Part shown: positions 1 through 64,000 of the stretch, one piece after another
Layout: each line of letters begins with the position of its first letter
How positions within the stretch are numbered: the first letter of the stretch is position 1
Assembly: GCF_003056345.1 (NCBI RefSeq)
Contig: NZ_PYWB01000004.1
Coordinates: forward strand, 186,001-250,000
DNA: 64,000 bases
Direction: 5' to 3'
Source of the DNA: Devosia submarina
Lineage (GTDB): Bacteria > Pseudomonadota > Alphaproteobacteria > Rhizobiales > Devosiaceae
Translations under genes and position numbers: made by a program
Notes under the pieces: model-generated
Databases searched by the model: none
What the model was told of the DNA's origin: nothing
The model's input: only the letters and a program-made list of their open reading frames with translations

Positions 1-822
1 CGTATCCACCTCTTCGGCATATTCGCCGGGGTCGAACTCGGGGCCGAGCATGATGCGCACATCGTCCAGTTCGGCACGTGCATCGGCGATAAAGGTGTCG
101 TTGCCAACCTTGCGGATCAGGGAAGCTGCGAGTTCGTCGTGTTCGTCCTCGATCTCACCGACAACGGCTTCCAGCAGGTCCTCAATGGTCACAAGGCCGT
201 CTGTACCGCCATATTCGTCGACCACAATGGCCATGTGGACGCGCGAGGCACGCATGGATTGCAGCAGATCACCCACTGGCATGAAGGTTGGCACGAACAT
301 GGCCGTGCGCACCAATTCGAGCTTGTTGATCTTTTGCTTGAGTACGCTGGAGACCAGCTTGACCGGCACATCCTTGGTCGGGTCCGTCACCGCTTCGGTG
401 ATCTTGCCCAGCGTATCCTTGACGTGGATGAAGCCCAATATGTTGTCGAGTCCGTCGTCATACACGGGCAGGCGCGAATGACCGACCTGGCGGAACTTGG
501 CAAGGAGCGTGCCGAGATTAGCGTCGGCCTCGATCGCCTGGATATCCGAGCGCTCCACCATCACGTCGCCAACTGAGACATTGCCGAGCTTGAGCACGTT
601 CTGGAGAATCGTGCGCTCGCTTTCCGAGAAGTCGGCTGATTCAGCGCTCCCCTGCTCGTCGAGCGCTACCTGCAGATCGTCGCGCAGAGAAACCGTTCCG
701 CGTGCCAACATGGCCCTGAAACGGTTCCAGATGGACGGTCCGCGCGCTGGCGTCGGGGAGGAACTAGATGGAGGTTCGGCTGGTGTGGGCGCCGAGTGAC
801 CCGTACTGTCGCTATCGTTCAT
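1..822 (-). CDS. corC: CorC/HlyC-type CBS-domain protein (partial, runs off left edge)
   Basis: Translating the minus strand from the ATG at 822 gives 274 codons with no stop before the window edge, so the C-terminus is missing. The N-terminal ~30 residues are rich in Ser, Pro and Thr and look disordered. Two CBS-like segments follow (from about residue 85, with a VSVGDVMVERSDI stretch, and about 175-225, ending in GGTDGLVTIEDLLEAVVGEI). The beginning of the CorC/HlyC transporter-associated domain follows, with an acidic linker after the second CBS. There are no transmembrane segments, as expected of the short soluble CorC class linked to Mg/Co efflux or membrane integrity. It is the last gene of phoH-ybeY-corC. 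In related bacteria lnt follows; here lnt lies elsewhere. Confidence 0.88.
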   Translation of the reverse strand, partial: MNDSDSTGHSAPTPAEPPSSSSPTPARGPSIWNRFRAMLARGTVSLRDDLQVALDEQGSAESADFSESERTILQNVLKLGNVSVGDVMVERSDIQAIEADANLGTLLAKFRQVGHSRLPVYDDGLDNILGFIHVKDTLGKITEAVTDPTKDVPVKLVSSVLKQKINKLELVRTAMFVPTFMPVGDLLQSMRASRVHMAIVVDEYGGTDGLVTIEDLLEAVVGEIEDEHDELAASLIRKVGNDTFIADARAELDDVRIMLGPEFDPGEYAEEVDT

Positions 823-889
823 GGTGTGTCGCCGCCAGAAGCGGCTCGTTGATCCTTACGCGGGAAATGCGGAGCTTTGGGCTTCCGCG

Positions 890-1354
890 TCAATCGGCAT
901 AGGGGTCCGCAACCCCGAGCTTTGCCAATATCTGTGTTTCGAGGCCCTCCATTTCGAGAGCTTCTTCATCAGTGAGGTGATCATAGCCCAAAATATGGAG
1001 AAATCCATGCACCACAAGGTGACGGAAGTGATCTGTGAACGAAACACCCTGTTCGGCCGCCTCCTGTTCCAGCGTTTCGCGCGCCAGGGTAATGTCGCCC
1101 AGAATGCCGGAAACAGCCCCAAAGGGCTCAATTTGGGGGAAGCTCAACACGTTGGTGGAACTATCCTTGCCGCGCCACTCGCGGTTGAGCTCTTGCTGTT
1201 CCGCATCATTGGTGAGGAGGATGGAAAGCTCCGCCGCGCCCTTGAGCTTGGCTTTTGATCCTTCCAGTGCAGCGAGCACGGCCTGTTCGGCCACGGCATC
1301 AAGATCGGACGGCCACAGTTCATCATTGCGGATAACAGCGATTTCAAGCGGCAA
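890..1354 (-). CDS. ybeY: Endoribonuclease YbeY (rRNA maturation factor)
   Basis: A 154-residue protein of normal family length. The zinc-binding signature HGFLHILGYDH sits near the C-terminus with metal ligands His116, His120 and His126. The conserved TNVLSFP segment is at about 67-73. YbeY is a single-strand-specific metallo-RNase that acts in 16S rRNA 3'-end maturation and ribosome quality control. The ATG at 1354 lies 5 bases after the phoH stop, and corC follows 67 bases downstream, so the three are probably one transcript. Confidence 0.95.
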   Translation of the reverse strand: MPLEIAVIRNDELWPSDLDAVAEQAVLAALEGSKAKLKGAAELSILLTNDAEQQELNREWRGKDSSTNVLSFPQIEPFGAVSGILGDITLARETLEQEAAEQGVSFTDHFRHLVVHGFLHILGYDHLTDEEALEMEGLETQILAKLGVADPYAD

Positions 1355-1359
1355 GGAGC

Positions 1360-2439
1360 TCAGCGGACGACCCCTTCGGCAGCTTTTTCCGCGAGCTTCT
1401 TGGTTGCATCGGCCTCGTAGGCGCGAACGATGCGGCCCACAAGGGCATGTCGCACAACGTCCTTGTCGTTGAAGCGGGAGACATGAATGCCTTCAACGCC
1501 ATCCAGCAGATGGACGGCTTCCACGAGGCCCGACTTTTCCCCACGCGGCAAATCGACCTGCGTAGGGTCGCCCGTAACGATCATTTTCGAGTTCTCGCCC
1601 AAGCGGGTCAGGAACATCTTCATCTGCATGGACGTGGTGTTCTGCGCTTCGTCCAGGATCACCACGGCATTAGCCAAGGTGCGGCCGCGCATGAAGGCCA
1701 GGGGGGCCACTTCGATGATGCCTGATGTGATGCAGCGCTCGACATTTTCGGGCTTCATCATATCGTAAAGCGCATCATAAAGCGGACGCAAATAGGGGTC
1801 GACCTTCTCCTTCATGTCCCCGGGCAAAAACCCCAGGCGCTCGCCCGCTTCGACAGCTGGCCGGGACAGGATGATGCGGTTGATGTCACCGCGCTCAAGC
1901 AGGGACGCGGCATGGGCAACGGCCAAATAGGTCTTGCCGGTACCGGCCGGACCAACACCGAACACCAATTCGCTCCGCTCCATGGCCCGCATATACGCAT
2001 CTTGCGCGGGCGTGCGGGCAACAATGGTGGATTTGCGCGTGGCAATCTGGGCCATGCGCACCTTGCCCTTACGCTCAAGCGTTGGGAGGGTGAGCTGGGA
2101 ATCCTCGGTCTGGATCATGCGGATCACACCGTCCACATCAGAGATGTCGATGGTGCGTCCTTCCTCGAGCGAGCCATAAAGCGATTCGAGCGAGCGGCGC
2201 GCCTGGTCGACGGCAGAGGCAGCGCCCTTGAGCAGCACGTGATTACCGCGCGGTGTCGCCGAAACCTTGAGCCGCTGTTCGATCAGGGCCAGGTTCTGGT
2301 CAAAATCGCCATAAAGCTGCGCCGCAAGGCGATTGTCATCAAAAGCGAGTTCTAGCTGGGATGCGAGTGCGTTGTCTGCTGTTGGGGGCAAATGCCTGCT
2401 CAAACTGGTGTGGCTCCGAGGATGCGGCACAATTTGCAC
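1360..2439 (-). CDS. ybeZ: PhoH-like ATPase (YbeZ)
   Basis: A 359-residue PhoH-family P-loop ATPase. Walker A GPAGTGKT is at about 163-170 and Walker B VVILDE at about 259-264. A KH-like N-terminal part (about 40-95) precedes the ATPase domain. The partner YbeY is encoded directly downstream; the pair acts in RNA metabolism and ribosome maturation. The start chosen is GTG at 2439. No strong ribosome-binding site precedes it, so a start some codons downstream is possible. miaB, which often lies upstream in relatives, is not here; a divergent FMN reductase is. Confidence 0.93.
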   Translation of the reverse strand: MQIVPHPRSHTSLSRHLPPTADNALASQLELAFDDNRLAAQLYGDFDQNLALIEQRLKVSATPRGNHVLLKGAASAVDQARRSLESLYGSLEEGRTIDISDVDGVIRMIQTEDSQLTLPTLERKGKVRMAQIATRKSTIVARTPAQDAYMRAMERSELVFGVGPAGTGKTYLAVAHAASLLERGDINRIILSRPAVEAGERLGFLPGDMKEKVDPYLRPLYDALYDMMKPENVERCITSGIIEVAPLAFMRGRTLANAVVILDEAQNTTSMQMKMFLTRLGENSKMIVTGDPTQVDLPRGEKSGLVEAVHLLDGVEGIHVSRFNDKDVVRHALVGRIVRAYEADATKKLAEKAAEGVVR

Positions 2440-2492
2440 CGCTTCGAGATAACGAGGCTAGGACGATTTCCGTGCCATGTCTTGCGCTATAT

Positions 2493-2506
2493 TGTGTTCA
2501 AACACA
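2493..2506. promoter_or_regulatory. 14-bp palindrome between divergent phoH and FMN reductase genes
   Basis: TGTGTTCAAACACA is a perfect inverted repeat (6-bp arms, 2-bp centre) in the ~200-bp divergent intergenic region. It could be an operator for either direction. No regulator is encoded nearby, so the assignment is inference only. Confidence 0.25.
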
Positions 2507-2636
2507 GTCTGAGCAAGTGCCGCGCTGAAACGCTTACCGCCTGGTAGACCAGAGCAATGGGTCAGTACACTACTAGGCTGGCTTGCACAGGCTGGAACAC
2601 GTGGGCAGATTGCCCCGTGAAAATCGGGAATTTGCC

Positions 2637-3182
2637 ATGCCAACTGCACTGACCCTGTCGGGCTCCATTCGCCAGGGATCGTTCAACAAGAGCTTGCAGG
2701 CGCATATGGACCGCCAACTCGGGACGGCTGGCGTGTCGGTCAGTTCCATCGACCTGAGCGATTTTCCGATGCCAATCTTCAACGAAGATCTGGAGGCCGA
2801 GCACACCCCGAACGCTGCTCCTCAGCTCGCCGAGCTCTGGCGAACGCACGACATCATCTTTATTGCTACGCCTGAATACAATGGCGGCTTGCCTCCCCTG
2901 CTGGTTAACACCGTCACCTGGCTGAGCCGGCAGAAGCCTAGCCCCTTTCGGTATGCCGTGTTCGGTATTGGCGGGGTGAGTTCGGGCAAGTACGGCACGA
3001 TCTGGGGCCTGAGCCATCTGCGCGAGTCCCTCACCAAGATGGGCGCGCTTGTGGTGCCAACGCTCTTAGGGATTGGGCCAGCGGAACAAGCCTTTGACCA
3101 GGAAGGCAATCCGGTGGAGCCGGGCATTATCCGCAAGATCGACCAGATGGTGCACGAACTCACCCACTTTAGCCGAGGCTAA
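2637..3182 (+). CDS. NADPH-dependent FMN reductase family protein
   Basis: 181 residues with a flavodoxin-like fold signature: LSGSIRQGSFNK at the N-terminus (about 7-18, FMN phosphate loop) and ATPEYNGGLPP at about 77-87, the flavin-contacting motif of the NADPH-dependent FMN/azo/chromate reductase family. The ATG at 2637 is chosen over an in-frame TTG at 2583 because the family begins right at the PTALTLSGS strand. The substrate cannot be told from sequence. The histidine phosphatase gene follows 4 bases after the stop, so the two are probably co-transcribed. Confidence 0.88.
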   Translation: MPTALTLSGSIRQGSFNKSLQAHMDRQLGTAGVSVSSIDLSDFPMPIFNEDLEAEHTPNAAPQLAELWRTHDIIFIATPEYNGGLPPLLVNTVTWLSRQKPSPFRYAVFGIGGVSSGKYGTIWGLSHLRESLTKMGALVVPTLLGIGPAEQAFDQEGNPVEPGIIRKIDQMVHELTHFSRG

Positions 3183-3186
3183 AAAG

Positions 3187-3798
3187 ATGCGCGCGCTCTA
3201 TGTCACTCACCCGCAGGTAGAGATCGCTCCAAACATTCCCGTTCCGCTTTGGGGCCTCTCCGAGCAGGGACGGCAAAGGGCCATGCAGTTTGCGGGAAAG
3301 GGAATCGTACCGGAAGGCGCCGTGATCTTCTCCAGCGGCGAGCGCAAGGCTGTGGAACTAGCGGAAATATTGGCGCGACAAACGGGAGCAAAGGTAATCA
3401 CCGATCACCAGATGGGCGAAAATGATCGGAGCGCCACCGGTTTCTTGCCGCCTGCACTATTCGAGCAAATGGCGGACCGTTTCTTTGCCGAGCCCGACCG
3501 AAGTGCCGATGGATGGGAGCGCGCCGTGGATGCGCAGGAGCGTATTGTTGGAGCGGTTCGAACTGCGCTCTTGAGCGTGCCGGAAGGAACGCCTGCAATA
3601 TTCTGCGGTCATGGCGCGGTGGGCACTTTGCTCAAATGCCATGTCGACAAGCGTCCCATTGCCCGCGCCGAGGATCAGAGCCGGCATGGCGACAAGGGTG
3701 GCGGCAATTGCTTTGTGTTCGATCTCGAGGAGATGGTTCTGGGCTGTGAGTGGACTCCAATGGAGGCGTTTGGGCCAGAATGGCTAGAGATTGGGTAA
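3187..3798 (+). CDS. Histidine phosphatase superfamily protein
   Basis: 203 residues, start ATG 3187. The N-terminal catalytic motif is THP rather than the usual RHG: the phospho-accepting His is kept but the preceding Arg is Thr. Other family marks are WGLSEQGRQRA, SSGERKAVELAEIL and FCGHGAVGTLL, which supplies the second catalytic His. The His-phosphatase fold is therefore clear, but activity on classical substrates is uncertain. The last 15 bases overlap the 3' end of the convergent small gene at 3784-3999. Confidence 0.8.
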   Translation: MRALYVTHPQVEIAPNIPVPLWGLSEQGRQRAMQFAGKGIVPEGAVIFSSGERKAVELAEILARQTGAKVITDHQMGENDRSATGFLPPALFEQMADRFFAEPDRSADGWERAVDAQERIVGAVRTALLSVPEGTPAIFCGHGAVGTLLKCHVDKRPIARAEDQSRHGDKGGGNCFVFDLEEMVLGCEWTPMEAFGPEWLEIG

Positions 3799-3999
3799 AA
3801 GGACGATCTCGGCTCGGCTTAACTCCTGGGCCAAGGCGCTGACCGCCTTTTCTGCCTCCTGTTCCACATCAGACAGTGCTGTCCCAAACGGGACCTCAAG
3901 TCCCAAATGCTTGGACGGATCGTCGGACCAGACAAAGACCACAAAGGATTTCCGGTTCTGGAAATCGTGGTTGAGATTGGTGATCATAAGTTTGGACAT
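3784..3999 (-). CDS. Small hypothetical protein (71 aa)
   Basis: A 71-residue soluble protein of unknown family. The ATG at 3999 is preceded by a GGAGAG ribosome-binding site about 6 bases upstream, which supports real translation. The C-terminal half looks alpha-helical (EQEAEKAVSALAQEL). There is no signal peptide and no membrane segment. It converges on and slightly overlaps the phosphatase gene. Its function is not recognised. Confidence 0.65.
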   Translation of the reverse strand: MSKLMITNLNHDFQNRKSFVVFVWSDDPSKHLGLEVPFGTALSDVEQEAEKAVSALAQELSRAEIVLLPNL

Positions 4000-4121
4000 G
4001 AGCGCTCTCCAGGGTGGACCGACAGCTTAACGTTTCGGCATGCGCCATCAAGCCAGGCGGGTTGCCGCCGTATCTGGTTTGCTCTAGTTCAAGCTTAGCG
4101 CACTATATCGCAGGAGCATCC

Positions 4122-4820
4122 ATGACCGGCCAGTTGATTGTTGGGTTAGATGTTTCCTCCCGCGCCAGGGCAGAGCAGCTCGTCGAGCAACTCGGCGATG
4201 CGGTGGATTTCTACAAAATCGGTTATCAATGCTTCTATGGCGCAGATGGCCTTGCCTTAGGGAAGTCGTTGATTGCGGCTGGCAAAAAGGTCTTTTTCGA
4301 TCTGAAGCTCCTGGACATCGACAACACCGTGGAACAGGGGGTTGCGGCCTTTGCCCAAACAGGCGCTGCCATGCTGACCGTCCACGCTTACCCAAAAACG
4401 ATGCGCGCAGCTGCAAAAGCGGCGGCTGGAACTGGTCTTTGCGTCCTGGGTGTGACGGTGCTGACTTCCATGGACGATGCCGATGTCAAGGAAGCCGGCT
4501 ATGAGCGCGATGCGGCCGGCCTTGTGGCGCTGCGTGCCCAGCAGGCACGGGACGCCGGCATTGGCGGGATTGTTTCCTCGCCCCACGAAGCCGAAATGGT
4601 ACGCACCATTGTTGGGCCGAAAATGCAAATTGTGACGCCCGGTATTCGTCCCACTGGCGCAGCGGCGGGCGACCAGAAGCGCGTCATGGGTCCGGCTGAG
4701 GCCTTAGGAGCAGGGGCCACGCACCTTGTTGTGGCACGGCCGATCATCGAAGCGCCCAATCCAGCGGCAGCGGCCCGGGCCATCCTTGCCGAGATGAACA
4801 CCGGATCAAGGCTGGCGTGA
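4122..4820 (+). CDS. pyrF: Orotidine 5'-phosphate decarboxylase
   Basis: 232 residues, usual for bacterial OMP decarboxylase, which makes UMP in the last step of pyrimidine synthesis. Visible marks are VGLDV near the N-terminus, the catalytic Asp-Lys-Asp array in [12 protein letters not shown] (Asp60, Lys62, Asp65), TPGIRP as the phosphate-binding loop, and HLVVARPI near the end. AGGAG lies 8 bases before the ATG at 4122, which decides this start over upstream in-frame codons. The stop overlaps the next start. Confidence 0.95.
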
Positions 4821-5584
4821 TGCGTTATTCCGCCTGTGTCGACATGCTGTTTGTTCGCGAGACACAGAGCATTGCCGAGCGCATTCATTTGGCCAGGGCC
4901 GCCGGCATGGACGCGGTGGAGTTCTGGCTTTGGAGCAACAAGGATCTCGACGCCATCGAGGATGCGCTCGGGGCGACCGGGGTCAAGCTTGCCGCCATTG
5001 TAGCCGAACCTTTTGCCGAACTCACCCGCACCACTGACCATGACCGTTTTCTTGAGGGCCTAGCCTCTAGCCTTCAGGTCGCCAAGCGCCTCGGTGCCCC
5101 CGTGATGATCGCCCAGGCAGGTCCTGAACTCAGCAATGTTCCACGTGAAACGCAGCACGATGCTGTGGTGGAGGCGATGCGGCGGTCAGCCCTCGTGCTG
5201 GAAGGCTCGGGCGTGCGGCTGGCGCTGGAGCCGCTCAATACGCTGGTTGATCACCAAGGCTATTATCTCGCATCCACCAGCGAGGGGCTCGACATCATTG
5301 ATGAGGTCGGCCGGCCCGAGATCGCGCTGCTTTATGATCTCTACCATTCCATGGTGATGGGAGAACAAACGGCGGAGGTCCTGGCGGGGCGCGTCGACCG
5401 CATTGCCCATATCCATGTTGCCGACCATCCCAGGCGAAACCAGCCAGGAACAGGGGAACTGCCAATTCCACAAAGCCTCGATTGGCTCCGGGCAAAAGGC
5501 TATAACGGCTATACGGGGCTTGAATTCCGCCCCACTGGTCTGACTGCCGATGCGCTGGCTGAAACGCGCGCGATCTTCGGCTAG
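4820..5584 (+). CDS. Hydroxypyruvate-isomerase-like sugar phosphate isomerase/epimerase
   Basis: 254 residues of an AP-endonuclease-2-type TIM barrel. Family marks: ALEPLNTLVDHQGYYL with a metal-ligand Glu, LLYDLYHSMVM with the conserved Asp and His, HIHVADHPRRNQPG, and a final TGLEFRP with a Glu ligand. This pattern fits hydroxypyruvate isomerase (Hyi) and its paralogues, which interconvert hydroxypyruvate and tartronate semialdehyde. Exact substrate unproven. The ATG at 4820 overlaps the pyrF stop (TGATG), so translation is probably coupled. The 3' end overlaps the convergent kinase gene by 4 bases. Confidence 0.78.
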   Translation: MRYSACVDMLFVRETQSIAERIHLARAAGMDAVEFWLWSNKDLDAIEDALGATGVKLAAIVAEPFAELTRTTDHDRFLEGLASSLQVAKRLGAPVMIAQAGPELSNVPRETQHDAVVEAMRRSALVLEGSGVRLALEPLNTLVDHQGYYLASTSEGLDIIDEVGRPEIALLYDLYHSMVMGEQTAEVLAGRVDRIAHIHVADHPRRNQPGTGELPIPQSLDWLRAKGYNGYTGLEFRPTGLTADALAETRAIFG

Positions 5585-6585
5585 CCCACCAAACCGTGCT
5601 GCTTGGTGAGATCGTGCAGATCAAGCTGCGGGCGGGCGCCGATATGGGAGATCACTTCGCTGGCCGCCAGGCACCCTGTTTGAAGGGCTGATTGCAGCGA
5701 CTGGCCGCGTGCCATGCCAAGCAAAAAGCCCGAGGCGAACAAATCGCCTGCGCCAGTGGCGTCCACGACCCCATCGACGGGGAAAGCTGGAACCGACACG
5801 ATCTCCCCATTGTGGATCGCCATGGCGCCGTCGGCACCCATGGTGATGGCAGCCAGTTCAGCATCCTTGGCAATTTCGCGCACGGCTTCGCCGAGGTCTT
5901 CCGTCTGGTAAAGTGATTTAAGCTCATGCACATTGGCGAAAACATAGTCGATGGTTTTGGACCGGATGAGGTCCAGGAACTCGGCGCGGTAACGATCAAC
6001 GCAGAACGGGTCCGACAAGGTAAAGGCGGCAGCCCGCTCGCTCTTGTGCGCATAATGCGCGGCAAGGACAAAGGCTTTCTTGGACTCCACGGGATCCCAC
6101 AAAAAACCTTCCATATAAGTGATGGCGGCGGACCCAATCTCGTCTGGCTTGATGTCTTGCTCAGTCAGCTGGTGGCAAGCGCCCAAATAAGTGTTCATGG
6201 TGCGCTCTCCGCTTTCGCTGAGAAAAATCATCGAGCGGGCAGTCAGGGCGCCATTCTTGAGGCGCGACGTGGAATAATGAACCCCGAGGGCGCCAAGGTC
6301 TGCTTCAAACACATCGCCCAGCGGATCATCAGCCACCTTGCCCACGAACGCCGCCCGACCTCCGAGCGAAGCAACGCCGGCGGCTGTATTCGCCGCACTG
6401 CCGCCCGAGATCTGCTGCCGGCTCAATGGCATCTTGCTGTAGAGCTCTTCTGCCCGCTCGGTATCGATCAGGTGCATGATGCCTTCGGTCATGCCCTCAC
6501 GTTCGATAAACCCGGGCTCCACGGGCGCGATGATGTCGACGATCGCATTGCCGATGGTCAGAACGTCGAAGCGGGTTTCGGTCAT
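5581..6585 (-). CDS. PfkB-family kinase, adenosine kinase type
   Basis: 334 residues of a ribokinase-like carbohydrate kinase. It has SGGSAANTAAGVASLGG (about 60-76, first PfkB signature) and DATGAGDLFASGFLLG (about 279-294, second signature, with the catalytic-base Asp in GAGD). The N-terminal FDVLTIGNAIVDIIAPV and the NTYLGACHQL segment are typical of the alphaproteobacterial adenosine kinase group, so purine nucleoside salvage is likely. Other PfkB sugar kinases remain possible. It is monocistronic and convergent with the isomerase gene. Confidence 0.82.
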   Translation of the reverse strand: MTETRFDVLTIGNAIVDIIAPVEPGFIEREGMTEGIMHLIDTERAEELYSKMPLSRQQISGGSAANTAAGVASLGGRAAFVGKVADDPLGDVFEADLGALGVHYSTSRLKNGALTARSMIFLSESGERTMNTYLGACHQLTEQDIKPDEIGSAAITYMEGFLWDPVESKKAFVLAAHYAHKSERAAAFTLSDPFCVDRYRAEFLDLIRSKTIDYVFANVHELKSLYQTEDLGEAVREIAKDAELAAITMGADGAMAIHNGEIVSVPAFPVDGVVDATGAGDLFASGFLLGMARGQSLQSALQTGCLAASEVISHIGARPQLDLHDLTKQHGLVG

Positions 6586-6735
6586 GTGCGGGTCCGGACG
6601 GAGGGAGAAAAGCCGAGTGCGGGTTTAGAGGAACTGCCCCTTTGGCGCAACGACCAAGGCAGTCGAGCCGCCTTGACGCCTCAGCCCCTTCCGGCGACTT
6701 TGCCGCATGCATTCTGATTCCCCGACAGAGACGCC

Positions 6736-8349
6736 ATGACCTGGCTGGCCGAAACCGCCATGTTGAGCCACGGCTGGCGCCGCTTTCTCCTTCTGCTGAT
6801 TGCAGGCGCAATTGCGGGCTTGTCGGTGCCCCCGCTCTTTGTTCTGCCAGCACTGTTCATCAGCTTCCCGTTTTGGGTCTGGTGCCTTGATGGTGCCGAG
6901 CCGGGTCGCGGCTGGCGGCGCTTTTTCGGACAGGCCTTTGCCATAGGCTTTGCTTTTGGCTGGGGCTATTTCACCGTCGCCTTTCATTGGCTTGGCGCCG
7001 CGTTTTTCGTAGACGGCGGGATCATGATTGCGCTCATGCCGTTCGCCATTCTGGCGCTGGCAGCGTTGATCGCCTTCTTTTGGGGCCTTGGCAGCGCTCT
7101 TGCGCATCTGTTCTGGAGCCACGGGCCATGGCGCATTGTGACGCTGGGGACCTTCATCACCATTGCCGAATGGGCGCGTGGCCACGTGCTCACGGGCTTT
7201 CCGTTCGACCTTTTAGGTTATGCGCTGACCCCAACTGACGAGATGATGCAGATCACCTCGGTAATTGGTGTTTACGGGCTGACCTTTGTTGCAGCGCTGC
7301 TGGCGCTGACACCCGCCTTGATCTGGCCAGCTAGCAACAGGAGCCTCAGCAGGCGCCTGTTGCCGTTCTTTCTGGCGATCCTGGTCATCGCCGTGCAACT
7401 TGGTTACGGCTTCAATCGCTTGGCTGGAACAATCTCCACCGAGCGCACCGATATTGCAATGCGCCTTGTCCAGCCCATGGTGTACGAGCATTCGGATTGG
7501 GGCAATGTTGATCCGGCTGCCTTGATCGACAAGCTGCTGATGATCTCCGAAATGCGGATGGACCCAGCCGATCAGGGGCTGGCTGATATCACCCACCTTG
7601 TCTGGCCGGAATCCAGCCTGCCGTTCTTTTTGTCCTCCTACCCCGATGCGCTGGCCCGCATTGCCCGGCTCCTGCCGGACACAGCAACCTTGCTGGCCGG
7701 CATTCCGCGCCAGCAGTTTGAGCCAGGGCAAACGCAAAGTGCAGGCCCGCCGTTCAATGCCCTGCTGGCCATCGATACCAGCGGCGAGATCATTGCGTCC
7801 TACGACAAGTCTCATCTGGTACCCTTTGGCGAATTCCTGCCATTCAGCCAGTTCTTTTCCCGGCTCGGCATCAAGCAGTTCGTGCCCGGGGCCGAGGGCT
7901 GGGCGCATGGCGATGCCCGACGTCGCCTTATGAGCTTGCCCAGTACTCCGGCCTTTCTGGCGCTGATTTGCTACGAGATTCTGTTTTCGGGCGATCTGGG
8001 TGACACAGCAGGCGCGCAGTTCATTCTCAACATCACCAATGATGCCTGGTTCGACCATTCTATTGGACCGGCGCAGCATGCCCATCATGCTCGAGTACGG
8101 GCTGTGGAGGAGGGCCTGAGCTTGATCCGCGCCGCCAATACTGGCCTGACCTTCACCACCGATCCGCTTGGGCGGGTCACGGCCGGTATTGCCCCGCTGC
8201 AAATGGCAGTGCTCGATGTCCGGCCGCATGAACGGCTCCCCGCCACAGTTTTTTCCCAGCTGCGTCATTGGCCTTTGTTGATCGCCATCATTGCAGGCCT
8301 CCTGATATCCCTTGTGGTTTCCCGCCGCGGACGCCGCGCCAGAGTATAG
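6736..8349 (+). CDS. lnt: Apolipoprotein N-acyltransferase
   Basis: 537 residues. The N-terminal ~210 residues carry several hydrophobic spans, followed by a periplasmic carbon-nitrogen hydrolase (nitrilase-like) domain and a last membrane helix at about 507-530. The catalytic triad is visible: Glu292 in WPESS, Lys358 in YDKSH and Cys412 in ICYE. The enzyme adds the third acyl chain to lipoproteins in the inner membrane. The start is the ATG at 6736. corC normally precedes it in relatives; here it heads the metK side alone. Confidence 0.94.
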   Translation: MTWLAETAMLSHGWRRFLLLLIAGAIAGLSVPPLFVLPALFISFPFWVWCLDGAEPGRGWRRFFGQAFAIGFAFGWGYFTVAFHWLGAAFFVDGGIMIALMPFAILALAALIAFFWGLGSALAHLFWSHGPWRIVTLGTFITIAEWARGHVLTGFPFDLLGYALTPTDEMMQITSVIGVYGLTFVAALLALTPALIWPASNRSLSRRLLPFFLAILVIAVQLGYGFNRLAGTISTERTDIAMRLVQPMVYEHSDWGNVDPAALIDKLLMISEMRMDPADQGLADITHLVWPESSLPFFLSSYPDALARIARLLPDTATLLAGIPRQQFEPGQTQSAGPPFNALLAIDTSGEIIASYDKSHLVPFGEFLPFSQFFSRLGIKQFVPGAEGWAHGDARRRLMSLPSTPAFLALICYEILFSGDLGDTAGAQFILNITNDAWFDHSIGPAQHAHHARVRAVEEGLSLIRAANTGLTFTTDPLGRVTAGIAPLQMAVLDVRPHERLPATVFSQLRHWPLLIAIIAGLLISLVVSRRGRRARV

Positions 8350-8382
8350 GAAGCGAAATCGTGCTCCAAAACGGCAAGGTGG

Positions 8383-8490
8383 GATATCAAGCTTTCTTTA
8401 TATCCGCCTTGACCAGAGGGTGAGCCGATGTCACAAACCCCTCGAAACAGCTTCCGAATGGCGTGTTTCGGATAGTTCAGGGGATTTTTC
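8383..8490 (+). promoter_or_regulatory. Structured metK leader, candidate SAM-sensing riboswitch
   Basis: Two hairpins fill the leader. The first pairs GGATAT with ATATCC around 8384-8405. The second pairs CGAAACA (8443-8449) with TGTTTCG (8464-8470) around the 14-nt loop GCTTCCGAATGGCG. AGGGGA (8479-8484), the ribosome-binding site of metK, can pair with CCCCT (8438-8442), or as a pseudoknot with TTCC of the loop. From memory, the SAM/SAH riboswitch found before metK in Rhodobacterales has a loop of the form ACGGCUUCCUGGCG and a pseudoknot with the ribosome-binding site; the resemblance is suggestive but not exact. Confidence 0.4.
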
Positions 8491-9747
8491 TTGGCACGGT
8501 CGTCCTATCTCTTTACCTCGGAATCGGTTTCCGAGGGTCATCCAGACAAGGTTTGCGACCGGATCAGCGATGAGATCGTCGATCTGGTTTTCAAGGAAGC
8601 CAAGAAAACCGGCATGGACCCTTCCCAGGTCCGCATCGCCTGCGAGACCCTGGCAACCACGAACCGTGTCGTGATTGCCGGCGAAGTGCGCGTGCCCGAA
8701 ACCTTGCTCAAAAAAGGCAAGGACGGCACCGTCCTGCTCGATAGCTCCGGCAATCCGGTGGTCAATCCATCCAAGTTCAAATCTGCTGCGCGCAAGGCCA
8801 TCCGCGCCATCGGCTATGAGCAAGATGGTTTTCACTGGAAGACCTGCCGTATCGATGTGCTGCTGCATGGGCAGTCGGCCGATATTGCTCAGGGCGTGGA
8901 TGAAAGCGGCAACAAGGATGTAGGTGCGGGCGATCAAGGCATTATGTTCGGCTATGCGAGCCGGGAAACGCCTGAATTGCTGCCGGCGCCAATCTATTAT
9001 GCCCATAAGATCCTTGAAACCCTGACCACGGCACGCAAGGCCAATAATGGCCCGGCCGGGAAGCTGGGACCTGATGCCAAGTCGCAGGTGACGGTGCGCT
9101 ACGAGGACGGTCAGCCAATCGGCGTGACCCAGATTGTGCTGTCAACCCAGCACCTTGATCCTTCGCTCACCTCGGCCGATGTCCGCACCATTGTGGAACC
9201 CCATGTGCGGGCTGCCCTTCCTGACGGCTGGATTAGCGATGACACGGTCTGGCACGTCAATCCGACGGGCAAGTTCGTGGTTGGCGGGCCTGATGGCGAT
9301 GCTGGCTTGACCGGTCGTAAGATCATTGTAGACACTTATGGCGGTGCGGCGCCCCATGGTGGCGGCGCGTTTTCAGGCAAGGACCCGACCAAGGTGGATC
9401 GTTCGGCCGCCTACGCCGCGCGCTATCTCGCCAAGAACGTGGTTGCTGCAGGTCTTGCTGATCGCGCAACCATCCAGCTCAGCTATGCCATTGGCGTAGC
9501 GCAGCCCCTTTCGATCTATGTGGACCTTCATGGCACCGGCAAGGTGGACGAGGCTGTTGTGGAAGGGGCTCTGGCCAAGGTGATGGATCTGACGCCGCGT
9601 GGCATTCGCACCCATCTTGATCTCAACAAGCCCATCTATGCCAAAACCGCGGCCTACGGGCATTTTGGTCGCAAGGCGGGACGGGACGGCAGTTTTTCCT
9701 GGGAAAAGACTGATCTGGTCGGCGCGCTCAAGGCGGCCGTAAAGTAA
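8491..9747 (+). CDS. metK: S-adenosylmethionine synthetase
   Basis: 418 residues, slightly longer than the E. coli enzyme, with insertions in the first third. Motifs in order: [20 protein letters not shown] (N-terminal ATP site), [12 protein letters not shown], and [19 protein letters not shown] (P-loop-like glycine-rich signature). It makes AdoMet from methionine and ATP. The start is TTG at 8491, six bases after an AGGGGA ribosome-binding site that can be sequestered by the leader structure. trmB, an AdoMet-using methyltransferase, follows 12 bases downstream and is probably co-transcribed. Confidence 0.96.
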
Positions 9748-9759
9748 AGCAGCGAGCTG

Positions 9760-10464
9760 ATGACCGATCACCAACTGCCCAAGACCCGCGCGGGCGAGCC
9801 GCGGGCTTTCTTTGGCCGCCGCTCCGGCAAAAAGCTGCATGGCGGCCAGCAGGCTGTTTTCGACGCAACCCTGCCGGCACTTGAAATCAGGGTTGAGGGC
9901 ACGTTTGATCCACGCGCTTTGTTTCCCCAAGCCGAAAAGATCATTGTGGAGATCGGCTATGGCGGTGGGGAGCATCTAGCGCTGGAGGCCGGGCGCCACC
10001 CGCAGATCGGTTACATCGGCTGCGAAGTGTTTACCGGCGGCATTGGCAAGATGGTTCAGGCCATTGCTGCGCAGGATCTGCGCAATGTGCGCCTGTTTAC
10101 CGACGATGCGTTCAAGCTGCTCCTGGCACTTCCGGATGCCTCGCTGGACGAGGTTTACCTGTTGTATCCCGATCCCTGGCCCAAGACACGGCACCATAAA
10201 CGCCGCTTCGTGTCTCCGACCACGCTGGCCGAACTGGCTCGCGTGATCCGGCCGGGTGGCCGTTTTCATTTTGCAACCGACATCGAAGATTATGCAAACT
10301 GGACACTGGCACATATTGTGCGCACACCCTCCTTCTCCTTTATGCCGGATAAGCCGGGCGGCTGGCATGAGCCTTACCCCGGTTGGGAGCCGACGCGTTA
10401 TGAGCAAAAGGCACGGCGCGAAGGGCGGTTGGTAAGCTTTTACTTCTCGTTTACCCGACAGTGA
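9760..10464 (+). CDS. trmB: tRNA (guanine-N7-)-methyltransferase
   Basis: 234 residues. Marks: EIGYGGGEHL (AdoMet-binding motif I), YIGCEVFTGGIGKMV, and LYPDPWPKTRHHKRRF, the conserved catalytic and substrate-binding segment of TrmB. TPTRYEQKARREG, near the C-terminus (written here EPTRYEQKARREG), is the T-x-x-E-type tail motif. It makes m7G46 in tRNA. The ATG at 9760 follows metK closely. Confidence 0.95.
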   Translation: MTDHQLPKTRAGEPRAFFGRRSGKKLHGGQQAVFDATLPALEIRVEGTFDPRALFPQAEKIIVEIGYGGGEHLALEAGRHPQIGYIGCEVFTGGIGKMVQAIAAQDLRNVRLFTDDAFKLLLALPDASLDEVYLLYPDPWPKTRHHKRRFVSPTTLAELARVIRPGGRFHFATDIEDYANWTLAHIVRTPSFSFMPDKPGGWHEPYPGWEPTRYEQKARREGRLVSFYFSFTRQ

Positions 10465-10575
10465 GTTGCGCCTTACGCGCGCGCCACATCTTCCCGTTTG
10501 AGTTAAGCTGGGTATTGGTAAGCCGTATCGGCGCTCCCATATCGGCTTTTCCATCAACTTCTTCGGGGCAAGCCA

Positions 10576-10965
10576 ATGCCAAGGGCGTCCATCAATGGCG
10601 ATAGCGAAGCTGACAACGATGTGCTTCGGATACGCCCGGGCAAATGGACACTGACGGTGGTGACACTGCTCCGCCACAACAGGCTGCGCTTCAATGAAAT
10701 CAAGCGCGAAGCCGGCATTGCTCAAAAGACCCTGACTCTTACCTTGCGCGAACTGGAGCGCGATGGGTTTGTCACGCGCACCATGTTCGCGACCATTCCG
10801 CCGAGGGTTGATTATGAACTGACGCAGCTGGGGCGGGAATTGCTGGAGATGGCGGACAATATGCGCCTGTTTGCAGCGGTGATTGCCGACCGGGTGCTCG
10901 CTGCACGTCAGCAATTCGACGATGCGGGTGGAGAGCCGGTGATCCGGCTTAGCCATCCCAGATAG
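10576..10965 (+). CDS. HxlR-family winged-helix transcriptional regulator
   Basis: 129 residues. The DUF24/HxlR core is clear: GKWTLTVVTLLRHNRLRFNEIKREAGIAQ, then KTLTLTLRELERDGFVTRT and PPRVDYELTQLGREL. The N-terminal cysteine used for redox or electrophile sensing in many HxlR proteins is absent here; the N-terminus is polar and acidic instead. Such regulators usually control a neighbouring oxidoreductase, but the flanking genes are trmB and a small secreted protein, so the target is unknown. Confidence 0.85.
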   Translation: MPRASINGDSEADNDVLRIRPGKWTLTVVTLLRHNRLRFNEIKREAGIAQKTLTLTLRELERDGFVTRTMFATIPPRVDYELTQLGRELLEMADNMRLFAAVIADRVLAARQQFDDAGGEPVIRLSHPR

Positions 10966-10973
10966 GGAGTACG

Positions 10974-10999
10974 GGCGCCGTCACCATAGCGACGGCGCC
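10974..10999. terminator. GC-rich hairpin between convergent genes
   Basis: GGCGCCGTC and GACGGCGCC form a perfect 9-bp stem with an 8-base loop, just after the hxlR stop and facing the convergent gene at 11014. There is no U-run, so it is a probable but weak terminator or 3'-end stabiliser for both strands. Confidence 0.5.
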
Positions 11000-11013
11000 G
11001 TGATCGGCAGAGC

Positions 11014-11313
11014 CTAGAGCGCGACCTGCTCCAGCGTGCCGGGCGCAAAGAACTGCATGACCTGACGGCCGTCCTCGAGCGTCACAAAGGCGCGAACCAG
11101 CCCACCCCAGTTTTCAACGGCATTGGCGTTGACGCCCTTGTCGCGCAGGCGGGACAGGATGTTCTGGGCAGCGGTGTCGTAGCTGCTCTGGTCGGATTCT
11201 TCACTGTTGAAGTCGTCGAGGCCTATTGCCGAATTGGGCTCGGCAAAGGCGGGAGCAGCTACGCCAGCAAGTGCGGCAGCGGCAACAAGGGCGATAACAG
11301 TGTTCTTGATCAT
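11014..11313 (-). CDS. Small secreted protein (99 aa)
   Basis: The chosen ATG at 11313 gives a classical signal peptide (MIKNTVIALVAAAALAGVAA, cleavage after PAFA at about residue 24) and a mature part of about 75 residues with no cysteines. The N-terminal mature region is acidic (DDFNSEESDQSSYD); the rest looks globular. AGGA lies about 12 bases upstream. A longer in-frame reading up to 11748 exists but lacks a signal peptide and is rejected. Function not recognised; periplasmic location is inferred. Confidence 0.75.
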   Translation of the reverse strand: MIKNTVIALVAAAALAGVAAPAFAEPNSAIGLDDFNSEESDQSSYDTAAQNILSRLRDKGVNANAVENWGGLVRAFVTLEDGRQVMQFFAPGTLEQVAL

Positions 11314-11760
11314 TTGAGGTGTTCCTTTCGTTTGAACACCCTGGAAATGGGGCGGCCGCAAACGGGCACAAGACGCGATCTTGCGCTTGGCAGGGGTTGA
11401 ACTCTGCCAGTGGCCCCCAAGGGTTTTCTCAAGGAAATCGAGGGACTTAAACGTGACCGGGTTTCCTTCGTGACACCGCGTTTCCTTTGAGTGACAATCC
11501 GGCCGGGCAGGGCTTTGCACCCCCGTGGACCGCTGCCCGGATGGGTTTGGAAAGAACACAAACGGCCTTGATGAACCGACTGGATAGGCATTTGGAGGCA
11601 TTGATTTGCTGTCCCGTCGGTCGTCTATTTTTTGCAGAAAAAAATGCGATAATTTTGATCCGACGCTTGAAGGCGTGGAGTGAAGCCTTTCGGCTGGGGC
11701 AATTTCGTGCCGCACAACCTTCGCGCCATCTTGCCGTGCGATGTGCAATCAGCAGTGCAC
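11314..11760. other. Non-coding stretch upstream of the rimP promoter
   Basis: No convincing gene is seen. Two near-identical units, GTTTCCTTCGTGACA (11461-11475) and GTTTCCTTTGAGTGACA (11480-11496), lie in tandem and may be a regulator site. An inverted repeat GTGCA/TGCAC sits at 11743-11760, abutting the promoter. A run of A/T-rich DNA (about 11629-11660) contrasts with the GC-rich surroundings. Confidence 0.4.
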
Positions 11761-11789
11761 TTGCGGCTCAGCGCCGGGCGCGCTATATA
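11761..11789 (+). promoter_or_regulatory. Candidate housekeeping promoter of rimP-nusA-infB
   Basis: TTGCGG (11761-11766) as -35 and TATATA (11784-11789) as -10, 17 bases apart, would start transcription near 11796. That leaves a leader of about 20 bases before the terminator-like hairpin at 11817. Prediction by eye only. Confidence 0.45.
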
Positions 11790-11816
11790 GAGGCCAACAT
11801 CTCTAGCGATTTTGCA

Positions 11817-11847
11817 GAGTGGGAGCCTTCCGGCCCCGCTCTTTTTT
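11817..11847 (+). terminator. Intrinsic terminator in the rimP-nusA leader (candidate attenuator)
   Basis: GAGTGGG-A-GCC (11817-11827) pairs with GGCCCCGCTC (11832-11841) around a TTCC loop: ten pairs with a single bulged A, followed directly by six T residues (11842-11847). It ends only 5-17 bases before the possible rimP starts and lies downstream of the likely promoter. It may therefore attenuate the operon rather than end a preceding gene; no gene precedes it on this strand. Confidence 0.6.
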
Positions 11848-11864
11848 ATTACATGAAGGGACCG

Positions 11865-12527
11865 ATGAGCTTCGATCTCACCGAACAGCGCTTCATCAAG
11901 GAAACGGGCCTCGAGGCTCGCGTCGCCCGAATTGTCGAGCCCGTGGCCAATGGCCTGGGCTTTTCCCTGGTGCGGGTCAAGATCACCCAGGAAAACGGCT
12001 GCACGCTCCAGATCATGGCGGAAGACGAACACGGCCGCTTCACCATCGTCAACTGCGAGGCCCTGAGCAAGGATCTCTCGCCGGTTCTTGATGTGGAAGA
12101 CCCGATCGATCGTGAATACCATCTGGAAGTATCTTCTCCAGGGATCGACCGCCCGCTGGTGCGCCGCCGCGATTTCCAAGGCTATATCGGCCATGAGGCC
12201 AAGATCGAGCTTGGCGACATGATCAATGGGCGCAAGCGCTTCCGCGGCTTCATCAAGGCTGTGGAAGACGATGCTGTCATCATCACCCTGCCTGACGCAC
12301 CTGCCGGCACCGATCCCGATCACCGCCTGCCTTTCCGTAATCTCGCGGAAGCCAAGCTCTTGATGACCGACGCCCTGATGGAAAAGGCACGCCTCGACCA
12401 GGAAGCTCATCCCATCGACGATGATGAGACCGAAACGGTCGAATACGCCGATGCAGACATTGACGATGAAGACGATATTTCCCCCGAGGACGCGGCGGGA
12501 ACCAAGCCGACCAAGGAGACCCACTAA
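11865..12527 (+). CDS. rimP: Ribosome maturation factor RimP
   Basis: 220 residues. The RimP core is clear: N-terminal KH-like domain (GLEARVARIVEPVANGLGFSLVRVKI), the conserved YHLEVSSPGIDRPL segment (about 85-98), and an SH3-like C-terminal domain with IKAVEDDAVIITL. A ~45-residue acidic tail extends beyond the usual family length. RimP acts in 30S maturation. ATG 11865 is preceded by AAGGGA; ATG 11853, four codons upstream in frame, is an alternative. nusA starts directly after the stop. Confidence 0.94.
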   Translation: MSFDLTEQRFIKETGLEARVARIVEPVANGLGFSLVRVKITQENGCTLQIMAEDEHGRFTIVNCEALSKDLSPVLDVEDPIDREYHLEVSSPGIDRPLVRRRDFQGYIGHEAKIELGDMINGRKRFRGFIKAVEDDAVIITLPDAPAGTDPDHRLPFRNLAEAKLLMTDALMEKARLDQEAHPIDDDETETVEYADADIDDEDDISPEDAAGTKPTKETH

Positions 12528-14129
12528 ATGGCCGTTAGCGCGAACCGCCTCGAGCTGTTGCAGATCGCAGATGCCGTCGCCCGCGAAAAGTCGATCGACC
12601 GCATGGTCGTGATCGAGGCGATGCAGGACGCCATGGAAAAGGCGGCCAAGGGTCGCTATGGCGCCGAAACCGAGATCAAGGTCGAGATCAATCCGCGTTC
12701 GGGCGAAACCCGCATGTGGCGCCTTCTTGAGATTGTCGAGAATGTCGAGGAGCCCAGCCGCCAGGTTGATCTCAAGCGCGCGCAGAGCAAGTCGCCCGAG
12801 GCGAAGATCGGCGATTTTCTGACCGAGCCTCTGCCGCCTATGGAATTCGGCCGTATCGCTGCCCAGTCTGCCAAGCAGGTGATTGTGCAAAAGGTGCGCG
12901 ATGCCGAGCGCGAGCGCATGTATGACGAATATTTCAACCGCATCGGCGAGATCGTCAACGGCACGGTCAAGCGCGTCGAATATGGCAATGTCATCGTCGA
13001 TCTGGGTCGTGGCGAAGCCATTATCCGCCGCGACGAGCTGATCCCGCGTGAAATGTTCCGCTATGGCGATCGCGTGCGCGCCTATGTCTATGATGTGCGC
13101 CGCGAACAGCGCGGGCCGCAGATTTTCCTGTCGCGCACCCATCCGCAATTCATGGCCAAGCTCTTCATGCAGGAAGTGCCCGAAATCTATGATGGCGTGA
13201 TCACCATTCGCTCGATTGCCCGTGATCCGGGCTCGCGCGCCAAGATCGCCGTGACATCCTCCGATAGCTCGATCGATCCCGTCGGCGCCTGCGTTGGTAT
13301 GCGTGGTTCGCGCGTGCAGGCCGTGGTTGCTGAGCTGCAGGGCGAAAAGATCGACATCATCCCTTGGACCGACTCCATTGCCGATCTCGTTGTTTCCGCC
13401 TTGCAGCCTGCCGATGTCGCCAAGGTGGTGCTCGACGAGCAAGCCGAGCGCATCGAAGTCGTAGTGCCGGACGAGCAGCTCTCGCTTGCCATTGGTCGTC
13501 GCGGCCAGAACGTACGCCTTGCTTCGCAGCTGATCGGCTGGGATATCGACATCCTGACCGAGCAGGAAGAATCCGAGCGGCGCCAGAAAGAATTCACCGA
13601 ACGGTCCAGCTTGTTCATGCAGGCCCTTGACGTTGACGAGATGGTTGCCCAACTATTGGCTTCCGAAGGGTTTTCCTCGGTCGAGGAACTGGCCTATATT
13701 GACGCCAACGAAATTGCCTCTATCGAAGGATTCGACGAGGAAACCGCTGGCGAAATCCAGAACCGTGCCGCCGAATATTTGGCAGCAATCGACCGGGCCC
13801 ATGACGAAGAGCGCAAGAAGCTCGGCGTGGAGGATGAACTCTATGAAATCCCTGGCCTGACCGCCGCCATGCTGGTGGCTCTGGGCAAGGAGGACATCAA
13901 GTCCGTGGAAGACTTTGCGGGCTGTGCCGCCGATGATCTGATCGGCTGGAGCGAACGCAAGGACGGGGAAACCAAGCGCTTTGAAGGCACCTTCAAGGAC
14001 TTCCCCATTTCTCGCGAGGAAGCCGAAGACATGATCATGCAGGCCCGCCTCAGGGCCGGCTGGATCAACGAGGACGAGCTGGCGGCCGAACAGGGTGACG
14101 CAGCAGCCATCGACGAGGCAACGGCTTAG
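12528..14129 (+). CDS. nusA: Transcription termination/antitermination protein NusA
   Basis: 533 residues. Domains in order: N-terminal RNA-polymerase-binding domain (1-125), S1 (about 132-200), KH1/KH2 (about 225-345, with [12 protein letters not shown] and [15 protein letters not shown]), then two C-terminal acidic helix-hairpin-helix repeats (about 350-520). It begins at the ATG immediately after the rimP stop codon. NusA modulates pausing, termination and rRNA antitermination; in E. coli it also regulates its own operon, which is relevant to the hairpin upstream of rimP. Confidence 0.97.
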
Positions 14130-14153
14130 GCCGTTTCGGAAGCGAGGGACCAG

Positions 14154-14855
14154 ATGGCCCGGCGCGAAGAAACAAGTCGGATGTGCGCTCTGACACGGGC
14201 TGAAAAGCCCGTGGCGGAGCTGATCCGTTTCGTGCTGGGGCCTGACGGCGTCGTGGTCCCGGACACGGAAGCCAAGGCGGAAGGGCGCGGTGTGTGGCTC
14301 AGCCTCAACCGTGAACTGGTCGCCGAGGCGGTCAAGAAGAAGGTATTTGCGCGCAGCCTCAAGTGCGAGGTAAAGCTGCCCGGGGATTTGCCCGGTCTCA
14401 CGCAAATGCGGCTCGAGCAGCGCTTTTTGGGCGCGCTGGGCATGGCGCGCAAGGCGGGCCAGCTGACATTCGGCGCCACCAAGGTGCGCAGCTTGATCGA
14501 GAATGGCGGGCTGCTGGCGCTGATCACGGCGACGGATGCAGCCGAGGACGGGCGCAGCAAGATGGCGGGAGCCTTGAGGGCCCTCCATTATGCCGCTGCC
14601 GAACAAGGAATTGACGGGTTCAACGTGCCTCATTTCGAATTGCTCACTTCCGAGCAAATGGGTTTGGCACTTGGACTGGAAAATGTGATACATGCTGCCC
14701 TAACGAATGGGGCAGCAGCCCAATCGGCAGTGGAAAAGGCGCGTAGACTGGCACTTTTCCTCGCCAAGCCAACGGAAATGGACACCGGCCGCGCAGCGGT
14801 TGACGGTGATCTTTTGCCCGAGGAACAGGACGAAAGACGCGAGATACATGGCTGA
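14154..14855 (+). CDS. ylxR: YlxR RNA-binding protein fused to an L7Ae-like domain
   Basis: 233 residues. The DUF448/YlxR part (1-85) has [24 protein letters not shown] and GRGVWLSLN, matching the family's R-x-C...R...P...LIRFV...GRGAW pattern. A second domain (about 95-190) with [21 protein letters not shown] resembles L7Ae/L30e-type RNA-binding proteins. The two-domain form is common in alphaproteobacteria. It lies 24 bases after nusA, and its last 8 bases overlap the infB start. Role: nucleoid- or RNA-associated factor of the nusA-infB operon. Confidence 0.88.
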
Positions 14856-17685
14856 TAACGACGACAAGCGCACCGAAGACACGGGCGCGAAGAAGACGCT
14901 GACACTGAAGGGCGGCCCAGGCCTGGGCAACCGTCCGGGCATGTCGCGCGGTCCTTCCCGCTCGACGGTGGTTGTCGAAAAGCGCACAAGGCTGGTTCCA
15001 AAGCCCAATGCGCCGATGAACACGCCGCAACGACCGCCTGCTGGTGGGCAAGGCAGCGGCCGTCCACAAAGCGGCCGACCGGCTCCGGCTGCTCGCGCGC
15101 CACTAGGCCTGTCCCCGGCCGAAGCCGAGGCCCGCCGCCAGGCGCTGGCCCTCGCTGGCGCTCGCGCTGCTGAAGACAACCAGCGCTTTGCAGCTGAAGA
15201 AGCCCGTCGCATCGAGGAAGATGCGCGTCGTCGCCAGATCCGGGAGGAAGCCGAACGCGCCGAGCGCGAGGCTGCCGCAGCGGCTGCTGCCGCCGCCGCC
15301 CCCGCTGCGCCCGAGCCTGCCGCAGAGCCCACGCCGCCAGCCGCTGAAGCTGCGCCGGCTGCTGCGCCAACCCCTGCCGCACCCGTGATCCCCGCCTCGC
15401 AGCGCAATCCTGGACCATCCAGCGTGCGCGTCGTGGCCGGCCGTCCTGGCCAGCCGCCACGTCCCCCACGCGCCGAGCGGCCCAGCAATACGCGCCCCGA
15501 AAGCGAGCGTGGTGCCAATGCCTATATCAAGCCCGGTGCTGCCGGTGCGCGTCCGGGTGCGCCCGGCGCCCGCCCATCCGGCACAGCTGGCCGCCCCGCC
15601 GGTGAACGTCGTCCGGCCGGTGCCGGCATGGCGCCGATCGGCAATGTGCCACCCGCACCACCCAGCGAAGCCGATGGCCGCAAGATCCGCTCGGGCGCGC
15701 CCCAGGTCCGCCCGACCACGGCCGCAGAACTTGAAAATGCCCGCCGCGCATCCCGCGCCACGCCGGAACGGCCCACGCGCCGTGCCGGTGAGGAAGCCCT
15801 TGGCCGCAGCCGCCTGACCGTTGCCAGCGCAACCACCGAAAACGATCGCGATCGTGGTCCGTCGCTGGCCGCCATGCGCCGTCGTCGCGACAAGAAGATG
15901 GGCCGCAACCAGCAGGATGCGCCAAAGCTGAGCCGTGAAGTGACCATTCCTGAAGCGATCACGGTGCAGGAATTGGCCAACCGCATGGCCGAGCGCTCGG
16001 TAACCGTGATCAAGCTGCTGATGCAGCAGGGTCAGATGGCCACGATCAACGACGTTCTTGACGCCGATACGGCTGAACTGATCGCGACCGAACTGGGCCA
16101 CACCGTTAAGCGTGTGTCGGAAGCCGACGTGGAAGAGGGCTTGTTCGATATTGCATCGGACGACAAGGCCGAGGATCTGACCGATCGTGCGCCTGTTGTG
16201 ACCATCATGGGTCACGTTGACCACGGCAAGACCTCCTTGCTCGACGCGATCCGCGAAGCCAATGTGGTGTCGGGTGAAGCCGGTGGCATCACCCAGCATA
16301 TCGGCGCCTACCAGGTCGAAAAGAACGGCAGCAAGATCACCTTCCTTGATACCCCCGGCCACGAGGCGTTCACCGCCATGCGTGCCCGCGGCGCCCAGGC
16401 GACCGATATTGCGGTTCTGGTGGTGGCAGCCGATGACGGCGTGATGCCGCAGACGATCGAATCCATCCGCCACGCCAAGGCAGCGGGTGTTCCGATCATC
16501 GTGGCCATCAACAAGATGGACAAGCCCGAAGCCAACCCGACCCGCGTTCGCACCGAGCTCTTGCAACACGAAGTGTTCGTGGAATCCATGGGCGGCGACG
16601 TGCTGGACGTGGAAGTTTCGGCCAAGACCCAGGCCGGCCTCGACAAGCTGCTCGAAACCATCCTGCTGCAGGCCGAAGTGCTTGAACTCAAGGTAGCCCG
16701 CGACGGGCGCGCCGAGGGTCTGGTCATCGAAGCCAAGCTCGATCGCGGTCGCGGTGCCGTCGCGACGGTTCTGGTGCAGCGCGGTACACTGCGCGTCGGT
16801 GACATCCTGGTTGCCGGCACCGAGTTTGCCCGTGTGCGTGCCCTGATCAACGACAAGGGCGAGCAGGTCAAGGAAGCCGGTCCCTCTATTCCGGTGGAAG
16901 TGCTGGGCTTTACCGGCGTGCCGAGCGCGGGCGACCGCTTCTCGGTGGTCGAGACCGAAGCGCGTGCTCGTGAAGTTACCGAATACCGTCAGCGCGCAAT
17001 CCGCGAGAAGACGGCAGGCGGCGGAGCCACGAGCCTTGAGCAGATGATGAATCAGCTCAAGGTCGCCGGCATCGCCAAGTTCCCGCTGATCATCAAGGGT
17101 GACGTGCAGGGTTCGGTGGAGGCCATTGTGGCTTCGCTCAACAAGCTCTCGACCGACGAAGTGTCGGCGCAGATCCTTATGAGCGCGGTTGGCGGCATCA
17201 CCGAAAGCGACGTGACCCTGGCTTCGGCATCGAACGCCATCGTCATCGGCTTCAACGTGCGTGCCAACAAGCAGGCGACGGATCTGGCCACCCGCGACGG
17301 CATCGAAATCCGATACTACAACATCATCTACGACCTCGTGGATGACGTGAAGAACGCGATGAGCGGCTTGCTTAAGCCGGAACGCCGCGAAACCTTTATC
17401 GGCAACGCGGAAATCCTCGAAGTCTTCCAGATCACCAAGGTCGGCAAGGTTGCCGGCTGCCGGATCACCGAAGGCATGGTGGAGCGTGGCTCGGGCGTGC
17501 GGCTTATCCGCGACAACGTTGTTATCCACGAAGGCAAGCTCAAGACGCTCAAGCGCTTCAAGGACGAGGTCAAGGAAGTTCAGACGGGTCAAGAATGCGG
17601 CATGGCCTTTGAAAACTACGAAGACATGCGCGCTGGCGACGTTATCGAATGCTTCCGCGTCGAAACGGTCCAGCGCACGCTGTAA
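14848..17685 (+). CDS. infB: Translation initiation factor IF-2
   Basis: 945 residues. A long low-complexity N-terminus (Ala, Pro, Arg, Glu rich, including an Ala tract near 147-155) precedes the IF2-N helix bundle (about 360-415) and the G domain: GHVDHGKT at about 455-462, DTPGHEAF at about 501, NKMDKP at about 555. Domains II-IV reach the C-terminus. It recruits initiator tRNA to the 30S subunit. The start is ATG 14848 inside the ylxR end; longer in-frame readings lie in ylxR. rbfA, the usual next gene, is 42 kb away; a strong terminator follows instead. Confidence 0.97.
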
Positions 17686-17706
17686 CCGTCGAGATCATAG
17701 ACGAGC

Positions 17707-17741
17707 AAAAGGGCGCGGGGATTTCTCCCGGCGCCCTTTTT
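17707..17741. terminator. Strong bidirectional intrinsic terminator after infB
   Basis: AAAAGGGCGC (17707-17716) pairs with GCGCCCTTTT (17731-17740), extended by GGG/CCC, with T-runs on both strands. It separates infB from the convergent DUF1236 gene and shows that the operon ends here rather than running on into rbfA. Confidence 0.9.
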
Positions 17742-17758
17742 CATAGCCGCTTGGCCGC

Positions 17759-18412
17759 TTAGTTCAGCTGGACGATTACGCGGGTCTGGGTATCGACCAA
17801 GGCTGGACGGTCGCCGACATAGACATAAGAATAGCTGGAGTCTGGAACGCGAACGAGTTCAACGCTTTCCGGAACTACATAGCCAACTGTCACATCGCCT
17901 TCGAGCTCGACTGGATCGATCGGATTGCTGGTGACGTAGTCGGCTGAAGTCTGCGGCACGAGATAGCCGGGGGACTGCACAAAGGCGCGCGACTCGAGAT
18001 CCACGATCCAGACGCGATCATTGGCATAGACATAGCCGTAAGAATCATCGCCCTCGATCGGGTAGATGGTGACATCGGACGGAACCACAAAGCCAACATC
18101 GACGCTGTCGCTGAGGTAGATGGGTTCAACCGGCTGCGCCATAGCGTATTCAACGCTGGAGGCCTGAACGCCGGCGCCTGCACCAAGGGTTGCCCCGGCA
18201 AAGCCGCCGATGATCGCGCCGATCGGGCCGCCAACAACGGCGCCTACCGACGCGCCCACTGCGCCGCCGCTGGCACCGCCAACAAGCGCACCTTCTTCGG
18301 CGTCCTGTTCAGCAGCGGATTCAACACCCACCACCCGGTCCTGGGCCATTGCCGGCAGGCTTGCGGCGGCGAGCGAAATTGCGGCCACGGAGGCCATGAG
18401 GATCTTTTTCAT
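17759..18412 (-). CDS. Secreted DUF1236-type protein with glycine-zipper segment
   Basis: 217 residues. A signal peptide (about 1-23, ending PAMAQ) is followed by a Gly/Ala-rich stretch (about 42-80, GGASGGAVGASVGAVVGG) that resembles a glycine zipper able to insert into or associate with membrane. Two repeats then follow with VGFVVP/VGYVVP ... YGYVYANDRVWIVD/YSYVYVGDRPALVD, the DUF1236 pattern, the second ending TRVIVQLN. A periplasmic or envelope role is inferred; biochemical function unknown. Confidence 0.8.
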   Translation of the reverse strand: MKKILMASVAAISLAAASLPAMAQDRVVGVESAAEQDAEEGALVGGASGGAVGASVGAVVGGPIGAIIGGFAGATLGAGAGVQASSVEYAMAQPVEPIYLSDSVDVGFVVPSDVTIYPIEGDDSYGYVYANDRVWIVDLESRAFVQSPGYLVPQTSADYVTSNPIDPVELEGDVTVGYVVPESVELVRVPDSSYSYVYVGDRPALVDTQTRVIVQLN

Positions 18413-18536
18413 TGTTCTTGTCCTTTAGTGGAGTGGCGAGCCACTCATTGTGCGGGCAGCGCATGTCGCAAAGACCTGCGCCCATTGTTCCGCCCCGTGC
18501 CAACAAACGGAGGACAAGCCCGTTCGTTCCGAAGCG

Positions 18537-19016
18537 CTAGAGCAGCCGCTCGATGGCCGGCGCAAGACTTTCCGGCTCCACGCCCGGGGCGAAGCGCTCC
18601 ACCACATGACCATCCCGGCCCAGCAGGAACTTGGCAAAGTTCCAGCTGATGTCCTCGCTTTCAGCGCCAGGCGCTGATCGCTTGAGCCAGGTATAGAGCG
18701 GATGCTCACCCGGACCATTCACCTCGATCTTGCTGAACAGGGGAAAGGAAACCTCATAGGAAAGGGAGCAGAACCGAGCGATCTCTGCGGCACTTCCTGG
18801 TTCCTGTTCTGCGAACTGATTGCAGGGAAAACCAAGAACAACAAAACCCCGGTCGCCAAAGCGCCTATAAAGCGCCTCGAGCCCCTCATATTGTGGCGTC
18901 AGCCCGCATTTGCTCGCGACATTGACCACCAAGACTACTTTGCCGAGATAGTCGGCCAGCGGCTGCGTTGTTCCATCCAGCAATTGTGGGCTGAAATCGC
19001 CGAGTGTCATGACCAT
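18537..19016 (-). CDS. Glutathione peroxidase family protein
   Basis: 159 residues of the cysteine-type thioredoxin-fold peroxidase. The catalytic tetrad is visible: Cys37 in ASKCGLT, Gln67 in GFPCNQF, and Trp125-Asn126 in ISWNFAKFLL. It reduces hydroperoxides; bacterial Cys-GPx proteins often use thioredoxin rather than glutathione. The start is ATG 19016; the ATG two codons later (19010) is equally possible. Cytoplasmic, no signal peptide. Confidence 0.92.
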   Translation of the reverse strand: MVMTLGDFSPQLLDGTTQPLADYLGKVVLVVNVASKCGLTPQYEGLEALYRRFGDRGFVVLGFPCNQFAEQEPGSAAEIARFCSLSYEVSFPLFSKIEVNGPGEHPLYTWLKRSAPGAESEDISWNFAKFLLGRDGHVVERFAPGVEPESLAPAIERLL

Positions 19017-19231
19017 GATCGCTCCTGCCCGGAATAGTGCTGAACGTTTCTAGCACAGGCCTGGCAAGGGGGCAAAAAGGGGCGCCATCGAAATGGCAAA
19101 GCATCCTTCTGGCAGCGAGGACAAGCTGCTGCCTGCGACAATCAGGCGCCAAGGCTACGTAGTTCAACTGCTATACGCCCCGTAGTTTATACAGGTAAGT
19201 TCAAGCCCGGGGACGCAATGCTGGATTGTCC

Positions 19232-19513
19232 ATGATTGCCCACTTTTGCTACGAGCGCATACCTCCGCCAGACTGTATTTCCGTTGAGCTGATCAGCGGG
19301 CGGAGCGGAGCGCTTGGGCTGGTGAATCTGCCCCCGCAAGCCTTCCGGCAAATGGAGAGCCTCAGCCCTGCGGCAGCTCGTTCGGGCGATGCCATGTCCT
19401 TGCCCTTTGCCTTGAGCTATGCGGTGCTGGCGGCCTCCATCAGCGGCTGCCAGCTCAGCATTGCCGGCGAAAGAGCGCTCTGGCCTACAAACTGGGGTGC
19501 GCTCATAGACTGA
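19232..19513 (+). CDS. Possible small hypothetical protein
   Basis: An open frame of 93 codons from ATG 19232, in a gap between two minus-strand genes, whose last 11 bases overlap the convergent PAS-LuxR gene. There is no clear ribosome-binding site and no recognised family. The product has a mildly hydrophobic C-terminal half (LPFALSYAVLAASISG). It may be a real lineage-specific gene or a chance reading frame. Confidence 0.4.
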   Translation: MIAHFCYERIPPPDCISVELISGRSGALGLVNLPPQAFRQMESLSPAAARSGDAMSLPFALSYAVLAASISGCQLSIAGERALWPTNWGALID

Positions 19514-20159
19514 TTGCCCGGCTAAGATCGATCTCCCCGAAAATGGCGGCCTTGGCGACCGTTTGCACCCGGTTGGTTGAGCGAAGCTTGCGGGCCGACG
19601 AGTGGATGTGAAATTCCACCGTGCGGGGCGTTATTTCCAGCTTGCCGCCAATTTCCTCGGCCGTAAGGCCTGCCGCGACCCAGGTCAGGACAGCCCGTTC
19701 GCGTCGCGAAAGGATAAAGGGCTTGGATGGCTTGGCATCGGACGTGTCCAATGCGGCGGCAGCCTGCCCCAGGGTGATGGTACCGACATAGCCGATATAG
19801 TGCCCCGCTGCATCAAACAGCGGATTGGAGGTGGCCGGCACAAGCTGGTAGTGCCCGGTTGCCTGCAGGATGCGGTATTCGGTCTGAAACGGGCGCCGTT
19901 CGATCCTCGCGCTGGTGAGGCCGGCAAGGGCCGCTTCCTTGTCATCGGGGTGGATGACGGCGAGCCAGCCATAATGGAGGGCGTGGTCATGGGCCTGGCC
20001 GGTCGTGGCGGTCCATTGCGGGTTCACATAAATGGCGCAGCCATTTTCATTGGCGAGCCAGATCATGTGGGGCACGGGATCAGACAAGAAACGGATCGCC
20101 TGCCTCTCGGGCGTCCAAACTTTTTCCGCCTCAGAATCCACCAGCATGCCCATCTGCAC
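19503..20159 (-). CDS. PAS-domain LuxR-type transcriptional regulator
   Basis: 218 residues. The N-terminal PAS fold (about 20-130) has MIWLANENGCAIYVNPQW and IHPDDKEAALAGL, typical of PAS/PAC sensor domains. A LuxR helix-turn-helix follows (about 148-205): LSRRERAVLTWVAAGLTAEEIGGKL ... TVEFHIHSSARKL. There is no receiver domain, so it senses a ligand or partner directly. Start GTG 20159, with ATGs at 20153 and 20147 as alternatives. Targets unknown. Confidence 0.85.
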   Translation of the reverse strand: MQMGMLVDSEAEKVWTPERQAIRFLSDPVPHMIWLANENGCAIYVNPQWTATTGQAHDHALHYGWLAVIHPDDKEAALAGLTSARIERRPFQTEYRILQATGHYQLVPATSNPLFDAAGHYIGYVGTITLGQAAAALDTSDAKPSKPFILSRRERAVLTWVAAGLTAEEIGGKLEITPRTVEFHIHSSARKLRSTNRVQTVAKAAIFGEIDLSRAISL

Positions 20160-20641
20160 AATTGCGCCACAATCATCATAATCACGGAACAGCTTTGGGA
20201 CAAAGATAAATGTTTATCGTTCTATTTTCGCTCCTGAGCGACGGGAGAACATGGAGGCGCGCCGAAGCACCGGCAGGCCTGAAGGCTTCCGGTTCGGAAC
20301 GGTGAGACGGACCCCGAGACGCCCAGCGTCCCGATAGGGAATGGGAGATGAGACACAGGGCGCCTCGGGGTGCCCGGGATTTTCTGGCGCGCGCGACTCT
20401 GGCTTCCGCAAGGCCCCTGGCCCGCCAAAAGCACTTCCGCTTGCCCAGGCAGGAGCACGACCTCCCACCCCCCGGTTGTTGCTGCGCCATTGGCCGTGCA
20501 CGCCGTCTCTGCGCAGCAATGGGGTGAGTGTAAGGGAGACGAAGGAGAGGGGGAGAAGCGGCATTGTTTGGCGCGGATGTCTTGGCTCCCGCAACAGTCG
20601 CGCCAGTCCCGGCGTTGCTCTTGGCCACAGGGGAGAACTGC
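20160..20641. other. Non-coding GC-rich stretch with a large inverted repeat
   Basis: No gene is supported; overlapping open frames on both strands reflect base composition. A long imperfect hairpin pairs CACCCC...TTGCTGCGC (20466-20487) with GCGCAGCAA...GGGGTG (20511-20526). An outer pairing CGTCTC/GAGACG is also possible nearby. The region looks like structured extragenic DNA or a small RNA locus rather than protein-coding DNA. Confidence 0.45.
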
Positions 20642-20857
20642 ATGGGCACCGACATCACCCAATACCACGAACCCACAGATGCGAAAGCCAATGCACCGGC
20701 CCGGGCGCGCCTGCGCTGGAGCTGGGGCAAGGCCAGCATGGAAGTGGACGCCGAGATAACGCCAACAGGATTTCTGGGGATTGGCGGCATGGTCGGGCTG
20801 ATCCTGCTCGCCGTGGTGCCGATCATCTCGGCAGGAGGGAAGGCCAAGCGGCGTTAG
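20642..20857 (+). CDS. Possible small membrane protein (71 aa)
   Basis: ATG 20642 is preceded by GGGGAGA six bases upstream, a good ribosome-binding site. The product has a polar, charged N-terminal half (MGTDITQYHEPTDAKANA, then ARARLRWSWGKAS) and one C-terminal transmembrane helix (GFLGIGGMVGLILLAVVPII) followed by a short positive tail (GGKAKRR), suggesting an N-out or tail-anchored topology. No family recognised. Confidence 0.5.
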   Translation: MGTDITQYHEPTDAKANAPARARLRWSWGKASMEVDAEITPTGFLGIGGMVGLILLAVVPIISAGGKAKRR

Positions 20858-20948
20858 GAGGGCGGGTTGGTGTTGCGGGCGCCTGATGCGATGGTGGTCA
20901 TGGGTTGTGAAGCAGCCCGCAGCGGCAGGGGAAATTCCGCGCAGTGTA

Positions 20949-20970
20949 CCTCAGGGTGAGCCTGTTGAAC
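20949..20970. repeat. Extragenic repeat, copy 1 (core CAGGGTGAGCCTG)
   Basis: CCTCAGGGTGAGCCTGTTGA is related to the units at 21010-21034, 21155-21183 and 57103-57132, which share a core of the form CCTCATNNTGAGCCTG-YCGAA. It lies in non-coding DNA. Confidence 0.6.
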
Positions 20971-21009
20971 GGAGAGGCGTGGCACTCGGCTCTCCACTCT
21001 CTCGGCCCC

Positions 21010-21034
21010 GTGGTTCGACAGGCTCACCATGAGG
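21010..21034. repeat. Extragenic repeat, copy 2 (inverted)
   Basis: GTGGTTCGACAGGCTCACCA followed by TGAGG is the reverse complement of the unit at 21155-21183 and forms a long-range inverted pair with it about 120 bases away. Confidence 0.65.
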
Positions 21035-21154
21035 CCTTTAGGGCCTTGGGTGGAGGTCTCGGGCTTTGGGCGATTTGCGCAGCACTGAATCCTTCCCCGT
21101 TTTCCCTCGGGCGAGGGGCGATCGCTCCTGCGGCCCCTTGCTCTCCTCAGTAGC

Positions 21155-21183
21155 CCTCATGGTGAGCCTGCCGAACCACGAGG
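21155..21183. repeat. Extragenic repeat, copy 3
   Basis: CCTCATGGTGAGCCTGCCGA continuing to ACCACGAGG. Its own ends (CCTC...GAGG) are complementary, and it can also pair with copy 2 at 21010-21034. Confidence 0.65.
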
Positions 21184-21314
21184 GCGTGGCACCCCGACCC
21201 GCCATGCAGCCTTGGAACTTGGTTCTTGAGAATGGATGGTGCCACATCCTCGATCGTCATCCTTCGGAGTTGGAAAGAGGAGACTGCAGGGCGGAGCAAT
21301 CGTTAAGTGCAGAG

Positions 21315-21340
21315 CCCCCGGGTCGAGCCCAGGGGTGACG
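21315..21340. repeat. Extragenic repeat of the CCCGGGTC-GAGCCC-GGGGTGACG class
   Basis: Imperfect palindrome centred on GGGTCGAGCCC. Similar units lie at 29046-29070 and 62439-62465 in this window, always outside genes. Confidence 0.5.
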
Positions 21341-21459
21341 AGGTGTGAGTTGGCGGTCCATCGGATCCAACATGGGTTTGGGGGTCCTCGCCTTGTCTAT
21401 CCGGTTTAGCGGGCGCACCAAATTCTACTCCCAGGAGTCCCCTTACTAGCCGCAAGAAC

Positions 21460-21924
21460 TCACCGCCGCTGGAACTGTTGGATGCGGACCGCCAGTTTGT
21501 GCCGCAGATCGGCGATCTTGGCCGTGTCGCCGACTTTTTCTCGCTCATGCACCATAGGGCGCAGGCGGCGCACCGGGGCGGGGGCATTGGGTATGGACCA
21601 CATGAAGCATTTCTTGTCGTCGTGCCAGCCGGTCTGGCGCACTTCATAATTCTCCATCTCGGCGAGCGCCTGCCCCAGCTGCGTCAAGAGCCCACCATGG
21701 TCGGGCGCGGCCATCGGCAATTTGTCCCATCCCGGCCCAAAGACCCACGCATCGGCCAGCAAGGCCTCCGCCACGATCCGCGTCTGCTCGGCAATAGGCG
21801 TTTCAGGCTTGCGCGCGGCCAGCGGGGCAATCTGCTTGTGGAGCGCTGTGAGTTTAAGCCACAGCGCCTCATGGCGCCCCGCCAGCTTGAGGGTAACGGG
21901 CGGGGGTGTGTGAGGTTTGAGCAA
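21460..21924 (-). CDS. Hypothetical protein (154 aa)
   Basis: A 154-residue soluble protein with no signal peptide. The N-terminal half is helical (GRHEALWLKLTALHKQIAPLAARKPETP...EALLADAWV). The C-terminal part has KKCFMWSIPNAPAPVRRLRP and ends in a helical RHKLAVRIQQF tail. The codon pattern looks genuine and no overlapping frame is better. I do not recognise a family with confidence. Confidence 0.65.
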   Translation of the reverse strand: MLKPHTPPPVTLKLAGRHEALWLKLTALHKQIAPLAARKPETPIAEQTRIVAEALLADAWVFGPGWDKLPMAAPDHGGLLTQLGQALAEMENYEVRQTGWHDDKKCFMWSIPNAPAPVRRLRPMVHEREKVGDTAKIADLRHKLAVRIQQFQRR

Positions 21925-22216
21925 GGTTGAACTCCTGTGTTTGGCCTAGGGCCGGAACAGGAGAGGGTAAGCGGCGGTGAGGGGAGGGGGATTAGTCAGG
22001 TTTTGCGGACCGCCAGCTTCCAGGGGTATTCCCCAGAAAGCATACATTGAGCCGCCAATCTACTCGGCACAGAAAGTTGCTTGTCGTCAGAAGTGATCGC
22101 CGGTCCGAAAGGGACCTATTCGCGTGCTGGCGGTTACCAAATACGCGGTGCTCCAACCGATAATCAGGAATCCCGTCACACCCGCTCATGCGGCACTGCT
22201 GCAAACCACATGGCCA

Positions 22217-22406
22217 ATGCATTCGGACATGATGCGCGGCACAACCGCCAAGGACTTCCAAACCGCTTTCGTGTGTAGCATGATCCTGTTCCATCAGAGC
22301 GCGGCTGAATTCACGCGACACCACTCTGACGATGCCTTGAATCGGAACAATCACTCAGGACATCATCGCTGCTCAGCAGGTGGAGATCGCCGCGATGCAA
22401 GCCTAG
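22217..22406 (+). pseudogene. Decayed DUF305 gene
   Basis: From ATG 22217 one frame reads MHSDMMRGTTAKDFQTAF, then SMILFHQSAAEF. This matches the DUF305 pattern M-H-x-x-M ... D-x-x-F ... M-I-P-H-H-Q-G-A, but with the second motif damaged (LFHQ for PHHQ). The C-terminal motif appears in another frame (22347-22406) as ITQDIIAAQQVEIAAMQA before a stop, matching the family's I-I-x-A-Q-x-x-E-I-x-x-M end. A frameshift near 22338-22347 separates them. DUF305 proteins are often metal-linked and periplasmic. Confidence 0.6.
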
Positions 22407-22474
22407 CTGCGCGAACTATCGCATTAACCGCCGCGGAATGAGTTAACCATCCAAAACGAACAACGGAGATACAA

Positions 22475-22924
22475 GTGTTCCACCATCTAGTTGTTGCCGT
22501 CGACGGCTCAGAGCTAGCCGAGAGGGCGCTCAGGTCCAGCCTTGAACTTGCAAGAGTGCATGGCTCCAGGGTGACGATCATAACGTGTACCGATCCGATC
22601 AGTGCCGGCCTTGGGACCGGAGGTTTCGGCACCTTCGACGCTGCCTCGGTCATAAAACAGCTGGAGCAAGCCTACGCCGCAGAGGCAAACCAGGTCCTTG
22701 ATGCTGCCAAAAAAACCTCCACCGAAGCAGGCATAGACGCCGAGACCCTCTATGTGCCCAACCAGAGGGCGGCGGACAGCATTCTGGAAAATTCGGAGAA
22801 GCTTGGCTGCGACCTTGTGGTTATGGGATCACATGGCCGAAGGGGATTTCAAAAGCTGCTGCTTGGAAGCCAGGCGGCAGCCGTCCTGGCTGGCTCGAAA
22901 GTTCCCGTGCTCATCATCAAGTAG
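22475..22924 (+). CDS. Universal stress protein (UspA family)
   Basis: 149 residues forming a single Usp domain. N-terminal HHLVVAVDGSELAERAL and C-terminal DLVVMGSHGRRGFQKLLLGSQAAAVLAGSKVPVLIIK contain the G-x2-G-x9-G(S/T)-type ATP-binding pattern, so it is probably an ATP-binding Usp. The start is GTG 22475 with GGAGA seven bases upstream. It stands alone beside a decayed DUF305 gene and is likely stress-induced. Confidence 0.92.
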   Translation: MFHHLVVAVDGSELAERALRSSLELARVHGSRVTIITCTDPISAGLGTGGFGTFDAASVIKQLEQAYAAEANQVLDAAKKTSTEAGIDAETLYVPNQRAADSILENSEKLGCDLVVMGSHGRRGFQKLLLGSQAAAVLAGSKVPVLIIK

Positions 22925-23241
22925 AAGGGACTGGATTAGCTCTTTTGTGGTTGTCCTTCACGCCGTGCAGTCAATGGCAAGGTACCTAATATCATCGGCC
23001 AATGCCAAACGACTGTGAACGAGCGTAGGCACCTGCCAAGGGCTCATGAATGCACCCACAGCCATCAGAATTGCACCTTCATTCTACAGACTACGCGATC
23101 ATTCATCACACCACCGGCGTCTTTAAGGGTGCCGGTCCGGCAAATTGGATGTTCAGATATAAGTGAACCGGCGTCGCCTGCCGCAACCGATCAACACAGC
23201 TTTGGACAGTGTGCAGAGGCGTTCCGGTTCCTCTACGCGCG
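22925..23241. other. Intergenic region between usp and mscL genes
   Basis: About 320 bases with lower GC than the surroundings. No gene, RNA or strong hairpin was recognised. Confidence 0.4.
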
Positions 23242-23676
23242 TCAGCGCGGTGCGTTGCGCAGCGCGTCGCGAATTTCAGTGAGAAGCACCTCTTCCTTGC
23301 TCGGGGCGGCGGTGGTTTGCACGGGCTCGGCAGCGGCCTGGCGCTTGAGGCGATTGATTGCCTTGACCACCAGAAACAGCACAAAGGCAATGATGGTGAA
23401 CTTGACCACGGCGTTGATGAACAGCCCGATATTGAGCGTGGCAACGCCAGCGGCCTTGGCTGCGGCAACCGAGGGGACCGCGACATTGTCAGGGTTGGAC
23501 AGCACCACGAACAGATTGGAAAAGTCGATGCCGCCGATGATCAGGCCGATCAGCGGCATGAAAATGTCGTCAACGATCGATGAAACGATCGCACCAAAGG
23601 CAGCCCCGATAATGACCCCGATGGCCAGGTCGATCATGTTGCCCTTGATGGCAAAATCACGAAATTCCTTGAACAT
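23242..23676 (-). CDS. mscL: Large-conductance mechanosensitive channel
   Basis: 144 residues. The cytoplasmic N-terminal helix ([28 protein letters not shown]) runs into TM1, followed by a periplasmic loop (about 45-75) and TM2 (about 80-105), then a charged C-terminal helix ([14 protein letters not shown]). This is the complete MscL layout; it vents solutes on hypo-osmotic shock as a pentamer in the inner membrane. A TTGCAATTGCAA palindrome lies 78 bases upstream of the start. Confidence 0.95.
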
Positions 23677-23753
23677 AGTTCCCGTCCTTTGTTGAACTGA
23701 CCTTGTTGAGGCGCCCGCGCGACCCCGCTAGCAGCAAGCATTAATAGTCCTGT

Positions 23754-23765
23754 TTGCAATTGCAA
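23754..23765. promoter_or_regulatory. Perfect palindrome TTGCAATTGCAA upstream of mscL
   Basis: The same 12-bp palindrome occurs in front of the sit metal transporter at 50279-50290. In this GC-rich sequence two chance copies are unlikely. It may be a Fur/Mur-type regulator site acting on mscL or on another promoter in this gap; no third TTGCAA half-site is present here. Confidence 0.4.
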
Positions 23766-24047
23766 TGGGCCGCGATGTCGTCTTAGGCGGCCCGGCAAGC
23801 CAGGAATGGCCGCTTCTCTGGCCTGTGTGCCAGTGCGGGTGTGGGGCTGGAGCGGAAATCGCGGGTGATTGCCCGGTTCGCCGTTCCGCGCTATTCTTGT
23901 GGCATGTGTAAGCACGCAGAGACCCTCTAAGACCTCGCTCCACGCTGGGCGAGGTGATGATCGAACCAGATTGCCGGCAGACGCTATGCTGCCCGCGATC
24001 CAGTGTTTTTGTGCGCCCGAAGCGGCGCCGATCTCGGGTCTTTCCCC
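23766..24047. other. Intergenic region upstream of the YjhX-type gene
   Basis: About 280 bases with several short GC-rich inverted repeats and no supportable gene. Open frames here overlap one another and have no ribosome-binding sites. Confidence 0.35.
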
Positions 24048-24305
24048 ATGAATATCTCCAAACCAGAGCAAAAGGTGCTCCATGCGCTCGCGCAGGGTGG
24101 TTGCATCAAGCCGCTCAAGGACGACAAGGGCCGCATTGCGCAGGTGGAATGCTTTAATCGCGAGGGGTGGCTGCTGGCGCAATGCACCTTGCCGATCTTC
24201 AAGAAGCTGCGCAGCAAGGGCGCGATCGCCTCGCACAACGGCTCCCCCTATCGCATCTCGCGTCGGGGTCTTGAGCTGGTCCGGAGCCAGCTCGACAATC
24301 GCTGA
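24048..24305 (+). CDS. YjhX family (UPF0386) protein
   Basis: 85 residues, the same size as E. coli YjhX. The whole length matches the family: MNISKPEQKVLHALAQGG, then the GRIAQVECFNREGWLL segment, TLPIFKKLRSKGAI, NGSPYRISRRGLELVRSQLDNR. YjhX is annotated as a putative toxin of a YjhX/YjhQ pair in E. coli. Here no GNAT-type YjhQ neighbour is seen, so a toxin role is doubtful; the protein may be a small winged-helix-like regulator. Start ATG 24048. Confidence 0.85.
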   Translation: MNISKPEQKVLHALAQGGCIKPLKDDKGRIAQVECFNREGWLLAQCTLPIFKKLRSKGAIASHNGSPYRISRRGLELVRSQLDNR

Positions 24306-24345
24306 ACGGCAGGGGCCCAACGGTCCCTGCACTTTGGCGCGCCGA

Positions 24346-24657
24346 TCAGCTGTTGGGTTTTGCCTTGCCGTCGATAAGAACGGCTTGCTGCCAGGGGCTT
24401 GGGGCCTTGTCGGTGCGGTGGATGCAGCCCACCCAGCAGCAGGGACGCTTGTTGCCCTCAAGCAGCTCTTCCCCGGTGCGCCGGATGCGGCGCTGGCGGG
24501 TTGCAGGCTGCTTGGCATCCTCCACCCAGCAGATGAATTCGTTGCGGCCCAGGGGCGTAAGGTTCTCCCACAAGCCGAGGAGCTTCGGGTCCGAACGAAT
24601 GGCTGCTTCAAGATCGTCCCCAGCTTGATGCACTGTGCCTTGCGGAAAAGCGGTCAT
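24346..24657 (-). CDS. YdeI/OmpD-associated family protein (short form)
   Basis: 103 residues. The core LTPLGRNEFICWVEDAKQPATRQRRIRRTGEELLEGNKRPCCWVGCIHR matches the C-terminal helical region of the YdeI/OmdA family (conserved L-x-P-x-x-R-x-E-x-x-x-W-I ... A-K-x-x-x-T-R-x-x-R-I). The ATG at 24657 has GGAGG seven bases upstream, which decides the start over an in-frame upstream ATG. A Cys pair (CCW, GC) near the end could bind metal. Function unknown; the family is loosely tied to antimicrobial peptide resistance. Confidence 0.75.
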   Translation of the reverse strand: MTAFPQGTVHQAGDDLEAAIRSDPKLLGLWENLTPLGRNEFICWVEDAKQPATRQRRIRRTGEELLEGNKRPCCWVGCIHRTDKAPSPWQQAVLIDGKAKPNS

Positions 24658-24757
24658 GGAAACCTCCAGTGAGCGAGGCAAGTTGGCCGAGGTTAGACTT
24701 TCGAGATTGCCGATTTGAGGGTGTCCATCGGCGTAACCAAGTACGACTTTCAGTCGA

Positions 24758-24952
24758 TCAGGCAGCTTTGGTCAGCAGGTCAGGCGAGAGGTGCGCGCGA
24801 GCGTCGAGCACTTCCATACCCACGATGCGGCCTTCGGCGTCGAAATCGAGAACAATGCCTTCCGATACTTCTTCGCTCTCCTGAACCTTTTCAGGAGAGA
24901 AGCGGATGTAAGCGGCGTTGGCCGCTGAGTCGTAGGTCACCTGCGGTGTCAT
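24758..24952 (-). CDS. DUF2283 family protein
   Basis: 64 residues, typical for this small family: VTYDSAANAAYIRFSP at the N-terminus and EGIVLDFDAEGRIVGMEVLDAR in the middle, the strand-rich DUF2283 pattern. ATG 24952 has GAGG eight bases upstream; a longer in-frame start at 25042 adds a Cys-rich leader that is not part of the family and is rejected. Some DUF2283 genes sit in toxin-antitoxin-like pairs, but no partner is adjacent here. Confidence 0.85.
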   Translation of the reverse strand: MTPQVTYDSAANAAYIRFSPEKVQESEEVSEGIVLDFDAEGRIVGMEVLDARAHLSPDLLTKAA

Positions 24953-25096
24953 TGCCGCCTCGCGCGACGATCCAGAAACGCTGATATTATACGTATGTTG
25001 TCGTCGGTTTCCACACATGCAACGAAATGAGAAGACTCCCACCTAGCCTCCCTTGGGCTGGGTCGGAACAGAAAGAGGGTCTGCTGCGGCCCGCTT

Positions 25097-25115
25097 CCTC
25101 CCCCTGAAGGGGAGG
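25097..25115. repeat. Extragenic hairpin CCTCCCC-CTGA-AGGGGAGG
   Basis: A short GC-rich palindrome of a type widespread between genes in alphaproteobacteria. It lies between the DUF2283 and lepA genes. Confidence 0.45.
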
Positions 25116-25175
25116 TTAGGTGGGGGTGACTGCACATTCGCTCCGGGTGCCCGCTGCCTTTGGCAGCGACCCGGC

Positions 25176-25234
25176 GACTAGCCTGCCGTGGCGCCGCTGG
25201 CGCCGCGGCTTCGCCGAAGGCGAACCGGCTAGTC
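25176..25234. other. Nested inverted repeats at the lepA 3' end
   Basis: GACTAGCC (25176-25183) and GGCTAGTC (25227-25234) are perfect complements enclosing further hairpins (GGCGCC repeats and TTCGCC/GGCGAA). The right arm includes the lepA stop codon. No U-run follows on either strand, so it is more likely an mRNA 3'-end stabiliser or repeat than a classical terminator. Confidence 0.4.
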
Positions 25235-27034
25235 GTCGCCCATCTTGAGCGCCTTGATAAACGCCTCCTGCGGGATTTCCACCGAGCCGAACTGGCGCAT
25301 CTTCTTTTTACCGGCCTTCTGCTTTTCGAGCAGTTTGCGCTTGCGAGTGGCGTCGCCACCATAGCACTTGGCCGTCACGTCCTTGCGCATGGCGCGCACC
25401 GTTTCGCGGGCGATGATCTTGCCGCCGATGGCGGCCTGGATCGGGATCACGAACAGATGGGGCGGGATCAGTTCTTTCAGCTTTTCGCACATGACGCGGC
25501 CGCGCGATTCGGCAACCGTGCGGTGCACCAGCATGGAGAGGGCGTCGACGGGCTCGGCATTGACGAGGATCGAGAGTTTCACCAGATCGCCGGGGCGGTG
25601 CTCGTCGAGATGGTAATCAAAGCTCGCATAGCCTTTGGAGATGGACTTCAGCCGATCATAGAAATCGAACACCACTTCGTTGAGCGGCAGATCATATTCC
25701 ACCATGGCGCGATTGCCGACATAGCTCAGGTTCCGCTGGATGCCGCGGCGATCCTGGCAGAGCTTGAGGATCGAGCCGAGATATTCGTCTGGCGTGAGGA
25801 TGGTCGCCTTGATCCAGGGCTCGCGGATTTCCTCGATCTTCATCACATCAGGCAGATCGGCCGGATTGTGGAGCATGATGGTTTCGCCATTGGTCATGGC
25901 GACCTCGTAGACCACCGAAGGGGCGGTTGCGATCAGGTCGAGGTTGAACTCGCGGCTCAGGCGCTCTTGGATGATTTCGAGATGAAGGAGGCCTAGGAAG
26001 CCGCAGCGGAAGCCGAAGCCCAGCGCTGCCGAGGTTTCCATTTCGAAAGAGAATGAGGCGTCGTTGAGCCTGAGCTTGCCCATGGCGGCGCGCAGCTCGT
26101 CGAAATCGGAGGCATCCACGGGAAAGAGGCCGCAGAACACCACGGGCTGCGCCGGCCGGAACCCGGGCAAGGGGTTGGCGGTGGGCTTTTTGTCCTCGGT
26201 AATGGTGTCGCCGACATTGGTTTCGGCCACTTCCTTGATGGAGGCGGTGAAAACGCCCAATTCGCCCGGGGTCAGTTCCTTGACCTCGACCAGCTTGGGC
26301 GTGTTGACGGCGACGCGGTCGAGCTCATAAACGGCGCCCGAGGCCATCATGCGGATCTTTTGGCCCTTCTTCATCACGCCATCGATGATGCGCACGAGAA
26401 CCACGACCCCAAGGTAGGTGTCGTACCAGCTATCCACCAGCAGCGCCTTGAGGGGGGCGTTGATGTCGCCCTTGGGGGCAGGGAGGCGATGCACGATCGC
26501 TTCCAGCACGCCCTCGATGTTGAGGCCGGTCTTGGCAGAGATTTCAACCGCGTCCGACGCGTCGATCCCGATCACGTCCTCGATCTGCTGTTTCACGCGA
26601 TCAACGTCCGCGGCGGGCAGGTCGACCTTGTTGAGCACGGGGACGATCTCGTGATTGGCGTCGAGCGCGTGGTACACATTGGCAAGCGTTTGCGCCTCAA
26701 CGCCCTGGGACGCATCGACCACAAGCAGCGAGCCTTCCACGGCCGCCATGGAGCGCGACACTTCATAGGCGAAGTCGACGTGTCCGGGCGTGTCGATGAG
26801 GTTCAGGATATAGGTTTCCCCATCCTGCGCCTTGTAGGAGAGGCGCACGGTCTGCGCCTTGATGGTGATGCCGCGCTCGCGCTCGATATCCATCGAATCG
26901 AGCACCTGCTCCTTCATCTCGCGCTGGTCCAACCCGCCCGTATTCTGGATCAGGCGATCGGCGAGGGTGGATTTGCCATGGTCGATATGGGCGACAATGG
27001 AGAAATTGCGGATGTGCGAGAGGGGCGTTGTCAT
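25229..27034 (-). CDS. lepA: Elongation factor 4 (LepA)
   Basis: 601 residues. G motifs: [14 protein letters not shown] (G1, about 15-28), DTPGHVDF (G3, about 82-89), NKVDLP (G4, about 136-141), SAKTG (G5). The EF-G-like domains and the LepA-specific C-terminal domain, ending [25 protein letters not shown], are complete. LepA is a ribosome-dependent GTPase acting during translation under stress or in 30S assembly. Monocistronic. Confidence 0.97.
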
Positions 27035-27130
27035 GCGCGTGCGTGTAGCAGAAGCCGGCAGAGGCGCAAAGATGGTTTCCGCAGGGTTAAAGCCGTCCCC
27101 TCGCTGGGCGAGGTGACGGTTTGTCCATGT

Positions 27131-27568
27131 TTATTGTGCGGGAGCAGCCGGGGCGGGCGCTTCGGTCTGGCCAGCCGCAGGGGCGGTGGATCTGTAGATG
27201 TCGGCAACAGCCTGCACGCCCAGCCGGTCCGGGCTACCTTCGGTGCAGTCCGGGCTGGTCTTTTCAACATCGGCCTTGACCTGCGCATAAGCCTTTTCGG
27301 CCGTAGGCGCATCCATGAGGAGCGAGGTTTCCAGCCGCTTCTGGTCGGCATTCATGCCGTTGATGACGCCTTCCTCGAAACTGATGGCGCAGATTTCGAT
27401 CACAGCCTTGGTGGCATACATGCCGGTCAGCAGATTGGCTTGCTTGGGCGTGGCATCGATCGGGGCTGCTGGATCGACCACGACCTCGGACGGGGCAGGA
27501 ACGGCTTGTTGCGCCAGGGCAATGGTGGGAGAGGCAAGAAGCGCGAGTGCGAGAAGGGGGCGGATCAT
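27131..27568 (-). CDS. Secreted hypothetical protein (145 aa)
   Basis: A signal peptide (about 1-19, ALLASPTIALAQ) is followed by a Pro/Ala linker and a helical domain (about 42-128) with two cysteines (in EICAISF and SPDCTEGS) that could form a disulphide in the periplasm. The C-terminal tail is again Pro/Ala rich (APAAGQTEAPAPAAPAQ). Located 97 bases upstream of lepA's 5' end on its own. Family not recognised. Confidence 0.72.
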   Translation of the reverse strand: MIRPLLALALLASPTIALAQQAVPAPSEVVVDPAAPIDATPKQANLLTGMYATKAVIEICAISFEEGVINGMNADQKRLETSLLMDAPTAEKAYAQVKADVEKTSPDCTEGSPDRLGVQAVADIYRSTAPAAGQTEAPAPAAPAQ

Positions 27569-27737
27569 GGGAAAGCTCCGTTAGGGTGCGGAAAAGACGC
27601 TTGGCTCTCCTTCAACGAGGTGATTATGGCCTGAGCGCGGCGCTTGAGGGCATCAGGCCAGCGGCGGGAAACAAAGATAGCGCATTGGCGCGGGCGCGCG
27701 CCTCGTCTAGCCTTGGCCAAAATCGAGTGGGCGCGAC

Positions 27738-29009
27738 ATGGCACAAGCAAGCGACGTTGTTATTCTGGGAGCCGGCATTGTCGGCATTGCGACGGGCATT
27801 CACCTGCTGCGGCGCGGAAGAAGCGTGACGCTGGTCGACAAGCGCGAGCCGGGGCATGAAACCTCGTTTGGCAATGCCGGGATCATCCAGCGCGAAGGCG
27901 TGCGGCCGCATCCTTTCCCGCGCGATCTGCACATGCTGCTGCAAGTGGGGCTGCACCTGTCCACCGCTGCACGCTACGAACCGCTGGCCCTGCCGCGCCT
28001 GGCACCGGCCCTGCTGCGCTATTGGTGGGCCTCCTCGCCCGAGCATTACCGACGCGTAGTTCGCGCCTATGCGCCCCTGATTGGACGATCGATCGTCACC
28101 CATGCCGATCTCATGGTCGAGGCCGGGCCGCAAGCCGAAGCGCTGGTCAGCAAAGGGGGCTGGCTCCTCGCGTTCCGGTCGGAAAAAGGGTTGCGGCATG
28201 AGGCGGAAAAGGCACAGGGCGATGCTGCCGAATTCGGTATCGGGCACAAGGTGGTGGAATGGCCCGAATTGCAGCGCATGGAGCCGTCACTGATCGGCGG
28301 CTTGGTGGGCGCGATCCACTGGACCGATCCGTGGACGGTGCGCGACCCCGGTGCGCTGGTGAGCGAGTATTTTGCCTTGTTCCAGCGGCTGGGCGGCGTG
28401 TTTGTCCAGGGCACGGCCGATGGCTTGACCGAGACCAATGGCGGCTGGAGCACGGAGGTGGACGGAGCCACCTATCAGGGCCGGCAGGCCGTTATTGCGC
28501 TCGGGCCCTGGGCGCCCGAAGTGCTGGACAAGCTGGGCTATTACCTGCCGCTGTTCGTCAAACGCGGCTACCACATGCATTATGGCACGCAAGGCAATGC
28601 CATGCTCAACCGGCTCGTGCTTGATGCCGAGGTGGGCTATGTGCTGGCGCCCATGGCGCGCGGAATCCGGCTGACCACAGGCGCGGAATTTGCCATGCGC
28701 GATGCAGCGCCGACGCCGGTGCAACTGGGCAAGGCTGAACGGGCAGCACAGGAGATATTCCCGCTTGGGGAGCGGCGTGATCCCGAGCCGTGGAAAGGGG
28801 CACGCCCCTGTACCCCCGATATGATGCCCATTATCGGCAAGGCGCCGCGGCATGAAGGACTGTTCGTGGGCGTGGGCCATGCGCACCATGGGTTTACGCT
28901 GGGACCAGCCACGGGAGAATTGCTGGCGCAGCAGATGACGGGAGAACCAACGGCAATCGATACCAAGCCGTTCGGTATGGAACGGTTCCTGGGGCGGATG
29001 GGGCGTTGA
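27738..29009 (+). CDS. FAD-dependent oxidoreductase, D-amino-acid dehydrogenase type
   Basis: 423 residues of the DAO/DadA superfamily. The N-terminal dinucleotide-binding motif DVVILGAGIVGIATGIHLLRRG is followed by ETSFGNAGIIQ, characteristic of DadA-like enzymes. The C-terminal FAD/substrate motif is PCTPDMMPIIGKAPRHEGLFVGVGHAHHGFTLGPATGELLA. Likely oxidises D-amino acids at the inner membrane, feeding electrons to quinones; the substrate is not defined. Monocistronic. Confidence 0.85.
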   Translation: MAQASDVVILGAGIVGIATGIHLLRRGRSVTLVDKREPGHETSFGNAGIIQREGVRPHPFPRDLHMLLQVGLHLSTAARYEPLALPRLAPALLRYWWASSPEHYRRVVRAYAPLIGRSIVTHADLMVEAGPQAEALVSKGGWLLAFRSEKGLRHEAEKAQGDAAEFGIGHKVVEWPELQRMEPSLIGGLVGAIHWTDPWTVRDPGALVSEYFALFQRLGGVFVQGTADGLTETNGGWSTEVDGATYQGRQAVIALGPWAPEVLDKLGYYLPLFVKRGYHMHYGTQGNAMLNRLVLDAEVGYVLAPMARGIRLTTGAEFAMRDAAPTPVQLGKAERAAQEIFPLGERRDPEPWKGARPCTPDMMPIIGKAPRHEGLFVGVGHAHHGFTLGPATGELLAQQMTGEPTAIDTKPFGMERFLGRMGR

Positions 29010-29045
29010 AGATTCTGGGGGGATGATTCTAGTGCATCCAGCAGG

Positions 29046-29070
29046 TGTCACCCCCGGCTCAAGGCGGGGC
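29046..29070. repeat. Extragenic repeat of the TGTCACCCCCGGCTC class
   Basis: An imperfect palindrome with CCCCCG and CGGGGC arms, related in form to 21315-21340 and 62439-62465. It lies between the dadA-like gene and a broken gene. Confidence 0.4.
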
Positions 29071-29090
29071 ATGGGTTGAATGGCTTATAG

Positions 29091-29434
29091 CTATTCTGCC
29101 AAGCGCGCCTTCATCCTAGCGATTATTCCTGCGGCCTTGAGCATCAGGGCCATGTCGATGTCGCCCTCGCTGGCGCCGGGGTTAGCGTCGGTCCAGACGG
29201 GTATCACGAGTTCGTGGTCTTGCCTTTGCTCGCCCAGCTGTTCGCTGAGCACAGCGCGGACGTGGCCGGTGATACGGCCCGGCAGGCGCGGATGGCTTTG
29301 CTTGTCCTGCACCGCAATGTCGATCAAATCCAAACGCCCTGGCCCCCTGCCGGCACGAGCATGTGCCAGACAGGGTAATCGGCGATTCCCTGCTTGGTTT
29401 CCCTGGGGTGAACCCCGATTTGATCGGCAATCAA
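29091..29434 (-). pseudogene. Frameshifted small gene directly behind pncB
   Basis: A TTG at 29434 overlaps the pncB stop (TTGA) and opens a coding-like frame of 36 codons ([20 protein letters not shown], then VWHMLVPAGGQGVWI) before a TGA. The next frame then reads on without a stop to 29091 as IDIAVQDKQSHPRLPGRITG ... VWTDANPGASEGDIDMALMLKAAGIIARM. A single indel near 29325-29335 would join them into one protein of about 114 residues. It could be a genuine pseudogene, a sequencing error, or a programmed frameshift. No family recognised. Confidence 0.4.
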
Positions 29435-30747
29435 ACCTTGACGCGGTGTTCCACCATGCCAGCGTCGCCGAATACCCGCAGGTAACGCTCGATTTCGGCA
29501 GGAGTGCCGGTTGCCTTGGCGGGATTGTCGGACAGCTTGACGGCAGGGCGGCCATTGGCCTCGCTGACCTTGGCGACGATGGAGATTGGACCGAGGCCGG
29601 GATTGGGGCCATCGGGAGCGCAACCCTCGAAGTCATTGGTGAGGTTGGTGCCCCAGCCAAAGGCCATGCGCACCTTGCCTTCGAAATGAAGATAGGCTTC
29701 CTCGATCATGTCGACATCGAGCCCGTCCGAAAAGATCAGGAGCTTTTCCTGTGGGTCGCGGCCGCGTTCCTTCCACCACGCGATGATGCGCTCGCCCCCT
29801 TCAATGGCGGGGGCGGAATCGGGCCGGAAGCCGGTCCAGTCGGCAACCCAGTCAGGCGCGTGCTTGAGGAAGGAATCGGTGCCAAAGGCATCGGGCAGGA
29901 CAATCTTGAGATTGCCGCCATAATAGCTCTCCCAATCCTGCAGAACCTGGTAGGGCGAGGCCTTGAGGGCTTCGTCAGTTTTGGCAAGGGCGGCAAGGAC
30001 CATGGGCAGCTCATGGGCATTGGTGCCCAGGGCTTCGAGGTCATTGTCCATGGCAAGCATGACATTGCTGGTGCCGGTAAAAGCGTCGCCAATCCCTTCC
30101 TTGAGTGCCTCGACGCACCAGCGCTGCCAAAGAAACGAATGGCGGCGCCTTGTGCCGAAATCGGAAATCTTGAGCTCGGGAAGCTTTTGAAGGCGCTCGA
30201 CCTTGTCCCACATCTTGGCCTTGGCGCGGGCGTAAAGCACATCGAGCGTGAAGGGCCCGTAGTGCTTCATCGCGGCGCGCGAGCGCAATTCGTTGATGAT
30301 AGCGAGGGCCGGGATTTCCCACATAGTGGTTTCGAGCCAAAGCCCGGGAAATTCCAGAACGAACTGGCCGTCCCGCTTTTCAAGCCGAAACTCGGGCAGG
30401 CGGAAATCTTCGAGCCACTTCAGGAACGCCGGCTCGAAAATCTGGCGCGAGCCGTAAAAGCTGTTGCCTGCCAGCCAGATCATTTCCTTTTTGGTGAACC
30501 GAAGGGTGCGGCAATGTTCCAGCTGCGCGCGCAACTCCTCGATATCGATCTCCTCGGCCAGCTTGACCGACTTGGTGCGATTGATCAGCGAGAAGGTGGC
30601 GTTGACCTTGGGGTAGAGCCCCCAGATCATCTGCAGCATCAGGAGCTTATAAAAGTCCGTATCGAGCAGCGATCGCACAATGGGATCGAGCTTCCAGGTG
30701 TGATTGTAAACCCGCCGGGCAATATCGGTGTAGATCGCCATGGACAT
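29431..30747 (-). CDS. pncB: Nicotinate phosphoribosyltransferase
   Basis: 438 residues, the length of the proteobacterial PncB type. Marks: [13 protein letters not shown] (N-terminal substrate-binding segment), [20 protein letters not shown] (the His in this block corresponds to the phosphorylated catalytic His), [12 protein letters not shown], and [10 protein letters not shown]. It converts nicotinate and PRPP to NaMN in NAD salvage (Preiss-Handler route). A second ATG, two codons in, is an alternative start. Confidence 0.96.
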
Positions 30748-30813
30748 TCCTTTTCGCGGGCTGCTTTTAGCCTGTGCCGGACATGATGGAAAGGCGCCGA
30801 GGGGCCGAGGCGT

Positions 30814-31953
30814 CTAGTCGCCGAGCTGAAATCGCTCGAAGCGCTCGAGCGCCAAATCTATGGCGGTTTTCTCCTCTGCACCCATAGGAGCGATATCCGT
30901 CCAATTCTGGATCAGGAGCTTGCCGGCTACGCGGTCGGTCTTGAAGTCGATGGCGGCAACGATACGGTCACCCACGAGAACCGGCAGGGCGAAATAGCCG
31001 AAGCGCCGTTTGGCTGCGGGAACATAGGCCTCGAACACATGCTCATAATCGAAAAAGAGCTTGAGCCGCTTGCGCTGGATTACCAGCGGATCAAAGGGAG
31101 AAAGGATATGAACAAGGCTTGGCGGCTCGATCAATTGCTCCAGCGTCTGCGGCTCTGCCCAATGTTCCACGGCGCTGCCCTCGATGCGGACGGGCAGCAG
31201 CAGCTTGCGTCGCACCCGGCTGTCGATGAGTTCGCGCACAGCCTTTTTGGCGGGCGCATTGAGGTGGCAGATTGAATCCAGGCTCACCAAAGCCTGGCTG
31301 CGCAGGGCCCGGTCAAGGAGATAGGCGGTGGTTTGCCGCGCGGTAGCAGGCTTGGGCGGTGCGCTCCAGCCAAAATGACGGGCGAAAAGGTCATAGGTCT
31401 TGACCATGCCCTGGCGCACCGAAATGGCGACCAGCCCCTGGAAGAACATGGCTTCCAGCACGCGCTTGGATGGCTTGCGGCTGGCCCAGGGGTGGTTCTT
31501 GCTGACCAGCTCATCATCGGCAATGTCGCGGATCGACAAGGGCCCTTCGGTGCGCAGCCGCCCGAGCATGGCCTTGATTTCCTCGGAAGTAACCGAGCCG
31601 AACCAGCGGCTGGTGCCCACACGATGCCCTTTCATTGCGGGAAGAAAAAACGGCAGCGCTGAGATTGGCACATAGCTCAGCGCATGGGTCCAGTATTCAA
31701 AGATCGATTTGTCGGCCGATTGCAGCTGGGTCAGGTCGGAGCGGCGGTACTGGGGGATGCGGGTCTGCAGGATATGATGGTGGCAGCGCTCGATCACATT
31801 GATGGTGTCGATCTGCACATAGCCGAGCTGTTCAATTGCTTGTTGGGTGGCTTGCGGCCCAGCGCCGAACGGTTCGGTTGCATCGAGCTTTTGCGCCGCG
31901 ATCCAGAGATAGCACGCGCGTGTTTGCGAAACGGAGAAAGTGGCTTTGGGCAC
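30814..31953 (-). CDS. YcaQ/AlkX-type winged-helix DNA glycosylase
   Basis: 379 residues of the HTH_42/YcaQ family. The catalytic region near the N-terminus reads QLGYVQIDTINVIERCHHHIL, with Gln47-Ile-Asp49 as the Q-x-D motif typical of the AlkX (E. coli YcaQ) branch; AlkZ enzymes of antibiotic clusters carry Q-x-Q. YcaQ unhooks interstrand crosslinks of nitrogen-mustard type. Three winged-helix domains fit the length. It stands 66 bases from pncB on the same strand. Confidence 0.85.
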   Translation of the reverse strand: MPKATFSVSQTRACYLWIAAQKLDATEPFGAGPQATQQAIEQLGYVQIDTINVIERCHHHILQTRIPQYRRSDLTQLQSADKSIFEYWTHALSYVPISALPFFLPAMKGHRVGTSRWFGSVTSEEIKAMLGRLRTEGPLSIRDIADDELVSKNHPWASRKPSKRVLEAMFFQGLVAISVRQGMVKTYDLFARHFGWSAPPKPATARQTTAYLLDRALRSQALVSLDSICHLNAPAKKAVRELIDSRVRRKLLLPVRIEGSAVEHWAEPQTLEQLIEPPSLVHILSPFDPLVIQRKRLKLFFDYEHVFEAYVPAAKRRFGYFALPVLVGDRIVAAIDFKTDRVAGKLLIQNWTDIAPMGAEEKTAIDLALERFERFQLGD

Positions 31954-32017
31954 GGGGGCATCCGAATCTTGGGCGCCCCAAGGATGGGCAGCCCGAGCCC
32001 GACGTCAAGCTGGTGCG

Positions 32018-32290
32018 TCAGACCACGCGCAGCAGCGGACGGCGCGACCAGTGGACAAGGCTTACTTCCATCATGCCCTCGCCCGCCGAGGTCGCAACCA
32101 GCGCATAGCGGAAACGCTCGGCGATGGGCCGCAATTGCTCGGTGGCCGCTGCCGACAGGGTGCGCTGCACGAGGGGGACGCCCTGCGCCAGCAGCACGCT
32201 GACCGATCCGACTTCCACGCCCAGATCGAACTCGGCACCGCGCCCGGGAAAGCGCATGCGCACATCATCAATGATTTCGATCGTCTGCAT
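32018..32290 (-). CDS. Small hypothetical protein (90 aa)
   Basis: Starts at ATG 32290 with AGAGG ten bases upstream and runs 64 bases ahead of the glycosylase gene on the same strand, so it may share its transcript. The protein is soluble with an N-terminal strand-rich part (TIEIIDDVRMRFPGRGAEFDLGVEVG) and helices after residue 45. Family not recognised. Confidence 0.65.
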   Translation of the reverse strand: MQTIEIIDDVRMRFPGRGAEFDLGVEVGSVSVLLAQGVPLVQRTLSAAATEQLRPIAERFRYALVATSAGEGMMEVSLVHWSRRPLLRVV

Positions 32291-32442
32291 CTGGGTAGCC
32301 TCTGCACGTCCTCATCGAACTTCACGCCTCTTGGTGAAGGAAAGGTTAACTCCGTCCAGGCTGCGGTAAACCAATCGCGACCAGCTTGTGTTGGAACGAT
32401 GTGGAGAACGACCCGTTGGCAAGGCTCGGAACGGATGGTGCC

Positions 32443-32841
32443 ATGCCTGAAAAAGACGATGTGCTCCCGATCATCGAGGAAAGCGTCACGCTCGAAAAGC
32501 GCGACGTCGTCACCGAGCGGGTTCGTGTTCACACAAGGACCACGACAGAGGACGAGCTGGTTTCAGCCGCCCTCGAGCGCACGGATGTCGAGGTCACGCG
32601 TGTTCCTGTGGATCGCGAGATCGACGCGGCCCCCCCGATCCGCACCGAAGGCGGCGTCACGATCATTCCGGTCGTGGAGGAAATTCTTGTTGTCGAGAAG
32701 CGGCTAGTGCTCCGCGAGGAAATCCATGTCCGCCAAACAGCGATCACCGAAAATGTCGAACTCCCCGTCACGCTGCGCAAGCAGCATGCGGTGATCGATC
32801 AGCGGGATGTCGCACCCAACCCAAACGAAGAGGAAACGTGA
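32443..32841 (+). CDS. DUF2382 (YsnF/AvaK domain) stress protein, short
   Basis: 132 residues made almost entirely of charged beta-strand repeats: EESVTLEKRDVVTERVRVHTRTT and IIPVVEEILVVEKRLVLREEIHVRQTA, the DUF2382 pattern. An ATG at 32443 is chosen; an upstream in-frame TTG (32386) is possible. Its stop is one base from the GTG start of a larger DUF2382 protein, so the two are translationally coupled. Related proteins (YsnF of Bacillus) are general stress proteins of unknown mechanism. Confidence 0.82.
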   Translation: MPEKDDVLPIIEESVTLEKRDVVTERVRVHTRTTTEDELVSAALERTDVEVTRVPVDREIDAAPPIRTEGGVTIIPVVEEILVVEKRLVLREEIHVRQTAITENVELPVTLRKQHAVIDQRDVAPNPNEEET

Positions 32842-32842
32842 A

Positions 32843-33727
32843 GTGAGCCAAATTTCAGCCAATTCGACCCGAACCATTTCGGCCATGTTCGACAGCCGGA
32901 ACGACGCCCAGCGCGCCGTGGATCGCCTGCTCGAAGCCGGCATTCCCCAAGCCAATGTGCGCCTCGTTCCCGGCTATGAAAACGATACGCCTGTCACCAA
33001 CCGGTCCGAGCAGCACAAGGGCTTTTTCTCTTCGCTCGCTGATCTCTTCATGCCCGATGAAGATCGCTACACCTATGCCGAGGGCTTGAGCCGCGGCGGC
33101 TACATGGTTGTCGCCAGCGATATTGACATGGCCTATTACGATCGCGCCATCGACATTCTAGACGATGAAGGCTCGATCGACCTGGACCAGCGCGAGCAGA
33201 GCTGGCGCTCGGAAGGCTGGACCGGCTTCCAGACCGACGCAACCGGTTCGAGCTATAGCCTGGGTGCCGATACCATGGGCGCCTCTGCCGCAACCTCCAC
33301 GGATCGCGACATCGATTCGACAGCCGGCTTTGGCACCACCAATGACGAAGTCATTCCGGTGGTGAATGAGCGCCTTGTCGTGGGCAAGCGCGACGTCAAT
33401 CTCGGCCGCGTCCGCGTGCGCTCCTATTTGCGCGAAGAACCCGTCAGCGAAGACGTTAATCTGCACGAAGAGCGCGTGACGCTGGAACGCCGCCCGGTTG
33501 ACCGTCCGCTTACAGATGCCGACGCCGCCTTCCGCGACCGCACGATCGAAGCCGAAGCCCATGCCGAAGAAGCCGTGATCGGCAAGGAAGCCCGTGTGAC
33601 CGAGGAAATCTCGCTGCGCAAGGAAAGCACCGACCATCAGGAAACGATCAGCGACACGGTACGCAAGACCGAAGTCGAGATCGAGGATGATCGGAGCCTC
33701 GACAGCGAACGGCTGAGCCGGCGCTAA
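32843..33727 (+). CDS. DUF2382 stress protein with N-terminal ferredoxin-like general-stress domain
   Basis: 294 residues. The N-terminal ~100 residues (ISAMFDSRNDAQRAVDRLLEAGIPQANVRLV ... GGYMVVASDIDMAYYDRAIDILD) look like the GsiB/YflT-type 'heat induced stress' domain. A Ser/Thr/Asp-rich linker (about 115-170) leads to a DUF2382 domain (about 172-285; IPVVNERLVVGKRDVNLGRVRVRS). GTG 32843 with AGAGGAAA upstream. It repeats the DUF2382 domain of the gene just before it; probably induced by osmotic, heat or desiccation stress. Confidence 0.82.
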   Translation: MSQISANSTRTISAMFDSRNDAQRAVDRLLEAGIPQANVRLVPGYENDTPVTNRSEQHKGFFSSLADLFMPDEDRYTYAEGLSRGGYMVVASDIDMAYYDRAIDILDDEGSIDLDQREQSWRSEGWTGFQTDATGSSYSLGADTMGASAATSTDRDIDSTAGFGTTNDEVIPVVNERLVVGKRDVNLGRVRVRSYLREEPVSEDVNLHEERVTLERRPVDRPLTDADAAFRDRTIEAEAHAEEAVIGKEARVTEEISLRKESTDHQETISDTVRKTEVEIEDDRSLDSERLSRR

Positions 33728-33735
33728 CAACAAAG

Positions 33736-33759
33736 GGCACCTGCTCCAAAGCGGGTGCC
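33736..33759 (+). terminator. Possible terminator hairpin after the DUF2382 pair
   Basis: GGCACC (33736-33741) pairs with GGTGCC (33754-33759), with an inner GCT/AGC pairing and a CCAA loop. No U-run follows, so strength is uncertain. Confidence 0.4.
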
Positions 33760-33824
33760 GCAGATCAAACAACGCGGGCGGTCCGAATGGGCCGCTCGTA
33801 CTCGTTTATGGACATGAAAAGATT

Positions 33825-33900
<76 letters not shown>

Positions 33901-34040
33901 ATCTATTGGGTCTCGGAGGCTGGTAGCCGTCCGAAGCGAGGCGGAACTTATTGGATGATCCCGAACCGCGCAAGTGGCAAAATGACACTTTTTTATCCGA
34001 CCGGCAGCTTTAGGCCGCCAGCCGGAAAATCATAGCGAAA

Positions 34041-34445
34041 TCAACGGTCTTCGTCGCCGCCGACATCAAAGCCGAGTTCGTCGTCTGCGTCTTCGTCTTC
34101 TTCAAGGAAGACATCTTCCTCGTCGTCGCCGAGATCTTCGTCGACTTCAACGTCCTCGACGTCTGGAATATCCTCGTCGCCGGATTCCTCGGCGTCGGCA
34201 TCTTCCAGCGACACGATTTCGGGTGCCGCTGCGTCCTCGGCTTCCTCTTCGACGTCCTCGTCATCCTCGTCATCCACCTTGCGGGCGGTTACGGGAGAAG
34301 GCTTGCCGGCCAGCACCTGCTCGAAATAGGAGCGCGGATAGCTTTTGCCGGTATAAGGGGAAACAATCGGATCCATGTTGAGATCGTAGAACTTCTTGCC
34401 CGTATCGGGGTCGATCCGCTTGGTGCCGCGTTCGGAACTGGCCAT
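34041..34445 (-). CDS. TIGR02300 / FYDLN acidic-domain protein
   Basis: 134 residues. The N-terminus has GTKRIDPDTGKKFYDLNMDPIVSPYTGKSYPRSYFE, the FYDLN signature. The four cysteines of the zinc-ribbon form of this family are absent (DPDTG and SPYTG stand where C-x-x-C pairs lie), a variant known in rhizobial members. The remaining 80 residues are extremely acidic (runs of Asp and Glu), disordered in prediction. Typically encoded just upstream of aroA-cmk-rpsA; here aroA is missing and cmk is divergent. Confidence 0.88.
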   Translation of the reverse strand: MASSERGTKRIDPDTGKKFYDLNMDPIVSPYTGKSYPRSYFEQVLAGKPSPVTARKVDDEDDEDVEEEAEDAAAPEIVSLEDADAEESGDEDIPDVEDVEVDEDLGDDEEDVFLEEDEDADDELGFDVGGDEDR

Positions 34446-34687
34446 CGATGTTCCTCGTGGTGGAGTTTGGGGGCTCGGGGCCCTGTTCGGTCAGTCCGGT
34501 TATGGACAAAGCCGATAACTGTCAAACCCAAAATGCGAGCCGTGTGCCCAGCGCCTCATGTCCAGCACAACGCCGTGGCTGTGGATGGGCTCCCCCAGGC
34601 ATATGTATTTTCCCCTCCGGGGCATTTGCGGCGCGCAACCATTGTGCCAAAGGGAGGAGGTCCGTGCCGTTTAAAGAGGAGCAAGGG

Positions 34688-35329
34688 ATGATCATCGCCG
34701 TGGATGGACCCGCCGCCTCTGGCAAGGGCACGCTGGCCGAGGGCTTGGCCTGCCACTATGGGCTGCCACATCTCGATACAGGCCTGCTCTATCGCGCCGT
34801 GGGGCTGGCCGTGGCGGATTTGGAGGATCAGCCCGGTTTCGAGGAGGCGGCCATCGCGGCGGCGCGTGCGCTCGATGCCAGCCACTTGCAGGATATCGAG
34901 GAACTCACCAATGCCCGCACGGGGGTTCTTGCCAGCAAGGTCGCGGTGATCGGGCCGGTGCGCCAGGCACTGTTTGATTATCAGCGCGCTTTTGCCACCC
35001 AGCCCGGCGGCGCGCTGCTGGATGGCCGTGATATCGGAACGCGCATCTGCCCCGATGCCGATGTGAAGCTCTTTATTCAGGCCGACAGCAAGGCGCGCAT
35101 GGAGCGTCGGGCGCGGCAGCTGGAAAAACGAGGGCAGGTGGTTGATCGTTATGCCCTGTTTCACCAAATAGAAGAGCGGGACGCCCGTGACATGGCCAAT
35201 CCCCATGGTGGTTTCTATAAAGCTGATGACGCGCACTTGCTCGACACCACGCTTCTCGATATAGAGGCCGCACTCCGCGCAGCCATCGCGATCGTCGATC
35301 GGACCATGGCGCTCAAGGCAGGCCACTAG
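34688..35329 (+). CDS. cmk: Cytidylate kinase
   Basis: 213 residues. P-loop IIAVDGPAASGKGTLAEGLA at the start, LDTGLLYRAVG (CMP-binding region), LLDGRDIGTRICPDADVKLF and the lid Arg segment QADSKARMERRARQL. Phosphorylates CMP and dCMP. ATG 34688 is chosen because the P-loop begins 4 residues later; AGAGGAGCAAGGG precedes it. rpsA follows 172 bases downstream. Confidence 0.95.
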   Translation: MIIAVDGPAASGKGTLAEGLACHYGLPHLDTGLLYRAVGLAVADLEDQPGFEEAAIAAARALDASHLQDIEELTNARTGVLASKVAVIGPVRQALFDYQRAFATQPGGALLDGRDIGTRICPDADVKLFIQADSKARMERRARQLEKRGQVVDRYALFHQIEERDARDMANPHGGFYKADDAHLLDTTLLDIEAALRAAIAIVDRTMALKAGH

Positions 35330-35501
35330 TTCGGCCTAATTTCCCCCTTGTGCGTTTCGGTCCCGGCGGTCAGCCAGCGAAAGCAGCGGGACATATCCCA
35401 ATCAACTGTTCGACCGGGCGCTCGCGCGCCGGCATTTCCGTTTTGGGAATGGCGGGCCTTCGGTCTTCAACCTCAAGCCACCGGCGCAACGGAGAAGATA
35501 T

Positions 35502-37214
35502 TTGGCACAGCAAACTGTGACGAAAGAAGATTTTGAATCGCTCTTGATGGACTCGTTTGTCGACAACGAGCCGCTAGAGGGTGCCGTCGTAAAGGGCACC
35601 GTGGTCGCGATCGAAAAGGATCTGGCGATCATCGACGTCGGTCTCAAGACCGAAGGGCGCATCGCGCTCAAGGAATTCGGCCAGGCTGGCCGTGACGGCA
35701 CCATCAAGGTTGGCTCGATCGTCGAGGTCTATGTTGACCGCGTCGAAAACGCTGCCGGTGAAGCCGTTCTGTCGCGCGAGAAGGCTCGCCGCGAAGAGAG
35801 CTGGGTCAAGCTCGAAGAAATGTACAACAACAATGAGCGCGTTGAAGGCACCATCTTCAACCAGGTTAAGGGCGGCTTCACGGTCGACCTCGAAGGCGCC
35901 ATCGCCTTCCTGCCGCGTTCGCAGGTGGACATCCGTCCGATCCGCGATATCGCCCCGCTCATGAACGTGCCCCAGCCGTTCCAGATCCTCAAGATGGACA
36001 AGCGTCGTGGCAACATCGTTGTTTCGCGTCGTGCCATCCTCGAGGAATCGCGCGCCGAACAGCGTTCGGAAATCGTGCAGCAGCTCGAAGAAGGCCAGAT
36101 CGTCGACGGCGTGGTCAAGAACATCACCGATTACGGTGCGTTCGTGGATCTCGGCGGCATTGACGGCCTGCTCCATGTCACCGACATCGCATGGCGCCGT
36201 GTGAACCATCCATCCGAAGTGCTCACGATCGGCGAGACCATCAAGGTCCAGATCGTTCGCATTAACCACGAATCGCATCGCATCAGCCTCGGCATGAAGC
36301 AGCTGCAGTCCGATCCATGGGAAGGCATCGAAGCCAAGTACCCGATCAACGCCAAGTTCACTGGCCGCGTGACCAACATCACCGATTATGGTGCTTTCGT
36401 TGAGCTCGAGCCCGGCATTGAAGGCCTGATCCACGTCTCGGAAATGAGCTGGACCAAGAAGAACGTGCACCCCGGCAAGATCGTCTCGACCTCCCAGGAA
36501 GTCGAAGTGCTCGTGCTCGAGGTCGATCCCGACAAGCGCCGTATCTCGCTTGGTCTCAAGCAGACCCTGCAGAACCCATGGGAATCCTTCGCCGAGAAGT
36601 TCCCGGTCGGCTCCGTCATCGAAGGCGAAGTCAAGAACAAGACCGAGTTCGGTCTGTTTATCGGCCTCGAAGGCGATGTGGACGGCATGGTCCACCTGTC
36701 CGACCTCGACTGGCAGAAGTCGGGCGAAGTGGCCCTGGAAGACTACAACCGCGGTGACATGGTTTCGGCCAAGGTCCTCGACGTTGATGTCGAAAAGGAA
36801 CGCATTTCGCTAGGTATCAAGCAGCTTGCCACCGGCGAGACCGCTTCTTCGGCCGAAGGCGCTTCGAGCGAAGGCGGCATCCGCAAGGGCGCCGTGGTGA
36901 CCGGCACGGTTATCGAAGTCAACGATGGCGGCATCGAAGTTCGTATTGCCGACACCGAAATGACTGCGTTTATCCGTCGTGCCGATCTTTCGCGTGATCG
37001 CAACGACCAGCGTCCCGAGCGTTTCAGCAAGGGCGAAAAGGTCGATGCACGCGTGACCCAGTACGACCGCAAGACCTCGCGCATCCAGCTGTCCATCAAG
37101 GCGCTGGAAATCGCCGAGGAAAAGGAAGCCGTTGCGAACTACGGTTCGTCCGATTCTGGGGCTTCGCTGGGCGATATCCTGGGCGCCGCCCTCAAGGGTC
37201 GCGACAACAGCTAA
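35502..37214 (+). CDS. rpsA: 30S ribosomal protein S1
   Basis: 570 residues with six S1 repeats (about 25-95, 110-180, 195-265, 280-352, 368-440, 462-530); the hallmark IxxGxVxxxTxYGAFVDL blocks are clear in repeats 3 and 4. S1 binds mRNA leaders and the 30S subunit. The start is TTG 35502, 8 bases after GGAGA; no ATG fits the conserved N-terminus. A strong terminator follows. Confidence 0.97.
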   Translation: MAQQTVTKEDFESLLMDSFVDNEPLEGAVVKGTVVAIEKDLAIIDVGLKTEGRIALKEFGQAGRDGTIKVGSIVEVYVDRVENAAGEAVLSREKARREESWVKLEEMYNNNERVEGTIFNQVKGGFTVDLEGAIAFLPRSQVDIRPIRDIAPLMNVPQPFQILKMDKRRGNIVVSRRAILEESRAEQRSEIVQQLEEGQIVDGVVKNITDYGAFVDLGGIDGLLHVTDIAWRRVNHPSEVLTIGETIKVQIVRINHESHRISLGMKQLQSDPWEGIEAKYPINAKFTGRVTNITDYGAFVELEPGIEGLIHVSEMSWTKKNVHPGKIVSTSQEVEVLVLEVDPDKRRISLGLKQTLQNPWESFAEKFPVGSVIEGEVKNKTEFGLFIGLEGDVDGMVHLSDLDWQKSGEVALEDYNRGDMVSAKVLDVDVEKERISLGIKQLATGETASSAEGASSEGGIRKGAVVTGTVIEVNDGGIEVRIADTEMTAFIRRADLSRDRNDQRPERFSKGEKVDARVTQYDRKTSRIQLSIKALEIAEEKEAVANYGSSDSGASLGDILGAALKGRDNS

Positions 37215-37234
37215 GCCTTCGTGGCTCGAAACCG

Positions 37235-37265
37235 GGTCCGCGCTTCAACAGCGCGGACCTTTTTA
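37235..37265 (+). terminator. Intrinsic terminator of rpsA
   Basis: GGTCCGCGC pairs with GCGCGGACC around TTCAACA, followed by TTTTTAT. Confidence 0.9.
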
Positions 37266-37320
37266 TTTGCGTGTGGAACTTGCGCCAGATGCCTTTACCA
37301 AAGGCAGCGGGAGGCAAAGG

Positions 37321-37824
37321 ATGATTCAAGCGATGCACTGGCGCCCCTTGTCGACGCTTGACCTGCCTGTGGTGGAGGCGCTGGCCTGCGAGATACACCC
37401 GGCTTTCCCCGAAGACAGTGCTGTTTTCGCCGAACGACAACGCCTTTATCCCGAAGGTGCGCGCCTGTTTGAACTCGATGGTGTTCCTTCGGGCTATCTG
37501 TTCAGCCATCCCTGGAATTGGGGCGCTTTTCCGCCACTTAATACGCTTTTGGGCGCACTACCTGCCCTCTCCGACACCTTTTATGTGCACGACCTCGCGC
37601 TCCTGAACCGCGCCCGGGGCACCGGGGCTGCGGCCATGATTGTGGGTGAAATCCTGCGCCACGCGCGAAATCTGGGTTTTGCTAGCGTCAGCCTTGTTGC
37701 CGTGAATGGCTCGCTCCCCTTCTGGCACAAGCATGGCTTTCGCGCCGTGGATGTGCCGGCGCTGCAGGACAAGCTGCAAAGCTACGAAAAGGCAGCGCGC
37801 TACATGAGCAAGCGGCTTGTGTAG
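37321..37824 (+). CDS. GNAT-family N-acetyltransferase
   Basis: 167 residues with the acetyl-CoA fold: FYVHDLALLNRARGTGAAAMIVGEILRHARNLGFASVSLVAVNGSLPFWHKHGFRAVD. The R-x-x-G-x-G/A pyrophosphate loop is present as RGTGAA, and the C-terminal NGSLPFWHKHGF block is typical. ATG 37321 follows GGAGGCAAAGG. It sits between the rpsA terminator and sppA. Substrate unknown. Confidence 0.85.
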   Translation: MIQAMHWRPLSTLDLPVVEALACEIHPAFPEDSAVFAERQRLYPEGARLFELDGVPSGYLFSHPWNWGAFPPLNTLLGALPALSDTFYVHDLALLNRARGTGAAAMIVGEILRHARNLGFASVSLVAVNGSLPFWHKHGFRAVDVPALQDKLQSYEKAARYMSKRLV

Positions 37825-37945
37825 CTACAAATATGTAGCCTCCTTTTAGCAGGGGCCGAGGGGCGGCGGACAAGGCGAAGTGAGGCGCTTGCCAGGCGGC
37901 CCGAGCCTCGTTACCTCCATGGGCATCCACTTGCGCGAGCTGCCC

Positions 37946-38896
37946 ATGACCGACCAGCCCACTCCCCTTGATCCGCACGCCGCGATTGCAGCCGATCGCT
38001 TCCGCCGGTCGCGTGGGCTGTGGCGGCTTTTGGCCTTTCTGGCGCTGGCACTCGCCGTCCTGCTGGCTTTGGGCCGCTTTGCGCTGCCCGAAAAACCTGC
38101 AGGGGATCATATCGCCCGGCTTGTGGTGGATGGCGCTATCGCCAGTGACCCCGAACGCCTCGAGCTGATCGAAGAGCTTGCCGAGGACGACAGCGTCAGG
38201 GCCGTGATCGTCGCCATCAATTCGCCAGGCGGCACCACGGCGGGCGGCGAGGAGCTCTATGAAGCCCTGATGCGCCTGCGTGAGGCCAAGCCAACTGTTT
38301 CCGTGATCAAGGAACTGGGCGCTTCAGCCGCCTATATGACGGCCATCGGCACCGATCATATCCTGGCGAGGCGCCTCTCCATCGTGGGATCCATCGGGGT
38401 GCTTTACCAGCACGTCAATGCCGGAAAGCTATTCGAAACCATCGGCGTTGACCTCGACAAGGTCGCCTCCGGCCCGCTTAAGGCCGAACCTGATTTCGAC
38501 GAGCCCATGGAAGGCCCGCCCCGCGACTCGATCGCGGCCCTGGTGGATGACAGCTTTCAATGGTTCGTGGACATTGTTGCCGAGCGCCGCAATTTGCCAC
38601 GCCCCCAGGCGCTGGCTCTTGCCGATGGGCGGATCATGAGCGGTCGGGTTGCGGTGAGCACCGGCCTCATCGACGCAATCGGCGGCGAGCGCGAAGCCAT
38701 AGATTGGCTCGAGACCGAGCGCTCCATCGCAGCCGACCTGCCTGTGGCCACGGTCTGGCCGGAGCCTGAAGAGGGCTTCAACCTTCTTGGCATGCTGTTG
38801 GGCGGAGAGGCGCATGCGCTTCTTGGGCTGCCGGCTAGTCCTATCGTGCTTGACGGGCTGGTTTCCCTTTGGCAGGTTGTGCCCCACTCCCGATAG
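37946..38896 (+). CDS. sppA: Signal peptide peptidase SppA (short bacterial form)
   Basis: 316 residues from ATG 37946. One N-terminal membrane helix (about 28-47, LLAFLALALAVLLALGRFAL) is followed by a ClpP-like serine protease domain. The catalytic Ser127 is in ELGASAAYM and the general-base Lys179 in SGPLKAEPD. A longer reading from GTG 37880 is less likely. The enzyme degrades cleaved signal peptides in the membrane. ihfB follows 33 bases downstream. Confidence 0.92.
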   Translation: MTDQPTPLDPHAAIAADRFRRSRGLWRLLAFLALALAVLLALGRFALPEKPAGDHIARLVVDGAIASDPERLELIEELAEDDSVRAVIVAINSPGGTTAGGEELYEALMRLREAKPTVSVIKELGASAAYMTAIGTDHILARRLSIVGSIGVLYQHVNAGKLFETIGVDLDKVASGPLKAEPDFDEPMEGPPRDSIAALVDDSFQWFVDIVAERRNLPRPQALALADGRIMSGRVAVSTGLIDAIGGEREAIDWLETERSIAADLPVATVWPEPEEGFNLLGMLLGGEAHALLGLPASPIVLDGLVSLWQVVPHSR

Positions 38897-38929
38897 GGGG
38901 AGTGCAAGGCCCGCCAAACGGAGCGCACG

Positions 38930-39211
38930 ATGATCAAGTCGGAACTGGTTGAAAAGCTTGCGGCAGAAAATCCGCATCTGTTCCAGCGTGACATCGAAAA
39001 CATCGTCAACGCCATTCTCGACGAGATCGGGGATGCCATGGCGCGCGGTGATCGGGTGGAGCTTCGTGGCTTTGGCGCGTTTTCGGTCAAGAACCGTCCC
39101 GCGCGTGTCGGGCGGAACCCACGCACGGGCGAACAGGTTGATGTGGGTGAGAAATACGTGCCCCAGTTCAAGGCCGGCAAGGAAATTCGCGAGCGGCTCA
39201 ATCGCTCGTAA
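38930..39211 (+). CDS. ihfB: Integration host factor beta subunit
   Basis: 93 residues of the HU/IHF family. N-terminal helices [16 protein letters not shown], then the DNA-binding arm region with [49 protein letters not shown]. The R-N-P-R-T-G loop carries the Pro that intercalates in bent DNA. The alpha subunit is not in this window. Confidence 0.95.
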
Positions 39212-39242
39212 CGGAGCCAAGGCTCCATAGGCAACCAAGACC

Positions 39243-39602
39243 ATGGTCAACAAAATTGTCGGTTGGGTGATCCTGGTGCCGTTTTGCTTGGGCTTGATCG
39301 TCTTTGCCCTGGCCAACCGGCACTTCGTGGGCATCAACTTCAATCCCTTTGCGACGCTCGATCCAGCGCCGGCGCCCGGCTACGGCGTGCCGATGTTTAT
39401 CGTGCTTTATGTTGTTCTGTTGATCGGCGTGCTGCTGGGCGGCATTGCCACTTGGTTCGCGCAGGCACGACACCGCCGCGGTGAAAAACACTGGCGGCGC
39501 GAAGCGCACATGCTAAATAGCGAACTGGAAAGCATGCGCAAAACCCAGGCGCAACCGGCCGGACCACTGGCCGAAGTCGATGATCTGCTGGAGCTACGCT
39601 AG
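39243..39602 (+). CDS. LapA-domain (DUF1049) membrane protein
   Basis: 119 residues. Two membrane helices (about 7-24 and 48-70) with a short loop between them, then a charged cytoplasmic coiled tail (ARHRRGEKHWRREAHMLNSELESMRKTQ). This is the DUF1049/LapA layout; E. coli LapA works with LapB in LPS assembly control. Encoded 31 bases after ihfB and 8 bases before trpF, so probably in one transcript. Confidence 0.82.
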   Translation: MVNKIVGWVILVPFCLGLIVFALANRHFVGINFNPFATLDPAPAPGYGVPMFIVLYVVLLIGVLLGGIATWFAQARHRRGEKHWRREAHMLNSELESMRKTQAQPAGPLAEVDDLLELR

Positions 39603-39610
39603 TAAACGCC

Positions 39611-40255
39611 ATGGCCGACCCTGTTGTCGTCAAGATCTGCGGCATTAAGACCACTTCTATCCTGGACGCGGCTATCGATGCCGGCGCCGATATGGTGGGT
39701 TTCATGCACTTCACGCGCTCCCCCCGCCATGTCTCGATCGAGGATCTGGCAACGCTGATCGGGGAAGCCCGAGGGCGCGTCCAGACCTGCGTGGTGCTGG
39801 TCAACCCGGACAATTCCTGTGTAGCAGAAGTTGCAGCCCTTGGACCCGACTGGATCCAATTGCACGGCCCGGAATCGCCACACCGCGTGGAGGCCATTCG
39901 AGCCGAAGCGGGCGTTGAAATCATGAAAGCCGTGCCGATCGGTTCAGCCGAGGATATCGGCCACGTCGGCCAGTTCACCGATGTCGCCGACCGGATCCTG
40001 CTCGATGCCAAGCCCCCCAAGGGTGCTGACCGCCCCGGCGGCCTTGGCCGGAGCTTTGACTGGAACCTGCTCAAGGCGCTTGACCCATCCATTGCCTTCA
40101 TGCTTTCGGGTGGCCTGACGCCGGATAATGTTGCGGACGCTATCCAATTGGTTCGCCCCTTTGGCGTCGATGTATCATCGGGCGTGGAAAGCGCACCGGG
40201 CGTCAAGGACAAGCGGCTGGTCGAGGCATTCATTCGAAATGCGCGCGCCCAATAA
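39611..40255 (+). CDS. trpF: Phosphoribosylanthranilate isomerase
   Basis: 214 residues of the TIM-barrel TrpF. Catalytic Cys in VKICGIKT (the N-terminal general base), [39 protein letters not shown] with the catalytic Asp, and [14 protein letters not shown] with the phosphate-binding loop. Third step after anthranilate in tryptophan synthesis. trpB follows 56 bases downstream. Confidence 0.95.
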
Positions 40256-40311
40256 GCCAAGCCCTTTCGGTCATTTGGCCGGATGCGGCCAATCACCAAA
40301 GGACACGCATC

Positions 40312-41529
40312 GTGGACACGGACGGCCTTAATTCCCTGCGCAATGGTCCCGACGAGCAGGGCCGCTTTGGCCTTTACGGCGGGCGCTTTGTTGCCGAAAC
40401 CCTGATGCCGCTGATCCTGGACCTTGAGGCCCATTATCGCGCGGCCAAGACCGATCCGGCATTCCAGGCCGAATTGGGCGATCTTTCGGTCCATTATGCC
40501 GGCCGCCCGAGCCCACTTTATTTTGCCAAGCGCCTGACCGAGCATCTCGGTGGCGCCAAGGTGTGGTTCAAGCGCGAGGAGCTCAACCATACCGGCTCGC
40601 ACAAGATCAACAATTGCCTGGGGCAAATTCTCCTTGCCAAGCGCATGGGCAAGACCCGCGTGATCGCCGAAACTGGCGCCGGCCAGCACGGCGTGGCGAC
40701 GGCAACGGTTTGCGCTAAATTCGATCTGCCTTGCACCATTTTCATGGGCGCGACCGACGTCGAGCGGCAAAAGCCAAATGTGCTGCGCATGAAGATGCTG
40801 GGCGCTGAAGTCCGGCCCGTGACCGCTGGCGCTGGCACGCTCAAGGACGCCATGAACGAAGCGCTGCGCGACTGGGTCACCAATGTGGAATCCACATATT
40901 ACCTGATCGGCACGGCCGCCGGACCCCACCCCTATCCCGAGATGGTGCGCGATTTCCAATCGGTGATCGGCACTGAACTCAAGCAACAATTCCGCGAAAG
41001 CGAAGGCAAGCTGCCTGATGCCGTGGTGGCGTGTGTCGGCGGCGGCTCCAATGCCATCGGCACGTTCCATGCGTTTCTCGATGATCCCGAAGTCGCCATC
41101 TATGGCGCCGAGGCAGGCGGGCACGGTATGGACACGGAGAACGGTCACGCCGCTTCCATGACGGGTGGTCGGCCAGGCGTTCTGCATGGCAACCGCACCT
41201 ATCTCCTGCAGGACCGAGATGGGCAGATTCTCGAAGGGCATTCCATCTCGGCAGGGCTCGATTATCCCGGCGTGGGTCCCGAGCACGCATTCCTGCACGA
41301 TACAAAGCGCGTGACCTACGCGCCCATCACCGACCAGGAAGCGCTCGAGGCTTTCCAGCTCTGTACGCGGCTAGAAGGCATCATCCCCGCGCTGGAATCC
41401 GCCCACGGCTTGGCCCAAGTAATGAAAATTGCGCCAAAAATGAGCAAGGACCAGTCGGTCGTGCTGTGCCTTTCCGGCCGCGGCGACAAGGACGTCGAAA
41501 GCGTCGGCCGCTATCTGGGGCTGCTCTAG
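40312..41529 (+). CDS. trpB: Tryptophan synthase beta chain
   Basis: 405 residues. PLP-binding Lys98 is in [11 protein letters not shown]; the phosphate loop is [11 protein letters not shown]; the N-terminal [16 protein letters not shown] is characteristic. Start GTG 40312. trpA, its partner and usual next gene, is absent: a convergent flavoprotein gene ends 1 base after the trpB stop. Confidence 0.96.
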
Positions 41530-41530
41530 T

Positions 41531-42421
41531 TCACACGATCAATGATCGCTGCGTCTGGATAGCGGCCATGGCACCGGCATGAGTGGCCACGGTCAGGCTG
41601 CTCATAGGATTGGCGAGATCGCCTGCCGCGTAAACACCGGGAACACTGGTCTGCTGCGTTTCATCGACCGTGACGATCTCCCCTATGGGAGATGCAGACG
41701 TCGCGAGCCCCAGCCTCTGGTGCAGATCGCTCGACGGCGTGCTGGGGGGATGGGCGAACAACGTGTGGATTTCCACCGCACGCCCGTCGGCCAACTCTAC
41801 GGCAGAAAGCGCGCCACCATTGTGCCGGATGGCGCTGACCTTCCCATCCACAATCTGGACGCCGCGTTCGGCAAGTGCCTGGCGCTCTTCTGCGGGCAAA
41901 TCATGGCCATCGGTGAACAGGGTGATCCGGTCGGTCCAGTGCTTGTAAAGCGGGGGCATGTGGAGCGACATGGGCGAATGGTAGAGCAGGCCCCAATGCT
42001 GGCCCGCAATCTCATAGCCGTGACAATAGGGGCAGGGGACCACTGTCTTGCCCCAGCACTCGGCAAAGCCGGGCAGGTCCGGCAAATGATCGGTCCTGCC
42101 ATAGCTGAGCAGCAGACGGCGCGCTTGTAGGCTCTCGCCATTACCCAACACGACGGTGAAATCATCCAGCGTGCCGCTGGCGTGGACGGCGCGGGCATCA
42201 ACCAGCGAGACATGGGGGTAAGTGGCAAGTTGCTGGCGGGCAAGCTCGAGGATTTCGCGAGGGGTGCGATTGTCGTGTCCAAACAAGCCATGCGAATGGC
42301 TGGCGAAGCGATTACGCGGTGAGCCTGTGTCAAGCACCGTAGCTTTGCGGAGCGTGCGGCCAAACTGCAGCGCGGCGGCAAGCCCTGCAAAGCTGCCCCC
42401 GATAATGATGGCATCGTCCAT
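41531..42421 (-). CDS. Thioredoxin-reductase-like flavoprotein
   Basis: 296 residues. FAD motif AIIIGGSFAGLAAALQF (about 4-20), redox-active CPYC (Cys130, Cys133), and the C-terminal SVPGVYAAGDLANP FAD motif (about 258-271). The NADPH-binding GxGxxA motif is weak: after CPYC the sequence reads GQHWGLLYHSPMS, so this is a short alphaproteobacterial pyridine-nucleotide-disulphide-type protein and may not be a true TrxB. ATG 42421 with AGGA upstream; an in-frame start at 42448 is longer. A palindromic site lies 60 bases upstream. Confidence 0.82.
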   Translation of the reverse strand: MDDAIIIGGSFAGLAAALQFGRTLRKATVLDTGSPRNRFASHSHGLFGHDNRTPREILELARQQLATYPHVSLVDARAVHASGTLDDFTVVLGNGESLQARRLLLSYGRTDHLPDLPGFAECWGKTVVPCPYCHGYEIAGQHWGLLYHSPMSLHMPPLYKHWTDRITLFTDGHDLPAEERQALAERGVQIVDGKVSAIRHNGGALSAVELADGRAVEIHTLFAHPPSTPSSDLHQRLGLATSASPIGEIVTVDETQQTSVPGVYAAGDLANPMSSLTVATHAGAMAAIQTQRSLIV

Positions 42422-42479
42422 GGGTGGGATTCCTGAAGCGAGGAACAAGTGTGGGGCCCCTGACGGGCTACCCCTTAGT

Positions 42480-42496
42480 GTATCATCAGTTGATAC
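42480..42496. promoter_or_regulatory. Palindrome GTATCATCAGTTGATAC upstream of the flavoprotein gene
   Basis: Perfect 6-bp inverted repeat with a 5-bp spacer, embedded in a longer imperfect dyad (AGTGTATCA ... TGATACTTAACACT). It is placed as an operator for the minus-strand flavoprotein gene. No regulator gene lies beside it. Confidence 0.45.
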
Positions 42497-42631
42497 TTAA
42501 CACTGCTGCTGTCAACCCCCATCCTGAATCAGCAAACAGAGTGCGTTGATGTTGTGGTAGCGCTGCACTCTGGGGGGAAAGAACCGAGGTGCTCATCATG
42601 CGCGGGTAATTCGTTGACGGGATCAGAAGCA

Positions 42632-43879
42632 ATGGTCATGGTCCCCGCGCATCGGCAGGGACCTTTGATTTTGCTTGCACGACTGTTGATTCTTCTGGCC
42701 TGGGCAGCACTGCTTGCGGGGCTTACCCTGCCCAGCATGGCGCCCGGACGGGCCAATATCACCACATTGGTCATGATGGGCATTGGCCTTGTTCTGCTCG
42801 CCGTGCAATCAAGACCACGGCAGGTTCTTGCCGATTGGGGCGTAAGGCTGACTCTTCTTGCAGGTGCTTTGCTGTTTGTGGCGCTTGTCGCGACCGCAAG
42901 CTCGGCGATGCATCTTGCCGCCATACTGATCCTGGCGCCACTTTGGTTCTTTGCCGGCCATAGTGCCCTCCTCACCCAGCTTGGTGAGCGGCTACGCCCC
43001 GCCGTGGTCGGCGGCTTCGCTATTGCGGGAGCCGGCGCTGGGGCTGCCATTGCGGCTGCCGACGTGCTGATCTTTGGCCTGGCACGCGGCGGCGGTTCCG
43101 TAAACAACCCGATCCATTTCGCCGATCTCACGCTGATGCTGGGCTTTGTGGGGCTGGTTGGCATCACCGAAAAGCCAAAGCTGAGCCTGTTCTTTATGCT
43201 GGGCCCCGTGTTCGCGCTTGTGGCGATCTGGTTCAGCGGCTCGCGCGGGCCATTCCTGGCGTTCGGACCAATGCTTGTGGTGGGCGGGGGCATGCTGGCC
43301 CTGCTCCTCCTGCCAACAAGGCGAGCGCTGCTTCTGCTGGCAGCAGGGGGTGTCGTGCTGGGCATTTTGAGCTTCGCGCTGATCAGCTCAGGCGCTGCGG
43401 GGCGTTTGGGCGATATCGCGCAAATCGGCACGCTCCTAACAGGCACCACGGCAGACGCCAGTGCCAATGAGCGCCTCCACATGCTGCAAAGCGCGCTTCA
43501 GGCGTTCTGGGCATCGCCGATCTTCGGGCATGGCATTCTGGATTACACCGATGTCGCTCAGAGCTATGCGCCACCGGATATGAACTATCGGTCTTGGGGC
43601 CATTTGCACAATGATGTGGCAGACTTTGCCGTTATTGCCGGAACGCTGGGCCTCTTGAGCTATGTGCTGCTGGTGTTGGCGCCGTTTGCAAGTGGCCTCG
43701 CCAATAAAGGCCGCTGGCGCAATGCCACAATCTATCTTGGCACTGTCACGCCGCTTGGATATTTCGCCATGGGATTGACCAACGCCATGTTTGGCGTTCT
43801 GGCGCAGACAACGCTATATGCCGTCATCTTGTCGCTGATCGCAGCGCTTTCCCGCCAAGGCAAGGACCTGCCCGCTTGA
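42632..43879 (+). CDS. O-antigen ligase/polymerase-like membrane protein
   Basis: 415 residues with about 11 hydrophobic spans. The Wzy_C-type periplasmic loop between two late helices contains NERLHMLQSALQAFWASPIFGHGILDY and YRSWGHLHNDVADFAVIAG, where conserved Arg, Gly-His-Gly and His residues resemble O-antigen ligase (WaaL) and polymerase (Wzy) loops. It joins or polymerises surface glycan in the inner membrane. ATG 42632 is uncertain; GTG 42554 and ATG 42638 are alternatives. The next gene starts inside its stop. Confidence 0.75.
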   Translation: MVMVPAHRQGPLILLARLLILLAWAALLAGLTLPSMAPGRANITTLVMMGIGLVLLAVQSRPRQVLADWGVRLTLLAGALLFVALVATASSAMHLAAILILAPLWFFAGHSALLTQLGERLRPAVVGGFAIAGAGAGAAIAAADVLIFGLARGGGSVNNPIHFADLTLMLGFVGLVGITEKPKLSLFFMLGPVFALVAIWFSGSRGPFLAFGPMLVVGGGMLALLLLPTRRALLLLAAGGVVLGILSFALISSGAAGRLGDIAQIGTLLTGTTADASANERLHMLQSALQAFWASPIFGHGILDYTDVAQSYAPPDMNYRSWGHLHNDVADFAVIAGTLGLLSYVLLVLAPFASGLANKGRWRNATIYLGTVTPLGYFAMGLTNAMFGVLAQTTLYAVILSLIAALSRQGKDLPA

Positions 43880-44754
43880 CGACTTCCATCCATATTGCCC
43901 TGACGTTTGACGACAATTTCTGGGCACCCGCCTATGCCACCATGCGTTCGGTGTGCCTCTTTACCCGCCGCCGCAGCGATCTGGTGTTTCACCTGTGCCA
44001 CCGTACGCTGACGCCCGAGCATCGGGCCGATCTCGAAGCGATCACCGCCGAATTCCCAGTGGAGCTGCGTTGGTACGACCTTGATGCGTCCGATCTGTTT
44101 CGTGACGTCGCCAGGCGCATGCCGGAGAACAAGCGGCTGAGCAATATTGTCTATGCCCGTCTGATGATTGACCGGCTGGTGGGGCCAGATGTCGAGCGGG
44201 TGCTTTATCTCGATTGCGACATGCTGGTGCGCGACAATATCGAAAAGCTGTTCGACATCGACATGGAAGGCAAGCCCATTGCCGCGGTGCGCGACTCCAT
44301 CGGTGCTTTCATCACCGCGCGGCGCGATCTCAAGGGCAATCGCGACATCTTCGATATCGCCGATCCTTATTTCAACGCCGGCATGGTTTTGATCGATGTC
44401 GCGCAATGGCGAGCGGCCGACATCATGGGGCGCATGGAACAGGCGCTCAAGGACGGCATCATGCAGCGCATATATTACGACCAGGATTTCCTGAACCTGG
44501 TCTTTGCAAATAATTGGCTGATCCTGCCCTGGCGCTGGAACACCATCGATGCGCGACACGCCCATGAGGGACTTGATCCGGCAATCCTCCACTATACCGG
44601 CGAAGCCAAGCCCTGGGGCATTCTCTCTGGCATGCTGCAAAGCGTGGCCTATGCCCGGCTCTACCGGCATGTCATGACCAATGAGCTATTTTACCGTTTC
44701 GCGCGGCACCGCTGGAAGCGCTGGTGGCTCAAAAAGCTCCGGCTCGCCCGCTAA
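43876..44754 (+). CDS. Glycosyltransferase family 8 protein
   Basis: 292 residues of a GT-A-type retaining transferase. The D-x-D metal/nucleotide-sugar motif is YLDCDMLV (Asp113, Asp115), followed by PYFNAGMVLID (acceptor segment) and a C-terminal HYTGEAKPW with the metal-ligand His. Family 8 enzymes include LPS galactosyl- and glucosyltransferases. Start TTG 43876 overlaps the upstream stop (TTGA), so it is coupled to the O-antigen-ligase-like gene. Sugar unknown. Confidence 0.88.
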   Translation: MTTSIHIALTFDDNFWAPAYATMRSVCLFTRRRSDLVFHLCHRTLTPEHRADLEAITAEFPVELRWYDLDASDLFRDVARRMPENKRLSNIVYARLMIDRLVGPDVERVLYLDCDMLVRDNIEKLFDIDMEGKPIAAVRDSIGAFITARRDLKGNRDIFDIADPYFNAGMVLIDVAQWRAADIMGRMEQALKDGIMQRIYYDQDFLNLVFANNWLILPWRWNTIDARHAHEGLDPAILHYTGEAKPWGILSGMLQSVAYARLYRHVMTNELFYRFARHRWKRWWLKKLRLAR

Positions 44755-45551
44755 GGCAAGTCGATCCCGTCCCGCTCGCACAGCATGTACAGCGCACTGC
44801 CGGGCGCGGGGTTCGGCATGCCAGCCCGCCCGCGCCGGGTCAGCTGGCTACGCCAGATATGGACTGCCAGCGTCTGCTCCGTGATCGCCGTCTCAATCAT
44901 GCTGCCAGGCTGCATCAGCGCGGGAATGCCCTCATAGGGGATGGGGTAAAAGACAGAGGCGGGCTGAACCATTTCCATAAGCCCATGCCGGCGCAAATAA
45001 TGGGTCAGGGCAAATGGGCCGGTTGCGCCAAACTGCATGTGCTCGGGCGGCACGGCGGCCCCCATGAGCCGCCGTGCGGCCACTTCCAGCCGCCGTCCAA
45101 GCGGCAGGTGTGGTTCAAGCAGGGGTCTGCCTCGCCGCTCAAATATGCCGAGCAGATCATCAAGCACTGGCGACTCGGGGGGAATGCGCAACACCGCATT
45201 GTTGACCGAGCGCTGGGTCTCCCAGCCCATCACATAGGGGGGCAGGTCGCTGAAGGGACGCAGGCAATAAACGTCGAGATCCGAATATAGCCCCTTGTCC
45301 TGCCGCAGGAGGCAGAGCCGGAAGCGATCGGAGAACACGCCGGGCGTGCCCACGCCCTTGTAGAAAATCAGCTGGTCCCGTGGCAGGATTTCGGCCGCAT
45401 CGTGCAAGGTGACGCCCTCTGGCAAGTCTGCAACAGGATCAAAGGCATAAAGCTCGACGGCATGCCCCTGCCGGACGAAGGAGCGCAAGCACAGCTTTTC
45501 GAGCCAGCTGATCGGTCCGTGCCAGAAGCTGACGATCGTGGGCAGGCTCAC
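44751..45551 (-). CDS. Glycosyltransferase with DxD motif (GT32-like)
   Basis: 266 residues. TIVSFWHGPISWLEKLCLRSFVRQGHAVELYAFDP and FSDRFRLCLLRQDKGLYSDLDVYCLRPF resemble the Gly_transf_sug (GT32) family; Asp91-x-Asp93 would hold the metal and nucleotide-sugar. No membrane helices. The stop overlaps the convergent GT8 3' end by 4 bases, and its ATG overlaps the stop of the next upstream minus-strand gene. Confidence 0.75.
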   Translation of the reverse strand: MSLPTIVSFWHGPISWLEKLCLRSFVRQGHAVELYAFDPVADLPEGVTLHDAAEILPRDQLIFYKGVGTPGVFSDRFRLCLLRQDKGLYSDLDVYCLRPFSDLPPYVMGWETQRSVNNAVLRIPPESPVLDDLLGIFERRGRPLLEPHLPLGRRLEVAARRLMGAAVPPEHMQFGATGPFALTHYLRRHGLMEMVQPASVFYPIPYEGIPALMQPGSMIETAITEQTLAVHIWRSQLTRRGRAGMPNPAPGSALYMLCERDGIDLP

Positions 45552-46765
45552 CGCTTGCGATCCGTGCCGAACACATCGGCGAAAGTGTCGAGCATCAGCT
45601 TGTCCTTGACGTGAAGCTTGGGATCAAAGCCGATGCTTTCCGTGCGATCCCAATACCAAGAGCGGGAAATGCCGATGAAGTGGTAGCAATAAAAATCCGC
45701 CGAAGCGCCTGAGAGATTGAGCCATCCCTTGACAAAATGCGTCCAAGGCTGGGCGCGCCAGCTGGCAAAAAAAGACCGGCTCGGCGCCAGGGCCCATTTC
45801 TTGCCGCGGTCTCGCGCGGCGGTTCCCTTCTTGCGGATAAAGAATTGGTCGTGCCGGGGCGGGCCAGTCTCGGTCCGGGAGTTTAGCACCCACACACGGT
45901 TGAAGCGCAGCAAACCAAATGGCGACCGCTCCACGGCCTTGAACACCGATTTGCGGAACGGCGACATGACGAGCTCGTCAACATCGACGTTGAGTATGGA
46001 ACGCGCTTCCATGGCGTATTTACGGAAGAACTGGGTGAATTTGGGTGGCTGCGCGAACATGCCCCAGTTCGGCCCTAGCCGGTTCCAGCGCCCACCCATG
46101 CCTCTCGAGCTGAAAACATCGTTCATCGAGCCAAATTTATAGGGCCACGGAATAACCAGGAATTTGCCGAGCCCTTCAACGGAGGCCAAAGTGATGCGCA
46201 GCTCATCGAGGCTATAGGTGGTCGAGCCATTGTCATAGATCACCGCTGCCGTTGCCCCGTGTTCGCGCACATAGAATTTTGCCCAATCGGCAATCCAGGC
46301 GAGGTCGTTGTCCTTGTTGATGGTGAAGATCACCCGCTCCCCTCGCAAATGCCGGCTCCGGTTGGGCTGGATTGGCAGGATGAAATGCTGGTCGGCGAAG
46401 CGAAAGCTCAGGCGGTTGTCACTCGGCGGCAAGGAAACGCGCAGGATTTCAGCCTGCACGCCATGATGGATGCGCGGCTTGCTGATGGTGCCAGAGGGAT
46501 GCCCCGTGATCACCAGTGTTTCGATCAGGGGGGTGAGATTGAGCCCCATGGGTCCGATCAAATAGACGTGCCGCCCGCTATGGTCGCGGAAGATGTCGTA
46601 GAAAACTGCGCAATCGTCGAAGCGCTCGTAAAAGTTCTCCGGCCGGTCCAGTTCGGGCCCGAGCGGCACGCGGCGCAGTTCGCGCGCCGGGTCCAGCAGG
46701 GCCGGAGAGGCAGCGGCGATCTGGGGATCAGCTTGGGCAAGGTCGAAGGCCATGGCGCGTCCCAT
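45548..46765 (-). CDS. DUF23/GT92-like glycosyltransferase
   Basis: 405 residues. The central part has INKDNDLAWIADWAKFYVREHGATAAVIYDNGSTTY, the 'glycosyl transferase-like, work on the acceptor site' pattern of the DUF23/GT2-like group, and a later ILNVDVDELV with an acidic D-V-D. The start is ATG 46765 (46753 alternative). It begins only 31 bases after the sitD stop on the same strand with no terminator between, and overlaps the next glycosyltransferase gene by 4 bases, so it may be transcribed from the metal-transport promoter. Confidence 0.65.
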   Translation of the reverse strand: MGRAMAFDLAQADPQIAAASPALLDPARELRRVPLGPELDRPENFYERFDDCAVFYDIFRDHSGRHVYLIGPMGLNLTPLIETLVITGHPSGTISKPRIHHGVQAEILRVSLPPSDNRLSFRFADQHFILPIQPNRSRHLRGERVIFTINKDNDLAWIADWAKFYVREHGATAAVIYDNGSTTYSLDELRITLASVEGLGKFLVIPWPYKFGSMNDVFSSRGMGGRWNRLGPNWGMFAQPPKFTQFFRKYAMEARSILNVDVDELVMSPFRKSVFKAVERSPFGLLRFNRVWVLNSRTETGPPRHDQFFIRKKGTAARDRGKKWALAPSRSFFASWRAQPWTHFVKGWLNLSGASADFYCYHFIGISRSWYWDRTESIGFDPKLHVKDKLMLDTFADVFGTDRKR

Positions 46766-46796
46766 AGCGCGGCGCAGGCGAGATGGGTAGAGGGTC

Positions 46797-47633
46797 TTAG
46801 GCGGGAACAGCTGGCCGGCGGCGTGTCGTCAGAACAAAGGTCACGACGAAGCTGGCGCTCATCAGCAGGACAATGGTTGGCGCCGGGGCGCTATCGATAA
46901 AGAAGCTGAGGTAGATGCCAAGGATCGAACAGCTGACCGAAACCAGGCTTGCGATCAGCATCATGGGCGCAAAGCGCCGGGAAAGGAGATAGGCAATCGC
47001 CCCAGGCGCCACGAGGAGCGCGATCACCAGCACGATGCCAACGGCGGTAAGGGCAGCAACGATGGTGAGGGACAGAAGCGTCAGCAGCCCGTAATGGATC
47101 CAGCGGACGGGCAGGCCAATGGCGCCGGCTTGTTGCGGATCAAAGGTGAAGAGCACGAGGTCCCGCCATTTGGCCAGCACGATGGCGGTGACCAGGATGG
47201 CAATGATCCCGGTTTGCCAAAGATCGTCCGCGCCCACGCCCAGGATGTCGCCGAACAGGATATGGTCGAGATGCACGTCGGTCTGGATGGATGTGTATAG
47301 GACGATGCCAAGGCCGAAGAGCCCGGCGAACACTACGCCCATAATGGTGTCCTCCTTGATGCGGCTATTTTCGCGTAGAAAGCCGACCGAGAGTGCGCAC
47401 CCCATGCCGGCGGCAAAGGCCCCAATGCCGAGCGGCACTCCGGCAATATAGGCCAGCACCACGCCGGGGAGTACGGCATGGGAAATGGCGTCGCCCATCA
47501 GCGACCAGCCCTTGAGCACCAGGAAGCACGACAGCAAAGCGGTTGGAACCGCCACCATGACTGCGATCAGCATGGCGTTCGTCATGAACGAAAACTGGAA
47601 CGGCCAGAGGGCATAGACCAGGAAATCGCTCAC
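46797..47633 (-). CDS. sitD: Manganese/iron ABC transporter permease (SitD type)
   Basis: 278 residues, ABC-3 family, with about eight membrane helices. The conserved SLMGDAISHAVLPGVVLAYIAGVP segment (cytoplasmic loop contacting the ATPase) is clear. The C-terminus ends RRRPAVPA. Its ATG lies within the sitC stop (ATGA overlap). It forms a heterodimeric pore with the upstream permease. Confidence 0.9.
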   Translation of the reverse strand: MSDFLVYALWPFQFSFMTNAMLIAVMVAVPTALLSCFLVLKGWSLMGDAISHAVLPGVVLAYIAGVPLGIGAFAAGMGCALSVGFLRENSRIKEDTIMGVVFAGLFGLGIVLYTSIQTDVHLDHILFGDILGVGADDLWQTGIIAILVTAIVLAKWRDLVLFTFDPQQAGAIGLPVRWIHYGLLTLLSLTIVAALTAVGIVLVIALLVAPGAIAYLLSRRFAPMMLIASLVSVSCSILGIYLSFFIDSAPAPTIVLLMSASFVVTFVLTTRRRPAVPA

Positions 47634-48484
47634 GACGCGATTTCCCGTGCCGTACGGCGCCGGGCGGCCAGCATGCCGTGCTTGGGCGCAAATATGAAGG
47701 CCAGGAGGAAGACCAAGGTCTGGAGCACCACGATCACGCCGCCGGTCGCGCCATCCAGAAAGAAGCTGAGATAGGCCCCGAACAATGAGGACAAGGTGCC
47801 CACGGCAATGGCGATCATGACGAGGCGACCAAAGCGGTCGGTAAGGAGGTAAGCGGTCGCGCCGGGCGTCACCACCATGGCGATGACGAGAAAGGCGCCT
47901 ACGGTCTGCATGGCGGCAACGGTGCAGGCGGCCAGGAGCGTAAAGAAGATCACCCGCAGCAGCGGCGGATTAAGCCCGATGGAGCGGGCATGGGATTCAT
48001 CGAAGAAGGTGACCATGAGATCCTTCCAGATCACCAGCATGACGCCAAGCGTCACCAGCGAAATGATCACCAGCTGCACGGTGTCTTCAGGCGTTACGGC
48101 CAGGATATTGCCCATAATGATGGTCTGGATGTTGACCGATGTTGGCGACAAGGAAATCATGAAGAGGCCAAGGCCAAAAAAGGCGGTGAAGATCAGCCCG
48201 ATCACCGCGTCTTCCCGAAGTTTGGTGCGCTGGGTCAGAAACAGCATGGCCAGCGCTGCCAATCCGCCGGAAAAGAAGGCGCCGAGGGAAAAGGGGAGGC
48301 CAAGCATATAGGCGCCGGCCACGCCGGGTACGATGGAATGCGACAGGGCATCCCCGATCAGCGACCAGCCCTTGAGCATGAGGTAGGCAGAAAGGAAGGC
48401 GCAAACGCCGCCCACCAGGGCCGAAACCCACATCGCGTTGATCATGTAGCTGTAGCTGAAGGGGAGCAGCAGCGTGTCGATCAT
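47630..48484 (-). CDS. sitC: Manganese/iron ABC transporter permease (SitC type)
   Basis: 284 residues, paralogous to the next gene: [30 protein letters not shown] is the ABC-3 signature and about eight helices are visible. The ATG overlaps the end of the ATPase gene by 4 bases. The C-terminal tail ([19 protein letters not shown]) is cytoplasmic and basic. Confidence 0.9.
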
Positions 48485-49359
48485 TTCCCCACCGGGTCCG
48501 ATTGCTTGGTGCTCATCTTGCCCTTTTCGCCATACATGACGAGCGGGCGCTCGTCGTCGGTCAGGACGGAAATGTGGCGCGGATCATCGTCGTCATGCAG
48601 CCCCGACCCGGCAAGGACGAAATGGCGCAGTGCGCCACCAAAGGTTTCCTCGAGCCGTTCGCGGGTGAAGATTTCGCTGGTGGGGCCGGACGCCAGCACA
48701 GTGCCCTTGACCAGCACGGTGCGATCGCAAAACTCCGGCACGGAGCCCAGATTGTGGGTGGAAACCAGCATGACCTTGCCCTCATCGCGCAGATCGCGCA
48801 GCAGGGCGACAATGGAGTCCTCTGTCTTGACGTCGACTCCCGTGAACGGCTCATCGAGAAGAATGACCTGGCTTTGCTGGGCGAGGGCGCGGGCGAGGAA
48901 CACACGCTTTTTCTGCCCACCCGAGAGTTCGCCGATCTGGCGGTGGCGGAACGGGAGGAGGTCGACACGCTCCAGGGCCGAGGTGACCATCTGATGGTCG
49001 GCCGGCTTGGGTCGACGCAGCAAGCCCATATGGCCATAGCGCCCCATCATGACCACATCTTCCACCAGAACAGGGAAATTCCAGTCCACGTCCTCGGACT
49101 GCGGCACATAGGCAACCAGATTGCGCTTAAGCGCCTGCTTGCCCGGCACGCCCAGAATTTCGACCGACCCGCCCGCCAGCGGCACAAAGCCCATTATGGC
49201 CTTGAACAGCGTCGACTTGCCCGAGCCATTGACGCCCACCAGAGCCGTGATCGATCCCCGCGGAATGGTGAAGCTGGCGTGCTTGATGGCTGTGGTGCCA
49301 TTGCGATAGGCCACGGTGATGTCGCTGACAGCAAGGCCCGGCGCGGTGGCATCGTTCAT
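48481..49359 (-). CDS. sitB: Manganese/iron ABC transporter ATPase (SitB type)
   Basis: 292 residues. Walker [10 protein letters not shown] (about 42-50), Q-loop [14 protein letters not shown], signature [17 protein letters not shown], Walker [13 protein letters not shown] and the switch His in STHNLG. The C-terminus extends ~50 residues beyond the core. It powers uptake through the two downstream permeases. ATGA overlaps join it to its neighbours on both sides. Confidence 0.92.
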
Positions 49360-50246
49360 TGGGAAAGCCCCTCGACAATGGTGCTGGCAGTTACCGACAG
49401 CAGATCGAGATAGGTGGGTACAGGGCCATCGGCTTCGGACAGCGAGTCCACATAGAGCACGCCGCCATAGGTGATACCGGTTTCCCGCGCAACCTGTTCG
49501 GCAGGCTTGGAGGAAATGGTCGATTCCGAAAAAATCGCTGGCACATTGTTGGCGCGCACGGCATCGATCACCTGCCGCACCTGCTGCGGCGTGCCCTGCT
49601 GGTCGGCATTGATGGGCCAGAGATAGAGCTCCTTGAGCCCGAAATCGCGTGCCAGATAGCTGAAGGCCCCTTCCGAGGTCACAAGCCAGCGGCGTTCATC
49701 TGGGATCGCCTCAATGGCAGCGCGGATGGGCGCGACGGCAGCGGTAATCTGCTCGGCATAGCGCTGGGCGTTGGCATTGTAGGCAGCTTCGTTCGCGGGA
49801 TCAGCCTCGACGAACGCCGCGCGGATGTTCTCGACATAAACAAGCGCGTCGGTGGGCGACATCCAGGCGTGGGGGTTGGGCTTGCCCTCATAAGGACCTT
49901 CCCCGATGCCGATCGGCTCGATGCCTTCGCTCACCACGACAGAGGGGACATCGCCGAGATTGGCTAGAAACTGCTCAAACCATTGCTCGAGGTTGAGCCC
50001 GTTCCAGAGAACCAGATCGGCATCCTGCGCCGCGATCAGATCGCCCGGTGTCGGCTGGTAATTGTGGATCTCGGCGCCCGGCTTGGTTACCGAAACCACG
50101 TCCGCTGCGTCCCCTGCAACATTGCGCGCCATGTCCGCGATAATGGTGAAACTGGTCACCGCCTTGAGGCGTTCCTGGGCATGGCTGGGAAGCGTGGCGG
50201 CAAGCATGGCCGAGAGAGCCAGGGCGGAAAACAGGCGGCGCTGCAT
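49356..50246 (-). CDS. sitA: Manganese/iron-binding periplasmic protein (SitA type)
   Basis: 296 residues from ATG 50246, chosen because GGAG lies 6 bases upstream and a classical signal peptide (about 1-23, ending SHA) follows; an upstream ATG at 50270 is rejected. Cluster A-I metal-binding fold with ligands His61 ([11 protein letters not shown]), His126 ([10 protein letters not shown]), Glu192 ([10 protein letters not shown]) and Asp267 (LYVDSLS). Glu as third ligand indicates Mn or Fe rather than Zn. First gene of sitABCD; operator at 50279-50301. Confidence 0.92.
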
Positions 50247-50278
50247 TAAGAACTCCATGTTTCGCTGCATGTGGTATA

Positions 50279-50301
50279 TTGCAATTGCAAATCACTTGCA
50301 A
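50279..50301. promoter_or_regulatory. Fur/Mur-type operator upstream of sitABCD
   Basis: A perfect palindrome TTGCAATTGCAA (50279-50290) and a further TTGCAA (50296-50301) at a 5-bp spacing lie just upstream of sitA. Repeated TTGCAA half-sites fit the style of manganese-responsive Mur (Fur-family) sites at rhizobial sit promoters. Repression by Mn is inferred. Confidence 0.55.
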
Positions 50302-50397
50302 CTAGGAGTTCCGTCAGTGCTGCATCTTAAGTTTTCGAGAGCGCCATCGTCCCGGCACGGTTAGACCACGCTTTTCCGAGGGCAACTGAGCGGCTGG

Positions 50398-50667
50398 CTA
50401 GTGCAGGGTAACGATGCCGCGCACGGCTTTGAGTTCAGCCGGCTTGATCAGCTTGGCATGAGCAATGCGGACCGAATGGAGCGGACCTTCGATCTCCCGC
50501 GTCCAGAAGGCCAAAAACTCTTCCAGCACAGGAAAGCGCGGGGCCAGATCATATTGCTGCCAAATAAACAGCTGCAGCAGGGATGGCTGGTCGGGCATGT
50601 GGTAGTGGATTTCGGCAGTGGTCAGTCCATAGCCTTCGAGCTGCTTGAGGAAAGCCTGATCGGGCAT
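50398..50667 (-). CDS. usg: Usg family protein
   Basis: 89 residues from ATG 50667 with AAGGAG upstream. The family pattern is clear: LKQLEGYGLTTAEIHYHMPDQPSLLQLFIWQQYDLAPRFPVLEEFLAFWTREIEGPLHSVRIAHAKLI. Usg is a small protein of unknown function named from its position upstream of the trp genes in Caulobacter. Here it is 9 kb from trpF-trpB, next to groES. Confidence 0.9.
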   Translation of the reverse strand: MPDQAFLKQLEGYGLTTAEIHYHMPDQPSLLQLFIWQQYDLAPRFPVLEEFLAFWTREIEGPLHSVRIAHAKLIKPAELKAVRGIVTLH

Positions 50668-50724
50668 TGCGTGCTCCTTTTCGTAACCACCAATAGAGCA
50701 GCACAAGCCGGTCAGACCGGCAAA

Positions 50725-50751
50725 TCAGCACTAACCAAAGCCGAGTGCCAA
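50725..50751. promoter_or_regulatory. Degenerate CIRCE element upstream of groESL
   Basis: TCAGCACTA-N9-GAGTGCCAA differs at three positions from the CIRCE consensus TTAGCACTC-N9-GAGTGCTAA. It is placed 112 bases before groES, so HrcA repression is likely. No hrcA gene is in the window. Confidence 0.6.
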
Positions 50752-50768
50752 AAATTTTGATCACACCT

Positions 50769-50797
50769 CTTGAAAGCTGTTTTTGCTGCTCATAACT
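50769..50797 (+). promoter_or_regulatory. Candidate sigma-32 (RpoH) promoter of groESL
   Basis: CTTGAAA (50769-50775) matches the RpoH -35 box; CATAACT at 50791-50797, 15 bases further on, resembles the -10 box (CCATNT). The site lies just downstream of the CIRCE repeat. Confidence 0.5.
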
Positions 50798-50863
50798 GCC
50801 TGATCGCTTCCTCCGGGGGTGTTCGGAGGAAGCTCTGACATCATCATTGTTATGGAGGAAAGC

Positions 50864-51178
50864 ATGGGGCTCAAACCCTTGCATGACCGCGTGGTCGTTC
50901 GCCGGATCGATGCCGATGAGAAAACAGCTGGCGGGATCATCATTCCCGATACCGCCAAGGAAAAGCCCTTTGAGGGCGAGGTCGTTGCCGTAGGGCCAGG
51001 TGCCCGCAACGACAAGGGCGAGCGGATCGCGCCAGAGCTCAAGGCCGGCGATCGCGTCCTCTTCGGCAAGTGGAGCGGGACCGAAGTCAGGATCGCAGGC
51101 GAAGATCTGCTGATCGTGAAGGAATCCGACATTCTGGGTGTCATTGAAGGCGTCGAGCCGGCCCGCAAGGCCGCCTAA
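50864..51178 (+). CDS. groES: Co-chaperonin GroES
   Basis: 104 residues. [11 protein letters not shown] at the N-terminus, mobile loop with [16 protein letters not shown] (here [12 protein letters not shown]), and [17 protein letters not shown] 50864 with GGAGGAA upstream; groEL follows 33 bases downstream. It caps the GroEL ring. Length is the normal 10-kDa size, plus a short C-terminal extension. Confidence 0.97.
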
Positions 51179-52837
<1,659 letters not shown>

Positions 52838-52852
52838 AGCCTGCCTCGGGAG

Positions 52853-52881
52853 CCCGCACTGGTTTGCCAGTGCGGGTTTTT
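52853..52881 (+). terminator. Intrinsic terminator of groESL
   Basis: CCCGCACTGG and CCAGTGCGGG form a perfect 10-bp stem with TTTG loop, followed by five T residues. Confidence 0.93.
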
Positions 52882-52884
52882 GTT

Positions 52885-53097
52885 TCAATGTTCGGGATCG
52901 TCGAAATCGAGCGTTTCGGCATCCGGCGCGACATAGCCTTGGCCCGTTAGCCAATCGCGCAGAATGCGGTTGATGGCATCATTGCGGCTGAGTGTTCCGG
53001 CTTCGGGATGCACATGATCGGCAATGAAACTGTCGAGGCCGGCAATCAGATCCTCATCAAGGTCGGGAATGGGGCTGAGATCAGGGTGTGGCTGCAT
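52885..53097 (-). CDS. Small hypothetical protein, ribbon-helix-helix-like
   Basis: 70 residues from ATG 53097. The central part DEDLIAGLDSFIADHVHPEAGTLSRNDAINRILRDWLTGQG is consistent with a short strand followed by two helices, like Arc/MetJ-type DNA-binding proteins or antitoxins, but no confident family match can be claimed. AGGCAAG lies upstream. It follows the groEL terminator on the opposite strand. Confidence 0.55.
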   Translation of the reverse strand: MQPHPDLSPIPDLDEDLIAGLDSFIADHVHPEAGTLSRNDAINRILRDWLTGQGYVAPDAETLDFDDPEH

Positions 53098-53179
53098 CGG
53101 CTTGCCTGTTGTGGGAGCTCTTGGGGGAACAACAGCGCTTGCGCCGTGTAGTTCCGGCCGAATGTGACAGCCGCTAACC

Positions 53180-54067
53180 TCAATTATCGTTCCCACGCCG
53201 CCGATACTCGCTCGCCGCAAAAATCACGACCAAGGCAAACACCCCGCCGAGCACTACTTGCATCCAATCAATGCCCGCAATCAGATCCAGCGTAAACGCC
53301 CACCCGCTAAACGGCTCAGCACTCACGAGCCAAGCCTCGGCGTAAGGCGTGTCCGGCAGGGCGAGGCGTTGCTCGAGAAAGCCCCAGACATGTGTCGCAA
53401 AAGGATGAAATCCCCCCAGTGTCACCCATTCCAGTGTCGACAGCAGGGCCGGCAACAGGGCCGCAATTGGAATGGCCCAGCGCCCCACCAATGTTGCGAG
53501 GGCACCTACTAGGGCAATAAACGGCATGTACCACAGAAGCCCACACGCCACGACGGCCAGGATCGCCAGCGCCACCTGCCCATAGATAATAGCGATCTGC
53601 CCCAGGAAGCCGACACTTCCGGTGCCATTGATCAGCGTCGTGGCAAAGGCCACCCCGAACAGCAGGATGCCGCTGAGCAGGGCCACGGCATAAACTACGC
53701 CGGGCAAGATGGTCAGGGCCGCCACGAATTTGCTGAGCAGGACCTTGAAGTCCGATTGTGGCATGGACTTCCAGAACAGCATGGCATTGTTGCGCTTGTC
53801 GGCTGCAAAGCCATCGGCGGAATAAAAGAACAAGGTCGAAATCAGATAAAGCGACCAGCCGGCCCCAAAGGCGAGGAACCCAACTTCATAGACGCGCAGG
53901 GGCGCGACCGTGAACACCTGGCCCGAAAAGCGCGCATCGACGCGCCCAACGGTGAAAGCCAGGATGGTGGCGCCAAACAGCACGGCGACCAGGATCAATG
54001 GCCCCACGAGAAAGGCGCCGCGATGCTCAATGAACTCGCGATGCACCAAGGCGGCAAATGCCCTCAT
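53180..54067 (-). CDS. ABC-2-type transporter permease
   Basis: 295 residues with about six to seven membrane helices, a long first periplasmic loop between helix 1 (VGPLILVAVLFGATILAF) and helix 2, and a short cytoplasmic N-terminus (MRAFAALVHREFIEHRGAF). This is the ABC-2 export permease layout. Its ATG lies inside the ATPase stop (ATGA), so the two form one export system; the regulator precedes them. Cargo unknown; such YtrA-controlled exporters often respond to envelope stress. Confidence 0.82.
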   Translation of the reverse strand: MRAFAALVHREFIEHRGAFLVGPLILVAVLFGATILAFTVGRVDARFSGQVFTVAPLRVYEVGFLAFGAGWSLYLISTLFFYSADGFAADKRNNAMLFWKSMPQSDFKVLLSKFVAALTILPGVVYAVALLSGILLFGVAFATTLINGTGSVGFLGQIAIIYGQVALAILAVVACGLLWYMPFIALVGALATLVGRWAIPIAALLPALLSTLEWVTLGGFHPFATHVWGFLEQRLALPDTPYAEAWLVSAEPFSGWAFTLDLIAGIDWMQVVLGGVFALVVIFAASEYRRRGNDN

Positions 54068-54978
54068 TCTGCGCTCTCCGGGTTGGCTGTGGGTCGCTGC
54101 ATAAGGGCAACAAAGAGATCCGACAGTGTCGGCGTCGACAGCTTGCCAAAAGGCTCCAGCACGGCGCGGTCCACGCCATCAAATATCATCACGGTCTGGC
54201 CGAAGCGCGTTTCCTCGTAGACCGGGTTGTGTGCGCGCGCTGCCTGCTGGTCGGCAGGATCGTTGACGACGACTTGGGTGAACTTGTCGTTCACCGTTTC
54301 CATCTGCATGTGGAGGATCAGCTCGCCATCCCTGATGAACATGATATCGGACAGCATGAACTCGATCTCGTCCACCTGATGGGTGGTGATCAGCAGCGTG
54401 CGCTCCTCGGTCATGTAGTCTTCCAGCAAGCGCCGGTAGAAGCGCTTGCGATAGGTGATGTCGAGTCCAAGCGTGGGTTCGTCCAGCACCAGGAGCTTGG
54501 CATCGATCGCCATCACGACCGCCAGATGCAGCTGCGCCATCATCCCCTTGCTGAGATGCTTGATCTTCATCTCGGGGCGAATGTCGGTGCCCTCGAGAAA
54601 GGCTCGCGCTTTTTCCGGCGAGAAATTGGGATGGATGTTGGTCAGGAGGGCAAACAACTCCCGCACGCGCATGAAGCGCGGCAGGCTCGCTACGTCGGAG
54701 ATAAACGCCACATTCTCCATCAGCTTGGCGCGCTTGGCGAACGGATCCTCGCCCAAAACGCGGATCGTGCCCTCGCAAGAGGTTAGCCCCAGCATGGCGT
54801 TTAGCGTCGTGGTCTTGCCCGCGCCATTGTGCCCGATCAGCCCATAAATGCGGCCGGGCGGAATGTCGAAGTCGAGCCCGTGCAGGATTTCCTTGCGCCC
54901 GAAGCGCTTGCGCAGGCCGCGTGCGGAAACAATCGGCGCTAGATCGCCGGTCTGGCCGAGTGTGGATAGCTCATTCAT
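54064..54978 (-). CDS. ABC transporter ATP-binding protein
   Basis: 304 residues from ATG 54978. Walker A GHNGAGKTTT (about 49-58), signature LSKGMMAQLHLAVVMA (LSKGM for LSGGQ), Walker B LLVLDEPTLGLD and switch His in TTHQVDEIE. A C-terminal ~90-residue extension follows, as in drug-export ATPases. It overlaps the gntR end by 8 bases. An upstream in-frame reading to 55101 lies inside gntR and is rejected. Confidence 0.92.
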   Translation of the reverse strand: MNELSTLGQTGDLAPIVSARGLRKRFGRKEILHGLDFDIPPGRIYGLIGHNGAGKTTTLNAMLGLTSCEGTIRVLGEDPFAKRAKLMENVAFISDVASLPRFMRVRELFALLTNIHPNFSPEKARAFLEGTDIRPEMKIKHLSKGMMAQLHLAVVMAIDAKLLVLDEPTLGLDITYRKRFYRRLLEDYMTEERTLLITTHQVDEIEFMLSDIMFIRDGELILHMQMETVNDKFTQVVVNDPADQQAARAHNPVYEETRFGQTVMIFDGVDRAVLEPFGKLSTPTLSDLFVALMQRPTANPESAE

Positions 54979-55345
54979 GGTCCGGCTCCTGGTGTGATGT
55001 CGATTTGGCAAGCAAAAGCGAAAGGTCGAGATCGAGCGCCCTGATCTGCGCGGCAATGCGCGGCCAATCTTCCCGCAGGAATTTGTCCCGCTCATGCGCA
55101 AGCAATTGCTCGCGCGCTCCGGCTGTAACGAACATCCCCAATCCCCTGCGTTTTTCCACCACGCCGATATCGACCAGGGCTTCGAAAGCCTTTGTGACCG
55201 TAAGCGGATTAACTGAAAGCTCCCCCGCGATCTGGCGGACAGAGGGTAAAGACTCGCCCTCTGCCACCTGCCCGCGCAGGATCATTTCAGCCAGGCGCTG
55301 CCGGATCTGAACAAAGATCGGCTGGCTGGTGTGAAAGTCATCCAT
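54971..55345 (-). CDS. GntR-family regulator, YtrA subfamily
   Basis: 124 residues: N-terminal winged helix (PIFVQIRQRLAEMILRGQVAEGESLPSVRQIAGELSVNPLTVTKAFEALVDIGVVEKRRGLGMFV, about 9-73) and a short C-terminal dimerisation tail of about 50 residues, which defines the YtrA subgroup. It heads the operon of the ABC exporter and probably represses it through the palindrome that lies 10 bases before its ATG. Confidence 0.93.
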   Translation of the reverse strand: MDDFHTSQPIFVQIRQRLAEMILRGQVAEGESLPSVRQIAGELSVNPLTVTKAFEALVDIGVVEKRRGLGMFVTAGAREQLLAHERDKFLREDWPRIAAQIRALDLDLSLLLAKSTSHQEPDHE

Positions 55346-55355
55346 GTGCTCTGCC

Positions 55356-55373
55356 TATGTAGTGTGCTACATA
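55356..55373. promoter_or_regulatory. Operator of the GntR-ABC operon
   Basis: TATGTAGTGTGCTACATA is a perfect 7-bp inverted repeat with a 4-bp spacer, lying just upstream of the gntR start. This is the expected place and form for autorepression by a YtrA-type regulator. Confidence 0.75.
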
Positions 55374-55478
55374 AGTAATACAGCAGGGCGGCCTGTCAAG
55401 GGGAATTCGGTGCTCCCATGGCTCTTGCGGAGGGACGCAGGAGGAACTATCCAATGCAATACCAATTGGAGACCAGTC

Positions 55479-56234
55479 ATGTCGCAGCACCCCTTCAAGA
55501 TTGAAATCTGTGTGGAGGGCGTTGATGGCCTGGTCGCAGCGCAAGAGGGGGGCGCTGACCGGGTGGAGCTTTGCGCCAGCCTGCTTGAAGGCGGCCTCAC
55601 GCCCAGCCTTGGTGTGGTTCGCGAAGCACAGCGTGTCGCGACCATTCCGTTCCACGTGATCATCCGCCCGCGCGGCGGAGACTTCCTTTATTCCGATCTC
55701 GAATTTGCGGCCATGGTGGAAGACATCAAGGCGCTGCGCGACATGAACATTGCCGGCGTGGTGATTGGCTGCCTGACGGCCGACGGCCGCATCGATGAAG
55801 AGCGCACTAAAACGCTGGTACAAGCGGCTCGTCCCATGAAGGTGACCTGCCATCGCGCCTTCGACATGACCGCCGACTTCCGCGAAGCTCTTGAAGCGCT
55901 GATCCGCTGCGGCGTTGATCGCGTGCTGACCAGCGGCCAGCGCGATACGGCTTTCGAGGGCATCGACATTCTTCGGGAAACCGCCGCGCTCGCCAATGGC
56001 CGCATTGTTGTCATGGCCTGTGGCGCGCTCGATGAAAGCAATATCGCCCAGATCCGCCAAGCTACCAATGTTGATGAAATGCACTTTGCTGCGCTCAAGA
56101 CGATCAAGAGCGGTATGGCATTCCGCAACCCCCACGTAGGCATGGGCGGCACGGCGCTGGAGCGGGAATACGAGATCACCCTGACCGACACCGAGGCGGT
56201 GCGCCGCACCATCGCTGCCGCCAAGGCGGCATGA
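55479..56234 (+). CDS. cutC: CutC family protein
   Basis: 251 residues of a TIM barrel. The family pattern is FKIEICVEGVDGLVAAQEGGADRVELCASLLEGGLTPSLG, then VIIRPRGGDFLYSD, CHRAFDMTADF and VLTSGQRDTAFEG. CutC is classed as a copper-homeostasis protein, but its real activity is not settled. ATG 55479 has GGAG eight bases upstream. fhuF follows on the same strand. Confidence 0.92.
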   Translation: MSQHPFKIEICVEGVDGLVAAQEGGADRVELCASLLEGGLTPSLGVVREAQRVATIPFHVIIRPRGGDFLYSDLEFAAMVEDIKALRDMNIAGVVIGCLTADGRIDEERTKTLVQAARPMKVTCHRAFDMTADFREALEALIRCGVDRVLTSGQRDTAFEGIDILRETAALANGRIVVMACGALDESNIAQIRQATNVDEMHFAALKTIKSGMAFRNPHVGMGGTALEREYEITLTDTEAVRRTIAAAKAA

Positions 56235-56284
56235 CTTTGTTCGAATAGAAGGTTAAAGCTGCAGGGTTTACCGGACCCCAGAGC

Positions 56285-57070
56285 TTGACCAAACGATCCT
56301 TTCTTTTCGGCGCCGATGATGCCGGCACCAGCACGACGCGCCTGATCAGCACGGCGGCTAGCGCCACCGGCTTCATGAAGGGTGAGCCGGGGCCGGTCCA
56401 AGACGGATGGTATCAATGGGGCGCAGACAACAGCGCGCTCCTCGCATCCCTGCGCGATCACCTCGCCGCCGCGTATCCCGCCGCCGGCCCCGCACTCTGG
56501 GCCGTGCGCCTTTATACTAATCTCATCTGGCAGCCAGCCTATCTTGCGGTGATCAGCGTCCATCTGCATGGGTCAGTGCCGGATCTTGCCGGGCTCTCCC
56601 AGGCCAGATCAGGCATCTACATCGACCGCTACCGCCTTGTCTCCGCGCCCATGTGGACCGGCTCGACCGAGGAGATGATTACACGAGCCGGTGCGCAGCT
56701 CCGCGCCATGACAGACGCCTTGCTCCCCGAGGTCAATGCCGTTGAAAAGCTCCGGCCCATGCTGGCCCAGCGCCTCCTTGCCGAACGCATGCTGGGCCTT
56801 ATGCTCTGGCTGGGTCAAAGGCGGCGCGAGCTCACCACCGAGCAGATCGAGGCCTATGCAGCGCAATGGCTCGCTGTGCTTGGGCTGGAAGGGCAGGGGA
56901 CGCTCGAGCAGATGGAAGCAGGAGGGCGGCGCCTGCTGATCGTCAAGCGCAAGGGCTGTTGCCTAGACTACCGGATCGATCCCGGCCGCCTCTGCGCCAA
57001 TTGCCCAAAGCAGGGTGACGCGGTGCGAATAGGACGTCAGGTCGCCAACGCTTTGGCCGAGATCCGGTGA
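56285..57070 (+). CDS. fhuF: Siderophore-iron reductase FhuF-type protein
   Basis: 261 residues. The C-terminal [2Fe-2S] pattern Cys-Cys-x10-Cys-x2-Cys is present (Cys225, Cys226, Cys237, Cys240 in KGCCLDYRIDPGRLCANCPK). This is the hallmark of FhuF-type ferric-siderophore reductases, which free iron in the cytoplasm. The N-terminal two thirds are helical. Start TTG 56285. No siderophore uptake genes are adjacent. Confidence 0.85.
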   Translation: MTKRSFLFGADDAGTSTTRLISTAASATGFMKGEPGPVQDGWYQWGADNSALLASLRDHLAAAYPAAGPALWAVRLYTNLIWQPAYLAVISVHLHGSVPDLAGLSQARSGIYIDRYRLVSAPMWTGSTEEMITRAGAQLRAMTDALLPEVNAVEKLRPMLAQRLLAERMLGLMLWLGQRRRELTTEQIEAYAAQWLAVLGLEGQGTLEQMEAGGRRLLIVKRKGCCLDYRIDPGRLCANCPKQGDAVRIGRQVANALAEIR

Positions 57071-57102
57071 TGCCACTGGTGCAAGCACCACCTCCTGGTG
57101 GA

Positions 57103-57132
57103 CCTCATTCTGAGCCTGTCAAAAGACGAGGT
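57103..57132. repeat. Extragenic repeat, copy 4 (CCTCATTCTGAGCCTGTC)
   Basis: Shares the CCTCAT-TGAGCCTG core and the closing GACGAGG with the units near 21 kb, 36 kb away, in the gap between fhuF and the SH3 gene. Confidence 0.55.
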
Positions 57133-57170
57133 TGTGGGATGGGACAACGAGCTCACCTTCCCTGCATCCC

Positions 57171-57746
57171 TCAGTCAAAAACCTCTTCAGGATACACGCC
57201 CCAAAGCTCTTCCTGGCGCATAAAGCCCGAATAGCTCGCCGTACGTTGGTTCTGGTCCTGGTGGCTCGCCGTCACCTCGCACCAGCTGCCATCGCATTCC
57301 TTGATCACGACCTTGAGCCCTGGGCCCAGCCGCGCTCGAACGCTGCCCTCGTCGGAGCGGCTGGAGCGCAGGGCGATCTCGCCATTCGCCATCAGCGGCG
57401 ACGCATAGCCCGCGCGCGTGCCGGAAAGCAGGTTCTGATGCACCCAGCCTTCGGTGCCATCCACATCTCGTATTTTGCGCCACGTATCGAATTCCTGAAC
57501 GATCTCCACCGGAATACCGGCTTTGAGATACGTCCAGGCGACCTCATACTTGGTACCCGGGCCCACGCGCACATTGATCGGCTCGGATCGTGTGGTGGCA
57601 AACCGGGGCAGGGGCAGGCCGCTGGGATTGTCTTGCGCGAGACTTGGCGCCAGAAGGGACACGAGCGCCAGCAGGAGCCAGGCAACACGGCGGAACAGGG
57701 CTTGGATCAAAGCGGCAGAGCCTTCGCGCTTGGTCTGGTGAAACAT
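57171..57746 (-). CDS. Secreted bacterial SH3-domain protein
   Basis: 191 residues from ATG 57746. A hydrophobic helix with signal-peptide features (about 20-38, FRRVAWLLLALVSLLAPSLA) is followed by two SH3-like segments (SEPINVRVGPGTKYEVAWTYLKAGIPVEIVQEFDTWRKIRDVDGTEGWV, and SVRARLGPGLKVVIKECDGSWCEVTA). SH3_3/SH3_4 domains bind peptidoglycan or peptides in the periplasm. The start is weakly defined. Divergent from the dehydrogenase gene. Confidence 0.82.
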   Translation of the reverse strand: MFHQTKREGSAALIQALFRRVAWLLLALVSLLAPSLAQDNPSGLPLPRFATTRSEPINVRVGPGTKYEVAWTYLKAGIPVEIVQEFDTWRKIRDVDGTEGWVHQNLLSGTRAGYASPLMANGEIALRSSRSDEGSVRARLGPGLKVVIKECDGSWCEVTASHQDQNQRTASYSGFMRQEELWGVYPEEVFD

Positions 57747-57852
57747 GGCTTTGCAGAAGAATTGGAATTGCCCTATCACTAGCCAATGATCCTTAATGGT
57801 CGCTGAAGGCCATGGTTTTCCACTCCCTTGAGGCCCTCCCGCACCGGATTTG

Positions 57853-58875
57853 ATGACCAGCCATAAACCCAGAATTCTTGTGACCCGGCGTCTTCCCGAA
57901 GCGATCGAAGCGCGCATGGGAACACTGTTCGAAACCGACGTGAACGAGTCAGACGTTCCTCTTGCCGCCGATGACATCATCGCCGGGCTCGAGGGCAAGG
58001 ATGTGCTGGTCAGCTCCATTACGGACCGGATCGATGTCGATCTGATCAGCCGCCTGCCTTCGTCCGTCCGGCTGATCGCTCAGTTCGGCAATGGCTTCGA
58101 CAATATCGACCTTGATGCCGCCTGGGCCGCCGGTCTCACCGTCACCAATACGCCTAGCGTTCTTACCGAAGACACGGCCGACATGGCCATGGTGCTGATG
58201 CTGGCCCTGCCGCGGCGCCTGGTCGAGGGCACCCAGATGCTCGTGCGCGATGGCGTCTGGGCCGGCTGGTCGCCCACCTCCATGCTGGGCCACCGACTGC
58301 GTGGCAAGGCCTTGGGCATTGTTGGTATGGGCCGGATCGGCACGGCCGTTGCGCAGCGAGCCAAGGCTTTCGGCCTCAACATCCATTATTTTTCCCGCAA
58401 CCGCCGGCCGCCCGCAATCGAGGCGCCACTGGAAGCGACCTATTGGCCCGATCTTGATGCCATGGTGGAGGCGGTGGACATCGTTTCGCTCCATACCCCC
58501 TATACGCGCGAAACCTTCCACATCCTCTCGGCCGACCGGCTACGCCGCATGAAGCCAGGGAGCTTTGTGGTCAATGTCAGCCGCCCGGAACTGCTGGACG
58601 AGGCAGCCCTGCTCGACTCCATAGAAAGCGGCCATCTGAGCGGCGCAGCTCTTGATGTTTTCGAGCACAAGCGCGGTATTGATCCCCGTCTTCTTGCCCT
58701 CGCGGAAGCCAACCGCATTGTGCTCACCGCCCATATGGCGTCGGCCACCCTGGAAGCACGCGTGGAAATGGGCGAAACGGTGATCGTCAACATCCGCGCC
58801 TTCATGGACGGGCACCAGCCGCCCCACCGCGTTCTTCCCGAAGGCATGCACAAGAACGTCGTGCCACGCGCCTAA
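57853..58875 (+). CDS. D-2-hydroxyacid dehydrogenase (glyoxylate/hydroxypyruvate reductase type)
   Basis: 340 residues. NAD(P)-binding GMGRIGTAVAQRAKAFG (about 158-174) and the catalytic set: Arg in VNVSRPELLDE, Glu in DVFEHK, His in LTAHMASAT. The usual VNxxRG is VNVSRP, and the H-x-x-S/G pattern after the catalytic His is HMAS. Substrate may be glyoxylate, hydroxypyruvate or glycerate. ATG 57853 is chosen one codon after a TTG. It shares a 106-bp divergent gap with the SH3 gene. Confidence 0.88.
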   Translation: MTSHKPRILVTRRLPEAIEARMGTLFETDVNESDVPLAADDIIAGLEGKDVLVSSITDRIDVDLISRLPSSVRLIAQFGNGFDNIDLDAAWAAGLTVTNTPSVLTEDTADMAMVLMLALPRRLVEGTQMLVRDGVWAGWSPTSMLGHRLRGKALGIVGMGRIGTAVAQRAKAFGLNIHYFSRNRRPPAIEAPLEATYWPDLDAMVEAVDIVSLHTPYTRETFHILSADRLRRMKPGSFVVNVSRPELLDEAALLDSIESGHLSGAALDVFEHKRGIDPRLLALAEANRIVLTAHMASATLEARVEMGETVIVNIRAFMDGHQPPHRVLPEGMHKNVVPRA

Positions 58876-58998
58876 GTGTTGCCGCAAATACGCACAGTCT
58901 TGCTCATCTCGCAGCCATGACATGGAGGCGCTTGCTAAGGCGTCCTATTGCCTCCTAATCCTGCCCCAGGTGCAGGCATAGGCAACATGGATTGAGTG

Positions 58999-59685
58999 AT
59001 GCCATCTAGGGGCGTCTTGAACATTTTAGGTTACGCAGTCGTGCTCATGGGACTGGGTTGGGCAATGGTCCATCCGGCCTTGGCCCAGCTGCGCATCGAT
59101 CCGCCCTTGTATGACGCCGATGGTGGTCTCGTTTTAGCCGCCCAGGGGCTTGAGCTTTGGCTGCCGCCACCCGATTGGCTCGACGAAACCAAGCAGGCCT
59201 CAGGCGATATCCGCACGCAAATCGACGCTGTTTTCCGCACCGGTGAAGGCGAAGCGCTGCTCGAAATCTACCCCAAGGGCGAGGGCGAGGCACTTTGGTC
59301 AACGCTTTACGGCGTTCGCATCAGCACGGGCTCTGGCTATACACTCAAGGCCTATCGCGATGCCATCATGGCCGGCTTTTCCAGCAATTGCCGCCGCGGT
59401 CTCGCAGGCTTTTTCCAGCTCGGCGCCGACGATGGCGACACTCTGGGGCCCCTAGGCTATGTGTGTGGCGCCTTTGACCCGCGGCTGCGCGGCTATGCCG
59501 ATCTGGGCGAGGTCATGGTCATGAGCTTCCGCCAAGAGGGCGATGCGGTGGCCCTGATCTTTCAGCAATGGCGCGGTGACGCCTTTGATCCCAGAGATGA
59601 GCAGAGCTGGCCGGTGCAAACCAGTGTCGTTGAGAGCCGCGCCCGCCAGCTGCAGGCTGAACCCCGCCTCCAACGCGCGGATTGA
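58999..59685 (+). CDS. Secreted hypothetical protein (228 aa)
   Basis: The signal sequence (about 8-29, LNILGYAVVLMGLGWAMVHPALA) is cleaved after ALA, leaving a ~200-residue periplasmic protein with two cysteines (in NCRRG and VCGAF). ATG 58999 (a GTG lies one codon upstream). It lies 31 bases ahead of rbfA and may share its transcript. No family recognised. Confidence 0.7.
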   Translation: MPSRGVLNILGYAVVLMGLGWAMVHPALAQLRIDPPLYDADGGLVLAAQGLELWLPPPDWLDETKQASGDIRTQIDAVFRTGEGEALLEIYPKGEGEALWSTLYGVRISTGSGYTLKAYRDAIMAGFSSNCRRGLAGFFQLGADDGDTLGPLGYVCGAFDPRLRGYADLGEVMVMSFRQEGDAVALIFQQWRGDAFDPRDEQSWPVQTSVVESRARQLQAEPRLQRAD

Positions 59686-59716
59686 CGCAAAGGCAGGGAA
59701 AGCCTAATTCCGCAAT

Positions 59717-60124
59717 ATGAGCAGAGATAACAAGCCAACTGGCCCTTCGCAGCGCATGCTGCGCGTGGGCGAACTGGTCCGCCACGCCCTGGCCGACATG
59801 TTTCAGCGCGGCGACGTCGAGGACGATGCCTTGCATGGCGCCGTCATCACCGTGCCCGAAGTGCGCATGACGCCCGATCTCAAGATCGCCAACGCCTATA
59901 TCATGCCCTTGGGTGGCGAGCATGCTGAGGAAATCGTTGCGGCGCTCAACCGCCACCGCAAGTTCATCCGCGGTCGTGTCGCTCCCCAGATCAACATGAA
60001 ATATGCGCCCGAAGTGCGCTTCTATGTGGACGATACCTTCGCCGAAGCCAGCCGCATCGACTCGCTCCTCCGCTCCGAAAAGGTGCAGCGCGATCTGGCA
60101 GACGACGACGGCGACGACAATTGA
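59717..60124 (+). CDS. rbfA: Ribosome-binding factor A
   Basis: 135 residues, KH-type fold: [45 protein letters not shown], and [31 protein letters not shown]. It acts in late 30S maturation. The stop overlaps the truB start by 4 bases. In relatives it follows infB directly; here they are 42 kb apart. Confidence 0.95.
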
Positions 60125-61026
60125 ACCAGCCCAAGCGGGTCAAGCGCTCGATCTCCGGCTGGGTCGTGCTCAACAAGCCCTTCAACATGACGTCGACGCA
60201 AGCCGTCGGCAAAATTCGCTGGCTCTTTGGCGCCGCCAAGGCTGGCCATGCCGGCACGCTTGATCCGCTGGCCACCGGCATCTTGCCGATTGCCTTGGGC
60301 GAGGCAACCAAGGCCGTGCCCCAGGTGCAAGACGGCACCAAGATCTACCGCTTTGGCATTCAGTGGGGGGCCGCCACAACCACGGACGACACCGAAGGGG
60401 AGGTGATCGCCACCTCCGACATCAGGCCCGATCAGGCTGCGTTGGAGGCCGTCCTGCCCCGATTCACCGGCACCATCCTGCAGCGCCCACCAATCTTCTC
60501 GGCGCTCAAGATCGATGGCGAACGTGCCTATGATCTGGCTCGTGCCGGCGAGACGGTGGACCTGCAGCCGCGCGAGATCGATGTCGACGCCATAAGCCTT
60601 GTGGAACACGGCACTGAACAATCAACCCTGGAAGTGGTCTGCGGCAAAGGCACCTATGTCCGATCGCTGGCCCGCGACATAGCCGAAGAACTGGGAACAC
60701 GCGGCCATGTATCGGTTCTGCACCGGGCGGCCGTTGGTCCCTTCCACGACGAAGATGCCCTAACCATCGAGCAACTCGAAGCACTCGAACTGGATGGTCG
60801 AGACGCACTGCTCAAGCCCGTCTGGACGGGCTTTGCCGACCTGCCCGAGATCCGGCTCGACCCTCACCAGGCAAGCGCCGTGCGGCACGGCAACGCGGTT
60901 CTGCTCACAGGCGCCGGCGCACCGGTAGCCATTGATGAGTGCTGGGCAAGCTTCCGCGGCGAAGTGGTGGCAACCGGATCGGTGCAGTTCGGCCAGTTCC
61001 AGCCCCGCCGGGTGTTTAACCTCTGA
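60121..61026 (+). CDS. truB: tRNA pseudouridine(55) synthase
   Basis: 301 residues. Catalytic Asp48 in [17 protein letters not shown]; the KPxGMTS-like entry is [13 protein letters not shown]. The C-terminal PUA-like domain is present (about 220-301). Start TTG 60121 within the rbfA stop (TTGA). rpsO and pnp, the usual next genes, are absent; a terminator follows. Confidence 0.95.
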
Positions 61027-61100
61027 GCTTCCGTAGAAGCCGAAATCTGCAGCAGGCCTCATACTGATCCTGTGGAGTGAGGAGGCCGTGCCACAACAAA

Positions 61101-61128
61101 AAAGGCGGGGATCGCTCCCCGCCTTTTC
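61101..61128. terminator. Terminator downstream of truB
   Basis: AAAGGCGGGG and CCCCGCCTTTT form a stem around ATCGCT, with T/A runs on either side. It can serve truB and the convergent tiny gene at 61134. A near-identical hairpin lies at 62519-62544. Confidence 0.85.
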
Positions 61129-61133
61129 TCTTC

Positions 61134-61211
61134 CTAGTTCAGGAAGAGCACGATGATGATGATCAGCCAGATTGGCACTCCAAGTAGCCAAAGTCCGATG
61201 CCACGTAGCAT
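61134..61211 (-). CDS. Tiny membrane protein (25 aa)
   Basis: ATG 61211 with AGGA about nine bases upstream and a TAG at 61134. The peptide is almost wholly one transmembrane helix after MLRGIGLWLLGVP, with an isoleucine-rich core. The conserved-looking G-x-W-L-L-G-V-P-I pattern is like small membrane proteins seen in rhizobia. It follows the start region of the larger membrane gene closely (16 bases from its end). Confidence 0.6.
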   Translation of the reverse strand: MLRGIGLWLLGVPIWLIIIIVLFLN

Positions 61212-61226
61212 GCTTGTGTCCTTTCC

Positions 61227-62120
61227 CTAGAACCGGCGGAAGACGCCAGGATGCACCGTGTTGTTGTCGCGGTGATTGCCACCCTTCTGGGCGGCCCAGA
61301 AGGCGCCGATGGCCGAAACCAGCAGCGATGCAGCAAGCAGGAATGCGCCTATAATCGCCGTGTTGCGGGCAATACGTGCCGCATCTTCAGCCTGCTGGCG
61401 GGCATTGTCGATGCCGGCAATGGCCTGGTCGACGCGCGCCTGGGCTTCCTCGGGCGGAACGCCCGCATTTACCGCGACCACATTGGCGAGGTATGCGCGG
61501 TCAGCTTCCGGCACTGTGCCATCGCCAAGCGCTGCCTGGGCGAAAATGCGCCCAGCTTCATCGCGCGCCGCAGCCGGATCGGCGGGCTGGTTGGAGCGGA
61601 ACATGGTGTCGATGAAGTAGGCATTGGGATCGACCGCTTCCGCCGCGCCTTCTGACACATTGGAGGCCGCATTGGTTACGGTTGCTGCCGCCGAGCCAAT
61701 CGTGTTGGCCGCAGCGCCAATGCCGTTGACCGCAATGATCGTGCCCAGGATTGCAGAGCCAGCCCAGACCAGCAGCCCATGGGCCCCGTCCCGCAGATCG
61801 CTTTCATCTTCATTGGCGTCGAAATAGCGGCGGCGCAGGCGCCCGGTCAGATAGCCACCGGCCATATAGCTCGAGATCTGGACCCAAAGGAACCAGAGCG
61901 CGGCCGCTATGCCCACAAAGATCGGATTGGGCTCATTGCCATAACCGAAATCAAGGAAGTTGAGGCCTACAGCCGAGCCGAAGCTGATCAGCACGAGGCT
62001 GATAGCTGAGGCCAGCACAATGCCGGCAATAATCGCGGGCCAGTCCACATAGGACGACTGTTCGCGGTCATGAAGGGACGTCTTGGCAATACCACCGCCA
62101 GTTGGCGCATCAATGGTCAT
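61227..62120 (-). CDS. Membrane protein of unknown function (297 aa)
   Basis: Four to five hydrophobic spans: about 28-50 (AIIAGIVLASAISLVLISFG), 68-90, 118-140, then a long polar, helical middle part rich in Ala, Asp and Arg (about 160-265), and a last helix at about 266-288. The N-terminus is cytoplasmic and hydrophilic. The pattern matches conserved alphaproteobacterial membrane proteins of unknown function. It is flanked on the same strand by two tiny membrane proteins. Confidence 0.75.
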   Translation of the reverse strand: MTIDAPTGGGIAKTSLHDREQSSYVDWPAIIAGIVLASAISLVLISFGSAVGLNFLDFGYGNEPNPIFVGIAAALWFLWVQISSYMAGGYLTGRLRRRYFDANEDESDLRDGAHGLLVWAGSAILGTIIAVNGIGAAANTIGSAAATVTNAASNVSEGAAEAVDPNAYFIDTMFRSNQPADPAAARDEAGRIFAQAALGDGTVPEADRAYLANVVAVNAGVPPEEAQARVDQAIAGIDNARQQAEDAARIARNTAIIGAFLLAASLLVSAIGAFWAAQKGGNHRDNNTVHPGVFRRF

Positions 62121-62154
62121 GGGGCAGCTCCTGTTCTTGATGTCTGGAACCGGC

Positions 62155-62229
62155 TCAAGCGAGGCCGATAAACGACAGGATGGCCATGACGATGACGATG
62201 AGGCCGACGATATAGATGATCGAGTTCAT
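62155..62229 (-). CDS. Tiny membrane protein (24 aa)
   Basis: ATG 62229 with GGAAGG about nine bases upstream and a TGA at 62155. The product is one short transmembrane helix starting MNSIIYIVGLIVIV with a Val/Ile-rich core. It is 34 bases upstream of the 297-aa membrane gene. Very similar-looking leader-less 24-aa proteins occur in rhizobia; function unknown. Confidence 0.6.
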   Translation of the reverse strand: MNSIIYIVGLIVIVMAILSFIGLA

Positions 62230-62518
62230 TTTCGATTGCCTTCCGAGTTGACGCAGATGTGAAATCAACAGCAGGCAAAACGAATCGTTCCGCAGGGCTG
62301 CGCAGAATCTGGACAGAGGCTGTTAAACTCCTGTCGCGGCTTAGCTTCTTGATACCCCCTGCCGCTGATCCGGCAGGTTCTGCCAGCGGCATCACCCGGC
62401 TCGTCCGGGTGATCCATTTCCTTGATGCGCTCGTCGGATTGCCCGGATGAGCCCGGGAATGACGACCAGAGATAGGCACCCTGGGCCGCCCTTCCGCACC
62501 ACCTCACAAGCAAACAAG
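62230..62518. other. Intergenic region with hairpins and an extragenic repeat
   Basis: No gene is seen. ATCACCCGG (62391-62399) and CCGGGTGAT (62405-62413) form a perfect 9-bp hairpin with a 5-base loop, and a CCCGGATGAGCCCGGG-type repeat lies at 62439-62465. Confidence 0.5.
62439..62465. repeat. Extragenic repeat of the CCCGG-GAGCCCGGG class
   Basis: TTGCCCGGATGAGCCCGGGA is an imperfect palindrome like those at 21315-21340 and 29046-29070. Confidence 0.5.
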
Positions 62519-62544
62519 AAAGGCGGGGATTGCTCCCCGCCTTT
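62519..62544 (-). terminator. Terminator downstream of the ABC importer
   Basis: AAAGGCGGGG/CCCCGCCTTT with an ATTGCT loop. On the minus strand the stem is followed by a T-rich run (TTTCTT), so it ends the importer transcript. Confidence 0.85.
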
Positions 62545-62567
62545 GGTATTCCATAGCTGCCCGAACC

Positions 62568-63563
62568 TCAAAGCCCGTCGGTCACCACATGGGTAAAGGC
62601 GCCCTCGGGGGCCTTGGTGATGGCCGGGTTCTCTTCCGAAACGGCGGACAGCAGCGTTTCCACCGTCTGCTGGTAGTCGGCTTCGTCCAGCACGCCGGTG
62701 GAGCCTTCCGCAAGCTTGTTGGCTTCGGTTACCTGATAAAGCTGGTCTTCCACGGTCATGGCGCCGGTCATGTCATTATCGACAACGATCTGCGCGGCTT
62801 CTTCGGGATTCTCGCGGGAATATTCCCAGCCCTTCATCGAAGCACGGACGAACTTGGTCATCTTCTCGACAAAGGCGGGATCTTCGAGGCTGTCTTCGAG
62901 CACATAAAGCCCGTCCTCCAGCATGCCGACGCCTTCGTCGCGATAGTTGAACACCGTCAGTTCTTCAGGCGTGATACCGGCGTTCAGCACCTGACCATAC
63001 TCATTATAGGTCATGGTGGAAATGCAGGCGGCCTGCTTCTGGATCAGCGGATCGACGTTGAACGCCTGCTTGAGCACTTCGACGCCATCCGGCCCACCAT
63101 CGGTGGAATAGCCGAGCTTGGCCATCCATGCATAGAACGGATATTCATTGCCGAAGAACCAAACGCCCAACGTCTTGCCCTTGAAGTCCTCGGTGCTTTC
63201 GACACCGGCTTCCTTGAGGCAGGTGAGCAGAAGGCCCGATTGCTTGAACGGCTGCGCGATGTTGACCAGTGGCACGCCACGCTCGCGCGCTGCCAGCCCT
63301 GCCGCCATCCAGGTGGTGATCACATCGGCGCCACCGCCGGCAATTACCTGTTCCGGCGCAATGTCGGGCCCGCCTGGCTTGATTTCGACTTGGAGGCCCT
63401 CTTCCTCATAAAAGCCTTTGGCCTGCGCCACGTAATAACCAGCAAACTGCCCCTGGGTGACCCATTTGAGCTGCAGCGTCACCGAGTTGTCCTGTGCCCA
63501 GGCAGCCCCCACGCTGCTCATGGCCATCGCGCCTGCAAGCGCACCAATCAGAAGTTTTCCCAT
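62568..63563 (-). CDS. NMT1/THI5-like ABC transporter substrate-binding protein
   Basis: 331 residues. A signal peptide (about 1-23, ALAGAMAMSSVGAAWAQ) precedes the NMT1/ThiY/SsuA-like fold: VTLQLKWVTQGQFAGYYVAQAKGFYEEEGLQVEIKPGGPD and GKTLGVWFFGNEYPFYAWM. The WVTQGQFAGYY stretch is typical of pyrimidine-precursor (HMP)/ThiY-type binding proteins, so a thiamine precursor or related compound is likely; the ligand is not certain. Last gene of an importer whose permease precedes it. Confidence 0.85.
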   Translation of the reverse strand: MGKLLIGALAGAMAMSSVGAAWAQDNSVTLQLKWVTQGQFAGYYVAQAKGFYEEEGLQVEIKPGGPDIAPEQVIAGGGADVITTWMAAGLAARERGVPLVNIAQPFKQSGLLLTCLKEAGVESTEDFKGKTLGVWFFGNEYPFYAWMAKLGYSTDGGPDGVEVLKQAFNVDPLIQKQAACISTMTYNEYGQVLNAGITPEELTVFNYRDEGVGMLEDGLYVLEDSLEDPAFVEKMTKFVRASMKGWEYSRENPEEAAQIVVDNDMTGAMTVEDQLYQVTEANKLAEGSTGVLDEADYQQTVETLLSAVSEENPAITKAPEGAFTHVVTDGL

Positions 63564-63593
63564 TCCCTTGTTCCCTGCTTGCTTGGTCCCGTC

Positions 63594-64000
63594 CTATGCA
63601 CCACGCACGGACGGGTGCCAGAAGGTGACCCCTCGTTCGATCAGAACGATCACCCCATAGAAGACCGATCCCGCGACGGCCGCCACCGCGATCTCGGCCC
63701 ACACCATGTCGACATTCATCCGGCCGACTTCGGTCGATATCCGGAAGCCCATTCCCACAATGGGCGTTCCGAAGAACTCCGCTACGATTGCGCCGATCAA
63801 CGCCAGAGTCGAGTTAATCTTGAGAGCGTTGAAGATAAACGGCCCCGCAGCGGGAAGCCTGAGCTTCAAAAGGGTTTGCCAATAACTGGCAGCATAGGTG
63901 CGCATCAGGTCGCGCTCGATGCTTGAGGCGGCATTGAGCCCCGCCACCGTGTTCACCAGCATGGGGAAAAACGTCATGATGACAACGACCGCCGCCTTGC
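63594..64000 (-). CDS. ABC transporter permease (partial, runs off right edge)
   Basis: The 3' ~135 codons are visible without a start. The BPD_transp_1 loop appears as AASSIERDLMRTYAASYWQTLLKLRLPAAGPFIFNALKIN (the EAA-type loop contacting the ATPase), followed by helices VGMGFRI..., AVAAVAGSVFYGVIVLIE. It is the inner-membrane partner of the NMT1-like binding protein, 30 bases downstream; it resembles SsuC/ThiX-type permeases. The ATPase gene should lie beyond the edge. Confidence 0.88.
   Translation of the reverse strand, partial: KAAVVVIMTFFPMLVNTVAGLNAASSIERDLMRTYAASYWQTLLKLRLPAAGPFIFNALKINSTLALIGAIVAEFFGTPIVGMGFRISTEVGRMNVDMVWAEIAVAAVAGSVFYGVIVLIERGVTFWHPSVRGA

Follow-up and report, generated by a model that had tools for sequence, protein, structure and literature searches.

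The DNA directly ahead of rimP in the window (the whole 64,000-nucleotide stretch of the Devosia submarina genome that was analyzed) probably specifies an RNA leader that attenuates transcription of the rimP-nusA-ylxR-infB operon: a rimP-leader in its alphaproteobacterial form, in which a first hairpin competes with the terminator and feedback by NusA is the likely signal. RNA polymerase would start near position 11796 and make hairpin 1 first. The terminator hairpin would form next, its four lowest pairs requiring an AGAG segment (11816-11819) taken from hairpin 1. Were the terminator completed, RNA polymerase would halt at the U-tract, some 50 nt into the transcript; were hairpin 1 to hold, the stem beside the U-tract would stay incomplete and transcription would read through into rimP-nusA-infB. 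High NusA would most likely favor the terminator, and a plentiful supply of its own product would thereby lower expression of the operon. We infer the start site, the termination, the competition as the deciding step and NusA as the signal; for termination and for NusA as the effector the basis is published work on Bacillus and Streptococcus, and by that analogy NusA feedback at the Devosia leader is plausible. The elements concerned are the following:

11014-11313, reverse strand: open reading frame of 99 amino acids directly upstream of the leader, divergent from rimP
11761-11766, forward strand: -35 element TTGCGG, read directly
11784-11789, forward strand: -10 element TATATA after a 17-nt spacer, read directly
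11796, forward strand: predicted transcription start, about ±2 nt, placed 7 nt past the -10 element
11801-11819, forward strand: hairpin 1, candidate antiterminator, from a constrained fold and pairing probability
11816-11842, forward strand: terminator hairpin of 11 pairs with a bulged A at 11824 and the loop TTCC, read directly and from the fold and a covariance model
11842-11847, forward strand: U-tract of six T, the first of which pairs with A 11816, read directly
11856-11860, forward strand: Shine-Dalgarno-like AAGGG of rimP, read directly, with a putative function
11865-12527, forward strand: rimP (NF000932 RimP equivalog, 228.5 bits, cut-off 185)
12528-14129, forward strand: nusA (TIGR01953 NusA, 443.4 bits, cut-off 253.4)
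14154-14855, forward strand: ylxR (PF04296 YlxR, 74.1 bits)
14848-17685, forward strand: infB from its predicted start (IF-2, IF2_N and GTP_EFTU domains)

The ATG at 11865 is the likelier start of rimP, because AAGGG lies just ahead of it and, in the loci listed for comparison, the coding match begins there; an ATG 12 nt further upstream is not general among these. The nearest named relatives of this rimP are from Devosia. The 99-residue protein encoded on the other side of the leader looks secreted, has no NCBIfam or Pfam match, and gives a tblastn match on the reverse strand in 34 of 81 rimP loci. Beyond infB comes a reverse-strand open reading frame (17759-18412), and rbfA, which adjoins infB in E. 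coli, lies in the window at 59753-60070, about 42 kb downstream of the end of infB.

The terminator hairpin reads AGAGTGGG[A]GCC-TTCC-GGCCCCGCTCT, with GGG 11821-11823 paired to CCC 11835-11837, followed by the bulged A and then a G-C pair. The initial annotation had described it as a ten-pair hairpin with six T residues; the hairpin and the six T stand, with the stem amended to 11 pairs and a bulge. The T run stops 5 nt before the ATG at 11853 and 17 nt before that at 11865, just as had been stated. Within the 54-nt leader the hairpin has a folding energy of -20.4 kcal/mol against a mean of -10.9 for shuffled sequences (z = -3.6), and none of 200 shuffles folded as well. The exact hairpin pattern is found at one site in the genome of this organism, which likewise yields one strong match to the covariance model (E 5e-12, the next being at E 6); a regulon of such sites was accordingly rejected.

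The promoter proposed in the same annotation, TTGCGG-N17-TATATA, is present at 11761-11789. Its gap to the hairpin exists too, and measures 26 nt where about 20 had been given. Both elements escaped a generic scanner run over positions 5000-20000 of the window, which listed neither the rimP promoter nor the leader terminator, and whose totals were not above those of shuffled sequence (promoters 4 vs 3.5, terminators 15 vs 14.8). The promoter was missed because it has 3/6 in the -35 element and the sixth position of its -10 element is not T, while the bulged A probably defeated the stem search and hence hid the terminator. A single-sequence scan would have been insufficient as proof here; it is conservation that provides it.

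A set of close relatives was assembled by retaining 80 of 132, mostly Devosia, which together with the locus in the window gave 81 rimP loci. A promoter pattern, TTGNNN-N15-19-TA[TC][AG]NN, scored in the 90 nt that precede the hairpin, occurs in all 81, as against 5% of mononucleotide shuffles, and in 76 of them the -10 element ends 23-31 nt before the hairpin's GAG (median 25). The end of the hairpin, an exact GCTCTTTTT, lies at most 140 nt from the rimP start in 79 of the 81, the start being extrapolated where the match began later; the exceptions are L050, which has ACTC, and L077, where the hairpin lacks the T run. One locus in the collection (L010) comes from a contig titled Opitutus sp. 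(JANPZY010000001.1) and yet is Devosia-like: its 68-nt leader segment is the same as that of L011, and the record is therefore probably mislabelled or contaminated.

With the hairpin so near the rimP start, rimP mRNA should carry it. In the window the gap between hairpin and start codon is too short for any promoter, and this lack of room, together with the promoter pattern upstream in every locus, makes a transcript start well 3' of the hairpin unlikely on sequence grounds. That the hairpin instead blocks read-through from upstream genes (trmB and others), without regulating rimP, is very improbable: in some relatives the gap between the end of a trmB match and the leader segment, taken in this measure from near the -10 element, is as short as 15 nt, but a same-strand trmB match was found in only 23 of the 81, its distance ranging from 15 to 1337 nt, a promoter pattern precedes the hairpin in all 81, and the nearest upstream gene in the window is divergent. 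Thus, the hairpin goes with rimP and not with one upstream gene. The original proposal of an attenuator ahead of rimP-nusA-infB is in this respect well supported by sequence conservation; what it had missed is that this kind of attenuator is already published (PMC2965389) and that a competing hairpin lies 5' of the terminator.

The association extends beyond close relatives. Within the order, the covariance model of the hairpin has matches in 143 of the 199 genomes searched (E up to 0.1). Among the best 120 listed matches (E up to 0.006), less 27 with no listed place for rimP, 89 of the remaining 93 share the strand of rimP and precede the RimP domain by 74-421 nt; the other four lie elsewhere. 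In a sample of the class the model matches 28 of 190 genomes at E up to 0.1; for the 27 besides our own, comparison of positions by eye placed the match upstream of rimP in seven and elsewhere in 17, the place of rimP being unlisted in three. Ahead of rimP, a hairpin whose 5' arm contains a G-run, followed by a U-tract (at least 6 T in the next 9 nt), is present in 43 of 50 loci of the order, drawn from 48 families, and in 26 of 30 loci from other Alphaproteobacteria, with GTGG in 42 and 22 of these, respectively; shuffled controls gave 29/1000 and 30/600, i.e. 3-5%. Five of the order loci (L149-L153) had been chosen by their match to the model, and without them the count is 38/45; rimP is beside L150, L151 and L152, and none is found within the fetched stretch of L149 or L153. 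Likewise, five of the other alphaproteobacterial loci (L154-L158) were chosen by match, the remaining 25 being picked from listed genomes, and without the five the count is 21/25. L107, counted as having none, shows a GGGCT...AGCCC hairpin with a T run.

A frequently seen version is AGTGGGC...GCCC with GCT or ACT and T6 after it, and the arm is GTGGGC in 18 of 22 other Alphaproteobacteria and 23 of 41 order loci in which it was found by regular expression. In other classes of the phylum, GGG...CCC followed by T occurs within 330 nt upstream of rimP in 12 of 18 loci. Among the near relatives the lower stem of the terminator is nearly invariant (alignments A1-A3), and shuffle tests were used in place of covariation.

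The other component, hairpin 1, pairs CTCT 11801-11804 with AGAG 11816-11819 and GCG 11806-11808 with TGC 11813-11815. Its AGAG strand is also the base of the 5' arm of the terminator. Hence a mutually exclusive upstream hairpin is present, with four shared bases, and its action as an antiterminator is putative. When only the first part of the RNA is folded, running from the predicted start through the foot of the terminator 5' arm (11796-11819 in the window), the AGAG has a pairing probability of 0.97 against 0.40 for shuffled RNA, with 1.7% of shuffles as high. The same test, applied to 48 of the 50 order loci (L107 and L114 having no arm; the promoter was unassignable in four order loci), gave a mean pairing of the terminator base of 0.70 versus 0.46 with shuffled upstream RNA (p = 4e-9), exceeding 0.5 in 43; for 69 distinct near relatives it was 0.83 versus 0.53, exceeding 0.5 in 62 (p = 2e-12). 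Since the loci share ancestry, these p-values overstate independence. In the 22 of the 30 other alphaproteobacterial loci that were tested there is no significant excess (0.48 versus 0.41, above 0.5 in 12, p = 0.21). The first version of the test, on 34 nt that included promoter DNA, gave a weak result: 54 of the 81 near-relative loci had at least three of the last five bases paired, against a mean shuffle fraction of 0.22, and hairpin 1 was absent from the window's own best fold of that stretch.

The upper part of hairpin 1 varies between families and yet remains paired, e.g. AACGA/TCGTT in L145 and CCGAA/TTCGG in L150. Eight order loci have an arm other than GAG; five of them keep at least three pairs with the upstream RNA, and three (L110, L111 and L133) lose hairpin 1. 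In L106, L110 and L111 hairpin 1 is weak or missing, as it also is, when folded from the assigned start, in L139 and L142, where the 34-nt stretch gives 0.71 and 0.97. A search of the genome for the hairpin 1 and arm pattern, allowing one mismatch, returned the leader and one unlike site, with seven matches in the reversed control; thus, this short pattern is not specific.

Two further candidates for the leader were tried and rejected. A leader-peptide attenuator is disfavored because by reading there is no ATG between 11796 and the hairpin in the window, and loop and spacer lengths vary among relatives. A match to the Rfam L20_leader at 11744-11853 scored a weak 22.8 bits, far short of its 58.7-bit gathering score, and was treated as chance.

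In the window the full terminator is more stable, by 5.0 kcal/mol, than the fold that combines hairpin 1 with a truncated terminator, so that hairpin 1 would need either kinetics or a factor in its favor to win out. Over 41 order loci the mean gap is 5.6 kcal/mol, versus 7.1 with shuffled upstream RNA (p = 3e-5). The thermodynamic preference for the full terminator would suit a leaky, unregulated terminator with a fixed fraction of read-through, with hairpin 1 merely stabilizing the 5' end of the RNA: about 5 nt separate it from the predicted 5' end, and a hairpin in such a position is known to protect RNA. We consider this rather unlikely, given the four-base overlap of the two hairpins and the conserved sequence of the arm. 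The homologous leader is, moreover, described as regulated in B. subtilis (PMC12288461) and proposed to be so in S. agalactiae (PMC4448216), in the passages cited. An attenuator set by competition between the hairpins remains the preferred interpretation.

The hairpin is kept without the U-tract in five of the 50 order loci, each from a different family (L115, L130, L133, L143 and L148); a sixth hairpin-only locus returned by the script, L114, was dropped, its hairpin being different and seemingly inside rimP. Hairpin 1 still folds in L115, L130, L143 and L148, and in L077, which has no U-tract either. Retention of the conserved GTGGG hairpin without a U-tract suggests a role beyond intrinsic termination in those loci, and the five order loci weigh against the attenuator reading. 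It also counts toward an effector other than NusA acting on the same attenuator, be it RimP, some ribosomal protein or a different RNA-binding factor that recognizes GUGGG...CCC, as does the near-invariance of the lower stem, apparently beyond the needs of pairing; the authors of the 2010 study likewise mention RimP (PMC2965389). Against this, NusA is the regulator named in the relevant passages of all three sources (PMC2965389, PMC12288461 and PMC4448216), and binding by RimP or the others is putative; such an effector is unlikely. We retain NusA as the likely signal. More tentatively, and with a good deal of doubt, the rimP leaders of the Hyphomicrobiales might form a two-hairpin switch of about 50 nt sharing four bases, in which the class-wide GUGGG...CCC would be a protein site, for NusA or RimP, that acts even without a U-tract.

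NusA and IF2 are essential, and self-limitation of their operon has been little tested outside Bacillus and E. coli. A leader of about 50 nt yields clear predictions for a few base changes, and it is the competing hairpin and the U-tract losses that merit the attention of specialists. The competing first hairpin may be a new, order-specific feature, judging from sequence comparison; this would suggest that an antiterminator, of which none has been seen in general for the widespread rimP-leader, was gained in this order.

The element in the window lies outside the Rfam family RF01770, the gammaproteobacterial rimP leader: there is no match in the window at the gathering score, none at E up to 5 in 11300-11950, and none in eight alphaproteobacterial loci at E up to 0.1, while 12 non-alphaproteobacterial loci gave one match above the gathering score and four weak ones. 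A literature search returned no paper on an alphaproteobacterial rimP leader among the matches listed, and by word search neither of two surveys of rhizobial RNA (PMC3738593, PMC2873474) mentions nusA, rimP or infB in its main text. Alphaproteobacteria may already figure in the species list of PMC2965389.

Several known systems provide precedents, as described in the cited passages. The E. coli rimP region has several promoters and terminators (PMC6511841), and rimP fusions there go down, not up, in a Rho mutant (PMC7815308). According to a 2025 review, B. subtilis NusA controls its own expression by stimulating termination in its leader (PMC12288461, citing Mondal 2016). The leader of S. agalactiae gbs0413-0418 yields two RNAs, one short and one long, that share a start, with termination mapped 31 nt downstream, and NusA feedback has been proposed for it (PMC4448216). 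Both share with the window the same gene or operon and an intrinsic terminator in the 5' leader, whereas those passages mention no competing 5' hairpin, which the window has. The closest parallel comes from Naville and Gautheret (2010), who found rimP first among the genes most often under predicted attenuation in 302 genomes, with NusA as the best candidate regulator (PMC2965389). Their rimP-leader, as set out in the part cited here, has a terminator 4-130 nt before the start, a G-rich 5' arm, a C-rich 3' arm and a U-stretch, with the stem motif GGGc(...)gCCC and, in several Gammaproteobacteria, an extra tandem hairpin; no antiterminator was seen in its general form. The Devosia leader departs from it in the competing upstream hairpin and in having a bulged or mismatched base and then G-C after GGG/CCC, where the rimP-leader has c-g. 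The likenesses are a terminator before the same gene and within the same range (17 nt), a 5' arm rich in G and a 3' arm rich in C with GGG...CCC, and a U-stretch of six T; the kind of attenuator is itself already known, and by place and anatomy the element in the window belongs to the rimP-leader.
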